From Flavobacteriales bacterium (GTDB lineage Bacteria > Bacteroidota > Bacteroidia > Flavobacteriales > Flavobacteriaceae), in NCBI GenBank assembly GCA_027023475.1, contig JALVVJ010000099.1, positions 1 through 37,422 of the forward strand: 37,422 bases of DNA, written 5' to 3'. The notes below the pieces were generated by a model. That model did not search any database, was not told where the DNA came from, and saw only the letters and a program-made list of their open reading frames with translations. The first letter of the stretch is position 1. Every line of letters starts with the position of its first letter. The position numbers and the translations under genes were made by a program. Positions 1 to 37,422 of this stretch are shown piece after piece.

Positions 1-920
1 GCATAGGCGGATTGCTACGCAACCGGAAGGATTTCGAAGGGATTATCCTCAAAGGCACCGGCCCGGATTACGATTGGTCGGTGTTCAGGCAATATATGCA
101 ACGGGGAAAAATTCCCGCATATACCGGCCGTGGTTATAACGACAGCATCATTGTGTCGGAATATTTGGCGCGCCGCTTGGCCATCGACACCGGCAGCAAG
201 GTCTATGCCTATTTCTTGCGGCCGCGTGCCGAAAAGCCTTTGGTCAGGCGGTTCCGGGTGGGCGGTGTGTATCGAACCGATTTCGAGGATTTCGACAAGA
301 CCTACATTTTCGGCGACCTGCATCAGGTGCAACGGCTCTACGGCTGGGCCGACACGCTTACGGGCGGATTTCAGTTGCTCACGCGGGATTTTGATCATAT
401 CGATGCCATAGCCGACCGTATCAATCACGACATCGACCCGCGGCTGCGGGCTTTGAGCATCCGGCAGTTATATCCCTACCTGTTCGACTGGTTGGATATG
501 TTCGATTTTAATATTTACCTGATTATCGGCATATTGATTTTGGTGAGTGCGTTGAATATGGCGGTGGTGCTCTTGGTGATGATTACCGAGCGGATGCGTT
601 TTATTGGCATCCTGAAAACCTTGGGCGCTACCGATAGCGGCATTATCCGTATTTTTTTGATACGGGCCGCCCAATTGATTATACGGGGACTACTGATAGG
701 AAACACATTGGCCATAGCACTTATTCTTTTGCAGAAAAAAACGGGTTTTTTGCGCTTGGACCCGGCCAATTATTACGTGCGCACCGTGCCTTTGGAAATA
801 CGTTGGGAATGGTTTTTGGGCCTTAATATTTTTGTGTTGGTCAGTGTGTTGTTATTGATGCTGTTGCCGGCGGCCTATGTGTCGCGCATTTCACCGGCCA
901 AAGTAATGAAATACGAATAA
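1..920 (+). CDS. FtsX/LolE-type ABC transporter permease, C-terminal part
   Basis: The reading frame is open from the window's left edge (first full codon at base 3), so the gene's start lies outside; about 305 residues are visible. The C-terminal half has the FtsX-family layout: a periplasmic region, then three hydrophobic segments at roughly residues 170-195, 215-240 and 270-295. Between the first and second lies a cytoplasmic stretch reading ERMRFIGILKTLGATDSGI, typical of the coupling region that contacts the ATPase. The chain ends in SPAKVMKYE, a common ending for these permeases. Relatives act as MacB-like or LolCE-like permeases for lipoproteins or other envelope substrates; the substrate here cannot be told. 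The remB-like gene follows after 12 bases and is probably co-transcribed. The family is fairly certain, the exact role is not. Confidence 0.85.
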   Translation, partial: IGGLLRNRKDFEGIILKGTGPDYDWSVFRQYMQRGKIPAYTGRGYNDSIIVSEYLARRLAIDTGSKVYAYFLRPRAEKPLVRRFRVGGVYRTDFEDFDKTYIFGDLHQVQRLYGWADTLTGGFQLLTRDFDHIDAIADRINHDIDPRLRALSIRQLYPYLFDWLDMFDFNIYLIIGILILVSALNMAVVLLVMITERMRFIGILKTLGATDSGIIRIFLIRAAQLIIRGLLIGNTLAIALILLQKKTGFLRLDPANYYVRTVPLEIRWEWFLGLNIFVLVSVLLLMLLPAAYVSRISPAKVMKYE

Positions 921-932
921 ATATTGGAAGTA

Positions 933-2540
933 ATGAAAAGATTTTTTGCCTTATTTATTATCTTGATAATTACGGATTTGTCCGCCCAAAATACCGGGCT
1001 AACCGATGTAAATATTCCGCGCTATGAAGTGGATTTTCTTATTCCCGACACGCTTAGGGACTACACGGGACTTTATCCCTATGAGCGGGATTTGTTGCCG
1101 GGCCGTTTGCCGGTGGGTGATCAGCTGAAAACCCGTTCACGCTTTATGGATTACTTGCTCAACCGGCCGCTGTGGGAAATCAGTCGCAAGGATTACGGCT
1201 TCGGCTTGGTGCCCTTGCTATGGTTGGAAGCGGGAAAAACAAACGATAGTATCGGAAACACGTTTATCAACACGCGTGGCGTGCGTGTGGACGGCTATGT
1301 GGGCAGCCAGGTGGCGTTTCATACTGAGATTTACGAAAATCAAGCCCTTTTTCCCGCATATATGTATGGAATTTTCACCGCCAAGCGCACAAGCAACGGT
1401 TTTCCGGCTGTGGTTCCGGGTATGGGTATTGCCAAGCAAGACAAGGGCGGTGTGTTGGATTTTCCGTCGGTGCGTGGTCACGTTACCTACAAGCCGTCCC
1501 GGTTTTTCCTGTTCCGTTTGGGGCACGGGACGCCGTTTGTGGGTTACGGCCGTTATTCACTATTGCTGGGCGAGGATATGCCGCCTTACGGATATTTCAG
1601 AATCGAAAGCCGGTTTTGGCATTTGCGCTACACGGTGATGTGGGCCGTGTTGCAAGATGTGCGGCTGACCAATCCGGCCCAGGGGGTTTATCACGACAAA
1701 TATATGGCCACCCACTTGTTGGATTGGGCCGTGGTGCCGCGGTTTAATATCGGCTTGTTCGAAAATGTGATTTGGGATCCGTCGTTGGGCCGGGGGTTTG
1801 ACCCTAATTTCCTGAATCCGGTGATTTTTTTCAAAACCCTGGAATTTCAAAGCGGCACCAAAACCGCCAACACCCTGCTGGGCTTACAGGCACGTTACAA
1901 GTTGCCCCGGAAAATCCATTTCTATGCCCAATTTGTGCTGGACGAAATGACCGTGTCCAAATTTTTCGGGCAGCCGGGTTATTGGGGTAATAAATACGGA
2001 TTTCAGTTGGGTGTGAAAAGTATGCAACGGTGGGGAAATCACCGTTTGTTTGTCCGGGCCGAATATAATGCCGTCCGGCCGTTTACCTATTCGCATCACC
2101 GGGTGCGCATCAACTACGGGCACGACAACTGGCCCTTGGCGCATCCTTGGGGAGCCAATTTCAGGCAGTGGCTTATGGAATTGCATTGGAATAGCGGACG
2201 TTGGGGGGCAAATGCCCTTTGGACCGGCGGAGTGAAAGGTTTGGACTATGCCGGCGACCCGGAAACCTATGGTGGCGATATTTACCGCGACTACGAAGAT
2301 CGCTTTGCCAATACGGGCGTAGGATGGCCGGCGGGAAATGCTTACCGGGTGCAATCCGGACAGATAACGCTTTTCTATATGCTCAATCCCACTTACCGTT
2401 TGCAACTATTTACGGGGATTTCCCAATACAATGCCCGTATTTCGTCGGCTATTCCCGGGACTTTTACGGGAAACAACCGGTGGTTTTTCGGTGGTTTGCG
2501 AACGGATTTGTTCCGGTATAAGCGAGGGTATTTGCCTTGA
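933..2540 (+). CDS. remB: RemB-like outer-membrane beta-barrel protein (Wzi-like)
   Basis: This 535-residue protein starts at the ATG at 933, which opens a clear signal peptide (MKRFFALFIILIITDLSAQ); an in-frame TTG at 924 is less likely. The mature part is rich in alternating aromatic and polar strands, as in an outer-membrane barrel. Segments around residues 375-450, including VRPFTYSHH, PLAHPWGANFRQ and YGGDIY, match my recollection of the Bacteroidota RemB family, which resembles capsule-assembly protein Wzi. RemB was named for a gliding-motility gene in Flavobacterium johnsoniae; its biochemical role is unclear. The gene follows the FtsX-type permease after 12 bases and converges on groEL, with a shared hairpin between them. 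The family call rests on recalled motifs; a role in gliding in this organism is inference. Confidence 0.7.
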   Translation: MKRFFALFIILIITDLSAQNTGLTDVNIPRYEVDFLIPDTLRDYTGLYPYERDLLPGRLPVGDQLKTRSRFMDYLLNRPLWEISRKDYGFGLVPLLWLEAGKTNDSIGNTFINTRGVRVDGYVGSQVAFHTEIYENQALFPAYMYGIFTAKRTSNGFPAVVPGMGIAKQDKGGVLDFPSVRGHVTYKPSRFFLFRLGHGTPFVGYGRYSLLLGEDMPPYGYFRIESRFWHLRYTVMWAVLQDVRLTNPAQGVYHDKYMATHLLDWAVVPRFNIGLFENVIWDPSLGRGFDPNFLNPVIFFKTLEFQSGTKTANTLLGLQARYKLPRKIHFYAQFVLDEMTVSKFFGQPGYWGNKYGFQLGVKSMQRWGNHRLFVRAEYNAVRPFTYSHHRVRINYGHDNWPLAHPWGANFRQWLMELHWNSGRWGANALWTGGVKGLDYAGDPETYGGDIYRDYEDRFANTGVGWPAGNAYRVQSGQITLFYMLNPTYRLQLFTGISQYNARISSAIPGTFTGNNRWFFGGLRTDLFRYKRGYLP

Positions 2541-2554
2541 TAAAATGACAAAAC

Positions 2555-2583
2555 AAAAATCCCGCTCCAAACGAAGCGGGATT
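2555..2583 (-). terminator. Rho-independent terminator of groEL
   Basis: A perfect 9-bp stem, AATCCCGCT (2558-2566) with AGCGGGATT (2575-2583), has an 8-base loop. On the minus strand it is followed by a T-rich tract, so it mainly ends groEL. It lies between convergent genes and could also slow plus-strand transcription from remB. Confidence 0.8.
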
Positions 2584-2606
2584 GTATGTTTTGGAACGAA
2601 CCGTAA

Positions 2607-4308
<1,702 letters not shown>

Positions 4309-4353
4309 GTGGGATTTACCGGGGCGCCCGGCCGCTCACGTTCGCACAGCGGT

Positions 4354-4423
4354 GCATCAAGCATGAAATGTGGGAAAAGTTGAAGTTAAACAAAACTTGG
4401 TGTGATCATTTGATGCTTGATGC
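4354..4423. repeat. Long hairpin in repeat copy A
   Basis: GCATCAAGCATGAAATG (4354-4370) pairs with CATTTGATGCTTGATGC (4407-4423) at 16 of 17 positions around a 36-base loop. The loop carries GGAAAAGTTGAAGTTA and AACAAAACTTGGTGTG, both identical in copy C. Copy C has a different stem sequence at the same place that also pairs, so the fold and not the stem sequence appears to be kept. Confidence 0.8.
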
Positions 4424-4621
4424 AACGCTAAGCCGCATCCTTTCGCGTTCGCTCATGCTGCGGCGTGCTCACGTGGCGCCCGCCGGGCTGTCCGCTCAAA
4501 TGCGCTGGCGGCCCGCTCTTGCCCTGCAAGCGTGGCGAACGTGGCTCCCCGCTGGTCGCCCCGTCGCCACGGCAGGCCTTCGGCGCGCCGCCCTCGCATA
4601 ACCGCTCCCATCCCTGGCGCT

Positions 4622-4663
4622 TTTTTCCGCGCGATAAATCGCTTTTTCCGCGCGATAAATCGC
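4622..4663. repeat. Tandem 21-mer with GCGCGATAAATCGC palindrome
   Basis: Two adjacent identical 21-base units occupy 4622-4642 and 4643-4663. Each is five T's followed by CCGCGCGATAAATCGC. The core GCGCGATAAATCGCGC forms a 7-bp stem with a 2-base loop. Copy B has the same core once (17440-17455); copy C lacks it. Confidence 0.85.
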
Positions 4664-4742
4664 GCGGCTACAATGGGGCAGCCGGCTTCGGTTGAAACAT
4701 CCGGGTTTATGCTTGTTCGCTATTGCAAACATTGAAGGCCGG

Positions 4743-5150
4743 CGGAGCCGGCCTTTGCCGCACCAGCGGGCGCAGCGGTATCCTTGCGCGGCAGCCGGCG
4801 AAAGTTTTTGTGCCGGCGGCGGGGGCTTCGCCGCTCCGACAAGAAGACCACGGCGCCGGCCTTACAAAAACCGCCGGATGGAGGGCAAGATAAGAGCGGA
4901 GCACGCGGCGGCTTCCGCGTGAGGAACGGCAAGCGGGAGGACGCTCCGCCGGCCGAAGCGATTGCCGTGGCGCCGCCGCAGCGCCGTAGGCGCTGACGGA
5001 TTGCCAAAGGCAAGCCGTAGCGGGCTTCGCCCGCCGGCGGCGCCCCGAACGCAGGCGAGCAAAGCGAGCCCCGCCTTATGAATGCGCCGCAAGGCAAGCG
5101 AAGCGAAGCAAGGCAGCATGAATGAAAGCGGGGAAGCCGGGCGCCCTAAA
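4743..5150. other. GC-rich, palindrome-dense non-coding block
   Basis: These roughly 400 bases between repeat A and the ssrA promoter are much richer in GC than the flanking genes. They contain many short hairpins, such as GCCGGCGGAGCCGGC (4739-4753), CAGCGCCGTAGGCGCTG and CGGGCTTCGCCCG, and runs of AAGCGAAGC-like sequence near 5097-5115. The open frames through it are arginine/alanine/proline-rich, lack recognisable domains and overlap one another on both strands, as expected for GC-rich DNA with few stop codons. No gene is supported. Confidence 0.7.
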
Positions 5151-5155
5151 AACAC

Positions 5156-5186
5156 TTGACAAAACCCGCTTTTGGCACTATCTTTG
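5156..5186 (+). promoter_or_regulatory. Promoter of ssrA, Bacteroidota type
   Basis: TATCTTTG at 5179-5186 fits the Bacteroidota -7 consensus TAnnTTTG. TTGAC at 5156-5160 stands 18 bases upstream as the -33 element. The tmRNA 5' end at 5200 lies about 14 bases beyond the -7 box, leaving a short leader for 5' processing. Confidence 0.8.
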
Positions 5187-5199
5187 CAAACGAAAACAC

Positions 5200-5597
5200 G
5201 GGGCCGAACGGTTTCGACGGCAGGTTCTTTGACAGGTTAGCATGCCGAGGTTGGGATTGCCTCGTTAATCAAGTCCCGGAAACAATAAACGGCGAAGCTA
5301 ACTTTGCACTCGCTGCCTGATCCCGAAGCACAGTAGGGATTACGGCCAACGTTCCCGCAAGGCGGGAAGGCGAGAAGTCCCTCGGAGGCCTTGGTTTACG
5401 GCATCCGGCACAGGGGCTCCGTAAAAGTAAACCTAGGATCGGCGATGCTCCTAAGCCGTTCCGAAACCCGTAGGAGCTAAGCCGGAAGTGGCCTGTCTGC
5501 GGGCAGCTTCCGGACGAAAACCAAACGCAGACTAAGCATGTAGAAAACCTGCCGAATGCCTGACCGGACGAGGGTTCGAGTCCCTCCGGCTCCACTA
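5200..5597 (+). ncRNA. ssrA: tmRNA (transfer-messenger RNA)
   Basis: The 5' end GGGGCCGAACGGTTTCGACG is the classic tmRNA start. Its first seven bases pair with CGGCTCC near the 3' end to form the tRNA-like acceptor stem, and GGGTTCGAGTCCC forms the T arm. tmRNA frees ribosomes stalled on broken messages and tags the product for destruction. The tag frame runs 5291-5320 (resume codon GGC, stop TGA) and encodes GEANFALAA, close to known Bacteroidota tags ending in YALAA. The 3' end reads ACTA and not ACCA, so the CCA is not encoded in full; the mature RNA probably ends at 5594 before CCA is added. A terminator follows at once. An antisense frame containing EPEGLEPSSGQAFGR is a familiar artefact of this gene. 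Confidence 0.97.
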
Positions 5598-5600
5598 AGC

Positions 5601-5628
5601 ACCGCCTCCGAAAAGGGGCGGTTTTTTT
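5601..5628 (+). terminator. Rho-independent terminator of ssrA
   Basis: ACCGCCTC (5601-5608) pairs with GGGGCGGT (5615-5622), including one G-T pair, and is followed by seven T's (5622-5628). The T tract overlaps the stop codon of the converging response-regulator gene (5627-5629). Confidence 0.9.
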
Positions 5629-6382
5629 ATTGGAACAAGTCCAGAAAAAATTTCCGGTTGGCCCGGGAAATGGGCACACGATAGTTGTTTTCCAGCACAA
5701 TGTAGCCCTCGTTTTCGTAGCTACGCACCTTGTGGATGTTGATAATGTGCGATTTGTGGCATTTGAAAAACACGCGTTGGTCGAGTTTTTTCTCAAACTT
5801 GCCGATGTTGTAGGAACTGAGCAGTTCCGAGCCGTCGGTCAGGTGGAATTTGGTATAACCTTCGGTGCCCTCGATGTGCAGCACTTCGTCCACCGGAATA
5901 AAGGAAAGCCCTGTGGCGGTGGGCACGATGATTTTTCCTGCGGCGCGAATGTTTTCGCCCAGCAGGGCAATGAGTTCGCGGGTTTGTTCCTGTTCGCGGT
6001 TTTGACGTATGCGTTCGACGGCTTTTTGGACGGCCGCCTGCAAATCGTCCGGGTCGATGGGTTTGAGGATGTAGTCCACCGCCGAGTGCTTGATGGCGTC
6101 GAGGGCGTATTGGGGATGGGCGGTTACAAAGATGAGTTGAAACCGGATTTCGCCCAGTTGTGCCAGGAGTTCCAATCCGTCCATGCGGGGCATTTGGACA
6201 TCGAGAAAAACAATGTCGGGTTGATTGGCGGATTCACGCAAGAAGCGAAGGGCGTCTTCGGGCCGGTGGAATGATTGGCGAATTTCCATGTGGGGAAAAA
6301 GTTCATTCAATTGACGTTCCAAGGTTTGGAGGGTGGATTGTTCGTCGTCCACCAACACGGCGGTAAGATTCATTGGTTTCAT
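5627..6382 (-). CDS. LytTR-family response regulator
   Basis: This is a 251-residue two-domain regulator. Residues about 5-120 form a receiver domain (AVLVDDE, phosphoacceptor Asp61 in FLDVQMPRMDG, then DYILKPID). Residues about 145-250 form a LytTR DNA-binding domain (EGYTKFHLTDG, then FFKCHKSHIINI). The start at 6382 is chosen because its ATG overlaps the kinase stop codon as ATGA, a sign of translational coupling; an in-frame ATG at 6373 is the alternative. The frame stays open far upstream inside the kinase gene, but that part is composition-driven and not real. It should be phosphorylated by the kinase just upstream and regulate transcription; its targets are unknown, and its own cluster is a natural candidate. 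The stop codon lies within the ssrA terminator. Confidence 0.95.
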   Translation of the reverse strand: MKPMNLTAVLVDDEQSTLQTLERQLNELFPHMEIRQSFHRPEDALRFLRESANQPDIVFLDVQMPRMDGLELLAQLGEIRFQLIFVTAHPQYALDAIKHSAVDYILKPIDPDDLQAAVQKAVERIRQNREQEQTRELIALLGENIRAAGKIIVPTATGLSFIPVDEVLHIEGTEGYTKFHLTDGSELLSSYNIGKFEKKLDQRVFFKCHKSHIINIHKVRSYENEGYIVLENNYRVPISRANRKFFLDLFQ

Positions 6383-9183
6383 AGCTTTGTGATTTGAAAA
6401 CGTGCAAGGGTGCCGGGAAAGGGATTTCCGGGGAAAGCTTCGCGGGTGGTAAACCGGATGTTCCATTTGCCGGATTGGTTCAGGAAATAGATACGGTTTT
6501 TCAGGATATGCGACGAACGGTAACGTTTGTTTTTCTGTTTGCGGTTTTGGCGAATGCCAATGCCATCGTCTTCGATTTCGACCATGATGCTGCGATTTTC
6601 CGCCTTGCGGAAACGTAAACATAAACGGCCGGGGCCTTCCTTGTTGAAGAGGCCGTGAACAAGGGCATTTTCCACCACCGGTTGCAGAAGCATGGTGGGT
6701 ATGCGCAGGCGGGAAGGGTCCAGGCCTTCCTCGATGTCCACACAATAGGAAAAGCGCCGGCCGAAACGCAGGCGTTCGATGTCGAGATAATTGCGCAACA
6801 GCTGAATTTCCTCGTCCAAACCGATGTCATCCAATTCGGAAATTTCGAAAAATCGACGTATGAGTTTGGAAAATTTGACCAAGTAGCGGTTGGAATTTTT
6901 AATATCGTTTTGTCCTATAAAATTCTGGATGGCAGCCAAGGCATTGAAAACAAAATGAGGGTTCATTTGGCTGCGCAAAGCGCGTAGCTGTAATTCGGTC
7001 AGTTGTTTTTCGCGCAACAACCGCCGGGTTTGGTTGCGTTGGTAGCGCCGTGCTAAACTCCAAACACTCCATCCCACCAACACGCTGAAAAGGAGTAATC
7101 CGGCGATGCGTGTTCCTGTGCGTTGCCACCATAGGGGCAAGATTGAAAAACGGAATTCGGTTTGTTTGTTTTCCTTGTGGATTTGCAGGCGGTAATCACC
7201 GGGAGGCAACTGGGAGAAGGTCAGCCGATCGCTGCCGGTTTCCATCCATTGGTTTTGGAGTGGGAGCAGGCGATAGGCAAATTTGGGTGTTTTTTCGCCC
7301 GAAAAGTCAATCATACCCACGCGGGCGGTCAGTTGAAGTCCTTTACGGTAGGAAATCGATGTGCCATTGCGTAGTGGTTTTCCTCCGGCCCGGACGTTTT
7401 CCCAATACAAGTCCACCAATTGCGAAGGCGGCGACAGCTTGTCGAGCGGGATGATGCTTACGCCTTTGTTTCCGGTGGCAATAAGGTCGTTGCCGGTAAC
7501 ATATACATCGCGCACAGGCGTGGAAGCCAAGCCGTGAAACCGGGTATAAACGGCCCGGAGCCGCGGAACGGAATCTCTGGTGAGGAAGCGAAAAACGCCC
7601 TTGCTTGTGGCCAAAAAAAGTTCGTCGCCACGCACAAAACCCGACTGAACCGACAAGTAATCGGTGTGTTCCAACAAGACGGGTCGCCGGTTGCGCACCA
7701 TGTAGCATCCGAAGCCGTCGGTACAAATAAGTAAATACCCCCGGAATTCCAGCAAAGTAAGCACCGGGTGACTGAAACCGGGCAAATAGGATTGCAAACT
7801 TTTGCCATCGAAACGATATACCCCACCCGAAGTAGCCAGCAAGAAAGTGTCGCGAAAAACAAACAAGTCGCGTATGCCGATAAAGGGATATTCCTTCAAG
7901 GATTTCATATCGGCGGGCCGTATGCGGGCAAAGGCATGGGCCTTGAACGTGTAGAGCCCGCCGCGCCACCATTGCAGGTCAACGGCTTTGCGGAAATTGC
8001 GAAAACCGTTGTCTTTGGAAATAATTTGTTTTCCCTTACGAATAAAAAGCCTGCGGTCGGCAATGAAAAAAGTGCGTTTCAGTTGTGGTATTTCCACCAC
8101 ATTAAAAATAAAATCCTTTACCCGGATAAAGGGTTCGAAGTTTTTGGAAACACTATCGTAGCGATAAAATCCGCTATTGAAAACATTAAGGTAGAGCCCG
8201 TCGGAAATGCGGGTGAGTTTTCCTGTTTTATGCCCCGTCAGCCGGTGGCGGACAAAACGCATATTGGCCGGCAGCATATATACGCCGTCGTTGAAAACCG
8301 AAAACCAAATGTTGCCGCTGCGGTCTATCATGGCGGTGTGAAAATCAAAAGGGGGATGAAGTTGGATTTCCTGCAAACGGTTTTTTCCGTCCCACAGCGC
8401 CAAATATTTTTTTCCGTTAATAAAAATCCGTCCATTCGAAGAAGTAAAACGGGGAAATTTCACGGAACGGGGGAAAGGGATTTTATGCAGGGACAACCGG
8501 TTGAGATTCAGGAAAACGGCATACCTGTTGGTGAGCCAACAATAAATACTATCGTTGATTTGTCCGCGATGTCGTACCACCGACCACCATCCGGGCCGGT
8601 ACCATGATTTGGCAACTTGTTTATTTTTGTCCAATACCATTAAACTGTCGTCATTGATTTCCAGTTGTTTCCAACGCGGATGAAAAACAAAAAGCGAACG
8701 GCTGTTCAAGGAAAAAATCCGGTGATTTTTTTTGGGATAAATCTTCCATTTGTTTTTTTGGAAAACGAAAATAAGTTTTCCGGAATGGAAAGCGATACGG
8801 CTTCCGGCCACATTGATGCTGCCGGGGTATAGTACTTTTAGTGTGTCGGAGGCCGGAAAGGCAAACACGCTATCGTTGCGAATGAATCCCAAAGCATGTG
8901 ATTTTGAAAAATACCAAGTGCGACCGTCGGGCGTAAATCGAATGTCCCAAATATCGTTGACCGGAAGACCGTTGCGGGTGGAGAACACCTTAATGTGGCG
9001 ACCGTCGTATTTGACCAATCCTTTGTCGGTGAGAATCCAAATGAACCCGCGATAATCCTGGGCCGTACGATAAACATGGTCGCTGGGTAGCCCGTCGTCG
9101 GTGGTCAGGTGCCGGTAGATTTGTGCGGATAAAAAACTCCCTGTTGCAAAGATCAGCAGCGCAACAAGGAGTATGGATTTCAT
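6379..9183 (-). CDS. Propeller-sensor LytS-type histidine kinase
   Basis: This 934-residue membrane sensor begins at MKSILLVALLIFATGSFLSA, a signal peptide; an in-frame start 20 residues upstream would bury it. The exported part, to about residue 690, has repeats of the two-component-regulator propeller type (TTDDGLPSDHVYRTAQD, then GFIWILTDKGLVKYDG) and ends in a Y_Y_Y-like domain (FAYRLLPLQNQW, then LPPGDYRLQI). One membrane helix follows at about 692-712. The cytoplasmic part has the His_kinase motif LRSQMNPHFVFNALAAIQ (His near 741) and an ATPase domain with VENALVHG and DDGIG. It should autophosphorylate and pass phosphate to the LytTR regulator it overlaps by 4 bases. The ligand is unknown; the three lipoproteins and the LRR protein just upstream in the same cluster are the obvious candidates for signal input. 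Confidence 0.93.
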   Translation of the reverse strand: MKSILLVALLIFATGSFLSAQIYRHLTTDDGLPSDHVYRTAQDYRGFIWILTDKGLVKYDGRHIKVFSTRNGLPVNDIWDIRFTPDGRTWYFSKSHALGFIRNDSVFAFPASDTLKVLYPGSINVAGSRIAFHSGKLIFVFQKNKWKIYPKKNHRIFSLNSRSLFVFHPRWKQLEINDDSLMVLDKNKQVAKSWYRPGWWSVVRHRGQINDSIYCWLTNRYAVFLNLNRLSLHKIPFPRSVKFPRFTSSNGRIFINGKKYLALWDGKNRLQEIQLHPPFDFHTAMIDRSGNIWFSVFNDGVYMLPANMRFVRHRLTGHKTGKLTRISDGLYLNVFNSGFYRYDSVSKNFEPFIRVKDFIFNVVEIPQLKRTFFIADRRLFIRKGKQIISKDNGFRNFRKAVDLQWWRGGLYTFKAHAFARIRPADMKSLKEYPFIGIRDLFVFRDTFLLATSGGVYRFDGKSLQSYLPGFSHPVLTLLEFRGYLLICTDGFGCYMVRNRRPVLLEHTDYLSVQSGFVRGDELFLATSKGVFRFLTRDSVPRLRAVYTRFHGLASTPVRDVYVTGNDLIATGNKGVSIIPLDKLSPPSQLVDLYWENVRAGGKPLRNGTSISYRKGLQLTARVGMIDFSGEKTPKFAYRLLPLQNQWMETGSDRLTFSQLPPGDYRLQIHKENKQTEFRFSILPLWWQRTGTRIAGLLLFSVLVGWSVWSLARRYQRNQTRRLLREKQLTELQLRALRSQMNPHFVFNALAAIQNFIGQNDIKNSNRYLVKFSKLIRRFFEISELDDIGLDEEIQLLRNYLDIERLRFGRRFSYCVDIEEGLDPSRLRIPTMLLQPVVENALVHGLFNKEGPGRLCLRFRKAENRSIMVEIEDDGIGIRQNRKQKNKRYRSSHILKNRIYFLNQSGKWNIRFTTREAFPGNPFPGTLARFQITKL

Positions 9184-9200
9184 TTGTGTGATTTTGGTTA

Positions 9201-9208
9201 CAAAGGTA
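9201..9208 (-). promoter_or_regulatory. Possible -7 element before the histidine kinase
   Basis: TACCTTTG on the minus strand fits TAnnTTTG and lies about 20 bases before the kinase ATG, inside the 32-base gap after the lipoprotein gene. No matching -33 element is seen at the right distance, so this is at best a weak internal promoter. Confidence 0.35.
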
Positions 9209-9215
9209 GCCGAAT

Positions 9216-9719
9216 TTAATGGATTTGGTCGATATAGGTACAAATGAGACCGTCTTGGATTTGGTCGCCGCCTGCGGTGGTTCCGCTAAACGATATTTTA
9301 ACCAAATCCCCTTGGCCGGATGCTTCTTGCACAACTTGGAAAGTGAACTGACCGGTGATGACCTGCCCGTCGATAATCAGGTGCGAACCGGAGGTTTGTA
9401 GCCAATCGGCAACCAGGCCTGAGGTTTCGCCCTGACCCGATGCCGAGCTGTGGAAGTAGAAATCGGGGTTTTGGTCCGACCAGATGTCATAGACTTTCCG
9501 TCCGATGTTGTTGGAAGATGCAGGCCAAATTTCGGCCGTTACTTGGGCTTCGGTTTTTTGTACCCATTGGCCGTTTAGCTTGTAGTGGACGGCATATTCG
9601 CAGGCGTCGGGTTCGGGGTCGGGCGGGTCTTTGCGCGGCCAGCACCCCGTTCCGAAGAGGGAAACAAGGGCCAAGCTAAGCATTAACCCGGACGGAAAGA
9701 TGAATTTTATTTTTTTCAT
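9216..9719 (-). CDS. Small lipoprotein, member 3 of a tandem paralogous trio
   Basis: This 167-residue protein has a lipoprotein signal ending in LFGTGC, with Cys26 as the lipid anchor, followed by a Pro/Asp/Glu-rich spacer (PRKDPPDPEPD). The folded part starts at ACEYAVHYKLNG and ends with LICTYIDQIH. It shares with the next two genes a Cys-(Asp/Glu) start, the stretch YFHSSASGQGETS (compare FQSSATDVNQTS in the middle gene), an FSGT turn and a closing C-x-x-I-D-x-I. The pattern suggests a small beta-rich domain, perhaps closed by a disulfide between its first and last cysteines. I do not recognise the family. The kinase start lies 32 bases downstream. It could bind a surface ligand or modulate the kinase; both are inference. 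Confidence 0.82.
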   Translation of the reverse strand: MKKIKFIFPSGLMLSLALVSLFGTGCWPRKDPPDPEPDACEYAVHYKLNGQWVQKTEAQVTAEIWPASSNNIGRKVYDIWSDQNPDFYFHSSASGQGETSGLVADWLQTSGSHLIIDGQVITGQFTFQVVQEASGQGDLVKISFSGTTAGGDQIQDGLICTYIDQIH

Positions 9720-9737
9720 ATCGATAAGTTTTTTCGG

Positions 9738-10253
9738 TTAGCGTATTTCATCGATTTTGACACATAAGTGCCCTTCGATGGTATGTTGGACACTTTGATC
9801 ATCGTCGAATGTTCCCGAAAATTCATAGTAAACCCGTCCGCCTTGTTGGTCGTCCAGACGCTTGCATACGAATTGGAGCGATACCGGCGATTGATTATTC
9901 CAAAGGGAAACAATGTCCAGTTTGGAACCTTCGGTGATGTCGGGCATGGAAACCTGTGCGGAAGTTTGATTCACATCCGTGGCCGAGGATTGGAAAATAT
10001 ATCCGTTGCCCAATTGATGCACCATCAGGAAATTTCCGGGGCTTTGACTACGGTGTTCGTAGTACACCATAAGTGCGGCACCGGTGCCTTGGGGCAAAAA
10101 TACTTCTTGTCCGTTATCCACCCGGTAATAGAGGCCGGAGGCGTCGCAGCTATATTCGTTTTCGGGTTCGGGCTCCGGCTCCGGTTGACACATACTACCC
10201 ATAGTCAGGAACGCTATGGCAACGGGAATAAAAAATTTCAAATGTTTAAACAT
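9738..10253 (-). CDS. Small lipoprotein, member 2 of a tandem paralogous trio
   Basis: This 171-residue protein has a signal peptide ending in TMGSMC (lipidated Cys22) and a run of Pro-Glu pairs (QPEPEPEPENEY) as a flexible tether. The domain starts SCDASGLYYRVDNG and ends HLCVKIDEIR, with an internal FVCKR. Of the three it shares most with member 3: YIFQSSATDVNQTS aligns with FYFHSSASGQGETS, and YYEFSGTFDDD with ISFSGTTAGGD. The gaps to its neighbours are 24 and 18 bases, so co-transcription is likely. The exported location is well supported. The function is unknown and no enzyme motif is visible. Confidence 0.82.
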   Translation of the reverse strand: MFKHLKFFIPVAIAFLTMGSMCQPEPEPEPENEYSCDASGLYYRVDNGQEVFLPQGTGAALMVYYEHRSQSPGNFLMVHQLGNGYIFQSSATDVNQTSAQVSMPDITEGSKLDIVSLWNNQSPVSLQFVCKRLDDQQGGRVYYEFSGTFDDDQSVQHTIEGHLCVKIDEIR

Positions 10254-10277
10254 AATAAATGGTTTTTGGGGGTTGAT

Positions 10278-10715
10278 TTATAATACTTGGTCGATTTGGA
10301 CACAAAATTCGGCTTCGATGCCGTTGCCGGTTACGTCCAACCGGAATTCTTGTCCTGCTTGCGTTCCGGCGCGTTGGCAAGTGACGGTAACCTGATAGGT
10401 ATCGGTACCATTGAGGACGATGCGTCCGGGTCCGCTTTGTCCTTCGTGAATCACCGTGGTGGTAAAGAAGAAGCTAAAATTTTGATTTTCGACAATTTCG
10501 ATACCCGGCTGACCGTCGGGGCCGTTGTTGCCGGTGAACAATTGTACGGAAAGTTGGCTGTCGGGTACCAGGGTTTGGGTGGTGGCATTTTGGTCGGTGG
10601 TATAGGTCAAACCGTCATAGTCGCAAGTGTCTTCATTGGGGGCGGGGGTGTTGTCGTTGTCGCAGGCGGCAAACAGGCCGGCCACGATGAATAAACCGAG
10701 GATGATTTTTTTCAT
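10278..10715 (-). CDS. Small lipoprotein, member 1 of a tandem paralogous trio
   Basis: This 145-residue protein has a lipoprotein signal ending in GLFAAC (Cys18) and an Asp/Asn/Pro-rich linker. The domain begins TCDYDGLTYTTDQ and ends EFCVQIDQVL; an internal VTVTCQR matches FVCKR in member 2. It is the shortest of the trio and lacks the SSA segment, having FSFFFTTTVIHEGQSG at that place. It starts 4 bases after the LRR gene stops, so the two are almost certainly in one transcript. It probably sits in the outer or inner membrane facing the periplasm or surface. No known function can be assigned. Confidence 0.82.
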   Translation of the reverse strand: MKKIILGLFIVAGLFAACDNDNTPAPNEDTCDYDGLTYTTDQNATTQTLVPDSQLSVQLFTGNNGPDGQPGIEIVENQNFSFFFTTTVIHEGQSGPGRIVLNGTDTYQVTVTCQRAGTQAGQEFRLDVTGNGIEAEFCVQIDQVL

Positions 10716-10719
10716 TGAA

Positions 10720-11946
10720 TTAGTTTTTGATGAGTTGTGTGGTAAAGTTTTGATTTACGGTGCTTAGTTGCAGCAAATAAAGTCCGTCGGGCAGCCGGTT
10801 TACGGGGATACGGTTGTCGCCGGGCTGTAATTCTTGGCGTAAAATGATTTTGCCGGAGGCGTCGCTGATTTGTAACGATCCTTTTTGGATGCTGTGAATT
10901 TGCAATATGTCTTGTACGGGGTTGGGATAAACTTGGAAATAATCTTCCATAAGGGTTTCCACGTCCACATAAGCATCACACTGTGTATAGTTTAGCACAT
11001 AATGCGCCGTATTGTCAATAGCATTGGGCCAGTGGCTGTTCATATAACCGGGCTCGTTTACATAAACACATGCGAGGTTGGGATTGTTAGTGGCGTTAAA
11101 ATATATCATATTCACATTGTTGCCGTTTTGTAAATTCAAGCTGTCCAATTGATTGTTGTTACATTTCAGATAGTTTAGCGAAGTATTGTAACCGAGATTT
11201 AAGGTGGTTATTTGATTCGAAAAACAATAGAGTTTTACCAAATTTTCGTTGTGTTCCACGTTCAAGCTGCTCAAATGATTGTTTTCGCAATGCAGATACA
11301 TCAAGGAAGAATCATCATCGGTATTTAGTGAGGTAATTTGGTTGTTGTTGCATGCGAGATTGTATAAACTCGGATTATGACTTATATCCAAATTGTCAAT
11401 TTGATTGAAATCGCAGAATAATAGTTCCAAACGTGTATTTTGGCTCACATCCAAAGTGGTTAGTTGATTGAAATTACATAATAAATAAACCAAATCGGTA
11501 TTTTGGCTCACATTCAGGGTGGTGAGTTGGTTATGATTGCAGTTCAGATTAACCAAAGCGGTATTTGGGCTCATATCCAAACCATTCAAATGATTATACC
11601 GGCAATTCAAATCGGTCAATGAAGTATTTTGATCGAGATTCAAGGTGGTGATTTGGTTGTGCGAACAGTTCAAATTTTGCAAGGCGGAAAAATCCTCGAT
11701 GCCGGTAAGGTCGCTTATGTTTAGACTACTGATGTTTAAATAAGTAACTACATTGATTTTATTTGTCGGAACCGTGTCGTTCATTACACCGTCGCCCATG
11801 CTGTTGGCATCGCCGATGCTTACGGGACTTCCTGCGGCCGTATGGGTTTCCAAATAGTTTTCAAAATGGTCGTCCGGCACATAGGTTTGTTGGGCGTACA
11901 AATCAAGGGCTGCCGAAAAGATAAAAAGGAGGAAAAATTTTTTCAT
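10720..11946 (-). CDS. Secreted leucine-rich-repeat protein with type IX sorting domain
   Basis: This 408-residue protein has a signal peptide (MKKFFLLFIFSAALDLYAQ). An N-terminal part (about 20-88) includes VPDDHFENYLE, often seen at the start of Bacteroidota LRR proteins. Nine exact 21-residue repeats (about 89-277) follow the pattern LxxLxCxxNxLxxLDVSxNTx. The C-terminal domain (about 335-408) reads VYPNPVQDILQI, then DGLYLLQLS: a type A signal for the type IX secretion system, which exports proteins and often anchors them on the cell surface. The LRR region should form a curved solenoid for binding protein or sugar. It is the first gene of the six-gene cluster ending with the kinase and regulator, so it may be the outermost sensing or adhesion part; that is inference. 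Confidence 0.92.
   Translation of the reverse strand: MKKFFLLFIFSAALDLYAQQTYVPDDHFENYLETHTAAGSPVSIGDANSMGDGVMNDTVPTNKINVVTYLNISSLNISDLTGIEDFSALQNLNCSHNQITTLNLDQNTSLTDLNCRYNHLNGLDMSPNTALVNLNCNHNQLTTLNVSQNTDLVYLLCNFNQLTTLDVSQNTRLELLFCDFNQIDNLDISHNPSLYNLACNNNQITSLNTDDDSSLMYLHCENNHLSSLNVEHNENLVKLYCFSNQITTLNLGYNTSLNYLKCNNNQLDSLNLQNGNNVNMIYFNATNNPNLACVYVNEPGYMNSHWPNAIDNTAHYVLNYTQCDAYVDVETLMEDYFQVYPNPVQDILQIHSIQKGSLQISDASGKIILRQELQPGDNRIPVNRLPDGLYLLQLSTVNQNFTTQLIKN
11116..11682 (-). repeat. Nine 21-codon leucine-rich repeats
   Basis: Nine consecutive units of exactly 63 bases encode LRRs, each with a cysteine at the sixth position (LNC, LNC, LNC, LLC, LFC, LAC, LHC, LYC, LKC). A degenerate tenth unit follows. 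The uniform length suggests growth by unit duplication. Confidence 0.88.
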
Positions 11947-12024
11947 AATGATGATTTAATCAATGACGATAATCGCCGGTTTAGGGAACAAACATACCGG
12001 AATAAACAGGCGCCCAAAACCTCC

Positions 12025-12123
12025 ATGGCAACAAAGGGGCGGATGGTTAAACGAAAGAAGCGTTTTGTCCGTTATCCTGCAAATATGTTTTTTTATCAAA
12101 TGTTGAAAAAATATGTCCTTTAA
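12025..12123 (+). CDS. Possible 32-residue basic micro-ORF
   Basis: An ATG at 12025 opens a 32-codon frame beginning MATKGRMVKRKKRFVRY and ending MLKKYVL. It is strongly basic, with an aromatic second half. It lies between the divergent LRR and dnaE genes and is followed 29 bases later by a plus-strand terminator-like hairpin (12153-12172), which is the only reason to list it. No promoter or ribosome-binding site is evident and the frame continues upstream antisense to the LRR gene. It may well be chance. Confidence 0.15.
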   Translation: MATKGRMVKRKKRFVRYPANMFFYQMLKKYVL

Positions 12124-12152
12124 AATTTACGGAAGCAAAAGGCGGATTTTTC

Positions 12153-12172
12153 ACGGCCCGAGGCCGTTTTTT
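12153..12172 (+). terminator. Orphan terminator-like hairpin upstream of dnaE
   Basis: ACGGCC (12153-12158) pairs with GGCCGT (12162-12167) around a 3-base loop and is followed by a T run. It points toward dnaE although no gene is recognised on the plus strand upstream; the LRR gene runs the other way. It could end a small RNA or the micro-ORF transcript, or shield dnaE from read-through. Confidence 0.6.
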
Positions 12173-12182
12173 CATAAATCGA

Positions 12183-12213
12183 TTTCAAAGTTGCCGGCTT
12201 TTGATTACCTTTA
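12183..12213 (+). promoter_or_regulatory. Possible dnaE promoter
   Basis: TACCTTTA at 12206-12213 differs by one base from TAnnTTTG, and TTTC at 12183-12186 stands 19 bases upstream in the place of TTTG. Both elements are imperfect. The site lies downstream of the orphan terminator and about 55 bases before the dnaE ATG. Confidence 0.35.
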
Positions 12214-12267
12214 CAATGCCATTTTGGTCAGCCGGTTTTTTATTAACCCTTTTTAAATCACTTGTTT

Positions 12268-15200
12268 ATGTTTCTTGTTTTCGACACCGAGACCACCGGA
12301 CTTACCCGCAAAGATTTGCCCGAATCCCATCCCGAACATTGGCCGCGGATGGTACAATTGGCCTGGCAGTTGCACGACGAATGGGGCCAAATCATCGACA
12401 GGGGCGATTTGATTATCCGTCCCGACGGATTCGATATTCCTTTCAATGCCCAACAGGTACACGGCATCAGTACGGAACTGGCCCGTGCCGAAGGTGTTCC
12501 ATTGGAGGAGGCCTTGACACGTTTTGAGGAAGCTCTGGAAAAGACGTCTTATCTTGTGGGTCATAACCTGGGTTTCGACCTGGGCGTGGTGGGCGCCGAA
12601 ATGCAACGGGCCGGCCACGAGAAGGCATATCATCGATTGGATGCGCTTCCCGTTTTGGATACCATGACCGAACACACGGCCGAACTGGTGGGCATACGGC
12701 GCAAAGCCGGGTTCAAACTGCCCAAACTGGGTGAATTGTATGCTTTTTTGTTCGGCGAGGATTTTGCCGAAGCCCACAATGCCGCCGCCGACGTGGAAGC
12801 CACGGCCAGGGCGTTTTTTGAACTTGTCCGCCAAGGGGTTATCAATCCCGATACATTCGGACGCGATGACGAATTCCTGAAAGCTTTCGCCGAACGCTAT
12901 CCCGATGTGTTTCCACCCTTCGGACTCACGCATCGCAGTTTGAAACAAGCTTCGCAACAACTGGAAGACGAAAAATCCCATACCGCCGGACAAAAGGAAA
13001 CAACCACGGGCCATTGGGATAATTTTGCACACCTTCATGTGTATAGCCAATATTCCTTGCTTGAATCCACGGTTAAATTCAATGAACTGGTCAATGCGGT
13101 GGCCCAAGCCGGCATGCCGGCAGTAGCCATGACCGACAAAGGCAACATGATGGGCGCATTTGAGTTTTGGAAAGCCGTGGACAAATACAACAAAGCCCTG
13201 GATGAATCCGGCAACAAAATCAAGCCGGTTATCGGAGTGGAACTCCTGGTGTGCAACAATCACCGCGAACGTAACCCTGACGATAAAGGATACCCGGTAA
13301 TATTGTTGGCCAAAAACAAAACCGGCTATCATAATTTGGTCAAATTGGGGTCCATTGCCAATACCGACGGCTACTACTACAATCCACGGGTGGACAAGGA
13401 TTTGCTCCGGCAATACCGCGAAGGGCTGATCGCTATTTCGGGCGGAGTAAGCGGAGAAATCGCCCATTTTATTCTGAATGTGGGCCAAGCGCAAGCCGAA
13501 GAAAAATTGCAAGAATGGTTGGATATTTTCGGCGAAGATTTTTACCTGGAAGTCCTCCGACACAATCTGGACACCGAAGAGGCCTTAAATAAGAGTTTAC
13601 GCCGGCTGGCTGATCAATATAATGTCAAATTGGTGGCCGGCAACGAAGTTTACTACCTGAAACCCGAAGATGCAACGGTTCAGGAAGTGCTCCTTTGTAT
13701 CCGCGACGGAAAAAAATTGCATCAACCCGTGGGGCGGGGGAGGGATCATCGCTATGCTTTGCCCAACAAGGAATTTTACCTGAAAACACCCGCGCAAATG
13801 CATGAGCTTTTGGGACGCGATTTTCCCGATGCCATCGACAACATCCGGGAAATTTTGGATAAGGTGGAACCCTACTCCCTGGCCCACCCCATTGTAATGC
13901 CCGTGTTTGAGGTGCCCGAGGAATTTGCCGTGGAAGGCGACACCCTTAGCAATGAAGCCCAGAAAAAATATTTGCGTCACTTGGTTTGGGAAGGTGCACG
14001 GCGGCGGTGGGGCGAAGAATTGGACGAACGCACCCGCCAGCGGTTGGAATACGAATTGAGCGTTATCGAAGATATGGGCTTTACGGGTTATTTCCTCATC
14101 GTTTGGGATGTGATCAACAAGGCCCGCGAAATGGGCATCGTAGTGGGGGCCGGGCGGGGTTCGGCCGCCGGTTCCGCCGTGTCCTATACCTTGGGCATTA
14201 CCAACGTGGATCCGATTAAATATGATTTGCTTTTCGAACGCTTCCTCAATCCGCAACGCCGAACCATGCCCGATATCGACATGGATTTTGACGATGTGGG
14301 CAGGAACAAAATCGTTCAATATGCCGTGGATAAATACGGCCGTGATAATGTAGCTCATATCATCACCTACGGTTACATCAAGGACAAAAGCGCCATTCGC
14401 GACACGTTTCGCGTGTTGGATTTGCCTTTGAGCGATGCCAACCGGCTGTCCAAATTGGCCGACATTTCCCTGAAAGACCTGTTGCACACACCCATCGAGG
14501 AATTGCGAGCCCGCGGTTTGCGCGGCGAAACCTTGGAAAACGCCAAAAAATTCAAGGAAATCATCGAAAACAACGAAAAACTGCGTCAAGGGGTGGAAAT
14601 AGCTTCCACGGTGGAAGGTGCCATTCGTAACCGTAGTTTGCATGCCTGTGGTTATATCATTGCGCCCGAGCCCATCGTAAACCTGATTCCGGTTACCAAG
14701 CTCAACAAAACCGATCTTTTGGTTACTCAATTCGATGCCAAGGTGGTCGAAAGTGCCGGATTGCTCAAAATGGACTTTCTGGCTATACGCACATTGACCA
14801 TTGTCAAAGACACCTTGGAACTGATCAAACAACGCCATGGCGTTACCATAGATTTGGACACACTGGGTTTCGACGACCCGAAAACCTACAAACTGCTGCA
14901 AGACGGACAAACCATCGGTGTTTTTCAGTTGGAATCGCCGGGTATGCGCAAAAACCTCAAAGCCCTTAAACCCACCAATTTCGAAGACATTGTGGCCATG
15001 GTGGCACTCTACCGTCCGGGACCTATGGAAAAAATTCCGTCCTACATCCGGCGTAAGCACGGACTTGAAGAGGTTAGCTACGATTTACCCGAAATGGAAG
15101 AATACCTCAAATCCACCTACGGCATCACCATCTATCAGGAGCAAGTGATGCTACTCTCCCAAAAATTGGCCGATTTTACCGGCGCCGAAGCCGACGACCT

Positions 15201-16737
15201 GCGCAAGGCCATGGGCAAAAAGAAAAAGGCCGAATTGGACAAGATGTATCCCAAATTCATCGAAAACGCTAAGGCCAAAGGTTTTCCGGTCAAAGTGTTG
15301 GAAAAAATTTGGAAAGATTGGGAGGCCTTTGCATCCTATGCTTTCAACCGGTCGCATGCCGTTAGCTATGCCGTGCTTGCCTACCATACGGCCTATCTGA
15401 AAGCCAATTATCCGGCCGAATTTTTTGCCGCATCGCTATCGAACAACTTGGGTAGCATCAACCAAGTAACCAAGTTTATCCAAGATGCCCGCCAGTGGAA
15501 TATCCGCGTGCTGCCCCCCGATGTCAATGAATCGGGCTTGCAGTTCACAGTCAATGCCGAAGGAAACATCCGCTTCGGATTATCGGCCATCAAGGGTGTG
15601 GGTGTCAAGGCCGCCGAATCCATCATCGCCGAACGCGAAAAAAACGGGCCCTACCAAAACATTTATGACTTTGTGGAACGACTGGATTCCCGCGCCGTAA
15701 ACGCAAGGGTGATGGAAGCACTGGTATTGGCGGGCGGGTTGGATGGCTTCGGTATCGACAGGGCCATATACTTTTGTCAGGACAAGAAGGAGCAGAACTT
15801 TATTAAAAAATTACTCCACTACGGCCAAAAATACCGGCAAAACGCCCAAGGTGGCGCCACCTTGTTCGACGATGTGGGTGGCGTGGAACTCCAAAAACCC
15901 AAGGTGCCCGACTGCGACCCCGGATGGTCGAACCTGGACCTGCTGGATCGTGAACGCGACCTGGTGGGGTTCTACATTTCGGGCCATCCGCTCGACCAGT
16001 TTTTAAACACCCTGAAATTTTACAAAGGCGAAGACAGCAAAACCGTCAATGCCATATTGCGGGCCCTCAACGAAAACCGCGATGTGCCCTTGGACAATTC
16101 CGCCGAGGAAGAAAACAATTCCGATGAAACCGACGACGATGTGGACATTGATTACGAAGATGACGAATTGGTCATCCGCCACAAGGAAAAGGATAACGAG
16201 AACATCATGACTTTGGCCAAGGCCAAAACCTACCTGAACCGGCACATCAAAATGTTCGGAATTGTAAAAGATAAACGCGAATTGACAACCAAAGAAGGAA
16301 GGGAATTCGGATTTGTTACCTTGGAAGATTTCGACGGTTCATACGAACTGGGCGTTTTCGGGAAAACCTTTTTGGAAACACGGCCCTACTTGGAACCCAA
16401 AAAAATGTTGGCCATCACCGCCAAAATTTCATTCAATCCCCGAAGACAATCCTACCAATTGCAGCTCGAAAGCGTGATGCCGCTTTACGAGTTGCTGGAA
16501 AAATCCTTCAAAGCCCTGGTTTTCGAATTCGACGAATTGGGGCTGACCTCCGAATTGGTTGACCAATTATCCGTTTTGCTAACCCGTCATAAGGGAAAAA
16601 AGAAAGTGCAAATTAAAATTCGCTCCCACACCGACGGGTTTTCACTTAAACTGGATTCCGGCCTGCGTGTGGATATTACCAATAAATTGATCGAAGAATT
16701 GAATAATAGAGGCGATGTGGATTTCGAGCTAATTTGA
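12268..16737 (+). CDS. dnaE: DNA polymerase III alpha subunit with N-terminal proofreading exonuclease
   Basis: This 1489-residue replicase has an added DnaQ-type exonuclease at the front. The start is the ATG at 12268 (MFLVFDTETTGL). The exonuclease domain (about 1-185) has ExoI Asp6 and Glu8, ExoII HNLGFD near 98 and ExoIII HNAAADVEA near 170, so it should be active. A linker follows, then a PHP domain (HLHVYSQYSLLES near 255), the polymerase palm with PDIDMDFDD near 668, and fingers. A helix-hairpin-helix (SAIKGVGVKAAESI) lies near 1110 and an OB fold (GIVKDKRELTTKEGREFGF) near 1335. Just before the OB fold is a very acidic insert (about 1280-1310). I recall such fused exonuclease domains in DnaE of other Bacteroidota, so the fusion is probably a lineage trait. 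trxA follows from its own promoter. Confidence 0.97.
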   Translation: MFLVFDTETTGLTRKDLPESHPEHWPRMVQLAWQLHDEWGQIIDRGDLIIRPDGFDIPFNAQQVHGISTELARAEGVPLEEALTRFEEALEKTSYLVGHNLGFDLGVVGAEMQRAGHEKAYHRLDALPVLDTMTEHTAELVGIRRKAGFKLPKLGELYAFLFGEDFAEAHNAAADVEATARAFFELVRQGVINPDTFGRDDEFLKAFAERYPDVFPPFGLTHRSLKQASQQLEDEKSHTAGQKETTTGHWDNFAHLHVYSQYSLLESTVKFNELVNAVAQAGMPAVAMTDKGNMMGAFEFWKAVDKYNKALDESGNKIKPVIGVELLVCNNHRERNPDDKGYPVILLAKNKTGYHNLVKLGSIANTDGYYYNPRVDKDLLRQYREGLIAISGGVSGEIAHFILNVGQAQAEEKLQEWLDIFGEDFYLEVLRHNLDTEEALNKSLRRLADQYNVKLVAGNEVYYLKPEDATVQEVLLCIRDGKKLHQPVGRGRDHRYALPNKEFYLKTPAQMHELLGRDFPDAIDNIREILDKVEPYSLAHPIVMPVFEVPEEFAVEGDTLSNEAQKKYLRHLVWEGARRRWGEELDERTRQRLEYELSVIEDMGFTGYFLIVWDVINKAREMGIVVGAGRGSAAGSAVSYTLGITNVDPIKYDLLFERFLNPQRRTMPDIDMDFDDVGRNKIVQYAVDKYGRDNVAHIITYGYIKDKSAIRDTFRVLDLPLSDANRLSKLADISLKDLLHTPIEELRARGLRGETLENAKKFKEIIENNEKLRQGVEIASTVEGAIRNRSLHACGYIIAPEPIVNLIPVTKLNKTDLLVTQFDAKVVESAGLLKMDFLAIRTLTIVKDTLELIKQRHGVTIDLDTLGFDDPKTYKLLQDGQTIGVFQLESPGMRKNLKALKPTNFEDIVAMVALYRPGPMEKIPSYIRRKHGLEEVSYDLPEMEEYLKSTYGITIYQEQVMLLSQKLADFTGAEADDLRKAMGKKKKAELDKMYPKFIENAKAKGFPVKVLEKIWKDWEAFASYAFNRSHAVSYAVLAYHTAYLKANYPAEFFAASLSNNLGSINQVTKFIQDARQWNIRVLPPDVNESGLQFTVNAEGNIRFGLSAIKGVGVKAAESIIAEREKNGPYQNIYDFVERLDSRAVNARVMEALVLAGGLDGFGIDRAIYFCQDKKEQNFIKKLLHYGQKYRQNAQGGATLFDDVGGVELQKPKVPDCDPGWSNLDLLDRERDLVGFYISGHPLDQFLNTLKFYKGEDSKTVNAILRALNENRDVPLDNSAEEENNSDETDDDVDIDYEDDELVIRHKEKDNENIMTLAKAKTYLNRHIKMFGIVKDKRELTTKEGREFGFVTLEDFDGSYELGVFGKTFLETRPYLEPKKMLAITAKISFNPRRQSYQLQLESVMPLYELLEKSFKALVFEFDELGLTSELVDQLSVLLTRHKGKKKVQIKIRSHTDGFSLKLDSGLRVDITNKLIEELNNRGDVDFELI

Positions 16738-16769
16738 CCCCTTCACCATGCAGGATGAAATTTTTTCCC

Positions 16770-16777
16770 TAACTTTG
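16770..16777 (+). promoter_or_regulatory. -7 element of trxA
   Basis: TAACTTTG matches TAnnTTTG exactly and lies about 28 bases before the trxA ATG. No good -33 element is seen at the usual spacing. It implies that trxA is transcribed separately from dnaE. Confidence 0.6.
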
Positions 16778-16805
16778 CACGCGAATTTCTAAAAACCCTA
16801 CAATT

Positions 16806-17141
16806 ATGCCCGTAGTAGTTACCGATGCCACGTTCGAAAAGGAAGTGCTTCAATCCAAAGTGCCCGTTGTGGTTGATTTTTGGGCCGTTTGGTGCGGACC
16901 TTGCCGTATGATTGCACCCATTATGGAGCAATTGGAAGAACGTTATGGCGACAAAATCAAAGTGGCCAAAGTGGATGTGGATCACGAACAACAATATGCC
17001 GCCAAATACGGCGTGCGCAACATCCCCACTGTGCTGGTTTTCCAAAACGGCGAACCCATCGGACGTCAAGTAGGAGTAGCACCGCTCGAAGTGTTTACCC
17101 GTGCTTTGGACCAATTGGTGGGCCACGAACAAAAGGCCTAA
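16806..17141 (+). CDS. trxA: Thioredoxin
   Basis: This is a 111-residue single-domain thioredoxin with the active site WCGPC (Cys30 and Cys33) in the context VDFWAVWCGPCRMIAP and the cis-proline motif NIPTVLVF. There is no signal peptide, so it is cytosolic and reduces protein disulfides with electrons from thioredoxin reductase. Length is normal. A consensus -7 box precedes it and a strong terminator follows, so it is probably monocistronic. Repeat copy B starts directly after its terminator. Confidence 0.97.
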   Translation: MPVVVTDATFEKEVLQSKVPVVVDFWAVWCGPCRMIAPIMEQLEERYGDKIKVAKVDVDHEQQYAAKYGVRNIPTVLVFQNGEPIGRQVGVAPLEVFTRALDQLVGHEQKA

Positions 17142-17163
17142 AAGCAATTCGTAGAACCTCCCT

Positions 17164-17200
17164 AAAACGCCTCGATTTTCCGGGGCGTTTTTCTTTTTTA
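17164..17200 (+). terminator. Rho-independent terminator of trxA
   Basis: AAAACGCCTCG (17164-17174) pairs over 11 positions with CGGGGCGTTTT (17181-17191), including one G-T pair, with a 6-base loop, followed by a T-rich tract to 17199. Confidence 0.92.
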
Positions 17201-17585
17201 GGGCGCCTGGCTGCTCACGTTCACGCCTCGGCGGTTGCTTCAAGACGACGGAGCGCTTTCGCACCCGCCGGCGTTCACGTGGCAGCCACCGGGCTGTCCG
17301 CTTAAATTCGCCTCGGGCCGCGGCGGTTTGCTAAGGGCCGGCTGCGGTGTCTCCTCAATACTTCGGAGCCACCTCGCCGGCAGCAAACCATGCCGCGCCC
17401 CTTCGGCTCATACCGCTCCCATCCCTGGCGCTTATTGGCGCGCGATAAATCGCGCTTGAATAATGAACGTCGAACTATTGAACGCCGATTGGCTCCGTCG
17501 GTGCCTCCTGCCACCGACGGCATTATACATTATCCTCGCCCCATCGTAATGACTCCGTTCTCCTATTGTAAAAATTGAAGGCGGC
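17201..17585 (+). repeat. Dispersed intergenic repeat, copy B
   Basis: This copy fills the gap between trxA and udp. Its blocks, in order: 5' edge GGGCGCCTGGCTGCTCACGT (17201-17220); hairpin H1 (17229-17270); GGGCTGTCCGCTTAAATTCG (17291-17310); ACCGCTCCCATCCCTGGCGC (17412-17431); palindrome GCGCGATAAATCGCGC (17440-17455); and a 3' edge TATTGTAAAAATTGAAGGC (17564-17582). It lacks the long hairpin of copies A and C. Between palindrome and 3' edge it has its own 9-bp hairpin, CCGTCGGTG with CACCGACGG (17495-17520). No gene is supported. Confidence 0.85.
17229..17270. repeat. Hairpin H1 in repeat copy B
   Basis: CGGCGG (17229-17234) pairs with CCGCCG (17265-17270) around a 30-base loop containing TGCTTCAAG and ACGGAGC. 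Copy C has nearly the same loop but a different stem, TGGCCG with CGGCCA (31719-31759), which still pairs. Confidence 0.6.
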
Positions 17586-17601
17586 TTATTTTGCGCGCAC
17601 C

Positions 17602-18474
17602 CTATTGCGTCAGCCGGTCCAGCACATAAACAATCAGTTCGTCGATAACTTTATACGGGTCTTTGGTAAAGGTTAAACTGGCACGGTTGGCAATGATGGC
17701 ATTCATGGAGCAAGCATGATGCCCCAGCAATTTGGCCAAGCCGTATATGGCAGCCGTCTCCATTTCAAAATTGGTAATTTTGAGTCCGTTATAAACAAAA
17801 CTTTCCAATTTTTCGTTCATTCCGGGATCGGCCAGCGGAAGGCGCAACACCCTTCCTTGCGGGCCGTAGAATCCCACGGCCGTAGCCGTAATGCCTTCAA
17901 ACACACGTTCGCCGCGAAGCCGTTCGGTCAATGCGGGACTGTTGGCCACAAAATAGGGCTTGGCTGCTTCGGGATTCCAATGCGTGTGAGCCATAAAGGC
18001 ATCTTCCATAGCGGTGTCGCGCACATGCCGGGCGTCGTAGAAATGCAACATGCCGTCCAATCCCAATCCGTAGCGGCCCATCACAAAACTGTCCACCGGA
18101 ATTTCGGCATGCAACGAACCCGAAGTGCCCACACGCACAATATTTAGCGATGTAAGTTGCTCTTTGACCCGCCGGTTTTTCAGGTCAATATTGACCAAGG
18201 CATCCAATTCGTTGAGCACAATATCGATATTGTCGGGTCCGATACCCGTGCTGATGGCCGTGATACGCTTGCCCTTATAGGTTCCGGTGATGGTATGAAA
18301 TTCGCGTTTTTGGGTTTCGAATTCAATGTGGTCGAAATGTTTGGCTATGCGATCCACACGTTTGGGGTCGCCCACGGTAATAATGTCGGTAGCAATGTTT
18401 TCGGGATGCAAATTCAGATGATACACACTTCCGTCGGGGTTCAAAACCAATTCCGATGCGCCTATTTGTTTCAT
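17602..18474 (-). CDS. udp: Uridine phosphorylase family nucleoside phosphorylase
   Basis: This is a 290-residue nucleoside phosphorylase. Recognisable parts are the phosphate/ribose-binding start TDIITVGDPKRVDRIAKHF, GTGIGPDNIDIVLNELDAL-like sequence near residue 78, VRVGTSGSLHAEIPV near 113 and the nucleoside-site motif FEMETAAIYGLAKLLG near 235. Such enzymes cleave uridine with phosphate to uracil and ribose-1-phosphate in the cytosol. upp, elsewhere in this window, would turn the uracil into UMP, so the two could act in one salvage route although they are not in an operon. Length is slightly above that of the enterobacterial enzyme. Substrate choice between uridine and other nucleosides cannot be settled by eye. 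Confidence 0.88.
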   Translation of the reverse strand: MKQIGASELVLNPDGSVYHLNLHPENIATDIITVGDPKRVDRIAKHFDHIEFETQKREFHTITGTYKGKRITAISTGIGPDNIDIVLNELDALVNIDLKNRRVKEQLTSLNIVRVGTSGSLHAEIPVDSFVMGRYGLGLDGMLHFYDARHVRDTAMEDAFMAHTHWNPEAAKPYFVANSPALTERLRGERVFEGITATAVGFYGPQGRVLRLPLADPGMNEKLESFVYNGLKITNFEMETAAIYGLAKLLGHHACSMNAIIANRASLTFTKDPYKVIDELIVYVLDRLTQ

Positions 18475-18601
18475 AATCCTGTGTTTTGTTCGTTGAGAAA
18501 AGTAAAATTAGGTAAAATTCTTTGAACAAAGTTTATCTGTTTGGCGGTTTATTTGTTTTTGGAGGAGCGCCAAGAGGAAAAACACGGAAATTACCACAAA
18601 C

Positions 18602-18630
18602 AAAAAAATCCGCTTCCGTTGGGAAGCGGA
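18602..18630 (-). terminator. Terminator of the tRNA cluster
   Basis: TCCGCTTCC (18609-18617) pairs perfectly with GGAAGCGGA (18622-18630), 4-base loop. On the minus strand seven T's follow (complement of 18602-18608), just beyond the tRNA-Leu gene. Confidence 0.92.
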
Positions 18631-18637
18631 CCGCCAA

Positions 18638-18726
18638 TGGTGCGCACGACAGGAGTTGAACCTGCACGGCCTGTAATGGCCACTAGGCCCTCAACCTAGC
18701 GCGTCTACCAATTCCGCCACGTGCGC
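18638..18726 (-). tRNA. tRNA-Leu (anticodon GAG)
   Basis: The minus strand folds as a class II tRNA: acceptor GCGCACG with CGTGCGC, D arm from GGCGGAATTGG, anticodon loop TTGAGGG (anticodon at 18690-18692), a long variable arm and a T arm with GGTTCAACTCC. CCA is encoded at 18638-18640. It is the last gene of the three-tRNA transcript. Confidence 0.95.
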
Positions 18727-18735
18727 ATGGGCAAG

Positions 18736-18808
18736 TGACCCGGCTGAGGCTCGAACTCAGGACCCTCTCCTTAAAAGGGAGATGCTCTACCTACTGAGCT
18801 ACCGGGTC
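18736..18808 (-). tRNA. tRNA-Lys (anticodon TTT), copy 2
   Basis: A 73-base cloverleaf on the minus strand: acceptor GACCCGG with CCGGGTC, anticodon loop CTTTTAA and T arm GAGTTCGAGCCTC. CCA is not encoded. It is identical in all 73 bases to the copy at 18833-18905, with a 24-base spacer between them. Confidence 0.97.
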
Positions 18809-18832
18809 AGGAAACCCGTGATGCGAAATATG

Positions 18833-18905
18833 TGACCCGGCTGAGGCTCGAACTCAGGACCCTCTCCTTAAAAGGGAGATGCTCTACCTACTGAGCTACC
18901 GGGTC
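18833..18905 (-). tRNA. tRNA-Lys (anticodon TTT), copy 1
   Basis: First gene of the cluster, identical to the downstream tRNA-Lys. It begins about 21 bases after the -7 box of the cluster promoter. CCA is not encoded, unlike in the tRNA-Leu of the same transcript. Confidence 0.97.
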
Positions 18906-18925
18906 GGCCTGTCAAAAAGCGCTTG

Positions 18926-18956
18926 CAAATATACGCAATTTTTTAGCCATAGCAAA
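18926..18956 (-). promoter_or_regulatory. Promoter of the tRNA cluster
   Basis: On the minus strand TTTG (18956-18953), a 19-base spacer and TATATTTG (18933-18926) match the Bacteroidota consensus exactly in both elements and spacing. Confidence 0.85.
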
Positions 18957-19004
18957 CACCGGTATTTGGATTCGTTTTTCAAGGCAACACAGCCCGAAAA
19001 TCAA

Positions 19005-19012
19005 TATCTTTG
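19005..19012 (+). promoter_or_regulatory. -7 element of fabD
   Basis: TATCTTTG fits TAnnTTTG and lies 13 bases before the fabD ATG, so the leader is very short. No clear -33 element is seen. Confidence 0.6.
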
Positions 19013-19025
19013 CAAAAACACGCAC

Positions 19026-19910
19026 ATGAAAAAGGCCTATTTGTTTCCCGGTCAGGGCTCGCAATTTCCCGGCATGGGAAAAGATTTATACGAAAAATAT
19101 GAAGCTGCGCGAAAGCGTTTCGAACAAGCCAACGAAATACTGGGTTTTCGCATCACCGACCTGATGTTTGACGGCACCGATGAGGATTTGCGTCAAACCC
19201 GCGTAACCCAACCGGCCATTTTCCTGCATTCGGTAATTACGGCCGAATTGATGGGCGATGATTTTCGGCCGGATATGGCGGCGGGGCATTCGTTGGGCGA
19301 GTTTTCGGCCTTGACAGCTACGGGTGCTTTGTCGTTCGAAGACGGTTTGCAATTGGTGGCCCGGCGGGCGCAAGCCATGCAAAAAGCCACCGAACTCGCC
19401 CGCAGCACCATGGCCGCCGTGCTGGGCCTGGACGACGAAACCGTGGAACGGATTTGTGCCGACACGCCCGGCATTGTGGTGCCGGCCAATTACAATTCAC
19501 CCGGACAGTTGGTCATTTCGGGCGAAGTGGAAGCAGTGGAAAAAGCGGCCGGGCGATTGACCGAAGCCGGCGCCCGCCGCGTGGTGATGCTCAATGTGGG
19601 CGGGGCCTTCCATTCGCCTTTGATGGAGCCGGCACGGGTGGAACTGGCCAGCGCTATCAAAAACACTAAATTCAACGCACCCAAGGCGCCCGTGTATCAG
19701 AATGTAACGGCCATGCCCGAAACCGACCCCGGCCGCATCCGCGAAAACCTGATAGCCCAACTAACGGCACCCGTTCGCTGGACCCAAAGCATTCGGCAAA
19801 TGATAGCCGACGGTGCCTCGGAATTTTACGAACTGGGGCCGGGTAAAGTGCTTTTGGGACTGCTACGCAAAATCGACCGGACGGTCAAAGGCGAAAAAGC
19901 GGAACTTTGA
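19026..19910 (+). CDS. fabD: Malonyl-CoA:ACP transacylase
   Basis: This is a 294-residue FabD starting at MKKAYLFPGQGSQFPGMG (ATG at 19026); the frame runs upstream into the tRNA region but that is not coding. The nucleophile is Ser89 in GHSLGEFSAL. Other family marks are the substrate-binding Arg in VARRAQAMQ, the catalytic His in GGAFHSPLM, and QLTAPVRWTQSI near the end. The enzyme loads malonyl groups onto acyl carrier protein for fatty-acid synthesis in the cytosol. Length is normal. No other fab gene is nearby; tatA follows after 45 bases with its own promoter-like box. Confidence 0.97.
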   Translation: MKKAYLFPGQGSQFPGMGKDLYEKYEAARKRFEQANEILGFRITDLMFDGTDEDLRQTRVTQPAIFLHSVITAELMGDDFRPDMAAGHSLGEFSALTATGALSFEDGLQLVARRAQAMQKATELARSTMAAVLGLDDETVERICADTPGIVVPANYNSPGQLVISGEVEAVEKAAGRLTEAGARRVVMLNVGGAFHSPLMEPARVELASAIKNTKFNAPKAPVYQNVTAMPETDPGRIRENLIAQLTAPVRWTQSIRQMIADGASEFYELGPGKVLLGLLRKIDRTVKGEKAEL

Positions 19911-19931
19911 CCCAAAGCCGGAATAATTTGC

Positions 19932-19939
19932 TAACTTTG
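19932..19939 (+). promoter_or_regulatory. -7 element of tatA
   Basis: TAACTTTG matches TAnnTTTG, 16 bases before the tatA ATG. TTTG at 19906-19909 is 22 bases upstream, slightly far for the -33 element. Confidence 0.5.
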
Positions 19940-19955
19940 TGGTAAAATCAGCGTT

Positions 19956-20159
19956 ATGAATATGCTAGGTATTGTTCCTTTGGGTTGGTTCGGAAGCACC
20001 GAAATCATATTGATTGTTATTGTGGTTCTGTTACTTTTCGGGGGCAAAAAAATTCCCGAACTGATGCGCGGCCTGGGCGGTGGTATCAAGGAATTCAAAA
20101 ATGCGGTTAAGGACGAAGAAAAACCCAAATCCAACGCCAAGGACCAAGAAGTTTCCTGA
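19956..20159 (+). CDS. tatA: Twin-arginine translocase subunit TatA
   Basis: This 67-residue protein has one N-terminal membrane helix ([16 protein letters not shown], about residues 14-29). It is followed by the hinge [20 protein letters not shown], an amphipathic helix, and a charged tail. This is the full TatA/TatE pattern, including the FG-K-(I/L)-PE motif. TatA subunits assemble into the pore that carries folded proteins across the inner membrane. TatC is not in the window. A start at 19962 would also fit; 19956 is kept because it is the first ATG. The gene converges on the DUF4837 gene with a 6-base gap and no visible terminator. Confidence 0.95.
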
Positions 20160-20165
20160 ATTCGT

Positions 20166-21128
20166 TCAGTCCACCGGGCGGGCGGTTTCCAGGATGGCTT
20201 CCAATTCGGTCATCAGGTTGCGTTTGTTTTCCATGGGTAGATAAACGAAACCTTCCAAAACCACAGCTATATTGTATTTGGGTAGTGGGAGGATATAATT
20301 CACATAAGGCCCGGCCATATAATCGTTTTCCATTTCCCATAATCCGCGACTTTCGATGGCTTCGATGCCATTGATTTTTACTTTGTGTTGGACGGGCGAA
20401 AAAGTGCGTTCGGTGCGCACATAGGAACCGGCCAAAGGCCCGGGAATATACAATTTGCCGATGCTGTCACGCATTTGCGGAACCGCCGCAGCCAAACTGT
20501 CGGGATTTTTTAGCGGAATTTTGTAGAGCAAAATATTTTTGGAACCGAATTTGAGATCGTGACGGTACCAGAAAAATCCGTTTTTGTGAACAATCAGCTT
20601 AAAATAATCGGGAATATTGATAGCAATATGTAGCTCTTTGCGGATGAGCGTATCGCCCACAAAATTTTTGAATTTGCGCGAGGCAATCAGGGCCTTTTCA
20701 TTTTGGCGGAAAGCATCGATAATGTGGTCGGCATTTTGGCGAAGCAATCGATAAATGTCGTTGTAATCTTTTCCTTGAACCACAACCATCAGTTGGGGTT
20801 TGGCATAACGGTCGCGAATAAATTTCACACCCGAAGAATCGCCGGTTTTGATAATTAAAATATTGCGTTGGATAAAGAAATTTTTGTCGAAAACCTTAGG
20901 ATCGACTTGGCTAATGCTAAACAAAGGTTCGCGTTGGGGGAGCACTTCGTAATCGCGGGCAAAATATTTACGGATGGTATCGCCCGGCGCGTTTTTCCAC
21001 GCCTTGTTATCCATAACCAATAAAATGGAATTTATATGTCCATAAGACTGACGGCGAACCGGTGGTGAAGGTTTACAAGCGGCCACGCTTAGGGTCAATA
21101 TTATCATTAACATGCTTAGTGTTCTCAT
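20166..21128 (-). CDS. DUF4837-family lipoprotein
   Basis: This 320-residue protein has a lipoprotein signal ending in LSVAAC (Cys18). I recognise the general make-up of the Bacteroidota-specific DUF4837 family, including SYGHINSILLVMD near the start and NIPDYFKLI with FFWYRHDLKFGSKNILLYK in the middle. The function of the family is unknown. The ATG overlaps the stop of the upstream transglycosylase gene as ATGA, so the two are translationally coupled. That context suggests a role in cell-wall or envelope upkeep, but there is no catalytic motif to support it. Confidence 0.82.
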   Translation of the reverse strand: MRTLSMLMIILTLSVAACKPSPPVRRQSYGHINSILLVMDNKAWKNAPGDTIRKYFARDYEVLPQREPLFSISQVDPKVFDKNFFIQRNILIIKTGDSSGVKFIRDRYAKPQLMVVVQGKDYNDIYRLLRQNADHIIDAFRQNEKALIASRKFKNFVGDTLIRKELHIAINIPDYFKLIVHKNGFFWYRHDLKFGSKNILLYKIPLKNPDSLAAAVPQMRDSIGKLYIPGPLAGSYVRTERTFSPVQHKVKINGIEAIESRGLWEMENDYMAGPYVNYILPLPKYNIAVVLEGFVYLPMENKRNLMTELEAILETARPVD

Positions 21129-22633
21129 GACTTGTAGATTTTAAGTCGGGTACCGGGTTTGAGTTTGGTCCCCTTGATTCCGTTCCAACGCTGCAAATCT
21201 TGTACCGAAACGCGATATTTGCGCGAAATCTGCCATAATGAATCACCTTCACGCACCGTATGGTAGATAATGGTCCCGCCATGGGCGGGTTTTAGTTGTT
21301 TTTTAGGGGATTTAGTTTGTGAAGCATATACCGGTTGGCGGGTGTAGATGCGTAATTTTTGGCCTATGCGCAACCTGGTGCTTCGTAAATGGTTCCAACG
21401 CATGATTTTGCGAACCGATGTGTGGTATTTCCGGGCTATCCTGCCCAAATAATCACCAGGCCGAACGCGGTAAACAATGTAGGTGGGTAATTTGTAGAAT
21501 TTGGGCAAAGGTTTTTCCTTTTTATCCCAGTCGGCCTGCACGGCGGCATAGATTTGCGGTTCGTAGGCCTTGAAGCGTTGAGCAATGGCGTAGGGCAAAC
21601 GCAGGATATAACTTTTTTCGGGCACATAAGGAACGATGTTGAGCCGGTAGGCCGGATTGAGGAATTCCAATTCCGCCACAGGAATACCGAACAAACGGTG
21701 CAATTGGTCGAAGGAAACGGACTGACGCACGCGTATGGTATCGGTCAGGATATAATCGTATTGAATTTTGCGGGACTTAATACCATAATAATCCTTGTAG
21801 GCATACAGGAACCAAACGGCCTGAAATTGGGGTACATAACCGGCGGTTTCGCGTGGCAAAAAGGGCCGCAGGTTCCAATAGTTCCGGTAACCGCCCGAAC
21901 GCCGTATGGCTTTGCTCACGTTACCCGGCCCCGAATTGTAGGCGGCCAACACCAAGTTCCAGTCCTTGAAAAGCCCGTAGAGTTCGTTCAAATGGTCGCA
22001 AGCGGCTTGCGTGGAGCGTTCGGGCGACATACGTTCGTCCAAATACGAGGTGATTTCCAGTCCGTAACGCTTGCCCGTAAAATACATAAACTGCCAAAGC
22101 CCGCGGGCGCCCATACGCGATTGGGCACGGGGATTCAAAGCCGATTCAATGATGGGGAGAAATTTGATTTCGAACGGTAAATTGTTTTTGTCCAAATAGG
22201 ATTCGAACAGCGGAAAATAATAATGTTCGGCCTGTCCGAATATTTTTTCCAAATATTTTTTTCGTTTGGTCAAATAGAATTTAATCACCGATACCAATCC
22301 CGGATGATAGACAATTTCGATGGGTGATGTGGCATTGAGGCGTTCGATTTGTTTGCGCAATGTGTCATCATTAATCGTAACGGGTATTTGTAAACTGTCG
22401 CCATCCACCGCCAAGGTATCCACCGGTTCCCACACATAATGACTGCCGTCGGGGTTATAAAAACCGCGATACCACAAACTATCGGCACGTGTAAGCGAAT
22501 CGGTCAGGATGGTGTGCAGGGCGTCCAAACTGCGGATATAGGTAAGCGTGTCGGCCGGATTTGGGTTTTGGGCCGGGGCTTTGACAAACAGACCGGAAAT
22601 AACAATTACGATAAAACGTTTAATCCATTTCAT
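21125..22633 (-). CDS. mltD: MltD-like lytic transglycosylase with LysM domains
   Basis: This 502-residue protein has a signal peptide (MKWIKRFIVIVISGLFVKAPA) and an SLT goose-lysozyme-type domain at about 140-290. The catalytic Glu is near 163 in LPIIESALNPRAQS, and the family motifs GARGLWQFM and AAYNSGPGNV are present. Two LysM domains follow near residues 385-430 (YRVRPGDYLGRIARKYH) and 455-500 (HTVREGDSLWQISRKYR). Such enzymes cut peptidoglycan between MurNAc and GlcNAc to leave an anhydro end; LysM binds the glycan. It acts in the periplasm, and no lipobox is seen. It lies 16 bases after pgk and overlaps the DUF4837 gene. Confidence 0.94.
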   Translation of the reverse strand: MKWIKRFIVIVISGLFVKAPAQNPNPADTLTYIRSLDALHTILTDSLTRADSLWYRGFYNPDGSHYVWEPVDTLAVDGDSLQIPVTINDDTLRKQIERLNATSPIEIVYHPGLVSVIKFYLTKRKKYLEKIFGQAEHYYFPLFESYLDKNNLPFEIKFLPIIESALNPRAQSRMGARGLWQFMYFTGKRYGLEITSYLDERMSPERSTQAACDHLNELYGLFKDWNLVLAAYNSGPGNVSKAIRRSGGYRNYWNLRPFLPRETAGYVPQFQAVWFLYAYKDYYGIKSRKIQYDYILTDTIRVRQSVSFDQLHRLFGIPVAELEFLNPAYRLNIVPYVPEKSYILRLPYAIAQRFKAYEPQIYAAVQADWDKKEKPLPKFYKLPTYIVYRVRPGDYLGRIARKYHTSVRKIMRWNHLRSTRLRIGQKLRIYTRQPVYASQTKSPKKQLKPAHGGTIIYHTVREGDSLWQISRKYRVSVQDLQRWNGIKGTKLKPGTRLKIYKS

Positions 22634-22649
22634 TCATCCATCGATTTTT

Positions 22650-23840
22650 TTATTCTTCTTCCAGGGCTTTGATGCCCGGCAGTTCTTTGCCTTCCAGCAT
22701 TTCGAGCATGGCTCCGCCACCGGTGGAAACGTAACTCACCTTACCGGCCAAGCCGTATTTTTCCAAAGCGGCTACCGAATCGCCGCCGCCCACCACGGTA
22801 AAGGCGCCATTTTTGGTGGCTTCGGCCAAAGCACGTGCAATGGCAACTGTGCCTTCGGCAAAAGGTTCCATTTCGAATACACCTGCCGGGCCGTTCCAAA
22901 GCACGGTTTTGGATTGGTTCACCACCCGGGCGATTTGTTCCCTTGTTTTAGGCCCGATGTCCAGCCCCATCCATCCGTCGGGAATGTTGTCGGCCGGGAC
23001 AATGCGCGTTTGTGCGTCGGGTGCAAAACGGTCGGCTGCCACTACATCAACGGGCAAGAGCAGACGAATATTGTTTGTTTTGGCTTTTTCCAGGATATTG
23101 CGGGCGGTTTCCACATAATCGTCTTCCACCAACGAGTTTCCCGTAGGATAACCCAGGGCTTTCAGGAAGGTGAAGGCCATTCCGCCCACAATGATCAAGT
23201 TGTCCACCACATTGAGCAAGTTTTCCAACACGCCTATTTTGCTGGAAACCTTGGCACCGCCGATGATGGCCGTTACCGGATGACGGGCTTCGGTCAAAAG
23301 TTTTTGGATAGTGTTCGTTTCACTTGCCAAGAGGTGGCCTGCGGCTTTTCGGCCGGGGAAATAACGGGCAATTACAGCCGTGGAGGCGTGGGCGCGGTGT
23401 GCCGTACCGAAGGCATCATTGACATAGATATCGCCCAAGCGGGCCAGTTCGCGGGCAAAACCGGGGTCGCCTTTTTTTTCGCGCGGGTCAAAGCGCAGGT
23501 TTTCCAGTAGCAACACTTGACCGAAGGGCAAATCTTTGGCGGCTTTTTCGGCTACGGGACCGGATATTTCGGGCGAAAAATGTACCGGCACGCCAAGTTC
23601 TTTTTCAACAGCAGGAACAATATGTTTCAAGCTCAGCTTTTCGTCCCGTCCTTTGGGCCGGCCCAAGTGGGACATCAACACGGCTTTTCCGCCGTCGTTC
23701 AGGATTTTGAGAATGGTGGGTTTGGCGCGGCGAATCCGTGTGGGGTCTGTAACAATGCCGTTTTCGTCCAAGGGAACATTAAAATCCACACGGACCAATG
23801 CGGTTTTTCCTTTAAAATTAAAATCATCAACGGTTTTCAT
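22650..23840 (-). CDS. pgk: Phosphoglycerate kinase
   Basis: This is a complete 396-residue glycolytic kinase moving phosphate between 1,3-bisphosphoglycerate and ADP in the cytosol. Landmarks are VRVDFNVPLDENG near residue 16, SHLGRPKG near 58, the Lys-rich hinge region with GGAKVSSKIGVLENLL near 190, LDIGPKT near 290 and the nucleotide loop VVGGGDSVAALEK near 345. Length is normal. The start lies just downstream of the terminator ending the surface operon, leaving little room for a separate promoter, and none was recognised. The transglycosylase gene follows 16 bases later. Confidence 0.97.
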   Translation of the reverse strand: MKTVDDFNFKGKTALVRVDFNVPLDENGIVTDPTRIRRAKPTILKILNDGGKAVLMSHLGRPKGRDEKLSLKHIVPAVEKELGVPVHFSPEISGPVAEKAAKDLPFGQVLLLENLRFDPREKKGDPGFARELARLGDIYVNDAFGTAHRAHASTAVIARYFPGRKAAGHLLASETNTIQKLLTEARHPVTAIIGGAKVSSKIGVLENLLNVVDNLIIVGGMAFTFLKALGYPTGNSLVEDDYVETARNILEKAKTNNIRLLLPVDVVAADRFAPDAQTRIVPADNIPDGWMGLDIGPKTREQIARVVNQSKTVLWNGPAGVFEMEPFAEGTVAIARALAEATKNGAFTVVGGGDSVAALEKYGLAGKVSYVSTGGGAMLEMLEGKELPGIKALEEE

Positions 23841-23854
23841 AATCGTAGGTACAT

Positions 23855-23893
23855 TAAAAAAGACAGGTAAAACTAAGCATTTTACCTGTCTTT
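23855..23893 (-). terminator. Terminator of the type IX surface operon
   Basis: AAAGACAGGTAAAA (23859-23872) pairs perfectly over 14 bp with TTTTACCTGTCTTT (23880-23893), with a 7-base loop. On the minus strand a T run follows. It separates the OmpA-like gene from pgk, which runs the same way. Confidence 0.9.
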
Positions 23894-23915
23894 GAAAAGG
23901 ATTGATCGGGTTATC

Positions 23916-25853
23916 TTATTCTTCGTCCGGTTGACCGGATTGTTCTTGGTTTTCGTTCACAATGATAAAGTCCGAACGGCGGTTTTCCTGATGTTGTTCT
24001 TTGGTACAACTTCCACAAGGGCTACATTTGATTTTGGGTTCGGATTCGCCTTTACCTTCCCAGGTCAAGCGCGATGCATCGATGCCCTTGGAAATGATGT
24101 ATTGTACGGTGGATTTAGCCCGTTTTTCGGACAATTGTTGGTTGTAAGCCACCGAACCACGGCAGTCGGTATGGGAAACCACGTGGATTTTAAGTTCGGG
24201 ATGTTTTTTCATGGCTTCCACCACGTTGTCCAGTTCAAAAGCGGCATCGCGTCGGATATTCCATTTGTCGAAATCGAAATAAATCGGGCGGATGTTAAGT
24301 TGTTCCACCGTAATTATTTTTTCGATGGGTTTGAGACGGATTTCCACATCTACACCTTCGTCATATGTGCCTTTTACCGTGGCTTTATTGTTTTCGTAAT
24401 CGTTGGCGCGGGCTTCGAGGATAACATCTTTTCCGCCGTCGATCAGGAAGTCCACTTCGCCGTCGGCATTGGTGGTTTTGGTGCCCATGGGGTTACCGGC
24501 ATTGTCTGTCAGTACCACGGCGGCGTTGGGAATGGGTTTACCGGTTTTGTCGTCCAAAACCACAGCATTGATAAGCACGTCAAAGACGGGTTTCACGGCT
24601 TGCACCTTGTAAATGTTGAAATCACCGTATTGCGCGGCATCGCGGTTACTGGCTACAAAACCTTTTTTCAAGTCGGGATAGTAGGAGAAAGTGATATCGT
24701 CGTATCCGCTGTTGACGGGTACGCCCAAATTGCGTGCACGTGAGAATTTACCGTCCACCCATTTGGAGGCAAACACATCGCGTCCGCCCAATCCCATCCA
24801 TCCGTCGGAGGAGAAATAGAGGGTATTGTCGATAAAGAAGGGATAATCTTCGCGCCCTTCGGTGTTGATTTCGGGACCCAGATGATAGGGTTCGCTAAAA
24901 GTACCGTCATCATTGATTTCCACATACCAAATATCGGATTGGCCGAAGGTACCCGGACGGTCGGAGGAGAAATACATACGTTTTCCGTCGGGGGTTAGGG
25001 ACGGAAATGCCGTATCGAAATTGTCGCCGTTGAAAGGCAGTTCTTCCACATTGGTCCATTTCTTGCCGTTCCACGTGGCTTTGTAGATTTTGAGCCGGCT
25101 TACACCGGTGGAGTCGGAACCGTATTTTTTGTCGTAATTATTACGTGTAAAATAGATGGTTTTTCCGTCGGGCGACAAGCTGTAAGGTCCTTCGTGGTAT
25201 TTGCTGTTTACATCGCCGGGAATTTGTTCAATGGCCGAAGCCACATCACCCGAATAATCGGCTTCGAAGATATCGCCGAAGGGTTGTCCATCCCAGTTAT
25301 GCTTTTTTGCCTTAATGCGATGGCTGATAAAAAAGACTTTGTCGGGAGCGGTCAATTGGGCGCCATAATCAGCATAGGTAGTGTTTAAGCTCGATTCTTC
25401 GGTAACCACGAATTTTTTGCGGGTTTTGTCCAGGATTTTAACCAAATAACCCGGATTGGCACGATAGGCCATAGCGCGATGGTCGGCCGGACGCATTGTA
25501 ACGAATTTTTGCATCCAAGGTTCGCTTTCCTGGTATTTACCCAGCGCTTTGAGCATTTGTGCGTAGCGGTAATACACTTCGGGGTCATCGGTTTTGTTGA
25601 TGATTTTTTCGTAGTATTTTACCGCATTTTTAGGGTCGAAAAGATTGTAATAGGTATCGCCCAATTTACGGTAAACATAATCGGTATTTTGTCCTTTGGA
25701 CAAGGCCGACTCGTAGGCCTTGGCCGCTTTGAGGAATTCCAAGCGTGCAAAATAGGCATCGGCTTTTTTGACCGTTGCGCTTTTCTTTTCCTGAGCCAAT
25801 CCCAAGCTCATGCTCAGGAGGAAGAGGAATATGCCTGCGTATATTTTTTTCAT
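23916..25853 (-). CDS. PorE-like protein: TPR, propeller, CRD and OmpA domains
   Basis: This 645-residue exported protein has a signal peptide (MKKIYAGIFLFLLSMSLGLA) and four parts. They are TPR-like helices (about 25-140); a PD40-type beta-propeller with repeated SPDGKTIYFTRNN- and TPDGKRMYFSSDR-like strands (about 150-435); a carboxypeptidase regulatory-like domain (about 450-515); and an OmpA C-terminal domain (about 520-635) with YFDFDKWNIR and HTDCRGS. OmpA domains bind peptidoglycan. The same order of domains is known from PorE of the type IX secretion apparatus and from OmpA partners of SprF-like operons. It sits 18 bases after a PorP/SprF gene, as in those operons. It may anchor the outer-membrane partner to the cell wall. 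Which of the two paralogue groups it belongs to cannot be told by eye. Confidence 0.9.
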   Translation of the reverse strand: MKKIYAGIFLFLLSMSLGLAQEKKSATVKKADAYFARLEFLKAAKAYESALSKGQNTDYVYRKLGDTYYNLFDPKNAVKYYEKIINKTDDPEVYYRYAQMLKALGKYQESEPWMQKFVTMRPADHRAMAYRANPGYLVKILDKTRKKFVVTEESSLNTTYADYGAQLTAPDKVFFISHRIKAKKHNWDGQPFGDIFEADYSGDVASAIEQIPGDVNSKYHEGPYSLSPDGKTIYFTRNNYDKKYGSDSTGVSRLKIYKATWNGKKWTNVEELPFNGDNFDTAFPSLTPDGKRMYFSSDRPGTFGQSDIWYVEINDDGTFSEPYHLGPEINTEGREDYPFFIDNTLYFSSDGWMGLGGRDVFASKWVDGKFSRARNLGVPVNSGYDDITFSYYPDLKKGFVASNRDAAQYGDFNIYKVQAVKPVFDVLINAVVLDDKTGKPIPNAAVVLTDNAGNPMGTKTTNADGEVDFLIDGGKDVILEARANDYENNKATVKGTYDEGVDVEIRLKPIEKIITVEQLNIRPIYFDFDKWNIRRDAAFELDNVVEAMKKHPELKIHVVSHTDCRGSVAYNQQLSEKRAKSTVQYIISKGIDASRLTWEGKGESEPKIKCSPCGSCTKEQHQENRRSDFIIVNENQEQSGQPDEE

Positions 25854-25871
25854 AATGCTTTGATTTTCGGG

Positions 25872-26789
25872 TTAGAAGTAAAGAGGAGACATAAAGGCAC
25901 GTTTCTTATACGGCAGCACGAAATTGAGGAAAATTTCGTGGGTATTGGGACTAAAAAGTTTCATGTCCGAGAGGGTGCGGTCATACGCGTAGCCCACGCG
26001 AATATTGGGCGTAATCATAAAATTGATCAATCCGCTGAACGAATCGTTCAAACGATAGGAAACACCCAATTCCACTTTGTCGTACATAAATAAGTTTGCG
26101 TTCAAATCCACCGCTAGGGGTGCACCCAATGCCTGATAGAGCATAAAGTTGGGTTTGAGCTTAAAATTATTGTTCAAATCAAACACATAACCACCGGTAA
26201 AAAAGTAATGGATCACATTGCCCTTGGTCCATTTTTGAAGGTTGGAATGGAAGGCGGTTGTGTTGAGGTTGGGCATTGACAGACCGACATAATAGTGGTC
26301 GGAATAGAAGAGTAAACCCACACCGTAGCTCAGCTGGTAATCTTTAATGTCGGTATTGAGCAATGGGTCGCCGGGGTGAATGGCGGCCAAATCGGTAAGA
26401 TTCACCATGTGATTCCACAATCCCAGGTTGAGACCCAAGGACAAATATTTGTCGGAACCTACTTCCAATTTGTAGGAATAATCCAGCTTGACATTGTTTT
26501 GTTTGACAAAACCGAACTGATCGTTGTAGGCCGAAAGTCCGAGCCCCATTTTTTCGCCTACGCTGGAATGGAGGTTAAAGGTGATGGATTGCGGGTTTCC
26601 GTCAAAGCCCGTCCATTGGGTACGGTAGAGCAATCCACCCACCAATCCGTTTTTGATACCGGCATAGGCCGGATTAACCACATTCATATTGTACATGAAC
26701 TGGGTGAAATGAGGCGCTTGCTGGGCAAAGGTCAAGCCCGAAAGCATTAAAGCCCCTATAATTGCGAATTGTTTTATATACTTTTTCAT
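25872..26789 (-). CDS. PorP/SprF-family outer-membrane protein
   Basis: This is a 305-residue protein with a signal peptide starting MKKYIKQFAIIGALMLSG; the ATG at 26789 is chosen because a further-upstream start would overlap the preceding gene and add ten non-signal residues. The mature part opens with QQAPHFTQFMYNMNVVNPAYAG, the hallmark of the PorP/SprF family, and continues as amphipathic strands to a final VLPYKKRAFMSPLYF. These barrels help type IX export and surface attachment of large proteins, often a specific partner encoded upstream. Here that partner is the type B sorting-domain protein 10 bases upstream. Confidence 0.93.
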   Translation of the reverse strand: MKKYIKQFAIIGALMLSGLTFAQQAPHFTQFMYNMNVVNPAYAGIKNGLVGGLLYRTQWTGFDGNPQSITFNLHSSVGEKMGLGLSAYNDQFGFVKQNNVKLDYSYKLEVGSDKYLSLGLNLGLWNHMVNLTDLAAIHPGDPLLNTDIKDYQLSYGVGLLFYSDHYYVGLSMPNLNTTAFHSNLQKWTKGNVIHYFFTGGYVFDLNNNFKLKPNFMLYQALGAPLAVDLNANLFMYDKVELGVSYRLNDSFSGLINFMITPNIRVGYAYDRTLSDMKLFSPNTHEIFLNFVLPYKKRAFMSPLYF

Positions 26790-26799
26790 ATCCTTGATT

Positions 26800-28344
26800 T
26801 TATTTAACCAATTGAACATAACCGGTTTTTACATCACCGTTTTTGAGTTTGACCACGTAAAAGTAAGATGCGGGCGGTAATTCCGAACCTGATTTGCTTT
26901 GTCCGTGCCATTGGTCGGTATAACCGTTTTCTTTTTCAAACACTTTTGTACCCCAACGGTTGAAAATTTCAATTTTTTCGATGCCGTATTTTCCATTAAG
27001 ATAATCCAAAACGAAGGCATCGTTTTTACCATTATCATCCGGAGTAATCACTTCGGGAATGATACAAGCATCGTTGATATAGTTTTCAATCACAATTTCA
27101 TCCATTGTGGAACAACGTCCGGTAGAAACTTCCACCGAATAGGTTCCGGGTTCGGTTACCGTATATTGGGCCGAAGTGGCGCCGGCGATGGGCTGTCCGT
27201 CTTTGCTCCACTGATAATTCAAGGTGATGTTTTGAAAATCACTGATATTTTGCGGGGTAGCATCCAATACAATTTCTTCGTCGCGGCAACGTTGTTGGTC
27301 AGCACCCAAATCAACGATGGGGGTAGGCACCACGATTATTTCACCTTCGTCGTATTCGGTAGTGCGGTTGCCATGGCAATCAGTGTAGGTAACTTCGCAA
27401 GTGTATGGTCCTTGGTAATTGTTCAGAGGAACAACCAGCGAATCGGCCGTGGCTCCGGCAATGGGGTTGCGGTTGGCATCGTACCAGGTGATAGTGGGCA
27501 TGGTGGCGGGAACAAATTTCCAAGCTTCGGGATTCAAGGTGCTGTCTATACTGAAAACACTTGTATTGCGGTTTACCAAGATAGACCCGGCGGATGTTCC
27601 GTCTCCGGGATAGTATCCGCAAGAAGCATCGTCGTTTTGAATGCCAACAACGGCCAAGCCACTATTCCATCCGTTACAAACCGGCTTGTGTTTGAGATGG
27701 ACTTCAATGGAATAATCATCTTCATGTAAAATAATTTGCTGCGAGGTGAGCAAGTTGGTGCAGCTAAATTGTGGCATTTCGTGGTAGGTAATGATAAATT
27801 TACGATGCGGTGCCGTTCCTCGGAGTTCATATTTCATCTCCGAAACGTTTTGAATTCGCCTGCCGGCATGAATATCATGGTAAGCTCCCATAATGGATCC
27901 GTAGGAAGTGTTATTGTCGTAATATGGCAGTGTAATATCCGGTATAAGTTGGCTTGCACTGATAGGCCAAGAATCATAGGTGCCGGCTATTGAAGGTTGA
28001 AAAACAATATCTCCGTTGGAACCGACAACCAATTGCGTATAGGGTTCACCGAAAAAATAAAAGGTGAAACCGATATCAATCGGATCCGAAAATTCATCAT
28101 CGATGGCCAACGGAACCCCGTTTTGCAAAACATCCGACGCATTCATAAAATTGTCGTCATAAGCATAGGCCGTAGTATCCGTTATATAGGCACTGGTCAT
28201 TAATGCCTGAATATTGGTGCGCAAAACTCCGTACTGCTCCGTGTCGCAAACAGTATCGTTGTAGACCACAACATGTTGCGCCCTTCCTTGCCCATACCAT
28301 AGCAAGGCCGTCAACATTATTGTCAAAAAGTTAATTCTTTTCAT
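26800..28344 (-). CDS. Secreted protein with type B (gliding-associated) sorting domain
   Basis: This is a 514-residue protein with a signal peptide (MKRINFLTIMLTALLWYGQG). The central region has Ig-like parts (VPLNNYQGPYTCEVTYTDC near 315; LNYQWSKDGQPIAGATSA near 375). The C-terminal domain (about 430-514) reads IIPEVITPDDNGKNDAF, then IEIFNRWGTKVFE, the type B signal of the type IX secretion system. Proteins of this kind are adhesins or surface enzymes whose export depends on a neighbouring SprF-like protein, which follows here. No enzymatic motif is visible, so adhesion is a guess. It is the first gene of the operon and has a consensus promoter. Confidence 0.9.
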   Translation of the reverse strand: MKRINFLTIMLTALLWYGQGRAQHVVVYNDTVCDTEQYGVLRTNIQALMTSAYITDTTAYAYDDNFMNASDVLQNGVPLAIDDEFSDPIDIGFTFYFFGEPYTQLVVGSNGDIVFQPSIAGTYDSWPISASQLIPDITLPYYDNNTSYGSIMGAYHDIHAGRRIQNVSEMKYELRGTAPHRKFIITYHEMPQFSCTNLLTSQQIILHEDDYSIEVHLKHKPVCNGWNSGLAVVGIQNDDASCGYYPGDGTSAGSILVNRNTSVFSIDSTLNPEAWKFVPATMPTITWYDANRNPIAGATADSLVVPLNNYQGPYTCEVTYTDCHGNRTTEYDEGEIIVVPTPIVDLGADQQRCRDEEIVLDATPQNISDFQNITLNYQWSKDGQPIAGATSAQYTVTEPGTYSVEVSTGRCSTMDEIVIENYINDACIIPEVITPDDNGKNDAFVLDYLNGKYGIEKIEIFNRWGTKVFEKENGYTDQWHGQSKSGSELPPASYFYVVKLKNGDVKTGYVQLVK

Positions 28345-28367
28345 AAGGCATATTTTTTAGTAATAGA

Positions 28368-28399
28368 CAAATTTATATTTTTTTTTGCTGCCGTACAAA
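28368..28399 (-). promoter_or_regulatory. Promoter of the type IX surface operon
   Basis: On the minus strand TTTG (28399-28396), 20 bases and TAAATTTG (28375-28368) match the Bacteroidota consensus. The predicted start is about 17 bases before the ATG at 28344, within an AT-rich gap. Confidence 0.75.
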
Positions 28400-28517
28400 C
28401 TTGATTGCATCTTAATTTTTATGGGCTATGTGTGCATAATTATACAATTTTTTGTTTAACCCTAAAAAGACAAAAGATAGCTTTTGAAAAAATCTTAATT
28501 TTTTTGGGATTTAAATT

Positions 28518-29174
28518 TCATAAATCCAGTTTTTGGCCGAAGGCCAAGTCTCCGGCATCCCCGAGTCCTGGAACAATATAGGCCTTGTCGTTCAAATAGT
28601 CATCGATATCGGCTATCCACAATTCGCTGTCCCCGGGCATTGTTTCTTGTAAATGGGCAATGCCTTCGGGCGCGGCTATTACTCCAATAATATGCAATTT
28701 CCGGGGATTCCCATGCCGGGTGAGCACACGATATACCGCTTCCAACGAGCGTCCGGTGGCCAACATGGGGTCCACCAATAACAAGGTTTTTCCTTCAAGC
28801 GAAGGCATGGCCAAATATTCAACCACAATTTCAAACGCATCGCCTCGGGTGTGTTTGCGATAGGCCGAAACAAAAGCATTTTCGGCGTTGTCAAAAATGT
28901 TGAGCAGTCCGTTGTGCAAGGGTAAGCCCGCGCGCAACACCGACCCGATAACGATTTTTTCGTCGGGCAACATCACTTCTTTCTCGCCCAAAGGCGTGGC
29001 GATTTTAACCGGTTTGTAATTGAAGGTCTTGCTTACTTCGTTGGCAATAAATTCACCGATACGTTCGATATTACGCCTAAACCGCATGCTGTCGCGTTGA
29101 ATTTCTTTATCGCGGATTTCGGCCAAATACTTGTTCAGAATACTATGCTGGCGGGCTACATGATGTATTTTCAT
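28518..29174 (-). CDS. upp: Uracil phosphoribosyltransferase
   Basis: This is a 218-residue enzyme that joins uracil with PRPP to make UMP in the cytosol. The start at 29174 (MKIHHVARQHSILNKYL) is preferred; an upstream in-frame start adds eight basic residues inside the leader. Motifs are IGSVLRAGLPLHNGLL near residue 90, the PRPP loop LLLVDPMLATGRS near 130 and IVPGLGDAGDLAFG at the end, which binds uracil. With udp it provides a route from uridine to UMP. It stands alone between the type IX operon and a terminator from the upstream metallopeptidase gene. Confidence 0.95.
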   Translation of the reverse strand: MKIHHVARQHSILNKYLAEIRDKEIQRDSMRFRRNIERIGEFIANEVSKTFNYKPVKIATPLGEKEVMLPDEKIVIGSVLRAGLPLHNGLLNIFDNAENAFVSAYRKHTRGDAFEIVVEYLAMPSLEGKTLLLVDPMLATGRSLEAVYRVLTRHGNPRKLHIIGVIAAPEGIAHLQETMPGDSELWIADIDDYLNDKAYIVPGLGDAGDLAFGQKLDL

Positions 29175-29196
29175 AGGGCGTAGATTTTTTCGTCTC

Positions 29197-29230
29197 AAAA
29201 AAAATCCCCGATGCCCAAAGGGCCGGGGAT
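29197..29230 (-). terminator. Terminator after the zinc metallopeptidase gene
   Basis: ATCCCCG (29204-29210) pairs with CGGGGAT (29224-29230), and inside it GCCC (29213-29216) pairs with GGGC (29220-29223). On the minus strand eight T's follow. Confidence 0.9.
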
Positions 29231-29265
29231 AATAGGTTTGTTTCGATATAAGGATTGAACGTTTG

Positions 29266-29946
29266 TCATCGCCGGGAATTATAAATATTAAGGTAATACA
29301 ATAAGGTGGCCAACGAACTCAATGCCGCTACCACATAAGTGCGGGCGGCCCATTTAAGCGCGTCGGCTACGCCGGCTTTTTCTTCGGGCGTAACCAATCC
29401 GCTTTGTTCGAGCCATTGCTTGGCCCGGCGGCTGGCATCGTATTCCACCGGAAGCGTGATAAAACTAAAAACCACCGTAAGGGCAAAAAGAATAATACCG
29501 GCAAGCAATAATTGTGGAAAACTCCTAATCATTAAAATGCCGGCGATAAGTAAGATCGTAACAAACTTATTGGAAACCGACAACATGGGCACCATGGCCG
29601 ATCGCATTTTGAGCCAGGCATAACCGCGGGCATGTTGCACGGCATGCCCAACTTCGTGAGCGGCAACGGCGGCGGCAGCCACACTACGCGAGCCGTAAAC
29701 CGGCCCACTCAGATTAACGGTTTTTTTCAGCGGATTGTAGTGGTCGGTCAATGCGCCGGGTGTGGAAATCACTTGCACATCCGTGATGCCGTGGTCGGCC
29801 AGCATTTGTTCGGCCACTTCCTTGCCGCTCAGCCCCGCGCTTAAAGGAATTTTCCCGTATTTCTCAAACTTGGCCTTCAAAACTCCTTGCACAATCATTC
29901 CCAAAATGGCGATGATGGCAATCAGTAAGTAAGAACCGGACATCAT
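29266..29946 (-). CDS. Membrane zinc metallopeptidase, YugP type
   Basis: This is a 226-residue membrane protein. The start is the first of two adjacent ATGs (29946). A helix at about 5-23 is followed by SAGLSGKEVAEQMLADHG, DHYNPLKKTVNLS, and the zinc-binding motif HEVGH at 97-101 in the context AAHEVGHAVQHARGYA. Hydrophobic segments follow near 115-135, 140-165 and 200-220. This matches the YugP-like family of membrane metallopeptidases, whose substrates are unknown. The catalytic residues look intact. The gene appears to be monocistronic, with its own terminator. Confidence 0.9.
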   Translation of the reverse strand: MMSGSYLLIAIIAILGMIVQGVLKAKFEKYGKIPLSAGLSGKEVAEQMLADHGITDVQVISTPGALTDHYNPLKKTVNLSGPVYGSRSVAAAAVAAHEVGHAVQHARGYAWLKMRSAMVPMLSVSNKFVTILLIAGILMIRSFPQLLLAGIILFALTVVFSFITLPVEYDASRRAKQWLEQSGLVTPEEKAGVADALKWAARTYVVAALSSLATLLYYLNIYNSRR

Positions 29947-30007
29947 ATATTGTTTTGGTTTTGGGTTTTGCCGTAAAGATAGCAAAAATTATTCCATTTG
30001 GCTGGCC

Positions 30008-30045
30008 GAAAAAAGCCGGCCCATCCCGAGCCGGCTATGTTTTTT
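30008..30045 (-). terminator. Bidirectional-looking terminator after the DUF3276 gene
   Basis: AGCCGGC (30014-30020) pairs with GCCGGCT (30030-30036). A T run follows on the minus strand directly, and another follows on the plus strand a few bases later (30039-30046). It ends the DUF3276 gene. Confidence 0.85.
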
Positions 30046-30057
30046 TGATTTATGTGC

Positions 30058-30483
30058 TTATGATAAATCATCAAAATCCACATCGGTGTATTTGTCGGTT
30101 CCCGATGCTTCGGAATCGCCCGATTCACCGGCCGGTTCGTCACCCGAAACCGCTTCGTCCGCCGGGCTTTCGGTGTCGCCGCCTTCGCTTTCCTGCGGCT
30201 GAAAGTCCGGTTGATGACGCTCGGATATCACTTCGGGCCCTTTTTCACGGATAATAAAGTCCATCACCTCTTGCAGTGCATCCTTAAAACTGTCAAAATC
30301 CTCTTTGTAAAGATAAATTTTGTGTTTTTTGTAGAAGAAAGACCCGTCTTCGTTGGTCTGACGTTTGCTTTCGGTTACGGTCAGGTAGTAATCACCGGCA
30401 CGCGTTTCACGCACATCGAAAAAGTAGGTACGTCGTCCTGCTCGAAACACTTTCGAGAAAATTTCATTTTGTTTTTCAGCCAT
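30058..30483 (-). CDS. DUF3276 (Pur-alpha-like) nucleic-acid-binding protein
   Basis: This 141-residue protein has a conserved first 80 residues (FSKVFRAGRRTYFFDVRET, then GDYYLTVTESKRQ and KIYLYKEDFDSFKDALQEV). They match the DUF3276 family of Bacteroidota, which is related to the Pur-alpha fold and to the Borrelia nucleic-acid binder BpuR. The last 55 residues are a low-complexity acidic tail rich in Ser, Gly, Glu and Asp. The family is thought to bind single-stranded DNA or RNA; the tail might limit binding or attract partners. A -7 box (TAGATTTG, 30518-30511) stands about 30 bases before the ATG. Confidence 0.88.
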   Translation of the reverse strand: MAEKQNEIFSKVFRAGRRTYFFDVRETRAGDYYLTVTESKRQTNEDGSFFYKKHKIYLYKEDFDSFKDALQEVMDFIIREKGPEVISERHQPDFQPQESEGGDTESPADEAVSGDEPAGESGDSEASGTDKYTDVDFDDLS

Positions 30484-30510
30484 TTTCCTTCAAACTTTTG
30501 GTTTACTGCA

Positions 30511-30518
30511 CAAATCTA
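30511..30518 (-). promoter_or_regulatory. -7 element of the DUF3276 gene
   Basis: TAGATTTG on the minus strand fits TAnnTTTG. No -33 element was found at the usual distance; the region upstream is A/T-rich. Confidence 0.5.
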
Positions 30519-30590
30519 AAAAAAAATTTAATATCCTTATACCTTTTCCCTATTTTAATTTTTTCTCGACCTAATTCCATACCGGTTAAC

Positions 30591-30628
30591 CCAAAAAAAA
30601 TCGCGCCGGTAATGTAACTACCGGCGCG
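30591..30628 (-). terminator. Terminator after the Spy-like gene
   Basis: CGCGCCGGTA (30602-30611) pairs perfectly with TACCGGCGCG (30619-30628) around a 7-base loop. On the minus strand eight T's follow (complement of 30593-30600). Confidence 0.92.
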
Positions 30629-30690
30629 GAAATTCATTTTCTTTGACGCGGTTCCGGTTTCCGGACAATTGCTTTATTTTTGTCTGTTCA

Positions 30691-31215
30691 TTATTGCACC
30701 GGATTTTGTGGCCCCGCAGGTTTTTGCCTGCCGGGTGCCGGCCCGCGTCGCATGCCGTGCATGTGTTCGCGGCGTTCCATGGCCCGATGTCGGCGACGTT
30801 GGAGCAACAAACGGCGGAATTGATTATCGGCGCGCACCAAGGCAAGGATTTTGCGCGGTGGCAAAATCTTTTTGAGTTGCCGATAATATTCTTTTTTGAG
30901 CAGGAACATTTTTTCGTCGATTTCCAGAATGCGGTCCAAGCGGTGCGACACGTCGGCATCGCTGAGTTGGGACAAGCGTTCTTTGCGCAGGTCTTTGACC
31001 AGGTCGTGGCGTTGGCGTGCCAATGCCATACGTTGGGTTTCATAGCGTCGGAACACCGGCGCAAAGGCCCGGAACTGTGTATCGTCCAGCAAAAGCCGTT
31101 CGCGCAAAAAATCCAGTTTTTTTTCGATTAATTTGTCCGCATTGACGGTTTTTTGGTTTTGTGCTGCGGCGGGAATCATCCATCCGACCAACAGCAGGAA
31201 GATCAATTTTTTCAT
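30691..31215 (-). CDS. Spy/CpxP-like periplasmic protein
   Basis: This is a 174-residue exported protein with a signal peptide beginning MKKLIFLLLVGWMIPAAAQ (ATG at 31215). The mature part is almost all helix and very rich in Arg, Lys, Gln and Leu. It has an LTxxQ-like start (LLLDDTQFRAFAPVFRRYE) as in Spy/CpxP chaperone-like proteins, and a basic, Pro/His-rich tail. In flavobacteria, proteins of this kind are often annotated as sensors of ECF-type sigma factors and are encoded behind a sigma factor and a small membrane protein. Here only the small membrane protein precedes it (23-base gap). A role in envelope-stress sensing is inference from that context. Confidence 0.8.
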   Translation of the reverse strand: MKKLIFLLLVGWMIPAAAQNQKTVNADKLIEKKLDFLRERLLLDDTQFRAFAPVFRRYETQRMALARQRHDLVKDLRKERLSQLSDADVSHRLDRILEIDEKMFLLKKEYYRQLKKILPPRKILALVRADNQFRRLLLQRRRHRAMERREHMHGMRRGPAPGRQKPAGPQNPVQ

Positions 31216-31238
31216 GGTAGTCAAAATTTTTTCGGTTT

Positions 31239-31607
31239 TCAGAGCATCAGCGGTTCATCGTCGTCCACAAGCAAGTATTCGTCGATCACATCGTCGGGAA
31301 TATCCGAAAGGTCGATTTCGTTTGTTTCGGGCGAAGTGGTTGCCCCGCGGGTGTTGGTGTGCAAGTTGACCGTATCGGTTGCCGGGTGTGTGCCGTAAAA
31401 TCCACCGGTGTGCATATTGCGGTAGAGTGGCCAAGCCACCAATCCTACCACCAACACGGCGGCCGCTTGCAAAATCCTCCGGCGCCAAAGGACACGGCGT
31501 GGCGTAGGGGCCAGTCGCTGTTGCATACGGCTTTCGAGCTTTTGGAAATAATCCTCGGGCAGCCGGTAGTGGCGGTGAAATTCGGAATGCTTGTCGAATC
31601 GGTTCAT
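31239..31607 (-). CDS. Small single-pass membrane protein, anti-sigma-like
   Basis: This 122-residue protein has an N-terminal cytoplasmic part (DKHSEFHRHYRLPEDYFQKL), one membrane helix at about 44-62 (ILQAAAVLVVGLVAWPLYR), and a periplasmic tail ending in a strongly acidic segment (DIPDDVIDEYLLVDDDEP). Its size, topology and partner gene fit the middle gene of the ECF sigma / membrane protein / Spy-like operon of Bacteroidota. The sigma gene expected upstream is missing: 70 bases before its start the DNA turns into repeat copy C. It may regulate a sigma factor encoded elsewhere. No direct anti-sigma domain motif is visible. Confidence 0.7.
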   Translation of the reverse strand: MNRFDKHSEFHRHYRLPEDYFQKLESRMQQRLAPTPRRVLWRRRILQAAAVLVVGLVAWPLYRNMHTGGFYGTHPATDTVNLHTNTRGATTSPETNEIDLSDIPDDVIDEYLLVDDDEPLML

Positions 31608-31769
31608 TTCGGGTCAACTTTCGCTTATTGGATGAACTGCGACCCAAAAAGTTTAATCACAGATGTTTTTGTTTTTGTGGGCGCCCCGGCGCCTGCGTTC
31701 GTGGCGGCTTTGGCGCAATGGCCGCTGCTTCAAGCAACGGAGCTCTTTCGCACCGGCCACCACTCACGG

Positions 31770-31929
31770 CGTTGCAGCAAGTGTAAAATGTCGGAAAAGT
31801 TGAAGTTATTTTTGTCGAGAACAAAGCCGGTCGTCCGAAGGCATAGCCGTAGCTATGGCAAGGATGGTCAATGCCGATATCGGCAAAAAGAACAAAACTT
31901 GGTGTGCATATTTTATACTTGCTGCAACG
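31770..31929. repeat. Long hairpin H2 in repeat copy C
   Basis: Bases 31770-31790 can pair with 31909-31929 at all 21 positions when drawn as RNA (19 standard pairs and 2 G-U). The stem sequence differs from that of copy A at several places while pairing is kept; the loop-flanking words GGAAAAGTTGAAGTTA and AACAAAACTTGGTGTG are unchanged. Confidence 0.8.
31809..31890. mobile_element. 82-bp insertion inside the H2 loop of copy C
   Basis: Copies A and C are identical on both sides of this point (TGAAGTTA before, AACAAAACTTGGTGTG after), but C has 82 extra bases. The insert starts TTTTTGTCG and ends CGGCAAAAAG, so its ends form an 8-of-9 inverted repeat. Inside are the hairpin CATAGC-CGTA-GCTATG (31842-31857) and the palindrome GCCGATATCGGC (31873-31884). 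It is far too small to encode a transposase. It could be a MITE-like insert or a segment deleted from copy A; no target duplication is obvious. Confidence 0.5.
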
Positions 31930-32100
31930 CCCAGGCGCCGTCGGGCTGTCCGCTCAAATGCGGCTCGGGTGCGTTGGCTTTTGCAATGCCGCCCCCACGG
32001 TCTCTTGCGCTGCGAGCCCCTGCCGGCGGCGCAAAAGCACATCCGCCCCTTCGCCGCATAACCGCTTCCATCCCTGGCGCGAATTTAATTATGAATTCTA

Positions 32101-32265
32101 AATTATGAATTTTGAATTGATTTTCAATGATTTACATTCGTTTTTGATAAAAAAGCTCAGGTTTGCCGGAACTTGTCCCGCACATTGCGTAGCAATGTCG
32201 GGAGCCGTGGAGAAAACCGCCCTAAGGCGGGTTTCGGAGCGCCCTGAACACAAGAAAAGCAGGTT
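32101..32265. other. Non-coding gap with two hairpins
   Basis: No gene is seen. CCCG and ACATTGC (32177-32188) pair with GCAATGT and CGGG (32192-32202) with one bulged base. A second, imperfect hairpin (CCGCC at 32218-32222, GGCGG at 32226-32230, with T-rich sequence on the minus side) may end the membrane-protein gene at 32266. Confidence 0.5.
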
Positions 32266-33003
32266 TTATTGCTCCAATGCTTCGGTGGCCGGTGTTTGGT
32301 CCGCCGGTTCGGAAACGGCTTCGTTGTAGAAAACCGCTTGGGCGAAATAGATTACGGGAATGGCGATAAGAGCACCGACAATAAGGGCAAGAAGGCCGAA
32401 AAATAAAGCCAAAACGGCAAATAATATCATCAAAATGATTTCTCCAACATAAGCTTCGGTTTTTTTCCACGATACTTTTATGGCATTGGCGACGCTGTGT
32501 CTGTCCAGGACAAGGAAGAACACAAACATTAAACGTATGGAAAGATAAAATCCCACAAAAAGACCCAAGAAAAGACCGAAAATAACGATAGGCCCGGTTT
32601 TAATGGCCAATGCGACAAGCACAAAAGGAATGGTAATGATCAGTGGAATCAAAATAAGAAGTAATGAGAAAAGGAAATAATAAAAGACCGTTGTGCCTTG
32701 GATGTATTTGGAAAATACTTCTCCCACTCCATTGTATTGGTTCCGAACAACATCCAAGGCATAGCCGTTCAAGAATACGGCCACTAAAAGTTGAACAAAA
32801 TAGACAAGAAGAAATATCAGAAAATAAGATTGTAAGCCGTGCCGGCCGTATTTATCCCGGTTTACTGGTTCGGGCAAAATTATATTTACAAAAAAATATA
32901 TGAGCAGGAACGTTAAAAGAAAAATAGCGATATGTGTAAGCGGATTTTTCTTGAAGGTTTCCCAAGCGCGGGAGAATGCTTGTGCGGCGGTAATTTTTTT
33001 CAT
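32266..33003 (-). CDS. Multipass membrane protein, tandem paralogue 2
   Basis: This is a 245-residue integral membrane protein with about six hydrophobic segments (roughly 22-43, 62-85, 105-135, 138-165, 195-215 and 215-235). The start MKKITAAQAFSRAWETFKKN, the motif GYALDVVRNQYNGVGEVFSKY and the tail YNEAVSEPADQTPATEALEQ are shared with the next gene upstream, so the two are duplicates. I do not recognise a characterised family; the layout recalls uncharacterised DUF-type inner-membrane proteins with an N-terminal amphipathic helix. There is no enzyme motif. The 71 bases at 32273-32343 are identical to the matching part of the paralogue. Confidence 0.8.
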   Translation of the reverse strand: MKKITAAQAFSRAWETFKKNPLTHIAIFLLTFLLIYFFVNIILPEPVNRDKYGRHGLQSYFLIFLLVYFVQLLVAVFLNGYALDVVRNQYNGVGEVFSKYIQGTTVFYYFLFSLLLILIPLIITIPFVLVALAIKTGPIVIFGLFLGLFVGFYLSIRLMFVFFLVLDRHSVANAIKVSWKKTEAYVGEIILMILFAVLALFFGLLALIVGALIAIPVIYFAQAVFYNEAVSEPADQTPATEALEQ

Positions 33004-33099
33004 AATAATAGTTTATCGCAATGTAATGATTTCTCCAAAAACAAATTTTCGTGGGAACTTGAAAGCGAATGCCGGAATAATTTGCATGGTTTTCGATAA

Positions 33100-33125
33100 A
33101 AAAACCGCCCCGGACAAGGGCGGTT
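33100..33125 (-). terminator. Terminator between the membrane paralogues
   Basis: AACCGCCC (33103-33110) pairs with GGGCGGTT (33118-33125), 7-base loop. On the minus strand a T-rich tract follows. It should end the upstream paralogue (33149-33913). Confidence 0.85.
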
Positions 33126-33148
33126 ATTATAAAAGAATATACATTATA

Positions 33149-33913
33149 TTATTGGTCCAATGCTTCGGTGGCCGGTGTTTGGTCCGCCGGTTCGGAAACG
33201 GCTTCGTTGTAGAAAACCGCTTGGGCTAAATAAATAATGGGAATAGTAACTAAAAGACCAATAATTAAAACAAGCAAACCGAGAAAAGCCAATGCTACGG
33301 CAATAATAATAAACAAAATAATTTCACCGATATAAGGCCGGGTTTTTTGCCAGGAAAGTCGAATGGCATCGGCAAAATCGTGGCCGTCCAGTAGAAGATA
33401 ATATACAAAAAACATACGGATAGCAAGGTATATCACAAAAAGATAACCGAATATCAATGCGAAAGTTAGAAAACTTCCGCTTTGGAATACATAAGAAAGT
33501 AATACAATGGGAATAAATATTGCAATGGCTGCCAAAGAGAAACCGATACCAAAAATTAGCATATTCAAAAATACGGAACCACGAACGTATTTGGAAAAGA
33601 CTTCACCAAGCCCTTTATATTGGTTCCTAACAACATCCAAAGTGTAACCGTAAAGGAACATATAAGCTACGATTTCAACAATTATTAAAACCAACATAGA
33701 TAAAAAAGAAGGACGTGCCTGTTGCAAGGCAGCCATCTCTTCGGGCGACATATTAAAACCTTTGAAATTCATAGAACCGGCGGGCATAAGCACCAAGGCA
33801 ATGATCCATAAAATAACTCCTACTAAGAAGAATACTCCGATATGTTGCAAAGCATTTTGCTTAAAAATTTCCCAGCCACGGGAAAAGGCACGTGAAGCGG
33901 TAATCTTTTTCAT
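33149..33913 (-). CDS. Multipass membrane protein, tandem paralogue 1
   Basis: This is a 254-residue membrane protein, paralogous to the gene at 32266-33003: MKKITASRAFSRGWEIFKQN at the start, GYTLDVVRNQYKGLGEVFSKY near residue 88, a conserved SWQKTRPYIGEIILF near 190, and a tail differing by one residue from its partner. It has about six hydrophobic segments. A short loop near residues 45-70 (NMSPEEMAALQQARP) is unique to this copy. A terminator lies between the pair, so each may have its own transcript. The function is unknown. The duplication is clear; the shared tail is exactly conserved in DNA while the rest has diverged. Confidence 0.8.
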   Translation of the reverse strand: MKKITASRAFSRGWEIFKQNALQHIGVFFLVGVILWIIALVLMPAGSMNFKGFNMSPEEMAALQQARPSFLSMLVLIIVEIVAYMFLYGYTLDVVRNQYKGLGEVFSKYVRGSVFLNMLIFGIGFSLAAIAIFIPIVLLSYVFQSGSFLTFALIFGYLFVIYLAIRMFFVYYLLLDGHDFADAIRLSWQKTRPYIGEIILFIIIAVALAFLGLLVLIIGLLVTIPIIYLAQAVFYNEAVSEPADQTPATEALDQ

Positions 33914-34020
33914 AAGGCATGGATTTTATTGATTTGGTTTCAAGATACACATTTTTTCGGAAATTTCGGATGGAAAAACGCAAAAATTCGTCAAAATTAT
34001 TGGAAAACCGGCACAAAACC

Positions 34021-34836
34021 TTAGTTTTTCCGTTTGTTATCGCGCAAACTTTCACGATACAGGATTTCCTTTTCTTCTTCGGTCAAGCTGTCCATTCCGT
34101 AGCGGTTGATTTTGTCCAAAATGCTGTCGATGTTTTTTTCGGTGCCCGGTTTTTGGCTTTCATAAACTTTTAGCCGGGATTTTTTGGGTGCGGGCTTTGA
34201 TTTTATTCCCCTTACGGCCAAAGCCCAGAGCGCTCCGCCCAGCATGGCACTCAAATGTGCCGCATGGCCGCCCGTGTTGGCCAAGGGCAGTTGCACCGCA
34301 TCCCACAACACGAAAAGGGCCGCCAAACCCTTCCAGGGCCAATACCCGAAAAGACGCATGTTTACCTTGTAACCGGCCAAGCGAACACCGGCATAGCCCA
34401 GCCAAGCGGTAAAGATAACCGATATGCCGGTCAAATAAGGGTTGGGCTCGTCGGCAAACCAGGAAGGCATCCCGGCATAAACAACCCAAAAGCCCAAGGC
34501 CCCGGCCAGGATGCCCGTCCAAGCCAACTGGAACATCCGGCGGTGCGATTCGTAGATTTCCAATTGCGTGCCCACAAAATGCAAAAGCAACAAATTGATC
34601 AGGAAATCAATCAAATTCAAGTGAATCCAGGGATAGGTAACCAACGACCAAAATTGATGAATATAATCTTGCCAATCGCCGGGCAGGGCAAAATATTGCC
34701 AAACATATCCGGCGCGCATCAGTCCCAGGTTGCTCAAAAGCCACAGCAGCCAAAAAAACACCGTTACCGGAATGGCCAAACCGGTAAACATGTGCACGGG
34801 ACTTTCGCTCAGGTATGCCTTATAGCGTTTCCACAT
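34021..34836 (-). CDS. Rhomboid-family intramembrane protein, variant active site
   Basis: This 271-residue protein has about six membrane helices, a WxxxTYPWIHLNLIDFLIN segment (the H-x-N region near residue 72) and a candidate active site. Ser139 lies in TGISVIFTAW, where most rhomboids have GASG, and histidines His191/His194 lie in GGHAAHLSAMLGGAL. Ser and His are both present, so activity is possible but the serine loop is unusual. A charged cytoplasmic tail of about 60 residues, containing EKNIDSILDKINRYGMDSLT, is shared in style with other Bacteroidota rhomboids. It follows a second rhomboid gene by 12 bases in the mutL operon. Rhomboids cut membrane proteins within the bilayer; the substrate is unknown. 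Confidence 0.85.
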   Translation of the reverse strand: MWKRYKAYLSESPVHMFTGLAIPVTVFFWLLWLLSNLGLMRAGYVWQYFALPGDWQDYIHQFWSLVTYPWIHLNLIDFLINLLLLHFVGTQLEIYESHRRMFQLAWTGILAGALGFWVVYAGMPSWFADEPNPYLTGISVIFTAWLGYAGVRLAGYKVNMRLFGYWPWKGLAALFVLWDAVQLPLANTGGHAAHLSAMLGGALWALAVRGIKSKPAPKKSRLKVYESQKPGTEKNIDSILDKINRYGMDSLTEEEKEILYRESLRDNKRKN

Positions 34837-34848
34837 GGCCGCAACATA

Positions 34849-35604
34849 TTAGTCGTAAAAATAATATTCGTCGCGCCTGTTGCGCCAAAGCCACAACAGG
34901 AACAAGCCCGTCAAAGCGCCGCCCACATGGGCGAAGTGCGCAATGTTGGTGTGCAGGTAGTTGGTAAACCCGAACACGATGTCCATCAAAATCAATAGCG
35001 GAACAAAATATTTGGCATCCAACGGATAGGGCAGGAAAATAAGCATGAGCTTGGCCCGCGGATAAAAGAAGGCAAAGGCCACCAAAATACCGTATATGGC
35101 ACCCGAAGCGCCCAACATAGTGAGATGATATATGGTGTTAAGGTCGATAAATATTTTTTGCGCTGCCGGATGAGTTAATAGTTGCGGGAAATAACGTCCA
35201 ATGGTGCCGCTGTCGGGATGTTGGAGCACGGCCCAAATATTTTCGGCCGGAATGCCCATTGCCGCCAATTGCCGGAAATCCTGCGTAAAGCGGTAATACT
35301 CCACGCCCAAAAACAAGGCCAAAGCTCCCAGGCCCGAAATAAAATAAAAAGCCAAAAACCTATTGACCCCATAGCGAGCCACAATGGGCGACCCGAAGGC
35401 CCAAAGGGCATACATATTGAATAAAATATGCCAAATGCCGCCATGCATAAACATGTGGGTAATGACCTGCCACCACCGGAACTGCGGATTCAGCGGAAAA
35501 TGCATGGCAAAAAGGTCGAAAAATTTGGGGCTGATCATCGAAAGGACGAAAAATACCACATTGACCAGTATGAGTTGCTTGATGATTTTGGGCGTGTGCA
35601 TCAT
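34849..35604 (-). CDS. Rhomboid-family intramembrane serine protease
   Basis: This is a 251-residue rhomboid protease with a complete catalytic set: WWQVITHMFMHGGIWHILFN (44-63), the serine motif LGASGAIYG with Ser167, and HFAHVGGALTG with His226. About six helices are seen. A longer loop near residues 105-160 separates helices 3 and 4. The start could be either of two adjacent ATGs (35604 or 35601). It begins 4 bases after the mutL stop and is followed by the variant rhomboid, so the three form one transcription unit. Substrates are unknown; there is no obvious functional link to mismatch repair. Confidence 0.93.
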   Translation of the reverse strand: MMHTPKIIKQLILVNVVFFVLSMISPKFFDLFAMHFPLNPQFRWWQVITHMFMHGGIWHILFNMYALWAFGSPIVARYGVNRFLAFYFISGLGALALFLGVEYYRFTQDFRQLAAMGIPAENIWAVLQHPDSGTIGRYFPQLLTHPAAQKIFIDLNTIYHLTMLGASGAIYGILVAFAFFYPRAKLMLIFLPYPLDAKYFVPLLILMDIVFGFTNYLHTNIAHFAHVGGALTGLFLLWLWRNRRDEYYFYD

Positions 35605-35608
35605 TTTT

Positions 35609-37399
35609 TCAGAATTGACGGTCGATTTGTTCGGCGGGTATGATAACGAAATTAGGTTTTCCCGAAGGGTCGAAACGGGGTTCGGGCAGGGCCAAGAGTT
35701 CGGCCAATAGTTGTTGTTGCTCGCTTGCGCCGAGTTCTTGGCCCGAACGTATGGCGGTTTTTTCGGCCAAGCTCAGCAGCATGAATTTTTCCAGTTGGCC
35801 CGTTTCCAACGGGATATCCTCGGCCCAATGGGCCAGAAGTTCTTCCACGTATTCCTTGATTTGGGCCACCGTGGCATGGGCGGGAATGGCCTGCACCGTC
35901 AGCGTTCCGTTTTCGATGCTTGCTTCGATGCCCGTCCGGATCAATGCATCCAGATTTTTTTTCAACAAACGGATTTCTTCGGGCAGGTATTCCCAGGCCT
36001 CGGGGAACATCAATTGTTGGGCCGGCAGTTTACCGGCTTGCATTTGGGCTTGCAAGCGGTGGAAAAGCACGCTTTTGTGGGCGCGATGTTGATGCACAAT
36101 CAAAAGGCCTTCGCGAGTTTGGGTTACAATATACTTACGTTGCCATTGAAACGAAGGTGTTTCTTGCTGTGCACCATCGTTTTCCGCACTAAAAAGTTCT
36201 TGCAAGGCCTGCCATTGGTCCGCCTTATCTTCCCGTGAAGTGGGCGAAGGAATTTGTGCCTTCGGCTCTTGCAAAAAGGGCGTGGCACTTTCGTCCCTGA
36301 AAGGATTAAAGTCGGGATTGACCCGTACTTGCGGCGTTTGCAATTTGCCCGTATCCTGTTTTTTCCGGGGAATCAGTTCAGGGTCCAAATCGAAATCAAT
36401 ACCGGGCATTTGGTCGAATTTACCCAAGGCATGGCGCACGCTGGCCCGGAGCAGGTTGTAAACGGTATATTCGTCGTCGAATTTGATTTCGGTTTTGGTG
36501 GGATGGATATTGATGTCGATATGGCCGGGGTCGATGTCGAAAAAGATAAAGTAGGGCGGGTAGCGTTTTTCGGGCAAAAGCCCTTCATAGGCCTGCATTA
36601 CGGCACTGTGCAGATAACCGCTTTTGACAAAGCGCCTGTTGACAAAGAAAAACTGTTCGCCGCGGCGTTGTTTGGCAAATTCGGGTTTGCCCGTATAGCC
36701 GTGAATGCGAACATAATCGGTTTGTTCGTTCACAGGTACCAGGCGTCCGCCCATTTTGCGTCCGAAAATATGTTCGATGCGCTGCAAGGGTTTGGCCGGA
36801 GGTAGGCGATAGACTTCGTTGCCGTTGTGAATCAGCGTAAAGCCGATTTCGGGATGAGCCAAGGCCACCCGTTGAAACTCATCGGTAACGTGCCGCATTT
36901 CCACCTGGGCCGATTTGAGGAATTTGCGTCGGGCCGGCACGTTAAAAAACAGGTTTTTTACGGCCACCGAAGTGCCTTTTGGGGTGGCCACGGGCTCTTG
37001 GCCGACCACCTTACCGCCTTCCAGGCGCAGGAGCGTTCCCAAGCTGCCGTTTTCGGGGCGGGTGCGCATTTCCACATGCGACACGGCGGCAATAGACGCC
37101 AGAGCTTCGCCCCGGAACCCCTTGGTCATGATGCGGAACAAATCTTCGCTGCTACTGATTTTACTGGTGGCATGGCGTTCAAAACTCATCCGCGCATCCA
37201 CTTCGTCCATGCCTATTCCGTTGTCCACCACCTGAATCAGGGTTTTGCCGCCGTCCTTTACAATAAGTTTTATGTCCGTAGCGCCCGCATCGATTGCGTT
37301 TTCCAGCAGTTCCTTGACCACCGAAGCGGGGCGTTGCACCACTTCGCCGGCGGCAATTTGATTGGCCAGAGTTTCGGGAAGCAAACGGATACGACTCAT
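35609..37399 (-). CDS. mutL: DNA mismatch repair protein MutL
   Basis: This is a complete 596-residue MutL, the ATP-driven link between MutS and later steps of mismatch repair. The GHKL ATPase domain shows ELLENAIDAGA near residue 31, VVDNGIGM near 57 and TKGFRGEALASI near 91. The transducer domain (about 210-330) has QFFFVNRRFVKSG and INIHPTKTEIKF. A Pro/Gln-rich linker leads to the C-terminal dimerisation domain (about 410-596). There, the region corresponding to the metal-binding motif DQHAxxExxxxE of nuclease-type MutL reads VHQHRAHKSVLFH, with the Asp and both Glu replaced, and the end has DPSGKP where CPHGRP is usual. So endonuclease activity looks doubtful. The start is 24 bases from the window edge, so its promoter is outside or at the very end. 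Confidence 0.96.
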   Translation of the reverse strand: MSRIRLLPETLANQIAAGEVVQRPASVVKELLENAIDAGATDIKLIVKDGGKTLIQVVDNGIGMDEVDARMSFERHATSKISSSEDLFRIMTKGFRGEALASIAAVSHVEMRTRPENGSLGTLLRLEGGKVVGQEPVATPKGTSVAVKNLFFNVPARRKFLKSAQVEMRHVTDEFQRVALAHPEIGFTLIHNGNEVYRLPPAKPLQRIEHIFGRKMGGRLVPVNEQTDYVRIHGYTGKPEFAKQRRGEQFFFVNRRFVKSGYLHSAVMQAYEGLLPEKRYPPYFIFFDIDPGHIDINIHPTKTEIKFDDEYTVYNLLRASVRHALGKFDQMPGIDFDLDPELIPRKKQDTGKLQTPQVRVNPDFNPFRDESATPFLQEPKAQIPSPTSREDKADQWQALQELFSAENDGAQQETPSFQWQRKYIVTQTREGLLIVHQHRAHKSVLFHRLQAQMQAGKLPAQQLMFPEAWEYLPEEIRLLKKNLDALIRTGIEASIENGTLTVQAIPAHATVAQIKEYVEELLAHWAEDIPLETGQLEKFMLLSLAEKTAIRSGQELGASEQQQLLAELLALPEPRFDPSGKPNFVIIPAEQIDRQF

Positions 37400-37422
37400 A
37401 TCAGATAAATCCGAACATATAG

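Follow-up and report, generated by a model that had tools for sequence, protein, structure and literature searches.

Among the described systems of hairpin repeats, REP/BIME elements with their RAYT (Y1) transposases are small, occur in mosaic combinations and depend on a single-strand fold for mobility, and the attC sites of integrons are folded single strands with variable arms and conserved unpaired features. MITEs of Porphyromonas and Cardinium are, according to the available parts of PMC4596501 and PMC9769881, non-autonomous, intergenic, hairpin-forming and unevenly distributed among related genomes. The orphan family Flavo-1 (RF01705) was published in 2010 and rated a probable RNA in Table 1 of that report (PMC2864571, available in part); in F. 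psychrophilum, its matches lie sense or antisense to transcribed regions with no preference, and many lie outside them (available part of PMC9723704). In the portions of the later literature found, no function is assigned to Flavo-1, and neither Flavo-1 as a mobile repeat nor the hairpin treated here is described in the open-licence PMC literature, as judged by title and abstract start.

The window is a stretch of 37,422 nucleotides from a Flavobacteriales bacterium (contig JALVVJ010000099.1 of GCA_027023475.1; genome G000 below) and carries a hairpin module set into larger repeats, the scaffolds. With REP/BIME it shares the many hairpin repeats in mosaic arrangement, and fold-dependent mobility may serve as a working analogy; it differs in its far larger elements, in a covarying core and in that no Y1 transposase (PF01797) was found in the repeat-rich genomes G000, G298, G303 and G300. 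Like the MITEs, the repeats are non-autonomous, intergenic, hairpin-forming and uneven among related genomes, but no target duplication was found and pairing stays while the arm letters change. The likeness to attC lies in single-strand folding with arms that vary and unpaired features that are conserved; by eye, the attC consensus was not noticed. Closest is Flavo-1, whose core with a covarying N-N' pair, three-way layout and intergenic multi-copy habit recur in the scaffold. The Flavo-1 model, however, spans about 76 positions, whereas a window-type scaffold measures 300-650 nt in all and contains a second folded module, and 174 scaffold ends are present here within one genome.

The hairpin module in the window and its copies

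The first-pass annotation had proposed a long hairpin with compensatory stem changes between two copies, A and C, and the stems were borne out. In copy A, 4354-4370 forms 16 Watson-Crick pairs of 17 with 4407-4423; in copy C, 31770-31790 and 31909-31929 pair at 21 of 21 positions (19 Watson-Crick and 2 G·T), and the change from GCATCAAGCAT in copy A to GCAGCAAGTGT in copy C is accompanied by matching arms. Two 16-letter words said to be unchanged are indeed identical in A (4373, 4389) and C (31793, 31891), but are variable elsewhere, e.g. TTGCAG for TTGAAG. Their description as a conserved loop was mistaken, because both words pair with each other within the hairpin, AAGTT (31797-31801) with AACTT (31896-31900). 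The idea of a folded DNA end found no support either, the hairpin lying inside a larger repeat as one of its arms (copy C, 31679-32080; copy A, 4322-4620). Some 82 nt of the interior of copy C are missing from copy A, whose two words therefore adjoin. The hairpin of copy C is beyond chance, with an RNA fold of -75.2 kcal/mol against a shuffle mean of -40.9 (z -9.3; 0 of 200 shuffles) and, folded as DNA, a z of -8.2 against shuffles. Its parts are as follows.

31769-31930, plus strand: hairpin module, copy C, full form of 162 nt; 193.9 bits and E 1.1e-44 with model R1, for which this window copy was among the sequences used in building; fold z -9.3
31769-31790, plus strand: outer stem, 5' arm, copy C; pairs with 31909-31930 (20 Watson-Crick and 2 G·T of 22)
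31909-31930, plus strand: outer stem, 3' arm, copy C; pairs with 31769-31790
31797-31801, plus strand: AAGTT, 5' side of the inner helix, within the first of the two words; pairs with 31896-31900
31896-31900, plus strand: AACTT, 3' side of the inner helix; pairs with 31797-31801
31842-31857, plus strand: apical hairpin CATAGC-CGTA-GCTATG, the least variable stretch within the module, with closing pairs kept across rows
4349-4428, plus strand: hairpin module, copy A, short form without about 82 nt inside; R1 74.6 bits, E 3.9e-16; stem 20 of 22

The module is a multi-copy repeat. The 16-mer GGAAAAGTTGAAGTTA occurs 19 times in the genome and its reversed word not at all, and AACAAAACTTGGTGTG occurs 45 times exactly and 79 times when as many as 3 mismatches are allowed, a tolerance at which the backwards control gives 39. 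Reading of 72 places left 9 without the 3' end of the module, which were chance-like, 57 that could be delimited and 6 more that were cut or not delimitable, so that approximately 63 modules reside in one assembly of 2.29 Mb. Further copies are present in three sister genomes, and module-core matches with at most 1 mismatch number 55, 28, 15, 1 and five times 0 in the nine genomes of the genus. Searches of phages and plasmids gave no match, IMG/VR gave no exact pattern match, and no Rfam family was found to cover the module in the window and at seven distant loci (maximum E 1-10; none above the gathering score).

Covariation, arm types and strand lean

Pairing was retained across many copies. 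Among the 57 delimited copies, a set that takes in recombinants and four short forms and leaves out the six undelimitable ones, the outer stem is fully paired in 43 and has one unpaired position in 12; the remaining two are recombinants with three (C110) and two (C35) unpaired positions. In these two G000 copies (C110:3805, L032; C35:9847, L055), the 5' arm of one type is joined to the 3' arm of another, for which a deletion between two modules of one scaffold could be the source. Another G000 copy (C40:3190, L056) is inverted relative to the surrounding scaffold words, as arm recombination would give.

An alignment of 43 rows (A2) was assembled from 30 rows of the window's genome (29 plus the window copy) and 13 from outside it, including three sister genomes; short forms were dropped before a 97% identity filter that reduced the 57 delimited copies to 35, and C110, C35 and a few others were omitted. 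In this alignment, 98.1% of the pair cells are standard, compared with 33.7-48.1% when the pairing is slid. Five of the six closing pairs of the apical hairpin are kept in all or all but one of the rows, and a word similar to it is present in distant relatives. The inner helix AAGTT/AACTT reads AAGTC/GACTT in four rows of G298, with one pair changed on both sides, and unpaired internal loops persist across copies.

Double changes were found at 10 of the 52 pairs. Two of five measures were unremarkable against shuffles, namely pairs with a double change (10 versus 7.4, reached by 10 of 500) and further pair types (27 versus 27.2, reached by 366 of 500), because few arm types have been inherited by many copies. 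The outer stems of the 57 copies indeed fall into few, partner-matched types (GCGTTGCAGCAAG, GCATCGCTTCAAG, GCGTTGCATCAAG, GCGTTGCTTCAAG and GCGTCGCTTCAAG), and the number of independent events is therefore small. Covariation alone is no proof of selection, since in an inverted repeat one arm can be rewritten from the other by template switching, a mechanism described in the available part of PMC8794818. The earlier view of a structure under selection thus stands as regards the retained pairing and the lean to G·T described below; it is weakened by the few independent events and the erroneous loop, and covariation does not by itself establish it.

Mismatches were unevenly distributed between the strands. 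On the window strand, consensus pairs of the 57 copies contain 177 G·T and 8 A·C cells, counted with a structure that was itself folded on that strand. A symmetric recount, in which each strand was folded and no G·T was allowed, gave 63.5 G·T versus 4.0 A·C, and by copy 46 lean to G·T, 1 leans to A·C and 10 are even, these strand counts being non-independent as the copies are related. The window strand is also energetically more stable in 57 of 57 module copies. The window strand, with its preponderance of G·T among the mismatches, thus appears to be the one that folds; such a lean is expected of a folded single strand and not of neutral arm repair. Compact Flavo-1 elements revealed no strand lean among their mismatches (4.5 versus 3.5), and their other strand is the more stable by energy in 23 of 30, opposite to the module, which counts against a spread by way of the fold.

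Flavo-1-like scaffolds, relatives and sites of gain or loss

The module is mostly an arm of a repeat of 300-650 nt, in which two arms and a terminal stem are combined with the core GGGCTN..CCGCT / CCGCT.CN'ATCCC. Its usual start is GGGCGCC, preceded by a T-run, and its usual end CCGCTCCCATCCCTGGCGC; this end pattern gave the 174 genomic matches mentioned above versus 0 for the control, and was present in 25 of 296 Bacteroidota genomes, the window's genome included. Three scaffolds lie in the window.

31679-32080, plus strand: scaffold C, 402 nt, GGGCGCC ... GGGCTGTCCGCT (31943-31954) ... CCGCTTCCATCCCTGGCGC, module in the first arm; read from the sequence; fold z -6.1
4322-4620, plus strand: scaffold A, 299 nt; read from the sequence; fold z -3.9
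17201-17431, plus strand: scaffold B, without module; read from the sequence; repeats D4, D5 and D11
17165-17199, plus strand: terminator-like hairpin with T-run, immediately upstream of scaffold B and downstream of the open reading frame 16806-17141; read from the sequence

Within the surrounding stretches examined, 54 of the 63 modules are accompanied by forward Flavo-1-like core or end words and two (C40, C78) by scaffold words in reverse; six have terminal-stem words only, which is weak, and the last has none by pattern, though by eye its end is one letter off. Modules in the first arm are mostly of GTTGCAGC types and those in the second of GCATCGC types, and C4 and C118 carry modules in both. 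The core pair N-N' is Watson-Crick in 53 of 53 scaffolds of the genus (52 G-C, 1 A-T), in 33 of 33 outside it (A-T 19, T-A 7, G-C 6, C-G 1) and in 9 of 9 at the trpB site described below. The terminal stem GCGNN/NNCGC is complementary in 27 of 31 cases outside the genus and 9 of 9 at trpB, on a nearest-candidate count, and in 16 of 38 within the genus, where the count is crude and the long arms hold decoy words. A palindrome resembling GCGCGATAAATCGCGC lies directly 3' of many scaffolds and is sometimes repeated (window 17432-17460); it may be a further companion repeat.

RF01705 gave no match in the window at the gathering threshold (42 bits), none with scaffolds C and A even at E ≤ 10, and 0 matches among the 22 scored of 494 candidates in G000. 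As the scaffold shares the core but not the Rfam score, it is called Flavo-1-like here and not a member. The compact versions in other genomes are Flavo-1, with six of the seven loci given scoring above the Rfam threshold. With at most 22 candidates scored per genome, RF01705 matched in at least 75 of 198 genomes of the class (E ≤ 0.001), at least 49 of them above the cut-off.

Diverged relatives of the module also occur elsewhere in Flavobacteriales. Scanning named genomes for a pattern yielded ten contigs from five draft genomes (six from Ichthyobacteriaceae, one from Bizionia, one from Flavobacteriaceae and two from Flavobacteriales). The covariance model built here recovered eight of these ten loci plus a second match in L257, and placed the module in at least three further genomes of 196 in the order (14 candidates scored per genome). 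Seven distant copies have the same architecture in other letters, with double changes at 42 of 52 pairs and 89.8% of cells pairing versus 40-43% when slid; their alignment, having been fitted to the model, is biased towards it, and for three low-complexity matches the bias correction amounts to 14-17 bits. The modules of L237 and L245 adjoin Flavo-1 words. Other distant modules are free-standing, with arms such as ATACCAAAT..TTTGGTATTA, although in L244 a weak Flavo-1 match (E 0.028, below threshold) lies about 70 nt from the module; the free-standing relatives end in ATACCA..TGGTAT-like repeats. In L249, Flavo-1-like sequence sits inside a free-standing hairpin (about 1134-1230), and in L257 (966-1122) the neighbouring Flavo-1 end recurs as a copy within the outer arms of the module.

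Orthologous sites differ in their content. Scaffold B lies behind a gene that we take, from its WCGPC motif, to be thioredoxin-like (16806-17141); it is present in G000 and G298, directly after the terminator-like hairpin and T-run, and absent behind the same gene in six sister genomes (G296, G297, G299, G300, G301 and G302). At the 3' site of trpB, inspected at 30 loci of one genus (L206-L235), 9 fit the full pattern, another 8 were judged full by eye, and the others were classed by eye as 4 remnants, 4 doubtful and 5 without element. The element at this site is old and decaying, and between species its Flavo-1 arms have been replaced as whole blocks with the core kept. From this presence and absence it follows that copies are gained or lost, slowly at trpB. 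The element at the site of copy C is shared by G298. Past the end of the match to window 31671, the place of scaffold C in G000 is taken in G303 (L127) by CRISPR-like repeats of about 37 nt that contain GTCGTAGTCCTTGTTTTGATTGGAGAAGGATTCAAAG; with other sequence there, G303 offers no clean empty site. No transposition event was seen.

The flanks upstream of scaffolds are otherwise unrelated to each other, apart from the T-run: T makes up 62% of the last 12 nt versus 30% of the preceding 13 at 45 starts, several of which are internal look-alikes. Targeting of intrinsic terminators was considered and rejected, a terminator-like hairpin preceding the T-run in 3 of 36 contexts versus 31 of 150 control T-runs; the position of scaffold B behind a terminator is therefore not typical. 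A target duplication was found neither in 42 stretches (mean longest shared word 4.48 versus 4.69 shuffled) nor in 30 compact elements (4.10 versus 4.10), in a test that could miss duplications of 2-3 nt. Orientation to open reading frames was unbiased (left 10 same and 12 opposite, right 10 same and 14 opposite; 26 of 30 loci, crude calls).

As to candidate enzymes, Y1 (PF01797) was detected in one of nine genus genomes, G299, which itself has no module-core match. Reverse transcriptase was detected in four of nine (G000, G303, G299 and G296) and not in G298 or G300, in mismatch with the repeat load. An open frame of 787 aa with a reverse-transcriptase domain (L259; G000 C106:8786-9415) also occurs in G303.

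Competing explanations

We read these observations as a two-level, non-autonomous, interspersed repeat family of Flavobacteriales that would spread by way of a single-strand fold, and assign this reading a probability of about one half. Level one would be the Flavo-1-like scaffold with terminal stem, two arms and core, and level two the hairpin of about 162 nt, seated in either scaffold arm here and free-standing in some other genomes. What is kept would be the fold of the single strand, DNA or RNA, and not the letters of the arms; the fold would act as the signal for a putative trans-acting enzyme that copies or moves the repeats, and recombination would swap arms among copies. From the repeat copies, their conserved and covarying fold, the one-strand lean of mismatches, the two scaffold positions and the presence and absence at orthologous sites, we infer mobility by way of the fold.

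The same double changes could arise if replication template switching rewrote one arm of the inverted repeat from the other in the absence of selection, an account that we regard as a serious rival, though well short of an even chance. It would fit double changes confined to few arm types that differ as blocks, the block-wise replacement of arms at trpB, the inverted module in C40 and the Flavo-1 end copied into the outer arms of L257. It gives no reason why G·T should be tolerated and A·C not, on one strand only (in copies that are related), and it sits poorly with internal loops that persist unpaired and with the single-pair change in the AAGTT/AACTT helix. Even if it is selection that preserves them, the double changes may well have come from template switching. 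A non-coding RNA family that is transcribed and has a putative cellular job, as which Rfam files Flavo-1, would likewise have a covarying structure and a lean to G·T, and the published rating of Flavo-1 (PMC2864571, available part) points the same way; we consider it a serious rival too and about as probable as template switching, although the available part of PMC9723704 reports no strand preference of Flavo-1 matches relative to transcripts, orientation to neighbouring open reading frames is unbiased, sister genomes range from 0 to 55 module-core matches, and the strand favoured by energy is not the same for the module and the Flavo-1 scaffold.

Classical derivatives of inverted-repeat transposons, with ends read as duplex, would explain non-autonomous, intergenic, hairpin-forming repeats and the ATACCA..TGGTAT-like ends of free-standing relatives, and copies of that type could be just this. 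For the family as a whole this origin is quite improbable, as the scaffolds are without detected target duplication and the letters of the outer arms vary within and between genomes. A protein-coding remnant in the frame VAVIFVENKAGNPEGIAVAMARVANAVIGKKNKTW, open in a minority of copies that have one extra C, was rejected as hardly credible: no Pfam match was obtained at E ≤ 10, most copies lack the extra C and are frameshifted, and the changes track pairing.

Within the preferred reading of a fold-borne repeat family, a more specific and tentative version, against which we would bet, is that Flavo-1 and the second hairpin family of about 160 nt are both mobile elements of Flavobacteriales, selected for their fold, nesting, exchanging arms and moved by an enzyme other than Y1. 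As a variant, the A-run at the scaffold end, on the strand used by Rfam, would mark an RNA-mediated, retroposon-like route. The Flavo-1 "RNA" may in fact be a mobile DNA. The data suggest that at least the relatives of Flavo-1 in this genus behave as interspersed repeats that are variable in presence and absence, conserved in fold and carriers of a second folded family. If true, covariation in such families would reflect their mode of spread and not a cellular RNA job, and the family would offer a tractable case for separating selection on a single-strand fold from homogenisation by template switching.

Other features of the window include a tmRNA (5200-5595) beside copy A and two identical tRNA-Lys(ttt) genes (18735-18808 and 18832-18905) adjoining tRNA-Leu(gag). 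The neighbouring minus-strand open reading frames 32266-33003 and 33149-33913 form a diverged tandem pair (repeats D1, 83%, and D2, 73%).
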